Shown here: positions 1 through 48,137 of the stretch, one piece after another
How positions within the stretch are numbered: position 1 is the stretch's first letter
Layout of the letters: the number at the start of each line of letters is the position of its first letter
Assembly: GCF_019331695.1 (NCBI RefSeq)
Contig: NZ_JAHBBI010000014.1
Location: 1-48,137 of the forward strand
Reading direction: 5' to 3'
DNA: 48,137 nt
Source: Bifidobacterium pluvialisilvae
GTDB lineage: Bacteria; Actinomycetota; Actinomycetes; Actinomycetales; Bifidobacteriaceae
The notes under the pieces: model-generated
The model's input: only the letters and a program-made list of their open reading frames with translations
The model's database searches: none
Told to the model about the DNA's origin: nothing
Position numbers and translations under genes: made by a program

Positions 1-1101
1 GTCCCCGCACCCCAGCCCATCGCCGTCCCCGCGCCGGCGACCTTCGCCAAACCACTGCGCTTCTTCCCCGCCGTCAACCTGCGCACCGCCCGGAAAACCT
101 GCAACCGCACCGCATGGGCACTGTTCACGTTCCTCGCCGCCACCACCGTCGCGGCCGTCATCATCGGCGCCATAGCCGACATCGTCAGCCCCGGCCTCAC
201 CGACAAGCCCGGCTCCATCAGCATGGTCCTCTCGTCCCTCGCCCAGTACGGCGTCGGCGTGCCCCTGTGCCTGCTCATCTTCCATTTCGTGCCGAAACAC
301 CCGCCGCAGCCCCGTCCCGACGAACCCGACGCACACATGCGCATCGGACGCTGGCTGCTCATCTTCCTCATGGGCTTCCCCATCATGTTCGGTGGCAACA
401 TCGTCGGGCAGCTGGTCTCCAACCTGCTGTCGCTCGGCAAATACGGCAACGTCCTCGACGACGCCATGTCCACCGGCAGCAGCGAATTCGTGCCATTCGA
501 CTTCGCCGTGGAATCCGTGGTCGCCGTCATCCTCGCCCCCTGCTTCGAGGAGCTCATCTTCCGCAAGATGCTCATCGACCGTCTGCGCGTCTACGGCGAA
601 AAACTCGCCATATTCATGTCGGGCCTGCTGTTCTGCCTCATGCACACGAACACGTACCAGACGTTCTACACGTTCGGTTGGGGTCTGCTCTGGGCCTACA
701 TCTATACGCGCACGGGCAAGGTCCAGTACACCATCGCCATGCACGCCGCCACGAATTTCGTCGGCGGCGTCGTCGGCCCGCTGATCGTGAGCGGCGCCGA
801 CCTCTCCGCGTTCGACAATCTCAACACCGACGATTCCAACGCCATCATGGACGCGATCTCCCGGTCCGGTCCAGGGCTCGCCATCATCGGCGCCTATTTT
901 CTCGCGATAATCGGCCTATCCATCGCCGGCCTGGTGATGCTCATCCGCAAACGCCGGGAGTTCTTCATCAAACCCGCCGAACAGGACCTGGCGCCGGGCA
1001 ACCGCGTCCGCGTGGTCCTCGGCAATCCCGGCATGATCGTGTTCGTGGCGCTGACCGCGCTGATGACGTTCGGCGCGCCGATCGTCGCGGCGTTTTCGTG
1101 A
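1..1101 (+). CDS. CPBP family intramembrane metalloprotease (5' end outside window)
   Basis: The frame is open from the first base, so the gene begins upstream of the window; an internal ATG at 223 is not needed as start. The visible 366 residues hold several hydrophobic segments. The family motifs are present: EELIFR coded at 547-564 (glutamate pair plus Arg), an FxxxH-like FCLMH about 30 residues later, and a HAATN motif in the following helix, the usual three-part active site of CPBP (Abi/CAAX-type) proteases. Members cleave substrates inside the membrane and are often tied to bacteriocin immunity or protein maturation; the substrate here is unknown. A Pro/Ala-rich stretch precedes the first membrane segment. 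The stop at 1099-1101 is followed at once by a pair of 66-bp palindromes. Family call is firm, role is not. Confidence 0.85.
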   Translation, partial: VPAPQPIAVPAPATFAKPLRFFPAVNLRTARKTCNRTAWALFTFLAATTVAAVIIGAIADIVSPGLTDKPGSISMVLSSLAQYGVGVPLCLLIFHFVPKHPPQPRPDEPDAHMRIGRWLLIFLMGFPIMFGGNIVGQLVSNLLSLGKYGNVLDDAMSTGSSEFVPFDFAVESVVAVILAPCFEELIFRKMLIDRLRVYGEKLAIFMSGLLFCLMHTNTYQTFYTFGWGLLWAYIYTRTGKVQYTIAMHAATNFVGGVVGPLIVSGADLSAFDNLNTDDSNAIMDAISRSGPGLAIIGAYFLAIIGLSIAGLVMLIRKRREFFIKPAEQDLAPGNRVRVVLGNPGMIVFVALTALMTFGAPIVAAFS

Positions 1102-1106
1102 GGCCC

Positions 1107-1172
1107 ATTCATGAATCGTCAAATACACCCCGAAATTCTTCGATTTTGGCAGGTACCGGTCGATTCATGAAT
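1107..1172. repeat. 66-bp palindromic element, copy 1
   Basis: Left end ATTCATGAATCG (1107-1118) is answered by CGATTCATGAAT (1161-1172), and the inner flanks (CAAATAC / GGTACC) extend the similarity of the arms. It starts 5 bp after the protease stop. The same layout and length recur at 1201-1266 and 7347-7410, and copies 1 and 2 share the internal words CCCGAAATTC and TTTT-G-C-GGTA. This marks a small dispersed element rather than a chance hairpin. Confidence 0.7.
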
Positions 1173-1200
1173 TCCCGCATACGTTCTGAGGGCCCCATCA

Positions 1201-1266
1201 ATTCACGAATCGCTAGATGCGTCCCGAAATTCCCTGTTTTTGACGGGTATCTGGTGATTCGTGAAT
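1201..1266. repeat. 66-bp palindromic element, copy 2
   Basis: ATTCACGAATCG (1201-1212) pairs with GATTCGTGAAT (1256-1266); inner parts AGATGC and GGTATCT continue the arms imperfectly. It lies 28 bp after copy 1 in the same orientation, judged by the shared internal CCCGAAATTC. Both copies separate the protease gene from the rpmB promoter. Confidence 0.7.
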
Positions 1267-1319
1267 TTTCCCACGCCCAAACCACTCAGATCCATGCAAC
1301 GATTCCGTGAAAAACCCGC

Positions 1320-1325
1320 TATAAT
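1320..1325 (+). promoter_or_regulatory. candidate -10 box for rpmB
   Basis: A perfect TATAAT lies 118 bp before the rpmB ATG. I see no good -35 hexamer at 16-18 bp upstream, so this is a -10 candidate only. The implied leader would be about 110 nt. Confidence 0.35.
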
Positions 1326-1443
1326 ACCCGCTTCACTTGCGAAATCCCGTATTTCCCGCTAATATCGTGAAGTTGTGTGTTCAGGCCGGGGCATCCCGAC
1401 GGGGACACGGGAAAGACTTGAACAAACAGTAAGAGGAGTCATC

Positions 1444-1635
1444 ATGGCAGCTCGTTGTGCAGTCTGCGGCAAGGGCCCGCAGGTCGGTTATTCCGTCTCT
1501 CACTCGCACCGTCGTAACAAGCGTCGTTTCATGCCGAACCTGCAGCCGGTTCGCACCAGCATCGATGGCGAGAACGTTCGCCTTCGCGTGTGCACCTCCT
1601 GCATCAAGGCCGGCAAGGTCCAGCGCGTCGCCTGA
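1444..1635 (+). CDS. rpmB: 50S ribosomal protein L28
   Basis: 63 residues, full length for bacterial L28, a structural protein of the large ribosomal subunit. The N-terminus ([20 protein letters not shown]) and the segment [13 protein letters not shown] are diagnostic. Cysteine pairs C5/C8 and C50/C53 make this the zinc-binding C+ form. The reading frame is open further upstream, but the ATG at 1444 starts at the conserved MAARC and follows an AAGAGGAG ribosome-binding site at normal distance. The gene is monocistronic: its own promoter region lies upstream and an intrinsic terminator follows 43 bp after the stop. Confidence 0.97.
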
Positions 1636-1678
1636 TTCGCGTTTGCGTAGTGCAGCGGTAGACCCGCATTATCGTATG

Positions 1679-1712
1679 ATCCCGTGAGTTCCGGCTCGCG
1701 GGATTTTTTTTT
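1679..1712 (+). terminator. rho-independent terminator of rpmB
   Basis: The stem ATCCCGTGAG / CTCGCGGGAT (1679-1688 and 1695-1704) has a TTCCGG loop and runs directly into T9. It is the strongest classical terminator in the window. Confidence 0.92.
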
Positions 1713-1739
1713 ATTGCCCATATCGTCCGGTGTCTCGGT

Positions 1740-2670
1740 TCGTTGGGTTTTGGCTTGTTCGATTTCGGCCTGTTCAGTGGTGTGATTCGTTCGGTAGTTT
1801 GATTCGTCCGGTAATGCGGTTCATTCGGTTTCGGTCCGTTCGTTGATTCGGCTCGTTTAGCGGTGTGATTCGTCCGTTGATTTGATTCGTTCGGTAATGC
1901 GGTTTGTGGGTCTAATGGTTCACTGACGTTGGTGATTCCGCTTGCTTGCCGGAGCGCCGACGCAATGTGGGTCATTCCGATTGGGTTTGTGGGTCGTATC
2001 GATCAGATTTGTGGGTCCCCTCGTCCACTCAGTTGGGTTTGTGGGTCCTCTCGCTCATTCGGTCGGGTTTGTGGGTCTGGGACGTTCAATAACCGTGGGT
2101 CTGACCGTTCATTAATCGGTTTGTGGGTCTAGGGTATACGTGAAGAGACCGAAAATCGGCTCCTCATGAACGGATAGACCCACTTTCGATTTTCCTCGAC
2201 TTTTTGGACCCACAAATCTGACTATGGCGTCCTGTTAGACCCACAAATCCGGTCCATCGGGGGACAGGCCGTCAGTGAGATCTGGCTGCGACGGTAAATT
2301 GGGCCCACAGATTTGGCTGCGCGGCCGATTGGACCTCGAATTCGGCTCGCCGACCGATTGGACCCACAAATTCGGCTGTGATGACTGGGTGGACCCACAA
2401 ATCCGGCTATGGCGGCTGAGTGGGTCTACAGATGCTTGCCGACCGCGATTGGACCCACGAATCTGGCTGCGTGGCTAAATATGGCTGTCACAATCGATTG
2501 GACCTCGAATTCGGCTCGCCGACCGATTAGACCCACAAATCTGGCCGTGAGACTGGGTAGACCTACAAATCCGGCTACGGCGACCAATCAGACCCGTGAA
2601 TCCGGCTGTCACAATCGATTGGACCCACGAATCCGGCCGTGGCGATCGATTAGACCCACAACACCGCGTC
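1740..2670. repeat. GTGGGTC/GACCCACAAA array, locus 1
   Basis: Non-coding block between the rpmB terminator and recG. From 1740 to 1902 it is GT-rich and holds two diverged copies of a roughly 85-bp unit containing TGATTCGT and GGTAATGCGGTT. From 1903 to 2129 the motif TTTGTGGGTC or a close variant starts at 1903, 1986, 2008, 2038, 2068 and 2120, with shorter GTGGGTC forms near 1967 and 2095. A core follows at 2120-2183. Beyond it the motif appears reversed as GACCCACAAA: 2207, 2238, 2302, 2332, 2361, 2392, 2452, 2501, 2530, 2560, 2591, 2622 and 2653, mostly 29-32 bp apart, as part of a unit that reads roughly GACCCACAAATCCGGCT plus 13-14 less conserved bases. Long frames crossing it only translate the repeat. 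I do not recognise the element; two more loci are at 23961 and 29518. Confidence 0.85.
2102..2176 (-). other. core hairpin of array locus 1
   Basis: Read on the minus strand: CCGTTCATGAGGA, a stem GAGGAGCCGA closed by TCGG-T-CTCTTC with one bulged T, then a GACCCACAAACC motif, then AATGAACGG. The outer CCGTTCAT and ATGAACGG can pair. The same order of parts occurs on the plus strand in loci 2 and 3, with different but still complementary stem sequences. Confidence 0.65.
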
Positions 2671-2712
2671 GATGTGAGCCGACGGTCCACGCGAGCGGTC
2701 ACAATGGGGCGT

Positions 2713-5307
2713 ATGACTATTGCCCTGGATACCGCCGTTTCGTCGCTGATGACGAACAAGCGGCGTGTCGGAGCGTTGAAATCGCTGGGCGTGGTCACGG
2801 TCGGCGACGCGCTGACCTATTATCCGTTCCGTGTGACGGACCCCGTTCCCGTCACGCCCATCCGCAGCATCACCATCGGCGTCAAGGCGGCATTCGTGGC
2901 GACCGTGCGCGAACTGCGCGTCATGCCGATGAACGCCCGCCGTGGATTCCGCGTCGAGGCCGTGCTCGACGACGCCGACTTCGTAGGGCCCTCGCCGCGC
3001 ACCGCCCTCACCGAACCGTCGTCGTCATTCGCCGATACAAACGCCGCTGCACGATACGCGCATACGGCCCCCGGCATGGCGAGACTCGTGTTCTTCTCCC
3101 ACAACAAGGGGTACGCCGACTGGATGAGTTCCCGCCTGCGCGCGGATTCCGTGGTCGTGATCGCCGGCGATCCGACGGTGTTCAACAACAACCTGCAGTT
3201 CACGCATCCCGACGTGGTCGTCGTATACGGGCCCGACGGCCGGCCTGCGGAAATCGACTCCGTGGCGGCGGCATTGGCCAAGGTCTCGCGGCCGCAGCCC
3301 GTATACCATGCCAGTTCGCGAATCTCGACCGACCACATCCACGAATCGATTCTCGGATTCCTACACATGATGGCGGACGATGCGGCCGGCGAGGCCGCGT
3401 CCGATACGGCTTCGGACACCGACGGGGGAACGGCGTCCGTTCCCGCTGCGCCGATGCCGCCGTCCGTTCCCGCCTCCGCCCCCGGCGCCGTTCCCGCCAC
3501 GCCCGTGGATCCGGCGTCCCTCGCGCGCGCCATCCCCGACATCCTGCCCGAATCCGTGCGCACGGGCGAACGGCTCATGCATCGCGCCGAGGCGTTCCTC
3601 GCCATCCATCATCCCGATTCGGTCAAACGGTTCCATGCGGGCATCCGCACGATGCGATTCGAGGAGGCGTTCGTCGCGCAGACCGCGCTGCTCGCCGTGC
3701 GCCGGCAGGCCACCACCATCGACGCCTACCCCTGCCCGCAGCCGACCGGCATGGACGTGTTCGACGTCGACGCCGGCGAGACGAGACTGCAGAAATTCAT
3801 AAAATCCCTGCCATTCCAACTGACCGACGGCCAACGCAAGGTCATCGACGACATCGCCGCCGACATGACCAAGCCGGCGCCCATGCAGCGGCTGTTGCAG
3901 GGCGAGGTCGGTTCCGGCAAGACCGTCGTGGCCGTGGCCGCCATGCTGCAGGCCGTCGACGCCGGACATCAGGCCGTGCTCGTCGCCCCCACGCAGGTCC
4001 TCGCCGAACAGCATTACGCCAGCATCAACCGCATGGTCGGCGGCGACGTGGACGTTCTCCTGCTCACCGGCGGCATGAAACTCGCGGCACGACGCCGCGT
4101 ATTGGGCACGGCGGCCAGCGGCACGCCATGCATCGTCGTCGCCACGCATGCCGCGTTCTCCAAGTCGTTCCAGGCGCCGAACCTCGCGCTCGCCGTCATC
4201 GACGAACAGCACCGGTTCGGCGTGGAGCAGCGCGAGACACTGCGACGCAAATCCGAACGCGCGCCGCATCTGCTGGTCATGACGGCCACGCCGATTCCAC
4301 GCACCGCCGCCATGACATGGTTCGGCGACCTCGACATCTCCTGGCTGACCGAACTGCCGGGCGGACGCAAGCCGATCCGCACCATCGTGGTGCCCGAGGC
4401 CGACGGCCATACGATGGCGCGCATGTTCGCGCACATCCGCGCGCGCGTGGACGCGGGGGAGCGGGCGTACATCGTCTGCCCGCGCATCGACGAGAATCCC
4501 GAGGATGAGGAGACCGCCGCCGAAATCGCCGTCGAAGGCGGCGGCGCGCGTGGCGGACGACGCCGGTCGGGCGCGAAATCATCGCGCATGATGGCGAGAC
4601 GTTCGTCGCGACGGGATGAGGAATACGGTCTGATGATCGACGATCCGTTCGACGACCCATCCGACGCCGGCGACGGCTCGGCCACGCCGAAACCGCCGCT
4701 GCATTCCGTGGAGGAGATCGCCGCACGATTGGCCGCGCTGCCGCAGTTCCAGGGCATCGAACTGGCCACGCTCACCGGCCGCGACGACGACGAGACCAAA
4801 CGCCGGGTGATGGACGATTTCTCGTCCGGATGCACGCCGGTATTGGTGGCGACCACCGTCATCGAGGTCGGCGTGGACGTGCCGCAGGCCAGCTGCATCG
4901 TGATCTTCGACGCCGACCGGTTCGGACTTTCGCAGTTGCATCAGCTGCGCGGACGTGTGGGCCGAGGCGGCACGAACAGCTGGGCGTTCCTGATCTCGCG
5001 GGCCGAACCCGGTTCGCTGGCCGCACAGCGGTTGGAGGTCATCCGCACGTCCACCGACGGCGCGGACATCGCCCAGGCCGACATCGAACTGCGTGGCGCC
5101 GGCGACGTGCTGGGCGACGCGCAGTCCGGCGGACGCTCGTCGCTGAAGCTGCTGCGCGTGGTCAAGGACGCCGACATGATCGCCGACGCGCGCAAACGGG
5201 CGCAGGCGCTGCTCGACGCCGACCCCGACCTGCACGGCGAGGTCGAACTCGCCGGCGCCGTGCTCGACTTCACCCGCGGCAACGAGCAGTTCATCACCAG
5301 TACCTGA
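2713..5307 (+). CDS. recG: ATP-dependent DNA helicase RecG
   Basis: 864 residues; RecG reverses and processes stalled replication forks and Holliday junctions. An OB-type wedge region at the N-terminus is followed by a superfamily 2 helicase core: Walker A GEVGSGKT at 397-404, DEQHRFG from 497, TATPIPRT at 524-531, and the C-terminal QLRGRVGRGG motif VI. Compared with typical RecG (about 690-730 residues) it is long because of two low-complexity inserts: an Ala/Pro/Asp-rich one near 220-270 and an Arg/Gly/Asp-rich one near 596-665 between helicase motifs. ATG 2713 gives MTIALDT; ATG 2704 is an equally possible start three codons earlier. No good ribosome-binding site is visible for either. 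The promoter would have to lie inside the GACCCACAAA array. rsmD follows 27 bp downstream. Confidence 0.95.
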   Translation: MTIALDTAVSSLMTNKRRVGALKSLGVVTVGDALTYYPFRVTDPVPVTPIRSITIGVKAAFVATVRELRVMPMNARRGFRVEAVLDDADFVGPSPRTALTEPSSSFADTNAAARYAHTAPGMARLVFFSHNKGYADWMSSRLRADSVVVIAGDPTVFNNNLQFTHPDVVVVYGPDGRPAEIDSVAAALAKVSRPQPVYHASSRISTDHIHESILGFLHMMADDAAGEAASDTASDTDGGTASVPAAPMPPSVPASAPGAVPATPVDPASLARAIPDILPESVRTGERLMHRAEAFLAIHHPDSVKRFHAGIRTMRFEEAFVAQTALLAVRRQATTIDAYPCPQPTGMDVFDVDAGETRLQKFIKSLPFQLTDGQRKVIDDIAADMTKPAPMQRLLQGEVGSGKTVVAVAAMLQAVDAGHQAVLVAPTQVLAEQHYASINRMVGGDVDVLLLTGGMKLAARRRVLGTAASGTPCIVVATHAAFSKSFQAPNLALAVIDEQHRFGVEQRETLRRKSERAPHLLVMTATPIPRTAAMTWFGDLDISWLTELPGGRKPIRTIVVPEADGHTMARMFAHIRARVDAGERAYIVCPRIDENPEDEETAAEIAVEGGGARGGRRRSGAKSSRMMARRSSRRDEEYGLMIDDPFDDPSDAGDGSATPKPPLHSVEEIAARLAALPQFQGIELATLTGRDDDETKRRVMDDFSSGCTPVLVATTVIEVGVDVPQASCIVIFDADRFGLSQLHQLRGRVGRGGTNSWAFLISRAEPGSLAAQRLEVIRTSTDGADIAQADIELRGAGDVLGDAQSGGRSSLKLLRVVKDADMIADARKRAQALLDADPDLHGEVELAGAVLDFTRGNEQFITST

Positions 5308-5334
5308 CCGCCCATACCGTGCATAATGGAGTCT

Positions 5335-5946
5335 ATGCGTATTATTGCGGGACGATTCAAGGGTTTTGAGATCACGACGCCGAAAAGCGGCACCCGGCCG
5401 ACCACCGACCGTACGAAAGAGGCCATCTTCTCCCATCTGACGGCCATCAATATTCTCCCCGACGCGCGCGTGCTCGACCTGTTCGCCGGCACCGGCGCGC
5501 TCGGCATCGAGGCGTTGTCGCGCGGGGCGAGGTCGCTGGTGGCGGTGGAGTCCGCCGGACCGGCCGCCGCCATGCTCGGCAAATCGTTCGCACGACTCAA
5601 GTCGTCGAAGGCGTGGGAGTCCGGCATGGGCGCCCGCGTCGTCAGGGCGAAGGCCGAGAGATACGTCGGCGTCGGCGCGGCGGACGATGCCTCGCGGGGC
5701 GCCATGCGCGGCGAATCGTTCGATCTGGTGCTCATCGACCCGCCGTACGCCTTCAGCACCGATGACTGCAACGCGTTGACGCAGACGCTGGTGACCACCG
5801 GCATGGTCGACCCGCGTGGCGTGATCATGCTGGAACGGTCGGCGCGCTCCGACGACCCGACCGTTCCGGAAGGATGGGAGATCACCCAGGCGCGCAAATA
5901 CGGCGAGACCGCCGTGTTCTATTTCGAACGCCGACTGGAGGAGTAG
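5335..5946 (+). CDS. rsmD: 16S rRNA (guanine(966)-N(2))-methyltransferase RsmD
   Basis: 203 residues. It methylates G966 of 16S rRNA using S-adenosylmethionine. The start MRIIAGRFKG and the TRPTTDRTKEAIF segment are typical of RsmD. Motif I for cofactor binding is LDLFAGTGALG at 47-57, and the catalytic DPPY of N2/N6 methylases is at 135-138. A GGAG sits just before ATG 5335; an ATG at 5326 would add three residues but has no site. It lies 27 bp after recG, a common pairing, and is probably cotranscribed. A palindromic repeat follows the stop, toward the convergent trmD. Confidence 0.94.
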   Translation: MRIIAGRFKGFEITTPKSGTRPTTDRTKEAIFSHLTAINILPDARVLDLFAGTGALGIEALSRGARSLVAVESAGPAAAMLGKSFARLKSSKAWESGMGARVVRAKAERYVGVGAADDASRGAMRGESFDLVLIDPPYAFSTDDCNALTQTLVTTGMVDPRGVIMLERSARSDDPTVPEGWEITQARKYGETAVFYFERRLEE

Positions 5947-5972
5947 CGGATTCGCGGTGTGTGCTGGCGGGG

Positions 5973-6077
5973 AGATCCTTCGACTCGCTTCGCTCGCTCA
6001 GGATGACAATATCAGAGGGCTGCGCTCGCTCAGGATGACAATATCAGAGGGCTGCGCTCGCTCAGGATGACAATATC
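5973..6077. repeat. TCATCCTGAGC-type palindromic repeat with 32-bp terminal tandem copies
   Basis: AGATCCTTCGACTCGCTTCG begins one arm of the dispersed palindrome, and the end unit CGCTCAGGATGACAA is then repeated at 5995, 6027 and 6059 with an exact 32-bp period. It fills most of the 215-bp convergent spacer between rsmD and trmD. Related copies are at 14779, 28314, 42807, 45070 and 47985. Confidence 0.8.
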
Positions 6078-6161
6078 AAGTGGTCGAAGATCTGCTCCCG
6101 CTGGCGGTATCGGGGCAGGGTTCGCTGCACCCGCTGGCGGGGCCGCCGGATGTGGTCCTTC

Positions 6162-7313
6162 TTAGAAGTACCGCACCGGCAGATGCTCCGGCGGCAGCTT
6201 GCGCGGATGATGGCCCGAGACCTCCCAGCCGAGCATCATCAGCGTCTTGCGGTCGGCCTTGCTCAGCGCCTTGCAGTCGAGCTGCTCGATGAGATCGGGG
6301 CGGATGCGCGACGTGCGTTCCAGTGCCTCGTCGCGGCGGAACCGGTCGACCCTGCCATGGTCGCCGCTGGTCAGCACGTCGGAGACGGCGATGCCGCGCC
6401 ATGCGGTCGGCCGCGTGAACTGGCGGTGCTCCAGCAGCGGTTCCCCCGTATAGGATTCCTCCACGATGGATTCGGGGTTGCCCATGAACCCCGGCAGCAG
6501 GCGCACAATCGCCTCGATCATCGCCGACACGGCCACTTCGCCGCCGTTGAGCACATAATCGCCGATGGAGTATTCGCGCACTTCGACGCCTTGCCGCGCA
6601 TAGTATTCCGGCACGCGCGCGTCGATGCCCTCATACCGGCCACAGCCGAAAATCAATCGCTTGGCGTGGGAGAGGTCCGTGGCGTCGGCCTGCGTGAACA
6701 GCGGCGCCGACGGATTCGGGAAGATGAGGATCGGCCTGGCCTGCATGTCAGGGTCGTTGGGGTCGACGTCGCCGCCGGCGGCGGTCGTGTCCGTGGAGGG
6801 TCCGGTGGCTGCCGGATGGTCGATGGGCACGTTGTATCCGGGGGCTTCGTCGAACAGCGAATCCAGTGCGGCGACCAGTTCGTCGGGATCCTTCGTCTCC
6901 TTGAGCAGCTGGCCTGCGGCATCGCGTTTCTCCGCGGCCGCGGCGTCGGCACGCTCCTCGGCGGTCGTGGCGTCCGGCACGGGCTCGCCGGCGGGGGTGG
7001 CGGCCGGCGCGTTGCCCGGCCGGGGGACGAGATGGAAGTCTCGGGAAAGGATCGGCTCGCCCTCGGCGCTGAAATCGACCGGTTTCAGACCCATGAGGTC
7101 GTCGAGGCATTTAGCCCAGATCTCCGGCTTCATCACCATGCCCGCGCCGCCGCCGACCGGGGTGTCATCCACGGAATGATGCACGTCGTGCGTCCAGTCG
7201 CGCAGGTTGCGTGCGGTGACGGTCAATAATCCGCGTTGTTGGGCCTTGCCCAGCAGACTGAGCTTCAGTACGTCGAAGTATTCGGGGAATACGGAAACGA
7301 TGTCGATATGCAT
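6162..7313 (-). CDS. trmD: tRNA (guanine(37)-N1)-methyltransferase TrmD with large insert
   Basis: 383 residues against about 240-270 for most TrmD. It adds the m1G37 mark that prevents +1 frameshifting. The SPOUT knot motifs are intact: HSVDDTPVGGGAGMVMKP (about 46-63), CGRYEGID at 224-231, YSIGDYVLNGGE at 248-259, and the C-terminal ESYTGEPLLEHRQFTRP segment. The extra length is an Ala/Asp/Glu/Pro-rich block at roughly 82-192, between the loop after the first motif and the strand RPILIFPNPSAPLF that corresponds to the KVIYLSP strand of E. coli TrmD. The frame is unbroken and codon usage matches the flanks, so this is an insertion and not a frameshift. Last gene of the operon, 100 bp after rimM with a 64-bp palindrome between. 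Ribosome-binding site weak (GGGAC). Confidence 0.95.
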   Translation of the reverse strand: MHIDIVSVFPEYFDVLKLSLLGKAQQRGLLTVTARNLRDWTHDVHHSVDDTPVGGGAGMVMKPEIWAKCLDDLMGLKPVDFSAEGEPILSRDFHLVPRPGNAPAATPAGEPVPDATTAEERADAAAAEKRDAAGQLLKETKDPDELVAALDSLFDEAPGYNVPIDHPAATGPSTDTTAAGGDVDPNDPDMQARPILIFPNPSAPLFTQADATDLSHAKRLIFGCGRYEGIDARVPEYYARQGVEVREYSIGDYVLNGGEVAVSAMIEAIVRLLPGFMGNPESIVEESYTGEPLLEHRQFTRPTAWRGIAVSDVLTSGDHGRVDRFRRDEALERTSRIRPDLIEQLDCKALSKADRKTLMMLGWEVSGHHPRKLPPEHLPVRYF

Positions 7314-7346
7314 AGGTCCCAGCGTATCGCATACGAAGTTTCCGGG

Positions 7347-7410
7347 TTCACGAATCGGCGGATACGGGTGATGTGAGCGCTATATTTTCGTGTATCTGCC
7401 GATTCGTGAA
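7347..7410. repeat. 64-bp palindromic element, copy 3, between rimM and trmD
   Basis: The arm TTCACGAATCGGCGGATAC (7347-7365) matches the reverse complement of 7392-7410 at 18 of 19 positions. It begins 3 bp after the rimM stop and ends 33 bp before the trmD start, so the polycistronic RNA would carry this hairpin. In the reverse orientation its interior (GATACACGAAAAT) resembles copies 1 and 2 near 1107-1266. It could attenuate or stabilise the downstream trmD message; that is inference. Confidence 0.75.
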
Positions 7411-7413
7411 CTG

Positions 7414-8028
7414 CTACCGGTCCTGCAACAGGCCGTTCGGCGGGTCGAGCACGAGATATCCCTCGTCCAAATCGACCTCGGGGACGATCTCCTCGACGAA
7501 CGGGACCAACGATTCCGCGCCGCTCGGCTCGGTGACCGTCAGCAGCCACTGCGCGGGGGACTCCGTCACGTCCGTGACCCTGCCGGCGATCACATACGCG
7601 TCGGTAGAGTCATCATCGTGGGAACCGGCGTCACCGGCGTCGTCATCATCGGCACCACCATTCGCGTAGATTCTCGCCTCGAGGCCGATGAGCTCCTCGG
7701 CGTAGAACCCGTCGTCCTCGTCGGAATCATCGTCGGCGTACGTGGGCTCGACGTACAGCATCGTGCCGTTCAGGGCCTCCGACGCGTTGCGGTCGGTCAC
7801 GCCCTTGAACAGGAGTATCCACCGTTCCTTGAACTTGCGGGACTTCACGACCTCGAATTCGCGGCCGTCGCCGGTCAGCAATACGGAGCCGGGGGCGAAC
7901 CGCTCCTCCGGATCGTCGGTGAACGCGCGCACGTTGACCTCGCCCTTCAGGCCCTGCGCCCTGCCGATACGACAGACCCTCAGCAGCTCACGCTGCTGAG
8001 GGTCTGTATCGTGCTGTGTATCTGCCAT
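7414..8028 (-). CDS. rimM: Ribosome maturation factor RimM
   Basis: 204 residues. RimM assists 30S head assembly and binds S19. The N-terminal RimM barrel opens with RVCRIGRAQGLKGEVNVRAF, and the PRC-barrel half ends with VPFVEEIVPEVDLDEGYLVLD-type sequence. Between them is an Asp-rich insertion (runs such as DDDSDEDD and GGADDDDAGD). ATG 8028 has GGAG 8 nt upstream; ATG 8034 is only two codons earlier with poor spacing, so 8028 is preferred. Third gene of the rpsP operon, 77 bp after khpA. Confidence 0.94.
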   Translation of the reverse strand: MADTQHDTDPQQRELLRVCRIGRAQGLKGEVNVRAFTDDPEERFAPGSVLLTGDGREFEVVKSRKFKERWILLFKGVTDRNASEALNGTMLYVEPTYADDDSDEDDGFYAEELIGLEARIYANGGADDDDAGDAGSHDDDSTDAYVIAGRVTDVTESPAQWLLTVTEPSGAESLVPFVEEIVPEVDLDEGYLVLDPPNGLLQDR

Positions 8029-8105
8029 CGTCATTGCTCCGATGTTACCGGACGACCAAGACGCGATGGATGTGCGAGATTCCTGCGAATCCTATGAAAC
8101 GTCGT

Positions 8106-8336
8106 TCAGCGCACGTCCATGATGTCGACGCGGACCTTGTGGTCGGCCAGGGCCTGCACCACGGTGCGGATGGCGTTCGCGGTGCGTCCGCCACGACCGA
8201 TGACGCGGCCGATGTCCTCCGGGTTCACCCGCACGCGAAGCAGTTCGCCGCGGTTGTTCTCGTGGGACTTGACGGACACGTCGTCCGGGAAATCGACGAT
8301 GTTCTTGATCAGATGTTCGACGGCTTCAGCAAGCAT
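8106..8336 (-). CDS. khpA: RNA-binding KH-domain protein KhpA
   Basis: 76 residues, a single KH domain with the GxxG loop in VIGRGGRTANAIR. KhpA proteins bind RNA broadly and in Firmicutes pair with KhpB to influence cell size and division; the gene between rpsP and rimM is the classical position. Start ATG lies 2 bp after the rpsP stop (TAA-TC-ATG), so translation is almost surely coupled. Length and composition are normal. Confidence 0.95.
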   Translation of the reverse strand: MLAEAVEHLIKNIVDFPDDVSVKSHENNRGELLRVRVNPEDIGRVIGRGGRTANAIRTVVQALADHKVRVDIMDVR

Positions 8337-8338
8337 GA

Positions 8339-8806
8339 TTACTCAGCCTTCTCCTCGGTGGCTTCCTCGGCGGGGGCCTCGGCTTCGGCGGCCGCAGCGG
8401 CCTCCTCGGCTTCCTTCTCGGCCTTGGCCTTGGCTTCGGCTTCGGCCTTGGCGGCCTTGAGCTTCTGGGCCTCATCGGCGGCGGCGGCCACGCGGGCTTC
8501 CGCATCCGGGCCTTCGGCGGCGACCTTCAGCGTGCCTTCGGCACCGGGCAGGCCCTTGAACTTCTGCCAGTCACCGGTGATGTTGAGCAGCTTGAAGACG
8601 GCCTCGGTCGGCTGGGCGCCGACACCGAGCCAGTACTGAGCGCGGTCAGACTTGATCTGGATGAGCGAGGGCTGCTTGTTGGGATCGTAGATGCCGATCT
8701 CCTCAATGGTCTTGCCGTTACGGGCCTTGCGGGAATCCATAACGACGACACGGTAGAAGGCGTAGTGCTTCTTGCCCAGGCGCTTCAGACGAATCTTGGT
8801 TGCCAA
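8339..8806 (-). CDS. rpsP: 30S ribosomal protein S16, TTG start, charged C-terminal tail
   Basis: 155 residues. The core (about 1-85) is S16: [20 protein letters not shown], then [19 protein letters not shown]. The remainder is a long Ala/Glu/Lys tail of actinobacterial type, likely helical or disordered. The conserved start MATKIRL is encoded with a TTG codon at 8804-8806; an AAGGAG site 7 nt before it supports this start, and no in-frame ATG gives the conserved N-terminus. First gene of the minus-strand operon rpsP-khpA-rimM-trmD. A leader of about 120 nt with two hairpins precedes it. Confidence 0.95.
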
Positions 8807-8841
8807 AACGGCTCTCCTTATGTATTAGGGGTGTGCATCTT

Positions 8842-8916
8842 CGGTTTCGTGTGGGGCACGGAAACCGCGATCCACGTGTTCCTCATAAGCAACGGAGTTA
8901 GAGGGCGCCACTGCTT
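8842..8916 (-). promoter_or_regulatory. two hairpins in the rpsP leader
   Basis: Written on the plus strand, hairpin 1 is AAGCAACGG (8887-8895) with CCACTGCTT (8908-8916), nine pairs including two wobbles. Hairpin 2 is CGGTTTC-GTG (8842-8851) with CAC-G-GAAACCG (8857-8867). Both lie between the candidate promoter and the ribosome-binding site. A ribosomal-protein leader is possible, but I recognise no published motif. Confidence 0.4.
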
Positions 8917-8933
8917 ACGAATAACAGCTAAAT

Positions 8934-8960
8934 ATTATAACCACATTCCGGCGTGGACAA
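8934..8960 (-). promoter_or_regulatory. candidate rpsP operon promoter
   Basis: On the minus strand there is a perfect TATAAT (8934-8939) with TTGTCC (8955-8960) 15 bp upstream, a short but tolerable spacing. It would give a leader of roughly 120 nt. The rest of the 322-bp spacer 8807-9129 holds the leader hairpins and the palindrome at 9027-9074. Confidence 0.45.
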
Positions 8961-9026
8961 GCCCGAAAATGGGGATTTATTTGGGGATTTTTGGTTGCCG
9001 TTATGCACCAAATCCGGTCACTCACT

Positions 9027-9074
9027 GTTTTCACCGCGACACGCCGGGAAAACGGCCTGTTATGCGGTGAAAAC
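9027..9074. terminator. palindrome, possible terminator of the aminotransferase unit
   Basis: GTTTTCACCGC (9027-9037) and GCGGTGAAAAC (9064-9074) are perfect 11-bp inverted repeats. They lie 56-103 bp beyond the stop of the minus-strand aminotransferase. The arm ends in TTTT on either strand, so weak termination in both directions is possible. Confidence 0.4.
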
Positions 9075-9129
9075 GGCGAACAACCGGATTATGCGGTGGA
9101 TTCGGTGGACGACCGGACGGAATGGGCCG

Positions 9130-10488
9130 TCAGGCGGCCTTGGTGGTGGCGATGCCGGACGTGGCGGTGACCTCCTCAAGCGTCTGCTCCAGCGCGTCGA
9201 GGAACCATGCGAAGTCCTCGTTGGTGGTGGTCACGTTCGGGTATACACGCAGAATCGTGTCGTTGTTGATTGAAGTCATGGTGTGCACCAGGTGCTTCTG
9301 GGCCAGGATCGTGCCGACGCGGGGCGCGAAGCCGACGCCGTCCTTGTCGGCGCCGAACTTCAGGCCGATCATGTAGCCGCGACCGCGCACCTCCTCGAGC
9401 ACGTCGGGGAAGCGGTCGCGGATCTTGTTCAGGCCGGCGAAGATCACCTTGGAGCCGGCGCGCACCTTGGCAGGCACGTCGTTCTCGATCATGTACTGCA
9501 GGGAGAGCAGCGCCACGCAGGCGGAGATGTTGTTGTCCTGGTAGGTGGCGGTGTGCATCATGGCGCTTTCCTCGGAACCGTAGGCGGCCATGTACAGCTC
9601 CTCCTTGGCCTGCAGGCCGGAGACGGGCAGCACGCCGTCGGAGATCGCCTTGGCGAAGGTGAAGGCGTCGGGTACGAGGTCCTTGTAGTACTTGTGCGCC
9701 CAGATGTAGCCGGTGCGGCAGGAGCCGGCCTGCACCTCGTCGAGCACCATGTAGGTGTCGTACCGGTCGCACAGTTCGCGCACCTTGTAGAAGTAGTCGT
9801 CCGGCGGCACCACCACGCCGCCTTCGCCCTGGATCGGCTCGGCGATGAACATGATCACGTCGCCCTTGCTCAGCTCGGTCTCGAGCGCGTCGGCGTCGCC
9901 GTACGGCACGTAGGTGTGGCCGGGCATCGGGGCCTGCCAGCGGCGCCAGGTGTCCTTGCCGCCGGCGTTCACCGCGCCGAGCGTCTTGCCGTGGAAGGCG
10001 TTGAGCGTGGAGACCACGCGGGTCTTGCCCTTCTTGGTGCGTCCCGCGGCGATGCGGCACATCTTCAGCGCCGCCTCCACGGCTTCGGCGCCGCCGCCTC
10101 CGTTGGTCATGGTGCGGGTGAGCTCGGGGGTGATTTGCGCCATGTTGTTGGCGAACGCGGCGGTCACCGGCTTCAGGGCCATCGGGTCCATGCTCAGCGG
10201 GTGGGTGTCGAGGAAGCGCTTGACGCCGTTGACGATGAACGGGTTGTTGTGGCCCAGCAGGTACACGCCGACGTCGCCGATGAAGTCGAGGCGCTTGTTG
10301 CCCTCGGCGTCCCAGATGTGGCATCCCTCGGCCTTCTTGATGTCGAAGGTGAGGCCGGCGGCGAGGCCCATCTGGGTGCGCACCTTGTTCATGTGGGCGA
10401 GCTGGAGCTCGCGGACCTTGTCCTCGCTGAGGTCCAGCGCCTCGCCGAGGGTGATGAAGTTGGGGTAGACGTCCTTGACGTTGGTCAT
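9130..10488 (-). CDS. class III PLP-dependent aminotransferase
   Basis: 452 residues, normal for the family that includes putrescine, GABA, ornithine and lysine aminotransferases. Landmarks: FHGKTLGA at 165-172, EPIQGEGG at 217-224, DEVQAGSCRTG at 250-260, and the probable PLP lysine K280 in FAKAISDG. The motif before the phosphate-binding region reads GGGGAEAVEAA where SGSEA-type sequence is common, and SCRTG replaces the usual GRTG, so substrate choice may be unusual. It lies 79 bp downstream of an APC permease in the same direction with a TetR gene before that, suggesting uptake plus transamination of an amine or amino acid. The exact substrate cannot be read from sequence. AAAGG precedes the ATG. 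Confidence 0.88.
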   Translation of the reverse strand: MTNVKDVYPNFITLGEALDLSEDKVRELQLAHMNKVRTQMGLAAGLTFDIKKAEGCHIWDAEGNKRLDFIGDVGVYLLGHNNPFIVNGVKRFLDTHPLSMDPMALKPVTAAFANNMAQITPELTRTMTNGGGGAEAVEAALKMCRIAAGRTKKGKTRVVSTLNAFHGKTLGAVNAGGKDTWRRWQAPMPGHTYVPYGDADALETELSKGDVIMFIAEPIQGEGGVVVPPDDYFYKVRELCDRYDTYMVLDEVQAGSCRTGYIWAHKYYKDLVPDAFTFAKAISDGVLPVSGLQAKEELYMAAYGSEESAMMHTATYQDNNISACVALLSLQYMIENDVPAKVRAGSKVIFAGLNKIRDRFPDVLEEVRGRGYMIGLKFGADKDGVGFAPRVGTILAQKHLVHTMTSINNDTILRVYPNVTTTNEDFAWFLDALEQTLEEVTATSGIATTKAA

Positions 10489-10567
10489 GGCTGTGCCTTT
10501 CTGTGTGGTGGTTGGTTGTGGTGGTTGCTGTTGGTTGGTCGGTGATGGGTCGGGAATCGGGCGCCGT

Positions 10568-12085
10568 CTATGCGTCGGCGTCCACCAGGTTGTGGTATGC
10601 GGTGGGGTCCTTGCGCCGCAGGAGCAGCGCCCGCGCGGCGCCGGCGAGCAGCGATGCGGCCAGGATGCCGAGCAGCGTGTAGGTCAGGGGACCGGCGGCG
10701 GTGTGGCCACCGGAGTCGGCGTCGCCCACCAGCGTGGGGAAGTTGCTGATGATGAAGTACAGGAACGTGGTCAGCGCCACGGCCCCGAGGCCCGGTGCGA
10801 TGCCGGAGCTCCACAGGCTCACGTCGATGTCGTGGCGGATGAAGAACGTCACCACGGCCAGGCAGGTGAGCACCATGAGGGTCACGAACCCCACGGTGGC
10901 CATGCCGGAGAGCCAGGTGAACCCCTGGGCGTACGGGTCGGCGCCGAGCAGGGCGATGACGAGCACGATGCCGGCGGCGGTCGCGGACTGCGCCAGCGAC
11001 GCCCGGGAGGGCGACCCGTGCCGTGCGTGCACGGTGCCCAGGCCCCGCGGCAGCACCCCGTGCGTGCTCAGCGAGAACATATAGCGGGCGAGCACGTTGT
11101 GGAACGAAAGCACGCAGGCGAACAGGCTGGTGATGAGCAGGAGGCTGATGACGGCCGCATACCAGGGGCCGATGTAGGCCTGCGCGGTGACTTGCAGCAT
11201 GTTGCCCTTGGCCAGGGTCTCCCCGGCTACCTGCTGCACACGGTCGGATCCCCATGCGCTGACGAGGGCGAACGACGAGAACGCGTACAGTACGGTGACG
11301 AAGGCCACGGCGATGTACGTCGCCCGGGGAATCGTGCGGTCGGGGTCCCGGGCCTCGCTGCGGTAGACCGCCGTGGACTCGAAGCCGATGAACCCCGCGA
11401 TGGAGAACATCAGCGCCACGCCGGGCGCGCCGGAGGCCACGGCGGCGGGGGAGAAGGAGGCCGCCGGGTCGATGCCGTGCGCGCCGCCGCGTGCGAGGAT
11501 CACCGCGGAGAGGATGACGACCACGCCGATCTCGGCGACGAGCAGCGGCCCGAGCACCTTGGAGCTCATGTCGATGCGGCGGTAGCCGAGGAACGCCACG
11601 ATGGCGACCATCAGGAACGAATACGCCCACCAGGGAAGATTGGCGCCGGTGACCGCCTCGATGCCCGTTTGCAGCTGCAGGCCGATCAGGCAGTATACGG
11701 AAAGTTGGATGGCCGTGTAGGTGACCATGGCCAGCATCGCCGCGGCCAGTCCCCACGTGGGGTTGAGCCCCTGCGAGATGTAGGCGAAGAACGCGCCGCT
11801 GCGGGGCACGTATCGCGCCATGGCCGAAAGCCCGACGGAGAAGAGCGCCAGCGCGAGGCCCGCGATGATGAAGGTCGAGGGGAATCCAGCGCCGTTGCCC
11901 AGCAGGATGCCCACCGGGGTGCCGCCGCCGAGCACGGTGAGCGGCGCGGCGGCGGCCACCACCATGAACACGATGGCCCCCGTGCCGAGCGAGCCGGCGA
12001 GTTCGGGCCGCGTGGAGGCCGTTGCGCCGGCCGTGCCGGCGGTGGGTGGTTTGCATATGGACTGGTTGATTGTGGTGGTCATCAT
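10568..12085 (-). CDS. APC superfamily amino acid/polyamine permease
   Basis: 505 residues with about 12 hydrophobic segments. The first helix (GAIVFMVVAAAAPLTVLGGG) and the YVPRSGAFFAYISQGLNP segment after helix 2-3 are typical of APC transporters, which import amino acids or polyamines with protons. ATG 12085 (MMTTTINQ) is 2-4 nt after GGAAGGAACC; the frame continues 9 codons further without support. Being upstream of the aminotransferase and downstream of a TetR gene, it is probably the uptake step of one regulated unit. The 373-bp region before it (12086-12458) contains two GAGC-N-TGCTC palindromes. Confidence 0.9.
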   Translation of the reverse strand: MMTTTINQSICKPPTAGTAGATASTRPELAGSLGTGAIVFMVVAAAAPLTVLGGGTPVGILLGNGAGFPSTFIIAGLALALFSVGLSAMARYVPRSGAFFAYISQGLNPTWGLAAAMLAMVTYTAIQLSVYCLIGLQLQTGIEAVTGANLPWWAYSFLMVAIVAFLGYRRIDMSSKVLGPLLVAEIGVVVILSAVILARGGAHGIDPAASFSPAAVASGAPGVALMFSIAGFIGFESTAVYRSEARDPDRTIPRATYIAVAFVTVLYAFSSFALVSAWGSDRVQQVAGETLAKGNMLQVTAQAYIGPWYAAVISLLLITSLFACVLSFHNVLARYMFSLSTHGVLPRGLGTVHARHGSPSRASLAQSATAAGIVLVIALLGADPYAQGFTWLSGMATVGFVTLMVLTCLAVVTFFIRHDIDVSLWSSGIAPGLGAVALTTFLYFIISNFPTLVGDADSGGHTAAGPLTYTLLGILAASLLAGAARALLLRRKDPTAYHNLVDADA

Positions 12086-12240
12086 GGTTCCTTCCGATTG
12101 CCGATCGGGCATGGCCCTTATCGGGGTGGAACTGCTTTGGCTGGGGGCTGCGGCAGCTGTGGCGGGTGGGAATCGCCGCGGCCGTTGTGCGGTCGGTGTC
12201 GTGTTCGACGGTTTCCTTGGCTGGTGATGTCCATCAATAT

Positions 12241-12260
12241 AAAAGAGCGGATGCTCTTTT
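12241..12260. promoter_or_regulatory. palindrome upstream of the permease, candidate TetR operator 1
   Basis: AAAAGAGC-GGAT-GCTCTTTT is a perfect 8-bp inverted repeat about 155 bp before the permease start. Its core GAGC-NNN-TGCTC recurs in the palindrome at 12358-12371. It could also be a short terminator for the TetR gene. Confidence 0.4.
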
Positions 12261-12357
12261 TAATTGCCGGCCGTTTTCGTCCATGTTTCGGGGGTGCCGG
12301 CGTCGGTGGATGGGGAAATGTCCCGTGCGTCTGGCGGAAACGTTGCGGAAATAATAA

Positions 12358-12371
12358 TGAGCAAGTGCTCA
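12358..12371. promoter_or_regulatory. palindrome after the TetR gene, candidate TetR operator 2
   Basis: TGAGCAAGTGCTCA is a perfect 6-bp inverted repeat with a 2-bp spacer. Size and form suit a TetR dimer, and it shares GAGC-NNN-TGCTC with the site at 12241. It lies between the regulator gene and the permease. Confidence 0.45.
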
Positions 12372-12458
12372 CTAACGATGCGCGTCACGAACGCGCGACG
12401 TCATGCCGCCGACACCGCCGCTGCAGCCGACTTACAATCGGCCGCTTTCCATGTGCCT

Positions 12459-13049
12459 TCACTCCGCGGTGAGCATGCGGCCGATAACATGTTCGGTCCG
12501 GACGGCGACGGCGTCGTCGTCCTTCGTGGCGTATCCGATCTGCGCGTTGTTGGTCAGCGCCATGATGGCGAATGCGGTGTCGCGCAGCGTCCGGTCGTCG
12601 GCATGCGCGATCTCCCCGACCTCGGCGGCCTGCCGCAGCAGCGTCTCCAGGATCGACGACCAGGCCTCGGTCTCGTGCGCGGACGGGGAGAGACGGGTGC
12701 CCTTGGTCACCTCCAGCCCCCAGAAGCTCACGACGATCCGCGCCTCCGCGCGCGAGACGTCGTCCAACGGCAGCAGCTCATGGACCATGCGGCGTATGGC
12801 GTCGACGCCCCGATGCCCGGCGATGGCGAACATGATGCGGTCGTCCACGTTCTGGATGATGGTGTGGTAGGACTGCACGAGCAGCTGATTCATATCGTTG
12901 AAATACCGCCACAGCAGACTGTTCGAGATGCCGAGCTGCGCGGCGAGCGAACGTGACGACGTCGAACCGATGCCCTGCTTCCTCACCAAATCGAGATACG
13001 CCTCGACGATCGCCTGCCGTCGTGCGGCGTGATCGACGATTTTTGGCAT
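12459..13049 (-). CDS. TetR/AcrR family transcriptional regulator
   Basis: 196 residues. The helix-turn-helix spans about 30-50 (SRSLAAQLGISNSLLWRYF), preceded by the usual first helix RRQAIVEAYLDLVRKQG. The C-terminal half is the ligand and dimer domain. ATG 13049 follows AAGGAGGGGCC; longer frames upstream are not supported. It precedes the permease and aminotransferase on the same strand and is probably their repressor, with the palindromes at 12241 and 12358 as likely sites. The divergent Nudix gene, 144 bp away, might also be controlled. Confidence 0.9.
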   Translation of the reverse strand: MPKIVDHAARRQAIVEAYLDLVRKQGIGSTSSRSLAAQLGISNSLLWRYFNDMNQLLVQSYHTIIQNVDDRIMFAIAGHRGVDAIRRMVHELLPLDDVSRAEARIVVSFWGLEVTKGTRLSPSAHETEAWSSILETLLRQAAEVGEIAHADDRTLRDTAFAIMALTNNAQIGYATKDDDAVAVRTEHVIGRMLTAE

Positions 13050-13193
13050 GGCCCCTCCTTGCCGGTTGCCATCCCAGTATGACACATCGGCGGCGTCGGA
13101 GAGGCCGCCTTGCCGTATTCGGGGGTACGGGGGTAGATTGTCATTATTGTGTATATGTGTTCCGAATTCCGAATGTGATATCCGGAGGTAAAG

Positions 13194-13931
13194 ATGACTG
13201 ATGACGACGGCACCGCGACCGTGCCGGCCGCTCGGACGGCCGCGCCCGACAATGCGCCCGACAATGCGCCCGACGATGTGGCCGCCATTAGGTCGGGATT
13301 GGAATCCGGACTCGTCGTGCATGACGAGCGGGTCGTGTTCCAAGGCGGCGACGAATCCCAGTTCACCGTGATCCAGGCCGACGTGAGCGTCGAGGGGCGG
13401 CCGGCGGGCGCGGGCGGCGACGGCGTGCCCGCCACGGCGGAGGATGGGGATGCCGCCACGCATCCGATCCTGTTCGCGCAGGTGCGCGGCGGGCAGCCGA
13501 GCGTCGTCTGCGTGGCGGTGCGTGATGACGGCCGGCTGCTGTTGGCCCGCCACTGGCGTATAGCCACCGACTCGTTCGAATGGGAGTTCCCGCGCAGCAT
13601 GGGCGTGGCCGGTGAGGTGGCGAGCCGCACCGCCGAACGCGAGCTCGAGACCGAGGCCGGTCTGGCGTCGTCGGGACGCCGGCTGCTGCAGCTGGTCCAC
13701 ACCGACACGTGCAAGATCCGCGGCTCGGTGGCCGTGGTCGAGGTGCGTGTGGACGCCGGCCAGCTGGCCGAGGTCGAGCGCGCGCAGTCCCGCCTTGGCG
13801 AAGGCGGGGACTCCAAGCTTGCATGGATGACCACCGGCGAGATCGACGACATGATAGCCGCCGGCAACATCATGGACGGCATCACTCTCGCCGCCTACAC
13901 CGTGTGGAAGGCGCAGCGGGCGGACGACTGA
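13194..13931 (+). CDS. Nudix hydrolase-like protein, degenerate Nudix box
   Basis: 245 residues, ATG after a strong GGAGG. The fold resembles ADP-ribose pyrophosphatases: strand VVCVAVRDDGRLLLARHWR, WEFPRSMG, then the box GEVASRTAERELETEAGL at about 140-157. Against GX5EX7REUXEEXGU, the first glycine is Ser and the first glutamate of the EE pair is Thr (RELETEAG), while E141, R149, E150 and E154 remain. Catalysis may be altered or lost. About 90 N-terminal residues are Ala/Asp/Pro-rich, and 13786-13812 is a strong hairpin embedded in the coding sequence. Divergent from the TetR gene and convergent with the SDR gene. Confidence 0.82.
   Translation: MTDDDGTATVPAARTAAPDNAPDNAPDDVAAIRSGLESGLVVHDERVVFQGGDESQFTVIQADVSVEGRPAGAGGDGVPATAEDGDAATHPILFAQVRGGQPSVVCVAVRDDGRLLLARHWRIATDSFEWEFPRSMGVAGEVASRTAERELETEAGLASSGRRLLQLVHTDTCKIRGSVAVVEVRVDAGQLAEVERAQSRLGEGGDSKLAWMTTGEIDDMIAAGNIMDGITLAAYTVWKAQRADD
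13786..13812. repeat. hairpin embedded in the Nudix coding sequence
   Basis: AGTCCCGCCTT (13786-13796), loop GGCG, then AAGGCGGGGACT (13801-13812): the arms pair fully apart from one extra G/C. It encodes QSRLGEGGD between the predicted last helix and the SKLAWM strand, a site where a loop can grow. It may be a small palindromic insertion kept in frame. Confidence 0.55.
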
Positions 13932-13970
13932 GGTGGCCGGAGGCGGATTACGGGGCCGCGGCCCCTCTCC

Positions 13971-14726
13971 TCAGCGCTCGCGATACACCTTGGTGTAGGA
14001 GCCCTCGGCGCGCGGGCGGACGACGATGCTGTCCACATCGACCGTGTCGGGCTGGTCGAGCGCCCAGCGCACGCATTCGGCCACGTCCTCGGCGCTGAGC
14101 GGATCGGGCACGCCCGCATACACGGCCGCGGCCTTCGCCTTGTCGCCATGGAACCGCTTGACCGAGAACTCGTCGGTCTTCACCATGCCCGGCGCGATGT
14201 CGATGACGCGTACGGGCTCGCCGATCATCTCCAGGCGCAGCACGCGCGCCATGATCCGCTCCGCGGACTTCGACGCGCAGTATCCGGCGCCGCCTTCATA
14301 CGGTTCGATGCCCGCCGTGGACGAGATGACCAGCACCGAGCCGGCCGACTCCTTCAACGCCGGCAGCAGCTTCTGCGTGATGCGCAGCGTGCCCAGCACG
14401 TTCAGTTCGTACATGGCGCGCCAGTCGTCGAGGCTCGCGACGGCCACCGGATCCTTGCCGACGGCGCCGCCCGCGCAGTTCACCAGCGCCTTGACCGGGC
14501 CGGCCGCCAGAATCGTCTCGACCGCCGCCGACGTGGACCCTTCGTCGGTGATGTCGGCGACGACCGGCGTGCAGCCGGTCTCCTCCGCCAGCGCGGCGAG
14601 CTTCTCCTCGCGACGGGCCAGTGCGAACACCGCCCAGCCCTCGGCCGTCAGCGTGCGCACGGTCGCGGCGCCGATGCCGCTTGACGCTCCCGTCACCACC
14701 GCGGTTTTGGTCGCATTGTCCGTCAT
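13971..14726 (-). CDS. short-chain dehydrogenase/reductase
   Basis: 251 residues, a standard classical SDR. NAD(P)-binding TGASSGIG at 12-19, NCAGG at 83-87 (structural NAG motif), catalytic Ser near 135-136, and YCASK at 149-153 giving Tyr149 and Lys153. ARR after the second strand (ALARREE) suggests NADP preference. Substrate unknown. ATG 14726 follows AAGGAGGAACC; 13 upstream codons in frame lack a site. It stands alone, convergent with the Nudix gene with 39 bp between the stops. Confidence 0.92.
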   Translation of the reverse strand: MTDNATKTAVVTGASSGIGAATVRTLTAEGWAVFALARREEKLAALAEETGCTPVVADITDEGSTSAAVETILAAGPVKALVNCAGGAVGKDPVAVASLDDWRAMYELNVLGTLRITQKLLPALKESAGSVLVISSTAGIEPYEGGAGYCASKSAERIMARVLRLEMIGEPVRVIDIAPGMVKTDEFSVKRFHGDKAKAAAVYAGVPDPLSAEDVAECVRWALDQPDTVDVDSIVVRPRAEGSYTKVYRER

Positions 14727-14778
14727 GGTTCCTCCTTGAAGCGATTCCATGGGATACGGCTTCATTGTAGGGCGGGGG

Positions 14779-14868
14779 AGATCCTTCGACTCGCTGCGCT
14801 CGCTCAGGATGACATGGGGGAGTGTGGCGCTAGCTCAGGATGACATGGGGGAGTGTGGCGCTCGCTCA
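14779..14868. repeat. TCATCCTGAGC-type repeat with 31-bp tandem units
   Basis: GAGATCCTTCGACTCGCTGC opens one arm of the dispersed palindrome. GCTCA(GGATGACATGGGG) then recurs at 14802, 14833 and 14864 with an exact 31-bp period, the last copy truncated. The opposite arm is absent, so this is a half element expanded by tandem duplication. Confidence 0.75.
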
Positions 14869-14871
14869 TAT

Positions 14872-14899
14872 GTAGTTTTTCATTTCTCTCAAAAACTAC
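14872..14899. repeat. hairpin GTAGTTTTT / AAAAACTAC
   Basis: Perfect 9-bp inverted repeat with a 10-nt loop, followed by two further CGTAGT words up to 14933. Base composition is AT-rich relative to the neighbourhood. It abuts the preceding tandem repeat. Function unknown. Confidence 0.5.
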
Positions 14900-15013
14900 G
14901 TAGTTCGGCGTTTCCTGACGTAGTATAGGGATTGCGCCGTACGGCATCGCTGCACAGTTGGTTGCCGACTGGATGTCGTACGGTTGCTTCCCCCATGTTC
15001 ATATCAATTCCAT

Positions 15014-15133
15014 GAAGAATCGACGGAGGAATCCGCATCACGACGTTGGGTCATCGAAACCGCCGAACGTGAGACCGTGCCGATCGTGACCAACGACGTG
15101 GCGCTCGCCGGATTGGCCCTCATCATCGAGTGA
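15014..15133 (+). pseudogene. possible remnant of a lost gene
   Basis: Within the 588-bp spacer before sbcD, one frame reads about 39 codons with protein-like composition (for example RRWVIETAERETVPIVTND, then ALAGLALIIE) and ends in TGA at 15131. No start codon with a ribosome-binding site precedes it, and upstream sequence in the same frame does not look coding. It may be the 3' end of a decayed gene. I recognise no family, and chance is possible. Confidence 0.25.
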
Positions 15134-15314
15134 TTTTCGGGTAATCGCCGGGTGGTTTACCCCGAAATTGCGAGTTGTGGGTGTTTGCTATTCGGATACT
15201 CGGCGGACGCCCATTGCGATTTCAACGATTTCTTGCCGGAAAAACCGTATTGCCGCGTATCGAACACCCGCAACTCGCCTTTTCTCCCATGATGCCCTCG
15301 TTATGCTTGAAGGT

Positions 15315-16739
15315 ATGAGGGTTCTGCATACTTCCGACTGGCATATCGGCCGCCGGCTCAAGGGCGCCGACCTCGCCGAATACCAGCGCAAGGCGTTGGA
15401 CTGTCTTGTCGACGTCGTCCGCCGCGAACATATCGACGTCGTCTGCGTTTCCGGCGACGTCTACGATACGCCGATGCCGTCGGCCTCCTCCGTGGACATC
15501 CTCGACGACGCGCTCACCCGGCTCACCGCCGTCACCGACGATGACGGCAATCCCGCCGTGGACGTGATCGTCACGCCCGGCAACCATGATTCGGCGCGCA
15601 AACTCGGCTTCGGCGCGCACATGATGCGCGACAACCTGCACCTGCGCTGCGCCATCGACGACATAGCCACGCCGGTGGTCGTCACCCGGCCGGCCCCCCG
15701 CGCCGCCGCAACGGCCAGGCCCGAAACCCTGCTCGTATATACCCTGCCGTACCTCGACCCCGACGTCGCACGCCCTGCATTGCAGTCGATGATGCCCGAC
15801 GACACGCCGATCCCACGCTCGCACGAGGGCGTGATGACCGCCGCGATGACGCTCATCGAAGCCGACCTTGCCGAACGCCGCGCCGTCGACCCCACGGTCC
15901 GCGCCATCCTCATGGCCCACGCGTTCGTCTCCGGCGCCACGCCCAGCGACTCCGAACGCAACATCACCGTCGGCGGTGTCGACAGCGTGCCGGCCGCCGT
16001 GTTCGCCGGCAGCGGCATCGACTATCTGGCGCTCGGCCATCTCCATCGCGCCCAGCAGGTGCGCATTCCGAAGCCTGCCGATGTGAAGCCTGCCGACGCG
16101 ACGTCGTACGATTCGGCACCGTCCGCCGTCGCGCAGGATGTCCCGGACGCAGGCCCTGGCGTCGCTTCGGCTTCCGCCTCCCGCGCCACCGTCGCCCGCT
16201 ACGCCGGATCGCTGCTGGCCTACTCGTTCTCCGAGGCCTGCACGCCGCCGAAGGAGGGCAACGGCAAAAGCGTCGTCGTCATCGACACCGCCGGCATGGA
16301 TGACGCCGCCGGTGCGGATGGCACCGCCGACGCCGCCGGCACAACCAACCTGACCATACGCACGCTGCCCGTGGAATCCGGCCAGCCCGCGCTCGTCCAA
16401 TTGCGCGATACGCCGGAACGGCTGCTCGGCGACCTCGCCGAACGCTACGCCGACGATTGGGTGTCCATCACCGTCGTATGCGACGCCTACCCGCACGACA
16501 TGTATCGGCGTCTCGACGCCGCCTACCGTCATCCTTTGGAGAAGAAATTCGAGATCCGACGACGTCGCGACGCCGACGGCGGCCGCACGATGGCCGACCT
16601 CCGTCAGAGCCGCAACGAACTCGAGGTAATCGACGGATTCGTACGATACACATTGCATCGCGACCCCACCGACGCGGAGGCCGCCGTATTGCGCGCCGCC
16701 GTCGAACAGGCGAAGAAGGAGCAGGAACCGTGCGACTGA
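15315..16739 (+). CDS. sbcD: exonuclease SbcD, nuclease subunit of SbcCD
   Basis: 474 residues. SbcD (bacterial Mre11) is the Mn-dependent phosphoesterase of SbcCD, which cuts hairpins and protein-blocked DNA ends. Metal-binding motifs are DWH at 8-10, GDVYDTP from 47, GNHDS at 89-93 and GHLHRAQ later. ATG 15315 gives the conserved MRVLHTSDWHIG; ATG 15303 (MLEG...) is possible. Neither has a well-spaced ribosome-binding site. An Ala/Asp-rich spacer lies in the C-terminal half (after GHLHRAQQVRIPKP). It overlaps sbcC by 10 bp, so expression of the two subunits is coupled. Confidence 0.95.
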   Translation: MRVLHTSDWHIGRRLKGADLAEYQRKALDCLVDVVRREHIDVVCVSGDVYDTPMPSASSVDILDDALTRLTAVTDDDGNPAVDVIVTPGNHDSARKLGFGAHMMRDNLHLRCAIDDIATPVVVTRPAPRAAATARPETLLVYTLPYLDPDVARPALQSMMPDDTPIPRSHEGVMTAAMTLIEADLAERRAVDPTVRAILMAHAFVSGATPSDSERNITVGGVDSVPAAVFAGSGIDYLALGHLHRAQQVRIPKPADVKPADATSYDSAPSAVAQDVPDAGPGVASASASRATVARYAGSLLAYSFSEACTPPKEGNGKSVVVIDTAGMDDAAGADGTADAAGTTNLTIRTLPVESGQPALVQLRDTPERLLGDLAERYADDWVSITVVCDAYPHDMYRRLDAAYRHPLEKKFEIRRRRDADGGRTMADLRQSRNELEVIDGFVRYTLHRDPTDAEAAVLRAAVEQAKKEQEPCD

Positions 16740-19700
16740 TCGGCATGCGATTCATGGGCATCGGCCCGTATGAGAACGAATACTCCATTGATTTCGCCGC
16801 GTTGAACCGGTCGCATATCTTCCTCATCGAAGGCGAGACCGGCTCCGGCAAGTCGACCATCCTCGACTGCATCAGCTTCGCGCTGTACGGCGCCGTTTCC
16901 GTGGACGACGCCAGCAAGGACCGTCTGCGCTCGCGATTCCTGGATACGCAACAGACGCCGTCGTTCGTCGACCTGATTTTCGAAATCGACGGCGCATACT
17001 ATCGCGTACGCCGTCAACCGCAGTACGACCGGCAAAAACTGCGCGGCACGGGCACGGTCACGGTGAACGCCAAGGGTGCGCTATGGAAGCTCGACGCCGG
17101 CTTCGCCGATCTCGTACGTCGGACGCGTGCCGGGGCGGACGGCGGCGATGGCAGCGCCGACCGGTATTTCGACTACGCCGAAGCCGGCGGCCACGGCGAG
17201 GCGTTGGCCACGCAGGCGCGCGACACCGGCGCCGAGATCATCCGACTGCTGCATCTCAACCGCGACCAGTTCTCCAAAACCGTGATGCTCGCGCAGGGAC
17301 AGTTCTCCGGCTTCCTCAAATGCAAGCCCGAGGAGCGAACGAAACTCATCAAGGACCTGTTCTCTGCGGACATCTACGAACAGATTCAAAAGATACTTGA
17401 TGACATGCGAAAGAAACGTTCCGCCGATGTGGATGCGCGACGACGGAACGCCGTCGGTGCGATCGTCGAAGCGAAGGACAACGCCGAACGCATCGCCGAA
17501 CTCGCCGTGCAATGCGGCGTCGCGGATGACGAAACGAACGATGGCGACGAAGCGGATGACATCGATGATTCGATCGACGTTGACGGCGACGATGTGGACA
17601 ATGCGGACACGCCTGGGGATAACGTCGGCGACGAAACGGATGCCGCCGGTGCGGATGACGACAATATCTCTGGGGATGACGCCGCATGGTGCCTGACCGA
17701 CGACGGCGACCTCGCCGAACCGGCGATGGGCGCCGACGACATCGTCGCCACCATCGGAGAACGGTTACGGCAGACCAACGAAACCTCCGACGCCGTACTG
17801 CGGCACTGCGGCGACACCGTGCGAACGGCGGCCTCCGACCTCGCCGTCGCGCGCGAACGATTGGACACCGTGCAACGGCTGCGGTCACTGGCCGCTGACG
17901 AACGGACGGCCGCCGAACGCAATGACCGGCTCGCCGCCCGCGCCGAGGAGATGCGCAAGAACCGCGACAGGCTGGAACGCTCTCGCAAGGCCGGCCCCGT
18001 CGTCCAGGCGCAACGCGAATGTGCGGCGCTCAGCGTGCAACGCGGCAAACAGGAGCGACGGCTGGAGGAGTGCAAGGAGCAGCTCGCCCGATACGACTCC
18101 GCCGAAACGATGACCGAAGCACGGGAGGCGGCGTTGCGCAAGGCGGCCGAACGGCCCGTGGCCGAAGCCGCATTGGACTCCGCACGTACGCTGCGCGAAC
18201 GCATCGGCAAAGCCGACGCCGCCCGCAAGCAGGCCGAAACCGCCGTCGCGGCCGTCAGCCAACGCGAACGACAGGTCACGGCCGCGGCGGCCGCACTCGC
18301 CGCCCTGGAAACCTCCGAGGCGGTGAATGAGCAGCTGCAGGACGTCATCCGTCAGGAGGCCGCCGCCGCACAACTCAACGAACGACTCGACGAGGCGAAC
18401 AACCGGCTCGACCATGCCCGCCGTCGCGACACCGCCGAACGCAAACTCCACGAACTCGAAGACGCCGCACTGCTCGCCGGCCGTGGCCATCACGAAGCCG
18501 AAGCCGCATACAAGCGGGCGCAGGCCGCCTACCGCGCCGCCGGCGCCGCGGCATTCGCGCGTCTGCTGGAAGACGGCCACCCGTGCCCGGTCTGCGGCGC
18601 CCTGGAACATCCGACCCCGACCGTCGCGCCCGCCGACGCGCCGGATGAAACCCGACTCGACCAATTCGACACCGCCGTAAGTGACGCCCTGAAGGCCTTC
18701 GAAGCCGCGAAGAGCAGCGTGCTCGTGCAGCGCAAGACCATCGAGACGGAAAGCGCGCTCGCCGGCGGGCTCAGCGTCGAACAGGCGCAGTCCGCCGTGA
18801 ACGAGCTGCAGCAGCGAATCACGGAATCCGAGGCGCTTGCCGACCGGCACAAGGCGCTCGCCGAGCGGCTGTTCGCCATCCGCGACGCCGAACAGGCCGA
18901 CACCCAAGCCCGGCAGCAGCTGGAAATCGCTCGCAACAACGCCGAGAACGCGCGCCGTCTCGCCGATGCGGCGGCGGAGCTCTGCCTCGACGACACGACC
19001 GGCCGCCCGGTCACGCTGGACGTCGTGGAACTGCGGGAGCAGCAGGCGCAGCAGGCCATCGACGAATGCGAACGGCAGCGGACCATCGCCGACCGGCTCG
19101 GCGACAGGCTCGACCAGCGAGCCACATGGGAACGGCAGACGGCCGAAGCCGAAGCGACGTTGCGTACGCTCGGCAAGCAATTCGCCACCGCCATCGCCAA
19201 CCGTGACCGACTCGCCGCGGCCAACGGGTTCGCCGACGTCGACGAAGCCCGGCTTTCGATGCTGCCGGAACAGGAAGCCACGCGGCTCCAGCAGATTCTT
19301 GACGACTACGACGCACAAGTCAGCATCGCCGAGGCCGACCTGACGCGCATCCGCCGTGAACTCGACGGGCTTGCACGGACGCCGGTCGCGGAGCGGCTGC
19401 TTGGGGAGGGCGCCCATGATGCGACCGTCGGGCCGGGCGCCGAACCGGGTACCGGGCATGACGCGGCCGACGCCCCCACCACGACGGACAGGGCCGGCTT
19501 CCTCGCCGCCATCGCCGCGCTCGACGAAACCGCCGCCGCCGACCGTGTCGCCGCCGCCGAACAGACCCACGAAACCGCCATCCGCATGGAGGAGCAGGCG
19601 CGCAGCCTCGACGACACACGTCGCCGTCGAGCCGCCACACTCGCCACGCAGCTGCGCGATTGGGCCAAGGCCAGCGCCGACTACGCGCCCGTGCGCGACA

Positions 19701-20233
19701 TGGCGCTGCTCGCCGGCGGCAAGGCCGGCTCCCTCGCCAACGACGGCCTCTCGCTCGTCACCTACGCCGTCACCGAACGATTCCGCGACGTGCTCGACCG
19801 CGCCAACGAAATCCTCAAGGACATCCGCGGCGGCGTCTACGAACTCCGTCTCGGCACGCACGAAGGCCGCGCCGCCAAAACCGGCCTGCCCATCGAAGTG
19901 TTCGACCGCCGCAGCGAACAATCCACCGAAGCGACCACGCTCTCCGGCGGCGAGACGTTCTTCGTCTCCCTCGCGTTGTCGTTGGCGCTCGCCGACATCA
20001 TCCAGGCCGAGAACGGCGGCATATCCATGGACACGCTGTTCATCGACGAAGGATTCGGCTCGCTGTCCGACGACTATCTCGACGACGTGCTCGCCGTGCT
20101 GCGCTCCATCAGCCGCACGCGCGACATCGGCGTGATCTCCCACGTCGGACGGCTCAAGGACCAGATCGCCGAACGCATCAGCGTGACCCGCATCAACGAG
20201 GACTCCGCCTCCCGCCTGACCGTGACGGTATGA
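16730..20233 (+). CDS. sbcC: exonuclease SbcC, ATPase subunit of SbcCD
   Basis: 1,167 residues from a GTG that overlaps the end of sbcD and follows GAAGGAGCAGGAACC. SbcC (bacterial Rad50) is an SMC-like ATPase. Walker A GETGSGKST at 35-43; two long coiled coils rich in Ala, Glu, Arg and Gln; zinc hook CPVC at 619-622 at mid-length; ABC signature LSGGETFF at 1071-1078; Walker B LFIDEGFG at 1103-1110. A run of acidic residues near 266-320 (many Asp, few Lys) interrupts the first coiled coil and is unusual for the family. The rest is standard. A weak hairpin follows the stop. Confidence 0.96.
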   Translation: MRLIGMRFMGIGPYENEYSIDFAALNRSHIFLIEGETGSGKSTILDCISFALYGAVSVDDASKDRLRSRFLDTQQTPSFVDLIFEIDGAYYRVRRQPQYDRQKLRGTGTVTVNAKGALWKLDAGFADLVRRTRAGADGGDGSADRYFDYAEAGGHGEALATQARDTGAEIIRLLHLNRDQFSKTVMLAQGQFSGFLKCKPEERTKLIKDLFSADIYEQIQKILDDMRKKRSADVDARRRNAVGAIVEAKDNAERIAELAVQCGVADDETNDGDEADDIDDSIDVDGDDVDNADTPGDNVGDETDAAGADDDNISGDDAAWCLTDDGDLAEPAMGADDIVATIGERLRQTNETSDAVLRHCGDTVRTAASDLAVARERLDTVQRLRSLAADERTAAERNDRLAARAEEMRKNRDRLERSRKAGPVVQAQRECAALSVQRGKQERRLEECKEQLARYDSAETMTEAREAALRKAAERPVAEAALDSARTLRERIGKADAARKQAETAVAAVSQRERQVTAAAAALAALETSEAVNEQLQDVIRQEAAAAQLNERLDEANNRLDHARRRDTAERKLHELEDAALLAGRGHHEAEAAYKRAQAAYRAAGAAAFARLLEDGHPCPVCGALEHPTPTVAPADAPDETRLDQFDTAVSDALKAFEAAKSSVLVQRKTIETESALAGGLSVEQAQSAVNELQQRITESEALADRHKALAERLFAIRDAEQADTQARQQLEIARNNAENARRLADAAAELCLDDTTGRPVTLDVVELREQQAQQAIDECERQRTIADRLGDRLDQRATWERQTAEAEATLRTLGKQFATAIANRDRLAAANGFADVDEARLSMLPEQEATRLQQILDDYDAQVSIAEADLTRIRRELDGLARTPVAERLLGEGAHDATVGPGAEPGTGHDAADAPTTTDRAGFLAAIAALDETAAADRVAAAEQTHETAIRMEEQARSLDDTRRRRAATLATQLRDWAKASADYAPVRDMALLAGGKAGSLANDGLSLVTYAVTERFRDVLDRANEILKDIRGGVYELRLGTHEGRAAKTGLPIEVFDRRSEQSTEATTLSGGETFFVSLALSLALADIIQAENGGISMDTLFIDEGFGSLSDDYLDDVLAVLRSISRTRDIGVISHVGRLKDQIAERISVTRINEDSASRLTVTV

Positions 20234-20260
20234 AAATACTCTGAAGAGTTCAGCCGACAT

Positions 20261-20296
20261 CCGGCATACGGTATGGTTCGGCCGCTACCATGCCGG
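20261..20296 (+). terminator. hairpin after sbcC, possible terminator
   Basis: CCGGCAT (20261-20267) pairs with ATGCCGG (20290-20296), extended inside by GGTA/TACC after a 2-nt bulge. No T-run follows, so termination would be weak or factor-dependent. Confidence 0.3.
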
Positions 20297-20381
20297 AATT
20301 GGTCAGGAATACGCCCTCCGCTCAGTGCACGGCGGCCCGCAATACGCGCGGTATACCGTAGGGTGGGGGAGTTAGGAACGT

Positions 20382-21416
20382 ATGAAGTCTCATGAAGCAA
20401 CCAAACCGATGGCCGGCGCGCAACGTCGGAGAAAGCCGGCCGTGAAGACCGGCGTGGCCAAATCGACGGCCAAACCGACGTCGAAATCGGCAAAATCGGC
20501 GTCGAAGACGTCGAAAACGCCGCGTAAGCCGTCGTCACGAAAGCCACGCACGGCGTTCGGGCGTTGGATGCGCCGCGGCGGCAAACGCGTGCGGTCGGTC
20601 AAGAAATTCGTGGTCACCGTGGTCGCCGCCGTCATCGCGGCCGTGTTCGTGTTCGGGATGGGCGTCGTCGTCTACAAGCAGATGAGCATCACCCTGGCGA
20701 AGAACCGGCAGGCGAAATACGTGCGTCAATACGATTTCGACCCCGGCAACATCATCTCCGACACGCAGTTCTTCAACACGAAATCCATGGGCACGTATGA
20801 GGTGCAGCAGTTCCTCGACAAGCACGGCGCCAAATGCTCCGGCGACCTGTGTCTGAAGAACTACACCGTCACCACGCTCGACGAGAAGGCCGACAGGCTC
20901 TGCGACGGGTACAAGGGCGGCCAGCAGCAGTCCGCCGCGCAGGTCATCGACGGCGCGGCCCGCAGCTGCGGCATCAGCCAGAAGGTGCTGCTCGTCATGC
21001 TGGAGAAGGAGCAGGGGCTCGTGAGCACCACCACGCCCAGCGAGGCGCGCTACAAGGCGGCGCTCGGTCTCTCCTGCCCCGACGACGGCCCATGCGACCC
21101 CAAGCACGGCGGCTTCTTCAACCAGGTGTACGGCGCGGCGCGGCGGTTCAAGTACTATCAGGCGCACGAAAGCATGTACAACTTCCACGCCGGCCAGCTC
21201 AACTACGTGCAGTACCACCCGCAGTCCAGCTGCGGCGGCGCCAACGTGTGGATAGAGAACGACGCCACCGCGCTGCTGTACATCTACACGCCGTACCAGC
21301 CGAACGTCAGGGCGCTGCAGGCCGGGCTCGGCGAGGGCGACTCATGCTCCAGCTACGGCAACCGCAACTTCTCGATCCTCTACGACGCCTGGTTCGGCGA
21401 TCCGCGCGCAAGCTGA
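20382..21416 (+). CDS. membrane-anchored exported protein, Cys-rich ectodomain
   Basis: 344 residues. The N-terminus (1-75) is strongly basic with many Lys, Ser, Thr and Pro; one membrane segment at about 76-98 (FVVTVVAAVIAAVFVFGMGV) leaves the C-terminal 245 residues outside. The ectodomain holds DFDPGNIISDTQFF, a helical part with SCGISQKVLLVMLEKEQGL and ARRFKYYQ, and ends in NRNFSILYDAWFG. Eight cysteines in the ectodomain (for example GAKCSGDLC, LSCPDDGPC, SSCGG, DSCSS) suggest disulfides. Similar secreted proteins occur in actinobacteria; the ELxxEQGL-like helix recalls lysozyme-type wall enzymes, but I cannot confirm a catalytic residue. It lies 148 bp after sbcC and is followed by the rpsF operon. 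Confidence 0.75.
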   Translation: MKSHEATKPMAGAQRRRKPAVKTGVAKSTAKPTSKSAKSASKTSKTPRKPSSRKPRTAFGRWMRRGGKRVRSVKKFVVTVVAAVIAAVFVFGMGVVVYKQMSITLAKNRQAKYVRQYDFDPGNIISDTQFFNTKSMGTYEVQQFLDKHGAKCSGDLCLKNYTVTTLDEKADRLCDGYKGGQQQSAAQVIDGAARSCGISQKVLLVMLEKEQGLVSTTTPSEARYKAALGLSCPDDGPCDPKHGGFFNQVYGAARRFKYYQAHESMYNFHAGQLNYVQYHPQSSCGGANVWIENDATALLYIYTPYQPNVRALQAGLGEGDSCSSYGNRNFSILYDAWFGDPRAS

Positions 21417-21489
21417 CGGAGGGGCGGCGGGGGTGGGCGCGCGGCCGTCGCCTAGTCCACGGCTATGTGTATTTTTAGAGAGTTGCCCA

Positions 21490-21553
21490 TTTTGGGCACG
21501 CGCTTACACACTCCTGTCATGGAACGTCCATGGCCTTTAAGTCCGAAGGAGGT
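21490..21553 (+). promoter_or_regulatory. rpsF leader with small hairpins and start-defining ribosome-binding site
   Basis: GCCCATTTTGGGC and CATGG-AACG-TCCATG form two short hairpins before rpsF. AAGGAGGT at 21546-21553 is 5 nt from ATG 21559 but only 2 nt from GTG 21556, so it selects the ATG. S6 operons in many bacteria carry an S6:S18-binding leader; I cannot confirm that structure here. Confidence 0.35.
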
Positions 21554-21558
21554 GGGTG

Positions 21559-21855
21559 ATGTCTGCGCATAAGTATGAACTGATGCTCATTGCAAATCCT
21601 GAGCTTGATGAGCGAGCCGTGAAGAAGCTCGTCGACCAGTTCCTGAAGGTTGTCACCGATGAGAAGGGTTCCGTCGAGGACATCGACATCTGGGGCCGCC
21701 GCAAGCTTGCCTACGAGATCGATGGCAAGAACGAGGGCAACTACGCCGTCGTGAACTACACCGCTGAGCCTGCCACCAGCGCCGAGCTGGATCGTCTGCT
21801 GAACCTCAACGAGTCCATCATCCGTACGAAGATTCTTCGTAAGGACGCCAAGTGA
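21559..21855 (+). CDS. rpsF: 30S ribosomal protein S6
   Basis: 98 residues, normal length. [24 protein letters not shown] and [21 protein letters not shown] are diagnostic. S6 binds S18 on the 30S platform, and the gene heads rpsF-ssb-rpsR-rplI, the standard order. Start choice is set by the ribosome-binding site; an adjacent GTG 3 nt upstream is too close to it. Confidence 0.97.
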
Positions 21856-21920
21856 TCCTTCGGGCCTAGCCCGAAATCACCGTCTTACTACTTATCGATT
21901 CCCCGAGGGAAGGCCTTGTA

Positions 21921-22595
21921 ATGGCAGGAGATACCGTTATCACGGTCGTGGGCAACCTCACGGCCGATCCGGAGCTTCGTCAGATTCCGAGCGGCGCCAC
22001 GGTGGTCAATTTCACCATCGCCTCGACGCCCCGCACCTACAATCGAAACTCGGGTCAGTGGGAGGATGGCGACGCGTTGTTCCTCCGCTGCTCCGCCTGG
22101 GATTCGAACTACAATCCCATGGCCTCCAACATCCAGGCCTCGCTGTCCAAGGGCATGCGCGTGATCGCGCAGGGTCGTCTGGTGCAGCGTTCCTACACCG
22201 CGCAGGACGGCTCCAACCGTTCCGTCGTGGAGCTTCGTGTCGATGAGATCGGTCCCGCGCTCTCCCGCAACACCGCACAGGTGACGCGCAACAACAACGG
22301 CGGCAATGGCGGATACCAGGGTGGCGGCGCCTCCCGTGGCGGATTCGCCGGCGCCGCGCGCAACACCAACGCGGCCCCCGCGCAGGGTGGCTACTCCGGT
22401 GGCGGCAGCTACCAGGGTGGCAACGGCGGATACCAGGGAGGCTATCAGGGCGGCGCATCCGCCCCGGCCGCTCCCCAGCAGTCGTCTGCCCCCGCCAACG
22501 ATCCGTGGGGTTCCACGGGTGGTGACGCCGGTTCGTATGGAAACTTCGGAACGAACGACGAATTCGGCGGCAACAGCGACGAGCCGGACTTCTGA
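21921..22595 (+). CDS. ssb: single-stranded DNA-binding protein
   Basis: 224 residues. The OB fold (about 1-115) starts MAGDTVITVVGNLTADPELR and contains NFTIAST and WEDGDALFLRCSAW. A Gly/Gln/Asn/Ser-rich linker with GGYQGG repeats follows. The acidic tip ends DEPDF, matching the DDxPF-like tail that recruits repair and replication partners, though with Asp where a hydrophobic or Ile-Pro pair is usual. Between rpsF (65 bp) and rpsR (221 bp) in the ribosomal operon. Confidence 0.96.
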   Translation: MAGDTVITVVGNLTADPELRQIPSGATVVNFTIASTPRTYNRNSGQWEDGDALFLRCSAWDSNYNPMASNIQASLSKGMRVIAQGRLVQRSYTAQDGSNRSVVELRVDEIGPALSRNTAQVTRNNNGGNGGYQGGGASRGGFAGAARNTNAAPAQGGYSGGGSYQGGNGGYQGGYQGGASAPAAPQQSSAPANDPWGSTGGDAGSYGNFGTNDEFGGNSDEPDF

Positions 22596-22816
22596 TCGTC
22601 CGATCGTCGGTCCCTCCGACGACGTCCGCCCGGCCCGATTGCCGGCCGGACAGCCACGCAACCAACAGGAATCGAAAATCGTGAAAACCGGTCGTCATGA
22701 CCGACGGCGGCAAGCGGAACGCTGCCGCGTCGGGAAGTGACGGCCGTGGAACTGAATCAACTGAGACATCAGACCAACGCTGGGTCATCAGTTTGCAATA
22801 TTTATAAGGAGTGCAT

Positions 22817-23065
22817 ATGTCACGCAAGAGGCCGCAGCCGCCGGTGAAGCCGTTCAAGAAGAAGCCGAACCCGCTGAAGGCTGCCAAGGTTACCGAAATC
22901 GACTACAAGGACGTCGCCCTGCTGCGCAAGTTCATTTCCGATCGCGGCAAGATCCGTTCCCGCCGTATCACCGGCGTCACCGTCCAGGAGCAGCGCGAGC
23001 TCGCCAAGGCCATCAAGAACGCCCGCGAGATGGCTCTGCTGCCGTACGCCACTTCCGGTCGCTGA
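22817..23065 (+). CDS. rpsR: 30S ribosomal protein S18
   Basis: 82 residues, with [20 protein letters not shown] and [21 protein letters not shown] diagnostic of S18. AAGGAG lies 5 nt before ATG 22817; a GTG two codons earlier overlaps that site and is rejected. A basic, Pro-rich N-terminal extension ([18 protein letters not shown]) replaces the zinc cysteines of some S18 proteins. The 221-bp gap after ssb has only a small CGGTC-GTCAT-GACCG hairpin near 22690. Confidence 0.96.
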
Positions 23066-23080
23066 TAGGAGGACTTGACA

Positions 23081-23536
23081 ATGGCTAAGGAAACCAAGGT
23101 TATTCTCACCACCACCGTCGGCGAGCTGGGCCACTCCGGCGACGTCGTCGAAGTCAAGCGCGGTTACGCCCGCAACTACCTGATCCCGCAGGGCCTCGCC
23201 TTCGCGTGGAGCAAGGGTGCCGCCGCCCAGATCGCGCAGATGCAGCGCGCCCGCCGCGCCGCCGCCCTCGCCACCCGCGAGGACGCCGTGGCCGCCAAGA
23301 ACGCCATCGAAGGCTCCGTCGTCGAGATCGCCGCCAAGGTGTCCGAGTCCGGCAAGCTGTTCGGTGCCGTCTCCGCCGAGGCCATCGCCAAGGCGCTCTC
23401 CGAGAAGGGCAACGCCGTCGAGGCCAAGTCCATCACCGTGGAGACCATCAAGACCACCGGCGATTTCGCCGCCGTCGTGAAGCTCCACCCGGAGATCTCC
23501 GCCAACTTCACCGTCAAGGTGGTTGCCGCCGAGTGA
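23081..23536 (+). CDS. rplI: 50S ribosomal protein L9
   Basis: 151 residues. The N-domain ([33 protein letters not shown]) and C-domain ([17 protein letters not shown], then [12 protein letters not shown]) match L9, joined by the long Ala/Arg helix. ATG 23081 is 8 nt after AGGAGG; the frame also contains an earlier GTG/ATG with no role. Last gene of the rpsF operon and followed by a strong terminator. Confidence 0.97.
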
Positions 23537-23610
23537 TGACGAATGGTGCCGACTGATGCGGCACGTTCGACATATTTGGCGCGTTAGTAAACCAACCTGA
23601 GCTTAAGCCA

Positions 23611-23675
23611 AAAACCCCGCCCGTGATGCGTTCGTTCGTTTGTTACGTTCGTTCGCATTGCAGGCGGGGTTTTCG
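23611..23675 (+). terminator. terminator of the rpsF-ssb-rpsR-rplI operon
   Basis: AAAACCCCGCC (23611-23621) and GGCGGGGTTTT (23663-23673) form a perfect 11-bp stem. The loop contains two GTTCGTTCG words. A-run and T-run ends allow action in both directions. Confidence 0.85.
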
Positions 23676-23679
23676 TTGT

Positions 23680-23942
23680 TGTTTTTGCTGCTGCGTGCCG
23701 TTGCCGCTGCTGTGTGTTGTTGCTGTGTGCCGCTGCTGCTGTGTGTTGGTGTAGCTGTGTGCCGTTGTTGCTGCCGTGTGTTGGTATAGCTGCGCGCTGT
23801 TGTTACTGCCTCGTGCCGGTGTTGTTGCTGCACGCTGTTACTGCTATCGTGCGCCGTTGCCGTCGAGTGTTGGTGTAGCTGAGCGCTGTTACTGCTGTGC
23901 GCCGCTGCTGCCGCTGTGCGCTGTTGGTTCAGCTGCTGATAC
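23680..23942. repeat. degenerate GCTG/GTGT-rich short repeats
   Basis: About 260 bp built from variants of GCTGTGTGTTGGTGTAGCTG and GCCGTTGTTGCTGC, strongly skewed (T and G on this strand). No start codon with a ribosome-binding site, and frames through it give only low-complexity sequence (for example AATAHSS). It fills the space between the rplI terminator and array locus 2. Confidence 0.65.
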
Positions 23943-23960
23943 GTGCCTTGGATGTTGGGA

Positions 23961-24406
23961 TTTGTGGGTCTCGCAATCCATCCAGCCAGATTTGTGGGTC
24001 TCGCGAATTCTCGTTGGGGGCTTTGTGGGTCTGGAGTGTTGCCGGAATCGGAAAGTGGGTCGTTCCGTTCACGAGGAAGGGTTTTTGAGGGTCCTCGTGT
24101 ATGTCGTGGACCCACAAACCCGTTTATGAACGGTTTGACCTGCAGTTGGTGAATGGCCTAGACCCACAAACTCGGTTGGATGATTCGCTAGACCCACAAG
24201 TTCAATGGGATGAAACCGCTGGACCCACGAATCCGTTCCATTAGACCCACGAATCCGTTCCGCCAAGCCCACGAATCCGTTCCGTCAGGCCCACGAATCC
24301 GTTACGTTAAGCCCACGAATCCGTTCCGTCAGGCCCACGAATCCGTTCGCGTCCGCAAGCCCGTTGTGTTGGACCCACAAACCCTTTGGGAACGGGTTTG
24401 TGGGTC
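23961..24406. repeat. GTGGGTC/GACCCACAAA array, locus 2
   Basis: Left half: TTTGTGGGTC at 23961, 23991 and 24022, and AAAGTGGGTC at 24052, spaced 30-31 bp. Core with hairpin at 24062-24130. Right half: GACCCACAAA or variants at 24109, 24161, 24191 and 24222, then 24244, 24266, 24288, 24310 and 24332 with an exact 22-bp period (CCCACGAATCCGTTCCGTC-type unit). It closes with a perfect 13-bp palindrome, GACCCACAAACCC (24372-24384) against GGGTTTGTGGGTC (24394-24406). Lies between convergent rplI and the tautomerase gene. Confidence 0.85.
24065..24132 (+). other. core hairpin of array locus 2
   Basis: TCCGTTCACGAGGA, the stem ACGAGGA with TCCTCGT (7 bp) around a T-rich loop, GTGTATG, GACCCACAAACCC, then TTATGAACGG. 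The order matches the locus 1 core read on the other strand. The outer CCGTTCA and TGAACGG can pair. Confidence 0.65.
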
Positions 24407-24419
24407 GTGGAGGTCGTAA

Positions 24420-24476
24420 CCGTACAGGAAAATACGTACGTATCGTACGTATCGGTACGGAATCTATTTCAGATTC
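24420..24476. repeat. palindrome cluster after the tautomerase gene
   Basis: CCGTAC (24420-24425) and GTACGG (24455-24460) enclose the perfect palindrome ATACGTACGTAT (24432-24443) and a further CGTACGTAT. GAATCT (24460-24465) pairs with AGATTC (24471-24476) 5 bp beyond the tautomerase stop. It may serve as its terminator or be a protein-binding site. Confidence 0.4.
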
Positions 24477-24480
24477 GCCG

Positions 24481-24828
24481 TCAGAAGTTGCGGCCGCTCC
24501 AACCCCAGTTCGTCGTGGCGGTCTCGCGGATGTACACGCGGTTCGACGGAATGCCCAGCACCTTGTCCAATGCGTCGCTGATGCTGCGGGTCAGATCCTC
24601 CCAGCTTTCACGCGGTACGGAATCGCCGAACACGTTCACCTCCACGTAGGCGGCCGGCTTGGCGTCGTCGCCGCCGAAATAGATCGGCATGTTGTCCTCG
24701 AACGGGCACATCAGCCACCCTTCCGTCTTGCCCGGCACGGCGGTGATCGCCTGGCCGTACAGCGACTTGAGCTCCTCGCGCTGCTCGCGGCTGATGGTCG
24801 TGCTTGCGTGCGTGTGAATGACCGGCAT
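24481..24828 (-). CDS. MIF-like tautomerase
   Basis: 115 residues, the size of macrophage migration inhibitory factor homologues, which act as phenylpyruvate/dopachrome tautomerases through the N-terminal proline (Pro2, exposed once Met is removed; sequence MPVIHTHAS). Other family marks are PAAYVEVNVFG, an ISDALDKVLGIPSNRVYI helix-strand and the C-terminal NWGWSGRNF. ATG 24828 has AAGGAG at 7 nt; the frame continues upstream without support. Physiological substrate unknown. It is alone, divergent from the GtrA-like gene. Confidence 0.88.
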   Translation of the reverse strand: MPVIHTHASTTISREQREELKSLYGQAITAVPGKTEGWLMCPFEDNMPIYFGGDDAKPAAYVEVNVFGDSVPRESWEDLTRSISDALDKVLGIPSNRVYIRETATTNWGWSGRNF

Positions 24829-25030
24829 GGTATCTCCTTGCGTTAGGGTTATGCGTTTGCCGGTTCCCAGCGTAGTCGTCGGCCCATGATTTTCGTATGG
24901 TCGTGGGTGTGGTCGTGGGCGCCGGGTGCGACGATTGCCGTGCGGCCGCGGTCGCCGGGCATGACGCCGTTCGTAAAGATGATGGGCGGGTTTACGCACG
25001 CCCCGCCCGCCTGCCGCCGGCGGGGGTTTA

Positions 25031-25594
25031 ATGGGGCGAGTGAGAAAACTCTTTGCGCAGCTGATGAAGTTCGGTCTGGTGGGCGGCATCGCGTTCGTCA
25101 TCGACTACGGTCTGATGAACCTGCTGCTGCTGACGCATATGCACAACATCCTGGCCACGTCGATCTCGTTCTTCGTATCGTTGATTTTCAACTATCTGGC
25201 GAGCATGAAGTTCGTGTTCAAGCATCGCGCCGACATGGCGCGGTGGATGGAGATCACCATCTTCTTCGTCTCGTCGTTCATCGGATGGATCATGAACGAG
25301 GTGATCGTGTGGATCAGCACGTCGTGGATGCCGCATGATTCCATGTACACGATGCATACGCAGTACATTCTGTGGACGAACATCGGCAAGCTCGTCGCCA
25401 CGGTGGTGGTGATGGTGTGGAACTTCGTGATCCGCAAGTGGCTGCTCGACGACACGCATACGAACGCGATGAACCGTCTGCGCCGCGAGGGCGAGAAGCT
25501 TTCCGAGGCGGAACTGGCCGCGAAGCGGGAGCGCAGCGTGGCGCACCGCCTCGGCATGTGGTCCATCGAGCACGCGCCGTTCGGGTGGAAGTAG
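25031..25594 (+). CDS. GtrA-like membrane protein
   Basis: 187 residues with four membrane segments. The start (KLFAQLMKFGLVGGIAFVIDYGLMNLLL) and SFFVSLIFNYLASMKFVF after helix 2 are typical of GtrA-like proteins, which are thought to help move lipid-linked sugars or wall glycopolymer precursors across the membrane. A charged tail of about 50 residues follows WNFVIRKWLL. No glycosyltransferase is adjacent, so its partner is unknown. A block of hairpins including a terminator follows. Confidence 0.88.
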   Translation: MGRVRKLFAQLMKFGLVGGIAFVIDYGLMNLLLLTHMHNILATSISFFVSLIFNYLASMKFVFKHRADMARWMEITIFFVSSFIGWIMNEVIVWISTSWMPHDSMYTMHTQYILWTNIGKLVATVVVMVWNFVIRKWLLDDTHTNAMNRLRREGEKLSEAELAAKRERSVAHRLGMWSIEHAPFGWK

Positions 25595-25644
25595 GGGAAT
25601 GGCCGGGCGGTTGCCACCGGTAGTCCAGGGCGCCGCCGGTCGTC

Positions 25645-25680
25645 GATTCACTCTTTTTGAAGGATCGCAAAGAGTGAATC
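25645..25680. repeat. hairpin GATTCACTCTTT, copy 1
   Basis: GATTCACTCTTT (25645-25656) and AAAGAGTGAATC (25669-25680) form a perfect 12-bp stem. The same arms recur at 25761-25792, on the other side of the terminator. A smaller palindrome TGTGCG-AA-CGCACA lies at 25687-25700. Confidence 0.7.
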
Positions 25681-25711
25681 ACGGTTTGTGCGAACGCACA
25701 TGATACACCGC

Positions 25712-25748
25712 AACGAGCGCGCAATAGAGAACATGCGCGCTCGTTTTT
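25712..25748 (+). terminator. terminator after the GtrA-like gene
   Basis: AACGAGCGCGCA (25712-25723) pairs with TGCGCGCTCGTT (25734-25745) and continues into T5: a 12-bp stem with a 10-nt loop, a strong intrinsic terminator on the plus strand. Confidence 0.85.
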
Positions 25749-25760
25749 GGTTGATTGCAA

Positions 25761-25792
25761 TTCACTCTTTTCGCCATCCGAAAAAGAGTGAA
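25761..25792. repeat. hairpin TTCACTCTTTT, copy 2
   Basis: TTCACTCTTTT (25761-25771) and AAAAGAGTGAA (25782-25792) form a perfect 11-bp stem starting 4 bp past the MFS stop. Arms match copy 1 but the loop differs, so the stem is conserved while the loop is not. Confidence 0.7.
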
Positions 25793-25796
25793 CGCC

Positions 25797-27155
25797 TCAC
25801 ACCGTCACTTCGGCGAGAATCGGCGTCTCCGTGCTGGATTTGATCTGCCGGAAGCCCACGAACGCGATGGCGAGCGAGGCCAGCGCCAGCACCGTCACCG
25901 TCATGAAGCCGCCATGGGAGCCGTAGCGGTCGATGAACTGGCCGGCCACCGCCGAACCGAACGAGGCGCCGATGGAGTTCATCGCGGCCATCCACGCCAC
26001 GCCCTCAGTGAACCGCGAAGGCGGCACGAGATGCAGCATAATTTGGTTGCCGTTGATCCATGTGGGCGCCTGGCATACGCCGCACAGCAGATAGATGATC
26101 ATGATGACCCACAGATGGTTGGCCAGCACAAAGCAGCTGATGCCGATGTTCACCACCGCCAGGCAGAAGTAGAAACGCTTCCACAGCGGAATGCTCCAGT
26201 TCTTCGCACCGTAGACGAGCGCGCCGCACAGCGAGCTGAACGAGAAGCACGCGAACACGAAGCCCGTGAACTGCGCCATGTCCTGCTCCTTGGCGAACGC
26301 GATGATGGAGATGGCGGTGGCGCTCTGGAACGCGCCCAGACCGAACCAGGTCACACACACGGCCAGCAGGCCCGGCCCCCAGATGGAGTCCTTGGCTTTC
26401 GCCGCGTCGCCGCCTTGCACCAGCACCGCCTTGGCCGCCTCGCGCTCGCGGTATTCGCGGCGGGTGAGCCCGGCCTCCCGAGCCAGCTGTGTCTGCGACG
26501 GCGGCTCGGTGGTCAGCTCGGTGAGGAACATGAGCGCGCCCACCACCACGCATACGCCGGTGAACGAGAACGCGAGCACGCCTGAGATCACCGCGAGGAT
26601 CGATGCCAGCGGATTGCCGATGACCCACATGCATTCGTCGAATACGCCAGACAGCGACAACGCCCGGTTGATCTTCTCGCTGTCGCCGCGCAGCTGATGC
26701 GTCCAGCGCGCGCGGCTCATCGCGCCCCACGGCGGAATGCATGCGAGGAACGGCGTGATGCAGTACAGGATCCATGACGGCACCCGATGCGTGATGCACG
26801 TGACCAGTGCGATGGCCGCGACGATCCAGATGATGATGGTCGGGATCGACACCTGCCGCTGGCCGAACTTGTCGACGAGCCGGCCGAGCAGCGGCGTGAG
26901 AATCGCCAGCGCGATGGCCTGCACGGCGGTGAGTGCGCCCGCCAGACCGTAGCTGCCGTAATACGTCTGCACGGAAATGGTGATGGTCATGCCGACCATG
27001 GGGAACGGCATGCAGGCGATCACCGATCCGACGGCGTAGCGCGCGGTGTGCGGCAGTCGGAGAAGCTCCGCATAGCCGCCGAATACACGATGGTTCACGT
27101 CTTTGACTGCCTGGATGAATGACGTCTTCGACGTCGGTGTGTTCGATGATGACAT
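25797..27155 (-). CDS. MFS transporter
   Basis: 452 residues with about 12 membrane segments. The loop between helices 2 and 3 reads GRLVDKFGQRQVS, the standard MFS G-x-L-x-D-x-x-G-x-R/K-x pattern. A long cytoplasmic loop with charged residues (TQLAREAGLTRREYREREAAK) separates the halves. Probably an efflux or sugar/drug permease; the substrate cannot be told. AGGAGGAGAAAACCAC precedes the ATG. A GACCGTTCGGTC palindrome 160 bp upstream is a candidate operator, but no regulator gene is nearby. Confidence 0.9.
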   Translation of the reverse strand: MSSSNTPTSKTSFIQAVKDVNHRVFGGYAELLRLPHTARYAVGSVIACMPFPMVGMTITISVQTYYGSYGLAGALTAVQAIALAILTPLLGRLVDKFGQRQVSIPTIIIWIVAAIALVTCITHRVPSWILYCITPFLACIPPWGAMSRARWTHQLRGDSEKINRALSLSGVFDECMWVIGNPLASILAVISGVLAFSFTGVCVVVGALMFLTELTTEPPSQTQLAREAGLTRREYREREAAKAVLVQGGDAAKAKDSIWGPGLLAVCVTWFGLGAFQSATAISIIAFAKEQDMAQFTGFVFACFSFSSLCGALVYGAKNWSIPLWKRFYFCLAVVNIGISCFVLANHLWVIMIIYLLCGVCQAPTWINGNQIMLHLVPPSRFTEGVAWMAAMNSIGASFGSAVAGQFIDRYGSHGGFMTVTVLALASLAIAFVGFRQIKSSTETPILAEVTV

Positions 27156-27314
27156 GTGGTTTTCTCCTCCTTTATGACTGCTCGTGACGACGGCCCATCG
27201 TCCGTGTGTCCGGATTGATGCGATGCGCGACGTCGTCCGTGACGTGTGGATCGGTTGTGGATTCGTGGATAAGGTTGGGGATTATCGTGTCGCGCCGCTC
27301 CGACGACCGGTACT

Positions 27315-27326
27315 GACCGTTCGGTC
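27315..27326. promoter_or_regulatory. palindrome GACCGTTCGGTC, candidate operator
   Basis: Perfect 12-bp palindrome, with matching AC/GT one base further out, in the 343-bp divergent spacer between the MFS gene and the phosphatase gene. This form is common for TetR-type sites in actinobacteria. Apart from this palindrome I see no further structure in 27156-27498. Confidence 0.4.
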
Positions 27327-27498
27327 GGTTATGCGACGATGACAGACTATAGCAGTCCGCGCCCCGACACGCGGCATCTCCCCAATCTCCGACGCCGCCA
27401 TCCTCCTGAGCGGAGCCGCAATCTCCGCCCGCGCGGCGCACCGACTACACTGGAACCAGCAAACGACGACCGACCATCATGAAGGAGTCCGCGCGACG

Positions 27499-28158
27499 AT
27501 GCCCGCAACCACAATTCATTTTGTCCGCCACGGCGAGGTCTACAATCCCGAGCATGTGCTGTACGAACGTCTGCCGAACTTCCATCTTTCCGAACGCGGC
27601 GTGCGCATGGCCCAGGCGACCGCGCGGTACATCGCCGCGCATTCGGGAATCAACCAGGCGGCCGCCGTGTATTCCTCGCCGCTCGACCGCACGCGCGAGA
27701 CCGCCGGCGAAATCCTCAAGGCCTTGAATTCCGTACGTGCCGAACGTGACGAGCCGCCGCTGGAACTGCATACCGACGAGCGGCTGATCGAGGCCGGCAA
27801 CGAATTCCGCGGCAAACGCATCGGCCATGGCGACGGCGCGTTCTGGCATCGCAGGAATCTCAAGCTCATCCGCGACCTGCACAAGCCCACGTGGGGTGAG
27901 AGCTACGCGCACATCGGCGCCCGCATGAGCGACTTCGCCTACGAGAAGGTCGACGAATACGCCGGCGGACAGATCATCGTGGTGAGCCACGAGTCGCCGA
28001 TCTGGTCGCTGCGCCATCTGCTGGAGAAAGGCCATGCCGAGCATTGGATGTTCAACCGTCATACGGCGTTGGCGTCGGTCACGTCCATCACATTCGACGC
28101 CGGCACGCATGAGCTGCTCGCCATCGCCTACGCCGACCCCGCCGCCAACGTGGAGTGA
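27499..28158 (+). CDS. histidine phosphatase (phosphoglycerate mutase-like)
   Basis: 219 residues. Phosphohistidine signature FVRHGEVYN with His11; SSPLDRTRETA supplies Arg64; LIEAGN gives the acidic residue E98; VVSHESP gives the second His164. These complete the active site of the branch 1 superfamily, so it is likely a functional phosphatase or mutase-like enzyme; substrate unknown. GAAGGAG lies 11-17 nt before ATG 27499. Divergent from the MFS gene. Confidence 0.88.
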   Translation: MPATTIHFVRHGEVYNPEHVLYERLPNFHLSERGVRMAQATARYIAAHSGINQAAAVYSSPLDRTRETAGEILKALNSVRAERDEPPLELHTDERLIEAGNEFRGKRIGHGDGAFWHRRNLKLIRDLHKPTWGESYAHIGARMSDFAYEKVDEYAGGQIIVVSHESPIWSLRHLLEKGHAEHWMFNRHTALASVTSITFDAGTHELLAIAYADPAANVE

Positions 28159-28184
28159 CGCGGAGGTCAAGCTCCCCCCGCTCC

Positions 28185-28276
28185 CCTTGTCAGGGGAGCC
28201 GGCACTGGCATCGGTCGACTGTCGGATTCCCTCGGCTGTCAGGGGAGCTGGCACGCGCAGCGTGACTGAGGGGTAG
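28185..28276. repeat. CTCCCC/GGGGAG-type palindromic repeats
   Basis: CTCCCCTTGTCAGGGGAG is a near-perfect hairpin, followed by GGCTGTCAGGGGAGCTGGCA and a GTGACTGAGGGG tail. The pattern (Pu-rich GA-GGGG flanking GTCAG) resembles the larger spacer repeats around the pilin genes (40951, 43003, 44937). It is part of the 435-bp spacer 28159-28593. Confidence 0.55.
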
Positions 28277-28313
28277 TCGACGCCTTGACGGCTGGCGGGC
28301 GCCTTCGGGTCGC

Positions 28314-28417
28314 TGTCATCCTGAGCGTAGGCCGTAGGCCGGAGTCGAAGGATCTGGCACATCATCCGATTCAAGATCCTTCGACTCCGCCGTTCCACGA
28401 CTCCGCTCAGGATGACA
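28314..28417. repeat. complete TCATCCTGAGC-type palindrome
   Basis: TGTCATCCTGAGCG (from 28314) and GGAGTCGAAGGATCT are answered by AGATCCTTCGACTCC and CGCTCAGGATGACA (to 28417). Both arms are present without tandem expansion, giving the clean form of the family seen at 5973, 14779, 42807, 45070 and 47985. Confidence 0.85.
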
Positions 28418-28593
28418 TGGGGCTCGGGGCGGCATGCGGGGACACGGACACTTGGGGCGGTACGGGCCGGTCAGGGCGGCGTATCGTGACGACGGCGTAT
28501 CGTGACGTGGAGTGACGACTATGTTTCGTGATGTTGGTCACGAAAAAGGCGATTTCGCGCGGTTTTCTCTTGCGGTGAGCCCATACTGGGAGT

Positions 28594-29472
28594 ATGAGCA
28601 ATACCGCATGGATTTCGTCCGCAGCCGCGCTGAAGCAGCTGCCTGCCGTCGCCGCTGCCGTCGAAGCGAGCAAGGAACTGACCGACCTGTGGCCGCTGAC
28701 CGACCACATGCACATCGACAACGACGTGAAGTACGCCGAATCGTTCCAGGTGCGTACCACGCGTCAGTTCGCGCTGGTGCTGACCGGCGAGGACGTGACC
28801 GTCCCCGACGCCGAATACGTGTACGAGGGCGCGGACGAGATTCCCGGACGTCCGCAGAGCATCGTCGACGCACTGCTCGCCGCCAACGACTCGTATGACG
28901 AAACCGTTGATTTCTCCGATGACGGTGACGCCGCGCATATCGTCACCTCGGCCGAACTGCTCGGCAACGTGTGGAACGCGGCCACGGACGACGCCGTCCG
29001 TACGATAATCGACGCGGCCGAAACCGCCGGTACCGCACTGGCGGCCGATGACACGGCCGGCCGGTTCGCGCTCGGTGCCGCCGCATTCGCCGACGTGCTG
29101 GCCGTGGTGAGCGCCAACGCCGATGGCGCCGGCGCCGTGGCGAAGGCCGCGCTGCCCGCCGTGCTGTACTTCAACGAGTTCGATGAGCGTCTGGGCGTGC
29201 CGCGTGTGTTCGTGACCGCCGAAGAGCTCGAGGCGCTGCGTGCGCTCGCCGTCGCCGGCCCGGACGACGACGCCAACGCCGCCGCATTCGTCGACAAGCT
29301 GCTGGAGATTTCCAAGCCGGAGTGGAAGAAGCACCATGACGACGTGCTGTGGGATCCGGTCGAGGCGAAGAAGCAGGCGAAGGAGGAGGACGAGAAACGC
29401 AGCAAGGCCGCGCTCGCCGCCAAGTTCGCCCACATCAAGGACGACCCCGGCAAGGAAAAGGTCGAGCTGTAG
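28594..29472 (+). CDS. hypothetical acidic protein
   Basis: 292 residues, no recognised family, no signal peptide and no membrane segment, so probably cytosolic. Strongly acidic and Ala/Asp/Glu-rich, with SKPEWKKHHDDVLWDPVEAKKQAK near the end and a Lys/Glu-rich helical tail (EKRSKAALAAKFAHIKDDPGKEK). Codon pattern fits a real gene: GC-rich third positions over the whole frame and no competing frame. GGGAG stands only 1 nt before the ATG, so a short leader or leaderless start is possible. It stands between repeat blocks on both sides. Confidence 0.7.
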   Translation: MSNTAWISSAAALKQLPAVAAAVEASKELTDLWPLTDHMHIDNDVKYAESFQVRTTRQFALVLTGEDVTVPDAEYVYEGADEIPGRPQSIVDALLAANDSYDETVDFSDDGDAAHIVTSAELLGNVWNAATDDAVRTIIDAAETAGTALAADDTAGRFALGAAAFADVLAVVSANADGAGAVAKAALPAVLYFNEFDERLGVPRVFVTAEELEALRALAVAGPDDDANAAAFVDKLLEISKPEWKKHHDDVLWDPVEAKKQAKEEDEKRSKAALAAKFAHIKDDPGKEKVEL

Positions 29473-29671
29473 TTCATCAATCACCCTCGTGTCCTGCTGA
29501 AGCCATGTGACCTTGGTTTTGTGGGCTGATTCGATTGGCAGGCCCCGGTTTGTGGGTCTGCCCGTTTTGTTGTTGCCGCTGCCCGTTTTGCTGTTGTTGG
29601 GTTTGTGGGTCTACTGGTTTGCCTGATTGGCGTTGTGGGTCTGTTGGTTCGTTCGATTGGGTTTGTGGGTC

Positions 29672-29753
29672 TATTCGTTCGTGAGGAGGCCGTTTTTGCC
29701 GTCCTCGTGTATATGCCAGACCCACAAGCCCGTTAATGAACGGATTTACCCAC
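29672..29753 (+). other. core 1 of array locus 3
   Basis: ATTCGTTCGTGAGGA, the stem GAGGA-GGC with GCC-G-TCCTC (one bulged G) around a T5 loop, GTGTATATGCCA, GACCCACAAGCC, then TTAATGAACGG. The same architecture as in loci 1 and 2, with different stem bases that still pair. Confidence 0.65.
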
Positions 29754-29941
29754 GGTTATTGAATAGGCTGGACCCACATATTTTCCTGATGAACAGGTAG
29801 ACCCACAAACCCGAATGGCCGACCTGTCATATGTTTGGATAGGCCCACAAACTCCGGCATCAGACCCACAGACTCGAGTGGTCGGACCCACAGACCAAGC
29901 TGGGACCCACGGATTCGAGTGGTTGATTGGTTTTGTGGGTC

Positions 29942-29998
29942 TATTCGTTCGTGAGGAGGTCGTTTGGGCCGTCCTCGTGTATGCGCCAGACCCACAAA
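29942..29998 (+). other. core 2 of array locus 3
   Basis: ATTCGTTCGTGAGGA, GGTCGTTTGGGCC-G-TCCTC, GTGTATGCGCCA and GACCCACAAACC. It lacks the final ATGAACGG, so the outer stem of the other cores cannot form here. Confidence 0.6.
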
Positions 29999-30103
29999 CC
30001 TGAGTGGTTAGACCAGACCCATCAGACCCACAAACCTGAGTGGTTAGACCAGACCCAACAGACCCACAAATCCGAATGGTTAGACCCACAAAACCGGGGG
30101 AGG

Positions 30104-30180
30104 CGTGAATAGCGGGAGGGCCGTGAATAGCGGGAGGGCCGGTCTCCGGGGAATTCCCTTGGAGACCGGCCCTCGCTGTT
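30104..30180. terminator. terminator between array locus 3 and the DUF805 gene
   Basis: AGGGCCGGTCTCC (30135-30147) and GGAGACCGGCCCT (30161-30173) form a perfect 13-bp stem. It lies 35 bp beyond the minus-strand DUF805 stop. GTGAATAGCGGGAGGGCC occurs twice in tandem just before it. No T-run, so GC-stem termination or factor help would be needed. Confidence 0.6.
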
Positions 30181-30207
30181 GATGCGCGATTGTCGTTGAA
30201 TATCGAC

Positions 30208-32070
30208 TTACGCCTGAGGCTGGTCGAAGCGGGCGCCTTCCGGCTTGCTCTTGCCCGCCAGCAGCACGATCATGACGATCGAGCCGGCGATGCAGACCAA
30301 CGCGCCGAGGACGATTACCGCGATGCTGCCGCCAAGGCCGCCGGAGGAGTTGGCGGTGGCGCTGAAGACGCCGGCGAAGAGGCCGCCGACCGCCAGGATG
30401 ATGCCAAGGAACTCGATGCCGTATGGCAACAGCAGGAGCCATCCGGTGCGGTTCGTATCGTGCAGACGACGCACGCCGACCGCGATGCCCGGCACCAGCG
30501 TGCCGAAGCTCCAGACGAGTTCGAGCAGGGAGACGATGCCGTTGTTACGCGTGGCGGCGGACAGGATGCTGAACAGCAGGCTCACGACCACGCTGGCGAG
30601 AATCCACCACCAGTATTCGCCGCGGGAGGCGCGGCCGTGGAACGTGGCGTACTTCTTGAACACGCGGATGAACGCGTTGGGGAAGGTGATGCCGTACCAC
30701 GGGGCCCACAGCGGCGGCTCGCCGTTCTGATCGAGCGGGATGGCGCCGCCGGTGGCCGCGGGCGCGCCGTAGCCCTGCGGCGGGGCGGGCATGGCCGGGG
30801 CCTCGCCGTACTGCGGCATCTGCTGCTCGTATCCGCCCTGCGGGGCGGCGCCATAGGGGTCATTGCCGTAGGGGTCGGAACCGGGAGTGCCATACGGGTT
30901 CTGCGCTTCGCCGTATGCCGGTGCCGCACCGTAGGCGGCCGCCGGCTGCTCACCGTAGCCTTGTGGCTGCTGACCGTAGGGGTCGGTGCCCGGCTGCTGC
31001 GCCTGGCCGTACGAGTCCGAGGCCGGCTCGCTCTGGCCGTATGCCGGCGACTGGTAGCCGTCCTGCTGTTCGGACTGCGCCGCGGACGCTGTCGTGGGTT
31101 CGGCGGCGGCGGAATCGGCCGTGGACTCGGCGTTCGCGCTCTGCGGGGCGGCGTCCGTGGCCTGCCCGGGCTCGGTGCTCTGGCCGTACGCGGGCGTCAC
31201 CGGGGAGGGTTCGGGAATCGTCGTCTGCCCGGAGGGGAAGGGCACGTGGGCGAAGTCGGCCGGTGCCGGTGCCGGTGTCTCCGGTGTGGCCGGGGTCTGT
31301 GCCGCCGGTTCGGTGGCGCCCTGGCCGTATGCCGGGGCTGCCGTCTGCTGCCCGTAGCCGCCGTACGGGTTCTGCGCCTCCCCGTATGCGGGCTGTGCGG
31401 GCTGCTGGCCATAACCGTATGCGGGTGCGCCATAGCCCTGCGCCTGCTGCTGGCCATAGGGGTCGACGCCCGGCTGCTGCGGCTGCGCGTACTGCTGCTG
31501 ACCGTAGGCCGGCTGTCCGTACGCCGGCTGCGCGTACTGCTGTTGCGCATACGCCTGCTGTCCGTACTGCTGCTGCGCGTCATAGGAGGGTGCGGCCGGT
31601 GCCGAACCGTAGGCTGACGACGCATCGTATGCGGGCGCCGGCTGTCCGTACTGCGGCGCCTCGTAGGCGGGCTGCTGGCCCTGGCCGTATGCCGGTGCCG
31701 CGCTGCCGTAGGCGGAGGCCGCCGGAGCCTCGTATCCCTGATATCCGTTCTGCGCGGCGTTCGGGTCCGTGCCGTAGGCGGAGGCCCCGTATCCGCCGGC
31801 GGGGGATGTCGCCGAACCATAGGCGGGGGTTGTGCCATATGCGGGCTGCTGGCCGTATGCCGGGGTCTCCGGTGCCGTGCCGCCGTATGCCGGTGCCGCA
31901 CCCGTCTGGTTGTAGTGGCCCAGCTGCGTGGCGTCGTTCACGCTTTCGCCGGCGTTGGATTCCGGCGTCGTGCCGGCGTTCTGATCCAACGGGTTCGTGG
32001 CGTTCGTGGCATTCGGCTTTGTGTCCCCGTCATTGGGAGCATATCCGCCCGGAGTATTCGAATCGGTCAT
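30208..32070 (-). CDS. DUF805 membrane protein with long Tyr/Gln/Pro-rich N-terminus
   Basis: 620 residues. The C-terminal part (from about 445) is a DUF805 domain: PNAFIRVFKKYATFHGRASRGEYWWW, membrane helices, and GVRRLHDTNRTGWLLLLP. DUF805 proteins are small integral membrane proteins of unknown role. The first about 440 residues are low complexity: dozens of PAYGQ, AYGQQ and YGAPAYG words mixed with short Glu/Asp/Thr stretches, a prion-like composition. No signal peptide, so this region should be cytosolic. AAGGGA stands 6 nt before the ATG. A typical DUF805 protein is about 110-150 residues, so the N-terminus is exceptional. Confidence 0.85.
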   Translation of the reverse strand: MTDSNTPGGYAPNDGDTKPNATNATNPLDQNAGTTPESNAGESVNDATQLGHYNQTGAAPAYGGTAPETPAYGQQPAYGTTPAYGSATSPAGGYGASAYGTDPNAAQNGYQGYEAPAASAYGSAAPAYGQGQQPAYEAPQYGQPAPAYDASSAYGSAPAAPSYDAQQQYGQQAYAQQQYAQPAYGQPAYGQQQYAQPQQPGVDPYGQQQAQGYGAPAYGYGQQPAQPAYGEAQNPYGGYGQQTAAPAYGQGATEPAAQTPATPETPAPAPADFAHVPFPSGQTTIPEPSPVTPAYGQSTEPGQATDAAPQSANAESTADSAAAEPTTASAAQSEQQDGYQSPAYGQSEPASDSYGQAQQPGTDPYGQQPQGYGEQPAAAYGAAPAYGEAQNPYGTPGSDPYGNDPYGAAPQGGYEQQMPQYGEAPAMPAPPQGYGAPAATGGAIPLDQNGEPPLWAPWYGITFPNAFIRVFKKYATFHGRASRGEYWWWILASVVVSLLFSILSAATRNNGIVSLLELVWSFGTLVPGIAVGVRRLHDTNRTGWLLLLPYGIEFLGIILAVGGLFAGVFSATANSSGGLGGSIAVIVLGALVCIAGSIVMIVLLAGKSKPEGARFDQPQA

Positions 32071-32329
32071 TCTCGTCCCTTCTATCGAGCATTCGCACAG
32101 GGCGCGGCTGGGCGTCCCGTCGGTGGATGCACTGGATGATCCACCTTCATTCTCCCACGATGTCGGTGAAAACGGTATGCATCCGTTGGCGTTTATGGGA
32201 TGGCGTACGAAAAGTCATCATGCGTTAACCCCGTGTATCCGGGAATGGGGGCATGCGTGTCGCGGTGATATATGGCGAATGTGAGCGCTCCACTAAGACG
32301 ACAGAAACGTCATGGTTGTCGATATAGCC

Positions 32330-32358
32330 TTGACAATGGTGATGAAGGTCTGAATTAC
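32330..32358 (+). promoter_or_regulatory. weak candidate promoter of the pilus adhesin gene
   Basis: TTGACA (32330-32335) and AATTAC (32353-32358) are 17 bp apart, 55 bp before the GTG start. The -35 box is perfect and the -10 box poor. The rest of 32071-32413 shows nothing else distinct. Confidence 0.35.
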
Positions 32359-32413
32359 GGGGTTAACAACGAGTTTTCCTGTATACGGTCCGTATGCAAG
32401 AGAAAGGACGAAT

Positions 32414-35400
32414 GTGAAGCAGCGTATCCGCCGTATTATGCGCGATATGGCCGGGCGGGTCGATAATCCGTCATGTGATGGGAACGCATGTCGGACGCCC
32501 TTGCATACCCTCGTAATCAAGAACGATGACGATGCTTCCAACAATAGGGGGCTATGTCATACGTGGCGCAAGGCCGTAGCGGCGACGCTCGCCGTCATCG
32601 TGCCCGCGTTCGTGATGGTGCCCGCGTCGAACGCGGCCACCGGTTCCGGCTCCGTCACCGTCACGTCGGACGGCGTCACGACGTCGGGCGTGTCGACGAT
32701 CGGTTCGTCGTCGATCAACGCGACGTATTCCGCGGCCGATGCCGCGTTCGATAACGCCATCGTCAGCGCCGCCAGTGCCAATACGGTGACGACGTCGCCG
32801 TCCGCCGGCGCCACGTCATCGTCCGATTCATCGACATCCGATTCGTCGACGACCGGCAAGACTACGGCCCCGTCCGAATCGTCGAGCGCGAACACGACGG
32901 GCGGCTCGACGTCGAAAGGCTCCTCGACGTCGGATTCCACGGCAAATAATCCCACGTCCAAGGACTCGACGTCCGATGGCGCGGCATCGACGTCGTCCGG
33001 CAACAATGCCAACGCGAACAACGACGCGACGACGAACGGCGCGACGTCCGACAAATCGACCACGTCGAAGAGCGCGAAATCCACGCCCAAGCGAGCCACC
33101 AAGGCCGCCGCGGACTCCCTTTCCGGCCGTGACTTCGACGGTCAGGTCGTCAAGACCATCAACGGCAAGACGTACATCCTCATCGGCGACGAGCAGCAGC
33201 TGCGCGCCATCGGCACGAAGAAGGCCGTTGTGGGCAAGGTCTGGCAGATCAAGCAGAAATGCGAGCACGTATTGTGTGCCACGGACTCCTCCTGGACCGA
33301 TCAGGGCTCGGAATCGTTGGCCTACGCCGGCGACGCCGATCTTACGGCCGGCGCCAAGCTGCGTGACAAGGAATTCCCCGACCATGACGGCCTGCTGAAC
33401 ACGGTCGGTGCCACGCGAACCAAATACTTCGTCAAGGACGCCGACGGCAACCGCCACAATGTCGACGACGCCACGTACACCGCCAAAACCGGGCTGGCCT
33501 ACACCTCCGACGCGAACTACATCGTGTTCCGCGACATCGACACCTCCTCCGACGCCGAAGTCGGCACGACGTCGGGTGCCGCATGGACGCCGCTCATGTT
33601 CTCCGGCGTCATGCTCGGCGTGGCCGGCGGCGACACCACCGGCTCGCTGTGGAGCGGCATCAACGCCGATGGTGTGAGCACCAATGACACCGCCGCACGC
33701 CCGGTCGTCTCCAACGTCAAGGTGCATCAGACCGGCCAGCTCGATGTACGCAGCCACACCGGCATCGGATTCTTCGGCACCATCTCCAACAAGCTCGACG
33801 AGAACGACCCGTTGCGGGGCGCGGTAACGCCCGCATACGTGAGCAACATCGAACTCAACGACGTGTCGGTGCGGAACGACAGCACCGAAGTGCACGTGGA
33901 CAAGACGCTCATCAGCGCCATCGTCGGCGGGCTCGGCACCATCGTCGGCGGCCTGCTCAGCGAGGCGCTGAAGGCGCTCACCGGCGGCAAGATCGATATC
34001 AGCGGACTCGTCGAAAACCTGCTGACCATCCGCAAGGCCGACCCATCCTCGTTGGCCACCGGGTCGTTCGCCGGGCGCGTCATCGGCTCCGTGACCATCG
34101 ACAAATGCCAGAGCACCGGCGTGACCGTATCCAACGTTGCCGGCATGACCGGCGGCTTCGTCGGCTACGCACAGGGCGAAACGAAGTACGACATCGTCTC
34201 CAATCTGCTCGGCGACATCGTCAAACTGCTGACGAACATCCTCAACGCCATCCCCGGCCTCGGCCTCGGCGACCTCATCACCCTGCTGCTCAACAGCAAC
34301 ATCATCGATGCGGACGCGCTCATCCCCGTCGCCTACTACAACCCGACCATCAGCAGCAGCGCCGTCAAGGACTTCGCCGAAGGCACCGTCATCGGCACGG
34401 CCGGCAAGGACTATGCGGGCGGTTTCGTCGGCATCCAGAACGGCACCATCATCACCAACTCCAGCGTGACCAGCGCCAACGCCTACACCGTCAAAGGCGG
34501 CGCCTACGTCGGCGGCTTCGCCGGACTCATGCGCAACGACGTCATGAAAGGCGCGCTCAGCGAGGTCGGCGTCGAACTCATCCGCCTCTCCCAGCCGCAA
34601 AGCACCACCGTCGGCTCGTCGGTCGACGCCGACGTGACCGTGCAGGCCGGCACCTACGCGGGCGGCTTCGCCGGCGCCATGGCCAACAGCTACGCCGTCA
34701 ACGACACGCTCGACGGCACCATCACGGTCAAGGCCAGCGGCGTCAAGGACGACAAGGGCACCAAGGCGCTCGCAGGCGGATTCACCGGCGTCGCGGCCGT
34801 CGGCTGGGTGTCGGACCTTGGCGCGGGCGAGTCGAAGAACTCCGACCTGCTCACCGGCGTGAACAACCTGCTCGGCGACCTGCTCACCAAGGACCCGGCC
34901 ACGGCGCAAAGCCTGCTCACACTCGTCGGTGTGGAGGAATCGGCGTTGCTTGGCATCCGCACCAGCGGCTCCATCACCGTGGAATCCGGCAACGACTACG
35001 CCGGCGGACTCATCGGCCGCGGCGACGGCACCATGATCGCCGCGTCCGACGCCACCCATGTGAACAAGCTTTCGTTCTGGAAGCATACGAAGCTCACTGT
35101 GCCGACCGAGCGTACGAACGTCATCGGCGGACTGAAATCGGTGAGCACCACCGGCTCGTACGCGGGCGGCATCGCCGGCAAGCTCAGCACCGCCTCCATC
35201 GGCGGCCTCGTCAACCAGACCGTCGGCCTCGGCGAATACCTGCCGTTCGAAGTCAGCGGCACCACCGTCTCCGGCGAGAGCGATGGCCTCACCGTCACCG
35301 CCAAGGGCGAGTATGCGGGTGGCGGCATCGGCTTCGCCATGGGCGGCAACATCGGCAAGGCCACCACGGCCTACGACAAGGCCGCCGTGCCGGATTCGGC

Positions 35401-38400
35401 CGCCGTGGCCGTCACCGGTGTGAAATCCGTGACCGCGACCAACCGCGCCGGCGGCTTCATCGGCGTCTCCGGCCCCGGCGACCTGCTCAGCGCCGGCGGC
35501 GTCGACCTGCTCGGCCTCGGCCTCATCAAAATCGAGGGCCTGCTCTCCGTGGCGGCCGGCGTGAAGATCGCCATCGACGACGTCACCGTCTCCGGCATTC
35601 CGACCGGCATGAACGTCGCCGCCACCGGCAAGCACGTTGACGGCGAATCCACGCAGTACATGGCCGGCGGCTTCGTCGCCCAGTCGAACAGCACCCAGGC
35701 CACCGACGCGCACGTGACCAACCTCGCATCCGTGACCGCCGACGGCACCACCGGCAACGCGGGCGGCTTCGTCGGCGTCTCCGTGACCGGCAGCCTCGCC
35801 GATGTGCTGCCCAAGGACGACGACGGCGCGCTCAAATCCATCCTCAGCCTCGGCGGCAAGGAGGGCCTCATCACCGCCATCGGCTACATGGTGCCCAAGT
35901 ACACCAATGCCGACGTCGCATTCGTCAACGGCGGCACTGTGACCGCCAACATGGCCGGAGGCTTCGCCGGTGACCTGCAAAGCGGCAAGATCGACGACGC
36001 CAAGACGGCCGGCGGCAGCGGCTGGGCCGTGACCAACATCGACACCGTCAACGGCGGCGCCTACGCGGGCGGATTCGCCGGCCGTGCCCGGTCCGGTGCG
36101 CTCGCCTCCTCCGACGGCGGCATCAGCATCCTCGGCGGTCTGGGCGATCTCGGTTTGGATGTCAACGACCTGGTCAGCGTGGCCGGCGCCTACGTGCCGG
36201 TGATTGCGGGCGCGGGCGTGCACTCCGACGACACCACCGTCGAGAAGACCAGTGGCCGTAAGATTTCCGACCCCGACAATCCGGGACTCAAGGTGACGGC
36301 CTCGCGACTGGCCGACACCGACTCGCAGTCCGGCTCGGCCGGCGGCTACATCGGCTACGGCTCCGGCGTGCAGGTCTCCGACTCCGACGTCACGCAGCTG
36401 CGTCACACCACCGTCAAGGAGCCGAGCGCACTGGAAGGCACCGACGGCAGCCCCTACTTCGACACCGCCAAAAGCTCGTACGCGGTGACGGCCAAGCGTT
36501 TCGCCGGCGGCTACATCGGCCGCATGGACATCGGCTCCGCGGCCTCCGTGGGTGGCGGCCTCAAGGTGCTCAAGGACATCAAGCTCACCCAGATCGCCAG
36601 CGTGCTGTCGGTGGTGGTCTCCACCATCGAGCACTCCGACGTGACCGGCGCGGCCGCAGGCTATGCGGTCATCGCCAGCGACACCAGCGACGCGCAGAAC
36701 GCCATCGGCGAGGCAGGCGGCTTCGTGGGCAGCGTCAAGGGTGGCCACATCCAGGACTCCAGCGCGCACAGCTTCTCGCATATCATCGGCCAGGTGACGG
36801 CCGGCGGCTACGCGGGCGGCATCGCCCCCGGCGACGTGGCCAGCGTGCTCAACGACTCCTCGCTGTTCAGCGGACTCGTCTCCACCAGCGGCACGCTCGC
36901 TTCGCTGATGCAGGACTTCGTGCCCACCGTGCGCAACAGCTCCACCGACGCCGTGCCCTGCGGCGGCGTGGTCCGCGCACAGGCGGCCTCCGACGCCGCC
37001 ACGCTGCGCGGCGTGGCCGGCGGCTACGTGGGCAACAACGAAGGCGGCCACATCTGGGGCAACAACAACGCCTCGTGGAAGAACGAGAACGACGGCGAAC
37101 ACCATTACACGGGCGCCCAGCGCACGGCGTTCGCCGCACGCATCCGCTCCGTCTACGGCGCGGAGATGGCCGGCGGCTACACCGGCTTCATGCATGCGGC
37201 CAGCACCGCCAAGACCGGCAGTCTCAGCCTGTTGTTCGGCGTCGTCAAGGTCGATAATCTGCTCGGCGCGTTGCAGGTGAGCTACCCGACCGAAGAGAAC
37301 ACGCAGGTCACCGGACCGCTGCGCAACCTCGACTACGCCACCTGGCAGGCCTGGGCCAAGGCCGTCGGCTCCCGCGGCGGCTACGGCAAGGAATTCGCCG
37401 AACTCCTGAAGAACGCCGGCAGCATCACCGATCAGGAAACACTGAACAAGGCCATCGACACCTATATCTATGGCACCAACGTGGTGGCCGGACGCTCCTC
37501 GTACGCCTCCGGCGCGAACACGGCCGACGGCGGCATCGCCGGAGGCCACGTGGGCCTCATGCGCGCCGGCGTCATCACCAACGGCCAGACGCAGGACACC
37601 AGGCAGGTCAAGGCCATGCGTGCCGCAGGCGGCTTCGCGGGAAGCATGGAATCCGGCGGCGCCGTCGAACTCGGCAGCCTTGACGTGGCCGGCGGACTCA
37701 TCAGCGCCGACCTCGGTGCACTGCTGCCGCAGGTTCTCAACGTGTTCGTGCCCGTTGCCAAGACATCGTCCGTGGCCGGCTACCGCCGCGGCATGACCGT
37801 GACCGCCACCGGCACCGACCTGACGCATATGAATGGCTTCGCCGGCGGCTACGTCGGCTACGCCTCCGGCGCGCAGATCTGGGGCGACAAGACTTTCGAC
37901 GTCAACACCGACGCCAACGCCGACGACCGTTGGACCCTCACCGCCACGCACTCCGGCGCCAAGGCCACCGGCGCCCACGTGACCAACCTGCGCCGCGTTT
38001 CCGGCACGAACACCGTGGGCGGCTACGCGGGTCTCATCACCGCGGCCGGCATGGCCGAAGCCAACACCAACGCCACCGAAGGCGTGCTGCAGAAGCTGCT
38101 CAACAGCCTTATCAACACGCCCAACAAGCTGGTCTCCGTGCTCGACGCCACGGTCTCCACCGTGCGCGGCGCCTCCGTGGCGTCCGTCAAGGACGGCGGC
38201 AGCGGCGAGGCATGGGGCTTCACCGTCGACGGCTCCTACAAGGTCGGCGGCGTGACCAAGTACGCCCGTGCGGCGGGCGGATTCGCCGGATCGATGAAAG
38301 CCGTCGTGGCCGGCACCGAAACCGGCGGCACCTCCGCACTCGACACGCTCACCGTGGGCGGCCTGCGCGGCGTCGACGGCGGCCAGTACGCCGGCGGTTT

Positions 38401-40780
38401 CTTCGGCCAGGCCGACACCACATCCGTGGCGTCCGTGGCCGGCACCGACGGAATCAATGGCTCCACCGACCAGAGCACCGGACTGCTGCTCGACCTCATC
38501 AAGGCCGGCAACGTCAGTGCGCTCGACGCCTTCCGCACGTTCATCCACCATGCGAGCGTCAACGGCGTGGCCGACGGCATCCAGATCCGCGCCCACGACG
38601 CCAGCAAGCAGGGCATCCTCGACTCCACGCGCTTCACCGGCGCGGCAGGCGGCTTCGGCGGCGGCCTCATCAACAGCACCGTCGACTACGGCACCGTCAC
38701 CAACCTCAACAGCGTCAAGGGCGTCAACTACGCGGGCGGCTTCGTCGGCCACCTCGGCAAGGCCGGCACCGTGGACGTCGACAACGCCGGCGTCTCCAAA
38801 CTGCTCGGCGCGACTGCCGGTGTGCTCGACATCTGGGGCTCCCACGCCGAACACTCGTCCGTCGCGGGCATCGCCGCCGGCTTCACCGTCGACGCATCCC
38901 ACGCCGGCGACCAGAAGTACACCAACACCAAGGGCACCGGCTCGGCCACCGGCCGCGAGGTCGTAGGCGGCTTCGCCGGCTACGCCGACCTCGCGCGCAT
39001 CGCCGACTCCACGGTGACGAACCTCAAGAAGACGTCCAGCGCCGAGATCGCCGGCGGCTTCGTCGGCGAGACCACGCACGCGTACCTCGTCGACCTCGAC
39101 GCCAGCTCGCCGCTCGTCGATCTGGTGCTCCAGATCGTGAACCTGCTCGTCAAGGCGCTGTATCTCAACAAGATCGACGTCATCGATTTGGGCAAATGGT
39201 TCCCCCAGCTCGACGGCAAGGACAGCCTCTTCAACCTCAAGGTGCTCTCGAAAGGCGACGTACTGTACGTAAACCTCTTCGGATTCAAGATCGGCGTAAG
39301 CCTCTCCAAGAAGAGCGACACGAACAATCAGCAGACCGACGTGGCCATCATCACCATCGGCGACTCCGTCATCAAACTGCCCTGCAACAACGACGGCATC
39401 ATCCAGGACGAGAACACGCGCGAAAACCTGAGCGTGCAGCTCATCAAGGGCAACCGCACCAAGGCCGTGAACTCCTCCGTCACCGGCATCGCGCCGAACG
39501 GGTACGACGTGTTCGGCGGCGGCGCCACGCAGACGACCGACGGCGTGGCCTCGCTCCCGACCGGATACGCGGGCGGCTTCGCCGGCCTCAACGCCGAAGG
39601 CGTGCTGCAGAACGACCACATGACCTACGCCGACACCATACGCGGCACCAGCGGCCTCGTCGACCCGTTCGGCAACACCACGCTCAAATCCAACTGGAAC
39701 TTCAACAGCACGAAGAAGATCGTCGGACCGGACGACGACGGCCGCTACAACACGTACCGCGTGTATCGCACGGCCGATGACTCGGCCGACGCGGCGAACG
39801 TCGACGTGAACGGCACGGCGACGAAGATTTCGGACAAGACGACCGACGACGCGACCAAACTCGACCGTTGGGACGTGAACTACTACCAGACCGTCAACGC
39901 CTACGACGCCGCCACCGCCGGCAGCGACGCGGCCGGCGATGCGAAGACCGACTGGGTGGGCATCAAGGACGCGACCGTCGCCACGGCCGGCGGTACCGCT
40001 TCGTCGAAGTCGCTTGGCGTCTACGTCTCCGCCGCCAAGGCCGTGCTCATGCTTGACAAGGCCGTGGACGACAACACCGGCGGGTTCACGCCCGAGCCCG
40101 ACGACGGCCAGGACCCGTGCGGCGAAAACGGCTGCAAGACCACCGACCTGACCCTGCAGAAGGTCTGGAAGAACGGCGCGTTGGAGAAGCCGAAATCCAT
40201 CCAACTGGAGATCCGCGCCTACTACACGGACGCCGACGGCAAGCGCGTGGAAGCCAAAACCATCGCCTGCTACGAGGCAGACTGCTCCACCAGCACGGTC
40301 ATGATGCCGCTGAAGGAGACCATGGATTCGAGCGATGGGTCGCTGTGGAGCGACACGTGGCGCAAGACCATCAGCCGCAAACTGCCGGTCGCATTCGTGG
40401 ACGGCAAGGACGCGAACGGCGACGACATCGTGCGGTACTACACGTACACCGTCACCGAGGTTGGCATGACGTTTGCCGACGGGTCAAGCAAGACGCCGGC
40501 CGAAGCCGGGTACGCGGTGGACGTGCAGTACGACACCAAGGAGAACGTGGCGACCATCACCAACTCCTCGCCGCTGCCCAACACCGGCGGCGAAGGCGTG
40601 ATGTGGCTGCTGCTCCTCGGCGTGCTGCTCGTGGCCGCCGGCAGTGCCTGGTACCTGCGCAACCGGTATGTTGCCGGTGGTGCGGGAGCCGGCTCGGCCG
40701 GAGGTGCGGGCGTCGGTTCGGCTTCGGGCGGTCGCGGCCCCGGTGGCTCCGGCAGAAAGCGAGGTGCCCATGCCGCATGA
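32414..40780 (+). CDS. giant LPXTG-anchored pilus/surface adhesin
   Basis: 2,788 residues from a GTG preceded by AGAAAGGACG. Signal sequence with a long N-region (about 1-52), hydrophobic core at 54-70, and likely cleavage after ASNA (74). Residues 75-235 are a Ser/Thr/Asp/Asn linker. The body holds about 30 copies of an AGGF(V/A)G-type word, roughly every 60-100 residues (YAGGFVG, VAGGYVG and so on), resembling the GLUG motif and suggesting a long beta-solenoid. A C-terminal domain (TTDLTLQKVWKNGALEKPKS to TYTVTEVGMTFADG) looks like a Cna-B fold. Sorting signal LPNTG at 2721-2725, hydrophobic helix, then Arg-rich residues; the tail after the helix is unusually long (about 40 residues, Gly/Ala/Ser-rich, ending RKRGAHAA). 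First gene of the pilus locus; likely the adhesive subunit. Confidence 0.9.
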   Translation: MKQRIRRIMRDMAGRVDNPSCDGNACRTPLHTLVIKNDDDASNNRGLCHTWRKAVAATLAVIVPAFVMVPASNAATGSGSVTVTSDGVTTSGVSTIGSSSINATYSAADAAFDNAIVSAASANTVTTSPSAGATSSSDSSTSDSSTTGKTTAPSESSSANTTGGSTSKGSSTSDSTANNPTSKDSTSDGAASTSSGNNANANNDATTNGATSDKSTTSKSAKSTPKRATKAAADSLSGRDFDGQVVKTINGKTYILIGDEQQLRAIGTKKAVVGKVWQIKQKCEHVLCATDSSWTDQGSESLAYAGDADLTAGAKLRDKEFPDHDGLLNTVGATRTKYFVKDADGNRHNVDDATYTAKTGLAYTSDANYIVFRDIDTSSDAEVGTTSGAAWTPLMFSGVMLGVAGGDTTGSLWSGINADGVSTNDTAARPVVSNVKVHQTGQLDVRSHTGIGFFGTISNKLDENDPLRGAVTPAYVSNIELNDVSVRNDSTEVHVDKTLISAIVGGLGTIVGGLLSEALKALTGGKIDISGLVENLLTIRKADPSSLATGSFAGRVIGSVTIDKCQSTGVTVSNVAGMTGGFVGYAQGETKYDIVSNLLGDIVKLLTNILNAIPGLGLGDLITLLLNSNIIDADALIPVAYYNPTISSSAVKDFAEGTVIGTAGKDYAGGFVGIQNGTIITNSSVTSANAYTVKGGAYVGGFAGLMRNDVMKGALSEVGVELIRLSQPQSTTVGSSVDADVTVQAGTYAGGFAGAMANSYAVNDTLDGTITVKASGVKDDKGTKALAGGFTGVAAVGWVSDLGAGESKNSDLLTGVNNLLGDLLTKDPATAQSLLTLVGVEESALLGIRTSGSITVESGNDYAGGLIGRGDGTMIAASDATHVNKLSFWKHTKLTVPTERTNVIGGLKSVSTTGSYAGGIAGKLSTASIGGLVNQTVGLGEYLPFEVSGTTVSGESDGLTVTAKGEYAGGGIGFAMGGNIGKATTAYDKAAVPDSAAVAVTGVKSVTATNRAGGFIGVSGPGDLLSAGGVDLLGLGLIKIEGLLSVAAGVKIAIDDVTVSGIPTGMNVAATGKHVDGESTQYMAGGFVAQSNSTQATDAHVTNLASVTADGTTGNAGGFVGVSVTGSLADVLPKDDDGALKSILSLGGKEGLITAIGYMVPKYTNADVAFVNGGTVTANMAGGFAGDLQSGKIDDAKTAGGSGWAVTNIDTVNGGAYAGGFAGRARSGALASSDGGISILGGLGDLGLDVNDLVSVAGAYVPVIAGAGVHSDDTTVEKTSGRKISDPDNPGLKVTASRLADTDSQSGSAGGYIGYGSGVQVSDSDVTQLRHTTVKEPSALEGTDGSPYFDTAKSSYAVTAKRFAGGYIGRMDIGSAASVGGGLKVLKDIKLTQIASVLSVVVSTIEHSDVTGAAAGYAVIASDTSDAQNAIGEAGGFVGSVKGGHIQDSSAHSFSHIIGQVTAGGYAGGIAPGDVASVLNDSSLFSGLVSTSGTLASLMQDFVPTVRNSSTDAVPCGGVVRAQAASDAATLRGVAGGYVGNNEGGHIWGNNNASWKNENDGEHHYTGAQRTAFAARIRSVYGAEMAGGYTGFMHAASTAKTGSLSLLFGVVKVDNLLGALQVSYPTEENTQVTGPLRNLDYATWQAWAKAVGSRGGYGKEFAELLKNAGSITDQETLNKAIDTYIYGTNVVAGRSSYASGANTADGGIAGGHVGLMRAGVITNGQTQDTRQVKAMRAAGGFAGSMESGGAVELGSLDVAGGLISADLGALLPQVLNVFVPVAKTSSVAGYRRGMTVTATGTDLTHMNGFAGGYVGYASGAQIWGDKTFDVNTDANADDRWTLTATHSGAKATGAHVTNLRRVSGTNTVGGYAGLITAAGMAEANTNATEGVLQKLLNSLINTPNKLVSVLDATVSTVRGASVASVKDGGSGEAWGFTVDGSYKVGGVTKYARAAGGFAGSMKAVVAGTETGGTSALDTLTVGGLRGVDGGQYAGGFFGQADTTSVASVAGTDGINGSTDQSTGLLLDLIKAGNVSALDAFRTFIHHASVNGVADGIQIRAHDASKQGILDSTRFTGAAGGFGGGLINSTVDYGTVTNLNSVKGVNYAGGFVGHLGKAGTVDVDNAGVSKLLGATAGVLDIWGSHAEHSSVAGIAAGFTVDASHAGDQKYTNTKGTGSATGREVVGGFAGYADLARIADSTVTNLKKTSSAEIAGGFVGETTHAYLVDLDASSPLVDLVLQIVNLLVKALYLNKIDVIDLGKWFPQLDGKDSLFNLKVLSKGDVLYVNLFGFKIGVSLSKKSDTNNQQTDVAIITIGDSVIKLPCNNDGIIQDENTRENLSVQLIKGNRTKAVNSSVTGIAPNGYDVFGGGATQTTDGVASLPTGYAGGFAGLNAEGVLQNDHMTYADTIRGTSGLVDPFGNTTLKSNWNFNSTKKIVGPDDDGRYNTYRVYRTADDSADAANVDVNGTATKISDKTTDDATKLDRWDVNYYQTVNAYDAATAGSDAAGDAKTDWVGIKDATVATAGGTASSKSLGVYVSAAKAVLMLDKAVDDNTGGFTPEPDDGQDPCGENGCKTTDLTLQKVWKNGALEKPKSIQLEIRAYYTDADGKRVEAKTIACYEADCSTSTVMMPLKETMDSSDGSLWSDTWRKTISRKLPVAFVDGKDANGDDIVRYYTYTVTEVGMTFADGSSKTPAEAGYAVDVQYDTKENVATITNSSPLPNTGGEGVMWLLLLGVLLVAAGSAWYLRNRYVAGGAGAGSAGGAGVGSASGGRGPGGSGRKRGAHAA

Positions 40781-40850
40781 CGAAAACGAAATCGGCTTTC
40801 GCCCGATGCGATGTTGACGGCGGTCTGACGGCCGCGGTCTCTCCCTCCGT

Positions 40851-40888
40851 CACGGCTTCGCCGTGCCACCTCCCTCGTCAGAGGGAGG
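40851..40888. repeat. two hairpins between adhesin and major pilin genes
   Basis: CACGGC-TTC-GCCGTG (40851-40865) and CCTCCCTC-GTCA-GAGGGAGG (40869-40888). The second contains the GTCAGAGG word shared with the spacer repeats. No T-run, so termination is uncertain. Confidence 0.45.
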
Positions 40889-40950
40889 CATTGCCAACGC
40901 ATCCATGTGGACCAAGCGAAGGCGTACGCCCTCGGCCCCCTCTGACGAGG

Positions 40951-41071
40951 CTGAGCCGTTAAACGGGCAGTCCGGTGGATTGTCCGCCGTCAAGCGAGGG
41001 CGTATGCCCTCAGCCCCCTCTGACGAGGGGGCTGGCTGCCGTAGGCAGTCTGGGGGAGAGACGACACCTCC
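40951..41071. repeat. 121-bp direct repeat A, upstream of the major pilin gene
   Basis: Runs from CTGAGCCGTTAAACGGGCAG to GGGGGAGAGACGACACCTCC. It aligns without gaps to 43003-43123 and I count six differences in 121 bp. It contains the words GCGAGGGCGTATGCCCTC and CCCCCTCTGACGAGGGGGC, both hairpin-forming. It makes up much of the 354-bp spacer 40781-41134. Confidence 0.85.
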
Positions 41072-41134
41072 ATAGCACCACAACTCAAGATTTTCCACCT
41101 GTACACCATGTCCATCAAGAAGAAAGGAACAGTG

Positions 41135-42796
41135 ATGAACTCACTGATGAAGAAGGCCATCGCCACCGTCGCGGCGGCCGCAACGGCCCTTGGCCTGGCC
41201 GCCGTCACCGGCGCCACCGCCAACGCGGCTGGTGAAAACGCCACCCTGACCGTGAGCACCAGCGACGCCAAATTCGCCGGCAAGACCGCCAACGCCTACA
41301 AGATGTTCGATGCCGATGTGACCGGCAGTGGCTCCAGCAGGACCGTGACCTACAAGCTGGACGACAACTGGAAGACGTTCTTCACCACCACTACGGACGG
41401 CACGAGTGGCGCACCCTGCTCCGACAACGACGCCCTCGACCAGTGCTCCTCCGACTATGTGAAGGGTCTGAAGGACGACGCTCTCCGCAGCTTCGCCCAG
41501 AAGGCCGCTATCTGGGCTCAGAGGAACGACATCGCCGCTGTGACCCCGGCCGCCAAGATTTCCGACGCCGTCAATAACGAGGGCAAGTATACCGGTTCGT
41601 TTACCGGACTGGATTACGGCTACTACGTCGTCGCCGTGCCCGGCGCTTCCGTCATCGACGCGAAGAGCCAGTACGCTTCGCTCGTCTCCGTGCATGAGCA
41701 GCCGGCGTCCGTCGAAATCAAGGGCGAGCTGCCTACCGTCGACAAGAAGGTGAACGACAAGGACGCCATCGACGCGAAAATCGGCCAGCAGCTCACCTTC
41801 ACGCTGACCTCCACCATCCCCGACATGACTGCCTACGACAGCTACACCTTCAACTTTGTCGATACCCTGTCCAAGGGATTGACGCTGGTGCAGAATGTAA
41901 CGGATCCGCAGAACCCGGTCTTCGAGCCGACAGTGACGATCACCGATGGCACGACCACCGACACCTTGACGAAGGACACCGACTACACCACTACTGTGGA
42001 CGCCGCCGATAAGGATGGCAACGTCATGCTGCACGTCAACATGAAGGACTTCAAGGCCAAGCATCTGAAAGATGCCGGCAAGACCATCACCGTCACCTAC
42101 AAGGCCACGCTGAACGAGAACGCCATCGTCGGCGGCACGGGCAACACCAACTCCGCCTCCATCCACTACACCACCAACCCGAAGAACACCGAGTCCGGCG
42201 ACTCCCAGCCGGACACCGTGCGCACGTACACCTACGGCTTCACCATCGATAAGTACACCGGCACGTACGGCACCAACGCCAAGCGTCTGGCCGGCGCCAA
42301 GTTCCAGCTGCAGGATGCCAGCGGCGCCGAAATCCCGGTCGTGCAGGAGTCGGCCGGCAGCGAAACCGAAGCCGCCGTCTACCGTGTGGCAACGTCCGGC
42401 GAAACCGCCGCCACCGAAATCGTCACTCCGAACAGCGGTAAGCTCACTTTCAAGGGCCTTGCCAACGGCAAGTACCTGCTCGAAGAGACTGAAGCCCCGA
42501 AGGAGTACAACAAGCTCGCCAACAAGATCGGCATCAATATCGAAGGCGACAACGGCAAGGCTGATCCCGCCAAGGCCACCGTTAGCGTGACGTACGACAA
42601 CAACGCCGGTGCTGACAACTATGATCAGTCGGCTGTGGAGGATGCCAAGGGCCAGAAGACCATCATCCCGGTGAAGAACGAATCCGGCGTGACGCTGCCC
42701 GGCACCGGTGGCATGGGTACCGTCGCGTTCACCGTGGTCGGCGTGCTCATCGTCGCCTTCGGCATCGCCTGGGCCATCCGCCGCAAGCGCGCCTGA
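41135..42796 (+). CDS. major pilin (SpaA/FimA-type shaft subunit)
   Basis: 553 residues with signal peptide (MKKAIATVAAAATALGLAAV, cleavage after TANA). An N-terminal domain is followed by the segment LPTVDKKVND at 199-208, whose Lys204/205 is in the position of the pilin-motif lysine joined by the sortase. Cna-B-like domains follow, with an E-box YLLEETEAPKEY at 447-458 that supports intramolecular isopeptide bonds. Sorting signal LPGTG at 521-525, hydrophobic helix, RRKRA. AAAGGAAC is 7 nt before ATG 41135; ATG 41108 adds nine residues and lacks a site. Between two near-identical 121-bp repeats. Confidence 0.92.
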   Translation: MNSLMKKAIATVAAAATALGLAAVTGATANAAGENATLTVSTSDAKFAGKTANAYKMFDADVTGSGSSRTVTYKLDDNWKTFFTTTTDGTSGAPCSDNDALDQCSSDYVKGLKDDALRSFAQKAAIWAQRNDIAAVTPAAKISDAVNNEGKYTGSFTGLDYGYYVVAVPGASVIDAKSQYASLVSVHEQPASVEIKGELPTVDKKVNDKDAIDAKIGQQLTFTLTSTIPDMTAYDSYTFNFVDTLSKGLTLVQNVTDPQNPVFEPTVTITDGTTTDTLTKDTDYTTTVDAADKDGNVMLHVNMKDFKAKHLKDAGKTITVTYKATLNENAIVGGTGNTNSASIHYTTNPKNTESGDSQPDTVRTYTYGFTIDKYTGTYGTNAKRLAGAKFQLQDASGAEIPVVQESAGSETEAAVYRVATSGETAATEIVTPNSGKLTFKGLANGKYLLEETEAPKEYNKLANKIGINIEGDNGKADPAKATVSVTYDNNAGADNYDQSAVEDAKGQKTIIPVKNESGVTLPGTGGMGTVAFTVVGVLIVAFGIAWAIRRKRA

Positions 42797-42806
42797 CAGG
42801 TGCACT

Positions 42807-42958
42807 TGTCATCCTGAGCGGAGCCCCCTCTTGTCATCCTGAGCGGAGGACGCAGTCCGGAGTCGAAGGATCTTGGTGCCCGGCGGGGCAAGATCCTTCG
42901 ACTCGCTCCGCTCGCTCAGGATGACAACAAGGGAGATCGCTCGCTCAGGATGACAACA
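42807..42958. repeat. TCATCCTGAGC-type palindrome after the pilin gene
   Basis: TTGTCATCCTGAGCGG starts a near-complete palindrome (42831-42926) with apex GGTGCCCGGCGGGGC. A truncated unit precedes it (CTTGTCATCC at 42815) and a terminal unit is duplicated at 29-bp spacing (GCTCAGG at 42914 and 42943). Confidence 0.8.
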
Positions 42959-43002
42959 GGCTCGGCTCCTCTGACGAGGGGGCTCCCGGCAAAGTCGGGT
43001 GG

Positions 43003-43123
43003 CTGAGCCGTTAAGCGGGCAGTCCGGTGGACTGCCCGCCGTCAAGCGAGGGCGTATGCCCTCGGCCCCCTCTGATGAGGGGGCTGGCTGCCGTAGGCAG
43101 ACTGGGGGAGAGACGACACCTCC
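43003..43123. repeat. 121-bp direct repeat B, upstream of the sortase gene
   Basis: Same orientation as repeat A. Differences seen: AAAC/AAGC, GGATTG/GGACTG, TGTCC/TGCCC, TCAGCC/TCGGCC, GACGAGG/GATGAGG and CAGTCTG/CAGACTG. It ends 62 bp before the sortase ATG. Recombination between A and B would remove the major pilin gene. Confidence 0.85.
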
Positions 43124-43185
43124 CCACCTACCACCTCTCCCCACCCCACACCTCCTTACCCAATCCACTCAACAGAAACCCAACC

Positions 43186-44115
43186 ATGAAGAAGCTGCGT
43201 GACATACTGCCGGTGCTGGTCATCATCGGAGGACTGCTGGTGCTGTTCTATCCGACGATCAGCAACATGCTCATCATGCGCAACGCCAGCCGCGCCGTAG
43301 GCAGCTACGACGCCGCCGTCAACGCCATGAGCGACGAACAGTATGCCAAAGTGCTGCAGGCCGCCCGCGACTACAACACCCATCTTGCGCAGCAGGCTTC
43401 CGGCGGGTCCACCAACGCGCTCGCCGGCGCGGTCAACACGGCCGCATCCGACAAGCAATACCAGTCCATCCTCAACATCGACGGTCACGGCATGATGGGA
43501 TACATCACCGTGCCACGCCTCCACGAGACCCTGCCCATCTACCATGGCACCGCGGAAAAAGTGCTGCAGGTCGGCATCGGCCATCTCGAAGGCACGTCGT
43601 TCCCGGTGGGCGGCGCGTCGACGCATACGGCCGTGTCCGGTCATCGCGGACTGCCCAGCGCCAAACTGTTCACCGACCTCGACCAGATGAAGAAGGGCGA
43701 CCTCTTCCTCTTCCGCATCCTCAAAGACACCTACGCGTATAAAGTGGACGGCATCAGCACGGTGCTGCCCACCGACACCACGTCACTGGGCATCACGGCC
43801 GGCAAGGACCAGGCCACGCTCATCACGTGCACGCCCTACGGCGTGAACACCCACAGACTCCTCGTGCACGCCCACCGCGTGCCCTACACGCCCGAGATGG
43901 AATCGCAGGCGGCGAACCAGTTCGGGCTGCACATCCCGCCCCAATACCTCATTCCGCTCATCGGACTGACGGTGTTGCTCGTCGGCGGCGGGGTGGCGCA
44001 TCATATTCATAAACGCCGTCGTGCGGCGGCCGGCGGCGGGCCCGACGACCATACCCCGCAACGTAACGCCAACCGTGGCGAAAGGAGACCAAAGCATGGA
44101 ACCCATCGTGCATAA
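43186..44115 (+). CDS. srtC: class C sortase (pilin polymerase)
   Basis: 309 residues. N-terminal anchor (DILPVLVIIGGLLVLFYPTI), the sortase barrel, a second hydrophobic helix near the C-terminus (LIPLIGLTVLLVGGGV) and a basic tail, as in class C enzymes. The catalytic set is His153 in SGHRGLPS, Cys215 in TLITCTPYG, and Arg224 in THRLLV. Class C sortases join pilin subunits by transpeptidation between the LPXTG threonine and a lysine of the next subunit. No good ribosome-binding site precedes ATG 43186. It overlaps the next gene by 20 bp. Confidence 0.93.
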   Translation: MKKLRDILPVLVIIGGLLVLFYPTISNMLIMRNASRAVGSYDAAVNAMSDEQYAKVLQAARDYNTHLAQQASGGSTNALAGAVNTAASDKQYQSILNIDGHGMMGYITVPRLHETLPIYHGTAEKVLQVGIGHLEGTSFPVGGASTHTAVSGHRGLPSAKLFTDLDQMKKGDLFLFRILKDTYAYKVDGISTVLPTDTTSLGITAGKDQATLITCTPYGVNTHRLLVHAHRVPYTPEMESQAANQFGLHIPPQYLIPLIGLTVLLVGGGVAHHIHKRRRAAAGGGPDDHTPQRNANRGERRPKHGTHRA

Positions 44116-44920
44116 CATCATCACGAGGTGCGGCGGCCTTCGCATGGGCCGCGGGCGGCGCATCGCGGCAGCCGCGGGCGGCGCGATGACCTGCCTGCTG
44201 ATGCTGATTGTGGGCGTGCTGGCGCCGTTCGGGGCGACGGCGAACGCCACCATGACCACAAGCGGCAAATCCATCACCATATCCGCGCGTGTCGGCGACG
44301 GCGCCTCGGCACGTCCGCTGGCCGGCGACACCTATGCCGTGGCCTATGTGGCCAAAGTGAAATTCAACGCCGACCGCACCGCCATCACCGGATTCAAGAC
44401 GAACACATGGTTCAAGGACGTCGACCGCGACTGGGGCAAGCTCACCTCCTCGCAGTACAATGCCGCCGCCAAGGAGGTCGCCGCCTACGCCGACAAGCAC
44501 GACGGCTACCGTGACGTCCACTTCACCACAGACGCCAACGGCAACGTCACGATTCCCAGTCTCGACGACGCCCTCTACCTCATCAAACGCGTGGGTGTGG
44601 CCGACGCGAACAAGGCGTATACGTGCGACCCGTTCTTCGTGGTCGTTCCCGAAACGAACGGCAGTACCAACATCGAAGACTGGGACTCCCAGGTGACGGT
44701 CTCGCCCAAGTTCGAGCAGATTTCCACACCTGGGCCGACACCGGGAACCACACCCACGCCGACGCCGACTGCGACGCCCACCACGCCCGGCGGTTCCTCC
44801 ATCGCCAAGACCGGCGCCGCCATCATGCGGTACGTGGAGGCGGCCGTCATCCTCGGCGCCGTGGCCTTCACCGCCATGTTCGTCCGCACTCAGCTCCGTA
44901 TCCGCCGCCATCGCGACTAA
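44096..44920 (+). CDS. small pilin-like protein with non-canonical IAKTG sorting signal
   Basis: 274 residues; ATG 44096 has AAAGGAG 8 nt upstream and lies inside the sortase end. Signal peptide with hydrophobic core MTCLLMLIVGVLAPF, cleavage near ATANA (51). The mature N-terminal part (SITISARVGDGASARPLAGD to DPFFVVVPETNG) resembles a pilin/Cna-B-like beta domain. A Thr/Pro linker (PTPGTTPTPTPTATPTT) is followed by IAKTG at 236-240, a hydrophobic helix and RRHRD. The position of LPXTG is thus taken by IAKTG, a non-canonical form that either sortase C or another sortase (class E recognises LAXTG) might accept. Probably a minor or base subunit. Confidence 0.82.
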   Translation: MEPIVHNIITRCGGLRMGRGRRIAAAAGGAMTCLLMLIVGVLAPFGATANATMTTSGKSITISARVGDGASARPLAGDTYAVAYVAKVKFNADRTAITGFKTNTWFKDVDRDWGKLTSSQYNAAAKEVAAYADKHDGYRDVHFTTDANGNVTIPSLDDALYLIKRVGVADANKAYTCDPFFVVVPETNGSTNIEDWDSQVTVSPKFEQISTPGPTPGTTPTPTPTATPTTPGGSSIAKTGAAIMRYVEAAVILGAVAFTAMFVRTQLRIRRHRD

Positions 44921-44936
44921 CGGCTGGTCCCTCGGC

Positions 44937-45056
44937 CCCTCTGACGAGGCTGGTCATCATTCCTGCCAAGCTTTCGCTCACTATCAAGCGAGGACGCACG
45001 TCCTCGGCCCCCTCTGACGAGGGGGCTCCCGGCGCAGCCGGGTGGGGGAGAGACGA
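44937..45056. repeat. partial copy C of the spacer repeat
   Basis: Shares CCCTCTGACGAGGCTGG, GCGAGGACGCACGTCCTC, CCCCCTCTGACGAGGGGGCT and GGGGGAGAGACGA with repeats A and B, but the middle and GGCTCCCGGCGCAGCCGGGT differ. It stands after the minor pilin gene. Confidence 0.65.
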
Positions 45057-45069
45057 TAAGACCCCGTTC

Positions 45070-45255
45070 CTGTCATCCTGAGCGGAGGGCGTAGCCCGGA
45101 GTCGAAGGATCTTGGTGCCCGGGGGGGGGGGGCAAGATCCTTCGACTCGCTCCGCTCGCTCAGGATGACAGAAGGGACGGCGATCGCTCAGGATGACAGA
45201 AGGGACGGCGATCGCTCAGGATGACAGAAGGGACGGCGATCGCTCAGGATGACAA
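45070..45255. repeat. TCATCCTGAGC-type palindrome with 12-G apex and 28-bp tandem units
   Basis: One arm at 45071-45113, apex GTGCCC plus G12 (45121-45132), then the other arm from AAGATCC. The end unit CGCTCAGGATGACAGAAGGG then recurs at 45157, 45185, 45213 and 45241 with an exact 28-bp period. The rest of 44921-45335 holds repeat C and no gene. Confidence 0.85.
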
Positions 45256-45335
45256 AAGAGGGCATCATCACCTTGCCGTCGCCCGAGCCATCCGCCCCCA
45301 ACGCATCTACTCCTACGCGCGGCGCTTACCGGCGC

Positions 45336-46121
45336 TTATTCTTCGGCGTCCGGGTCCTCGTCCTCCGAGGCGGGTCCGAGAATCAGCAGCTCGCTTACGT
45401 TGACGATAATCAACAGCACCGCCGTCAACGCCACAATCACAAACGTGGCCGAGAAGATCAACGGCGTACGGAACGAGTTGTACGCGGCCTGCAGCCAGAT
45501 ACCCAGGCCCTTGCGCGCGCCCAGATACTCCGCGGTCGCGGCTGTGGCGAAAATATACGCGGCCGAAATACGAATGCCGCCGTAGATCTGCCTCGCGGCC
45601 ACGCGCAGCTTCACATGCCAAAGCGTCCACGCGGGCGTGGCACCGCAGGTGAGCGCCACGTCGGAATAGAACTGCGGCACGGCCTCAAGGCCGCGAATCG
45701 TCTGCACTGCGATGGGGAACAGTCCGAACACGGCCACGATGGCGATCTTGCCGGAAATCTCGAATCCGAACCAGATGATGAACAACGGGGCGATGGTGAT
45801 CAGCGGCATCGTCTGCGCGGCGGCCAGCAGCGGGAACAACGCGGCGTTGAGCACACGCGAGCAATAGAACACGATGCCGATGATGATGCCGCACAGCACG
45901 GCGAGCGCGAATCCCACGAATCCCTCGTAGGCGGTGATGAGCGTGGCCGGCCAGAGGGTGGGCCACGTGTCGATGGTCGCGTCCACGATCTCGCTCGGCG
46001 ACGAGATCATCGTGGGGGAGACGTGCCCCACGCGGCACCATATCTCCCATGCCGCCACGAGTATGACCACCGCGATGACGGTGGGAATGTAGTGTTTGAT
46101 CTTCTGCAGCGCTTCTGTCAT
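45336..46121 (-). CDS. ABC transporter permease (NitT/TauT/ThiX-like)
   Basis: 261 residues, six membrane segments. The EAA-loop region reads [24 protein letters not shown] with the preceding G at the family position, and [14 protein letters not shown] follows, typical of permeases for nitrate, sulfonates or the thiamine precursor HMP. AAGGTGAC stands before ATG 46121. No ATPase or substrate-binding protein gene is in the window on either side: downstream is the pilus locus and upstream the divergent gltX. The gene is therefore an orphan here, with partners elsewhere or lost. I looked for a TPP riboswitch in its upstream region and saw no CTGAGA-type signature. Confidence 0.82.
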
Positions 46122-46250
46122 GTCACCTTGCCTCCTCGCGCGCGTGCGCAGCCATGCCGGCCGGTCGCGGTGAGCAGTAAGGTGAGGAGCCTGCGCGTGA
46201 GACGGCCGAGGGTCGAAAACCGAGGGCTGGAATGGAACATAATCGAAATT

Positions 46251-46272
46251 TTCCAACCAAAACTTCCAACCA
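46251..46272 (+). promoter_or_regulatory. tandem TTCCAACCA motif upstream of gltX
   Basis: TTCCAACCA occurs at 46251-46259 and 46264-46272, 13 bp apart, just before a TATAGA candidate -10 (46278-46283) for gltX. It could be a regulator site shared with the divergent permease gene. No regulator is evident. Confidence 0.3.
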
Positions 46273-46334
46273 CACAGTATAGAAGGTGCACGGAACGCCG
46301 TCTGCCGTCCCGTTGGCGCGGCACAATAGTGCGT

Positions 46335-47861
46335 ATGACTGAAGAGCATGCTGAAAACACCAAACCCGAACTGCCCGAGAACGTGCGTGTCCGCTTTTGC
46401 CCGTCCCCGACCGGCACCCCGCATGTGGGCATGGTCCGCACCGCCCTGTTCAACTGGGCCGAGGCCCGTCACACGCACGGCACCTTCGTGTTCCGCATCG
46501 AGGACACCGACGCCCAGCGTGATTCCGAGGAAAGCTACAACCAGATTCTCGACGCCCTGAAGTGGCTCGGCCTCGACTGGGACGAGGGCGTGGAGGTCGG
46601 TGGCCCCGACGGCCCGTACCGCCAGTCCGAGCGCACCGACATCTACAAGGACGTGGCCGCCAAGCTGCTTGAGGCCGGCTACGCCTACGAGTCCTACTCC
46701 ACTCCTGAGGAGATCGAGGCCCGCAACGTGGCCGCCGGCCGTCCCAAGGCGTTCGGCTACGACGGCTACGACCGCAACCTCACCGAGGAGCAGAAGGAGG
46801 CGTTCCGCGCCGAGGGCCGCAAGCCCGCGCTGCGTCTGCGCATGCCCGACGAGGACATCGCCTTCGACGACCTCATCCGCGGCCGCATCGAGTTCAAGGC
46901 CGGCTCCGTGCCGGACTACGTGATCGTGCGTCCGAACGGCGACCCGCTGTACACGCTCACCAACCCGGTGGACGACGCCATGATGCGCATCAACGTGGTG
47001 CTCCGCGGCGAGGACCTGCTCAGCTCCACCCCGCGCCAGATTGTGCTCTACCGCTACCTCATCGAACTGGGCATCGCCAAGGAGATGCCGCTGTTCGGCC
47101 ACATGCCGTACGTGATGGGCAAGGGCAAGAAGAAGCTCTCCAAGCGCGACCCCGAGTCCAACCTGTTCCTGCACCGCGACCACGGCTTCATCCGCGAGGG
47201 CCTGCTCAACTACCTGGCGCTGCTGGGCTGGTCGATCAGCGCCGACCGCGACGTGTTCTCCATGGATGAGATGGTCGAGAAGTTCGACATCCGCAACGTG
47301 AAGGCCAACCCGGCCCACTTCGACATCGACAAGGCCATCGCCCTCAACGCCGAGCATGTGCGCATGCTCGAGCCGCAGGACTTCCTCAACCGTTCCGTGC
47401 CGTACCTGCACCGCGACGGTGTGGTCTCCGCCGACAACTGGGACGCCCTCACCGACCGTGAGAAGAGCGTGCTCACCGCCGCCGCCCCGCTTGTGCAGTC
47501 GCGCGTGCGCCTGCTTGGCGAGGTCGCCGGCATGGTCGGCTCGCTGCTCTCCACCGAGGAGTACCTCGAGCCCGACGCCGACGCGCACAAGCAGCTCAAG
47601 GCGTCCGCCCCCGACGTGCTCGACAAGGCCATCGAGGCACTCGACGCCGTGGACGAGGCCGACTGGAAGACCGACAACCTCCATGAGACGCTGAACAAGG
47701 CGCTCATCGAGGAGGGTGGCTACAAGCCGCGTCTGGCGTTCGGCCCGGTGCGTGTGGCCATGTCCGGCCGCCGCGTCTCCCCGCCGCTGTTCGAGTCCAT
47801 GGAGATCGTCGGCAAGCCCGTCTCCGTCGCCCGTCTGAAGAACCTCCGCGCCCACCTGTGA
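46335..47861 (+). CDS. gltX: glutamyl-tRNA synthetase
   Basis: 508 residues, normal for bacterial GluRS, which charges tRNA-Glu. The class I HIGH motif is within [10 protein letters not shown] (24-33) and the KMSKS-type motif is KLSKR at 267-271. [15 protein letters not shown] and the anticodon-binding C-domain ([26 protein letters not shown]) are typical. ATG 46335 gives MTEEHAE; the frame is open far upstream but without coding character. No ribosome-binding site precedes the ATG; GTGCGT directly before it suggests either a leaderless or weakly initiated message. Divergent from the ABC permease; followed by a GC-rich terminator. Confidence 0.97.
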
Positions 47862-47919
47862 TTCAGTGGTCGAGTGGTTCGGCAAGTGCATTGAACGTGT
47901 GAACGCGAACCGATTCCGC

Positions 47920-47961
47920 AACGGCCCGCATCCCCGCCTCGTCTCGGGGATGCGGGCCGTT
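47920..47961 (+). terminator. terminator of gltX
   Basis: AACGGCCCGCATCCCCG (47920-47936) pairs perfectly with CGGGGATGCGGGCCGTT (47945-47961), a 17-bp stem with an 8-nt loop. No T-run follows, as in many high-G+C terminators. Confidence 0.75.
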
Positions 47962-47984
47962 CGCATATCCCGCGCGCCCTGCTC

Positions 47985-48137
47985 CTGTCATCCTGAGCGG
48001 AGGGCGCCGCTTCCCGTCACTATGTCATCCTGAGCGGAGGGCGTAAGCCCGAAGTCGAAGGATCTCGTGCCCCCACCCGTCCAAGATCCTTCGACTACGC
48101 CGCGAGCGGCTCCGCTCAGGATGACATAGTGACGGGA
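47985..48137. repeat. TCATCCTGAGC-type palindrome at window end
   Basis: A truncated arm (TGTCATCCTGAGCGGAGG) begins at 47986, then a full palindrome from TCCCGTCACTATGTCATCC (48012) to the last base ATGACATAGTGACGGGA. Here the pairing extends past the usual ends through TCCCGTCACTA / TAGTGACGGGA. It may continue beyond the window. Confidence 0.8.

Follow-up and report, generated by a model that had tools for sequence, protein, structure and literature searches.

What kind of element is the array of short oriented motifs that stands between the rpmB terminator and recG in Bifidobacterium pluvialisilvae, and does the genome hold a partner for it? We approached this question from a 48,137-nucleotide contig (NZ_JAHBBI010000014.1, analysed over its full length and called the window below), in which the original prediction had recognised, at 1740..2670, inverted halves of GTGGGTC motifs around a core. 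Motif counts show that this array is real: allowing one mismatch, the window contains 43 matches to TTTGTGGGTC, where 2.15 are expected and 100 shuffles reach 5 at most. The array is part of an extra block at 1718..2678 (no strand assigned), delimited by blastn edges at 1717 and 2679. The leftmost part of this block (1718..1902, no strand assigned) is degenerate, T/G-rich and devoid of intact motifs, so that the predicted range, while it does enclose the array, includes motif-free sequence at 1740-1900. There follow a left half-array of forward TTTGTGGGTC half-sites on the plus strand (1903..2129), a palindromic core (2120..2186) whose asymmetric sequence reads on the minus strand in core alignments, and a right half-array of GACCCACAAA half-sites on the minus strand (2177..2662). 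Folded as single-stranded DNA, the region around the core (2069-2187) gives a z-score of -3.95.

The proposed mirror symmetry was borne out, with GTGGGTC on the left, GACCCAC on the right and, as the sole exception, one forward copy at 2420 in the right half. Eight exact GTGGGTC copies precede the core (1906, 1967, 1989, 2011, 2041, 2071, 2095, and 2123), separated by gaps of 61, 22, 22, 30, 30, 24, and 28 bp, and nine exact and two one-mismatch GACCCAC copies, from 2177 to 2653, follow it. The spacing of 29-32 bp ascribed to most of the right-hand units holds for five of the ten successive gaps (30-31 bp); the other five measure 59-78 bp.

A genome-wide search, named beforehand as the test that could overturn the prediction, instead returned strong clustering and symmetry. 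As an exact 10-mer, TTTGTGGGTC occurs 258 times in the window's genome (G000; 2.66 Mb, 21 contigs), compared to once for its reversed control; among the other eight genomes of the genus, G004 has 44 and G005 has 28, with the rest ranging from 0 to 7. We mapped motifs in the window, in 30 further stretches fetched from G000 and in 10 from G004, and found one main plan—forward half-sites, a step of 54-55 bp over a palindromic core of ~67 bp, then reverse half-sites—in 31/36 G000 arrays (window included) and 7/10 G004 arrays, with most of the others showing a step of 84-85 bp or a single side only. No named repeat family was found to match, in keeping with the earlier view that the plan lacks a named counterpart. 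Away from the cores, 203 spacings in the fetched arrays gather at 20-22, 30-31, 42, 51-52, and 60-61 bp, and the suggestion that motifs share one helix face holds over this larger set (R = 0.67 at 10.2 bp, where the null mean is 0.11 and 0/2000 randomisations reach this value). Because arrays copied from one another are non-independent, this test supports helical phasing without proving it.

The cores themselves number 46, of which seven were skipped as atypical and one of the resulting 39 (L145) was left out of the alignment; the 38 aligned rows give the consensus GAAAGTGGGTCTATCCGTTCGCGAGGAnGGGGTTTTCGGCGTCCTCGTGTATGnCnTAGACCCACAAACCC.. / GAAAGTGGGTCTATCC... Compensatory change in these 38 cores was matched or exceeded in 124/500 shuffles for double-change pairs, 11/500 for double-change cells and 62/500 for the score; covariation is therefore not clearly above shuffles, and these data do not demonstrate a core hairpin. 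With regard to genes, none of the 36 G000 arrays of at least three motifs (31 stretches including the window) overlaps a called coding sequence, and their neighbours are tandem in 21 cases, convergent in 12 and divergent in two, with one neighbour missing in the last. Where both neighbours were called, 33/35 arrays lie downstream of at least one gene. The calling was heuristic and overlooked some genes, including the partner gene described below. As for an origin on mobile DNA, blastn of the second window array against plasmids and phages gave no match, and the core pattern was found in none of the viral contigs searched; a spaced-motif scan of viral contigs returned 24 stretches, all of which we read as tandem repeats of other kinds.

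The two further loci predicted within the window share motif, orientation switch and core with locus 1. The second array (23961..24406, plus strand) lies between convergent genes and has its core at 24052..24118 (plus strand); the third (29549..30092, plus strand), also between convergent genes, has two plus-strand cores that resemble one another (29662..29728 and 29932..29998). Directly to the left of the second array, at 23640-23960, is a T/G-rich, microsatellite-like stretch of TGTTGCTG/TGTGTGCC that recalls the degenerate left side of the first. By RecG, the nearest relative is B. catulorum (84%), and two further species of the genus, B. saimiriisciurei and B. primatium, could be compared with the window at all three sites. 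All three (3/3) are empty in both sister species: site 1 measures 961 bp in the window and 23 bp in B. saimiriisciurei (L062) and B. primatium (L063), site 2 (23538-24471) ~934 bp as opposed to 211-219 bp without motifs, and site 3 ~736 bp as opposed to 103-105 bp, again motif-free. The 23 bp of B. saimiriisciurei contain TGGGTCTGCTGGTTC, which resembles a lone half-site and is not kept in B. primatium. The elements are dispersed, and present or absent at given sites from one species to the next. A site in common with a G000 array was found for 6/10 fetched G004 stretches (two more gave short matches only) and for all five fetched G005 stretches. Two of these G005 stretches (L187 and L188, at C1:157-175 kb) lie ~14 kb apart in opposite orientation and match the same G000 site, the product of either a local duplication or an assembly artefact. 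By eye, we saw no target-site duplication or fixed ends at three array and two single-palindrome sites, whose flanks have diverged. Since sister species offer sites with the element as well as sites without it, the manner in which the repeats spread is open to testing.

Other members of the family carry the same core with different words. A sequence-only model of the core (R1), run on 189 genomes of the family with the best candidates (up to 19) kept per genome, matches at least 12 of them. In the 20 R1 loci fetched from outside G000, G004, and G005 (two of them overlapping), we recognised by eye the same core design around other words, including CTGGGTATA.., CTTGGCCAACC.., TTTGGTC.., CTGGGCATA.., and GTGGGCATAGAC.. 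These homologous cores with other words led us to a candidate partner gene acting in trans, homologs of whose protein also stand next to differently worded arrays in L241, L236, and L225. In G000, this protein has 316 residues and is encoded on contig C16 at 17775-18722 (L161:3276-4223), just upstream of rpsJ, where two similar arrays (84% identity over ~303 bp) bracket the gene. The gene is somewhat atypical in composition, with a GC content of 0.57 and GC3 of 0.65 compared to 0.65 GC for the window. No homolog is encoded in the window or in the loci L061-L140, and of six candidate stretches for phage homologs, none was confirmed.

The distribution of this gene follows that of the cores. While homologs of some kind occur in 20/23 genomes searched, close orthologs (at least 45% identity, a line chosen after the data were seen) are present in 11/12 genomes with R1 cores and 1/11 without (Fisher 1e-4, for genomes that are related to one another). 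G024, the one genome where a close ortholog occurs without an R1 core, shows by eye an array with another word next to the gene, and G005 has arrays and lacks a close ortholog. Besides L161, we inspected the flanks of 13 genes for close homologs and saw an adjoining core or array in 11/13, the exceptions being G026 (C6:1156), with scattered words only, and G074, with no array. Words at the gene and words dispersed elsewhere agree in G000, G001, G007, G031, G068, and G058, and agree partially in G002 and G006. They disagree in G004, whose gene is flanked by TTGG-type palindromes and most of whose arrays are built from TTTGTGGGTC. TTGG-type words occupy six places in G004, five of them no more than 30 kb from the gene, of which two are its own flanks; this count leaves out one G004 and three G000 matches that fall inside GTGGGTC-type arrays (TGGG.. 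words). Judging from these sequences, we suspect that the resident allele was replaced in G004 and that the older TTTGTGGGTC arrays were orphaned. The loss of half-sites that decay of orphaned arrays would predict was inconsistent from site to site in G004.

The pairing of gene and palindrome extends well beyond Bifidobacterium. A profile search at E 1e-10 or better recovered homologs in 24/246 Actinomycetota genomes and 15/171 genera, part of which were fetched so that the two flanks of each gene could be compared, with a shared element called at 40 bits or more. After removal of five duplicates from 122 loci, an element common to both flanks was found at 70/117 distinct homolog loci, a set that includes the seed L161 and related, non-independent species, compared to 1/267 control genes (Fisher 9e-44); the other 47 homolog loci fell below the threshold. 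Gene calling for the controls was heuristic; 219 of them lie in the neighbourhood of recG in many species, and the 48 drawn from seven further stretches yielded none above the threshold (0/48). Among mechanically called open reading frames, 1/300 had a matched flank element. By simple-shuffle z-scores, 59/70 flank elements fold at z below -2. To the eye, the Collinsella aerofaciens homolog has four element copies upstream and two downstream, and the Tsukamurella homolog one on each side. The words are specific to gene and species: flank elements are alike in 5/5 pairs of homologs with more than 80% protein identity, 1/22 pairs at 60-80%, and 0/2305 pairs below, and the overall correlation of protein with word, although small, is significant (Mantel rho 0.17, 0/999 as high).

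G000 itself encodes four homologs, all with related repeats on both flanks, the flank pair of one of them (L310, C12:302658) reaching only 36.5 bits. Around L310 and around a homolog of a second species (L264, G005:C5:45177), GGTTCCCATCCGTYG arrays stand in both orientations; the fourth G000 homolog (L311, C16:179894) lies between two 171-bp elements with 90% identity. The homolog at C19:45217 is flanked by an element (TATGGTGC..) that forms a second dispersed family, with 26 distinct places in G000, 11 of which lie around its own gene at C19:27-93 kb. Excluding the flanking copies, 9/24 fall within these 66 kb (p 3e-9, for an interval chosen after the data were seen). Compared with G004, two of the 11 C19 places are occupied, two empty and seven unalignable; at one empty place (C19:33621), the genomes differ by a block of ~110 bp that holds the palindrome, and at the other (C19:82116), the intergenic sequence has diverged. 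The window contains other palindromes as well. A separate dispersed one, TGTCATCCTGAGCGGAG..GAAGGATCT..AGATCCTTCGACTC..GCTCAGGATGACA, lies at 28314-28417, 42806-42956, 45070-45171, and 48012-48137 and has additional copies in other G000 stretches, and two neighbouring imperfect palindromes upstream of rpmB (1108-1270), ATTCATGAATCG..CGATTCATGAAT and AATTCACGAATCG..GATTCGTGAATT, did not recur in the other stretches against which they were compared (L141 and later). A very long open reading frame (2788 aa) occupies 32414-40780 on the plus strand of the window.

What might the partner protein do? At E 0.001, no Pfam or NCBIfam family matches the array-bracketed gene. Its N-terminal half is AbiEi-like: one PADLOC AbiEi model matches 19/25 aligned members at E 0.001 or better, and the best match of Pfam AbiEi_4 to the family (1.7e-4, 22.1 bits) is below the 25-bit cut-off. 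In the C-terminal half, N199-E202, Q220, R234, D236, W239, E250, D252, G253, K256, R278, and R291 (L161 numbering) are invariant over 25 proteins with 31-63% identity to the first, and contain the pattern D..E.DG..K, the usual look of PD-(D/E)XK enzymes, from which we infer a nuclease-like half of this type. The pattern is a point of likeness to DUF559, which is related to the Vsr-like PD-(D/E)XK nucleases, and the Tsukamurella homolog passes the gathering score of DUF559 (Pfam PF04480; 23.8 vs 20.6 bits). The Collinsella homolog stays below it (15.0 bits), and 0/25 aligned Bifidobacteriaceae proteins reach DUF559 at E 1. Among solved structures, phmmer found none, and a profile gave only weak matches that look unrelated.

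Considering these results together, we think it probable that locus 1 belongs to a family of palindromic repeats as one of its dispersed, non-autonomous copies, that the partner of this family is one protein gene on the chromosome, bracketed by arrays of the family, and that this system spreads copies into intergenic sites. Under this model, the AbiEi-like half would bind the word, which in arrays would happen cooperatively and along a single face of the helix, and the PD-(D/E)XK-like half would nick or cut the palindrome as a hairpin, a cruciform or duplex DNA. Repair or replication could then copy the palindrome into new intergenic sites and would likewise homogenise the dispersed copies with both flanks of the gene, and the outward half-site arrays may grow by local duplication. 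The gene–palindrome pairing, its breadth, the words peculiar to gene and species, the dispersal and the differences in occupancy between species are observed; DNA cutting and copying are what we infer. The wider proposition, to which we lean with more reserve, is that the family represents an undescribed class of elements in Actinomycetota, in which a fusion of an AbiEi-like domain with a PD-(D/E)XK-like nuclease would recognise a palindromic word of its own and propagate it. Every such gene would found a separate family, at least two of which (GTGGGTC and TATGGTGC) are dispersed in G000, and allele replacement, which we suspect for G004, would change the word and leave the older arrays orphaned.

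The main rival is an operator role, in which the AbiEi-like half would act on the flanking inverted repeats to repress the gene that encodes it, and the dispersed arrays would make up a regulon or a protein sink. It takes this place because AbiEi is known to bind inverted repeats in its own promoter, with positive cooperativity reported in Streptococcus agalactiae (PMC7319586); the similarity to AbiEi in 19 of 25 members and helical phasing, compatible with cooperative binding, also fit. A dedicated binding protein was in fact the best-fitting guess of the original prediction, and the array-bracketed candidate gene and phased spacing agree with it, the binding itself being putative. As the whole story, we nonetheless judge an operator role unlikely. 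Copies stand on both sides of the gene, site occupancy differs between close species, and with 12 convergent and only two divergent arrays among the 35 with both neighbours called, many cannot be promoter operators; both-side copies, convergent positions and sister-species differences all argue against it. The likeness to AbiE type IV toxin-antitoxin systems, which consists of an AbiEi-like DNA-binding half, AbiEi itself being a binder of inverted repeats, is also incomplete, as here a nuclease-like C-terminal half belongs to the same protein and repeats are found on both flanks and dispersed.

Other readings account for part of the evidence. Intergenic, dispersed palindromes at sites empty in sister species would be expected of a miniature inverted-repeat element that a conventional transposase mobilises, or of a REPIN/RAYT system, but with no fixed ends or target duplications seen at sites with diverged flanks and no Pfam or NCBIfam match at E 0.001 for the array-bracketed gene, this is improbable. 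Within this reading, identity with REPIN/RAYT was rejected because the Y1 transposase PF01797 (Y1 being the only transposase type searched) was found in none of the 12 genomes that have R1 cores; among the 23 genomes searched, it is confined to G003 and G009. That the arrays organise or segregate the chromosome through a nucleoid protein, one of the roles first suggested, suits their array form and helical phasing; it is very hard to reconcile with arrays that are limited to a few species and that two close relatives lack at each of the three window sites, with words that differ between related species and with second-family copies that concentrate around their own gene, and we give it very little credence. 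The same low standing applies to terminators of transcription or RNA hairpins that slippage has multiplied, despite cores that fold and the 33/35 arrays downstream of a called gene: the window has no Rfam match at gathering score, covariation is not clearly above shuffles (which leaves the RNA scaffold of the original prediction unsupported as well), and the words peculiar to each gene that flank members of one protein family on either side would be left unexplained.

The nearest known kind of system is nevertheless that of the REPtrons and TIRtrons (REPIN/RAYT and TIRYT), described as short intergenic palindromes and enzyme genes flanked by their own repeats (PMC3116915, PMC3733652). Both share dispersed intergenic palindromes and an enzyme gene between cognate repeats, here at 70 of 117 loci as opposed to 1 of 267 controls. 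They differ in that the enzyme here is unrelated, without a Y1/HUH transposase (PF01797) in the R1-core genomes, that the core of ~67 bp carries the word and, on reading the 38-row alignment, no GTAG/CGTC tag at the foot of the hairpin, and that half-site arrays extend outward from it. Drosophila foldback elements are eukaryotic and have inverted ends of subrepeats of ~10, 20, and 31 bp; inverted ends built from subrepeats resemble our arrays, a likeness by description only. The STAR elements of staphylococci are intergenic, lineage-specific arrays of short GC-rich repeats whose function is unknown (PMC3532100). Their likeness is limited to the array form, as STAR consists of 14-bp direct repeats with the consensus T(G/A/T)TGTTG(G/T)GGCCC(C/A) and our arrays of a TTTGTGGGTC unit with an orientation switch, and the sections consulted mention neither a palindromic core nor a partner gene (PMC3532100). 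In the open-access literature, searched in full text and judged by titles and the beginnings of abstracts, with most subscription journals and all preprints outside this scope, we found no description of the gene–palindrome pairing. We rate the enzyme–repeat pair as new and the way in which such a system works as already known, REPIN/RAYT being the nearest kind.

Until now, the example of one enzyme tending palindromic repeats has been REPIN/RAYT. If our reading is true, a second, unrelated enzyme family would do the same, and enzyme-tended palindromes would have arisen more than once. Dozens of natural protein–word pairs would become available for learning how an AbiEi-type domain reads DNA, and many intergenic palindromes in Actinomycetota would be explained.
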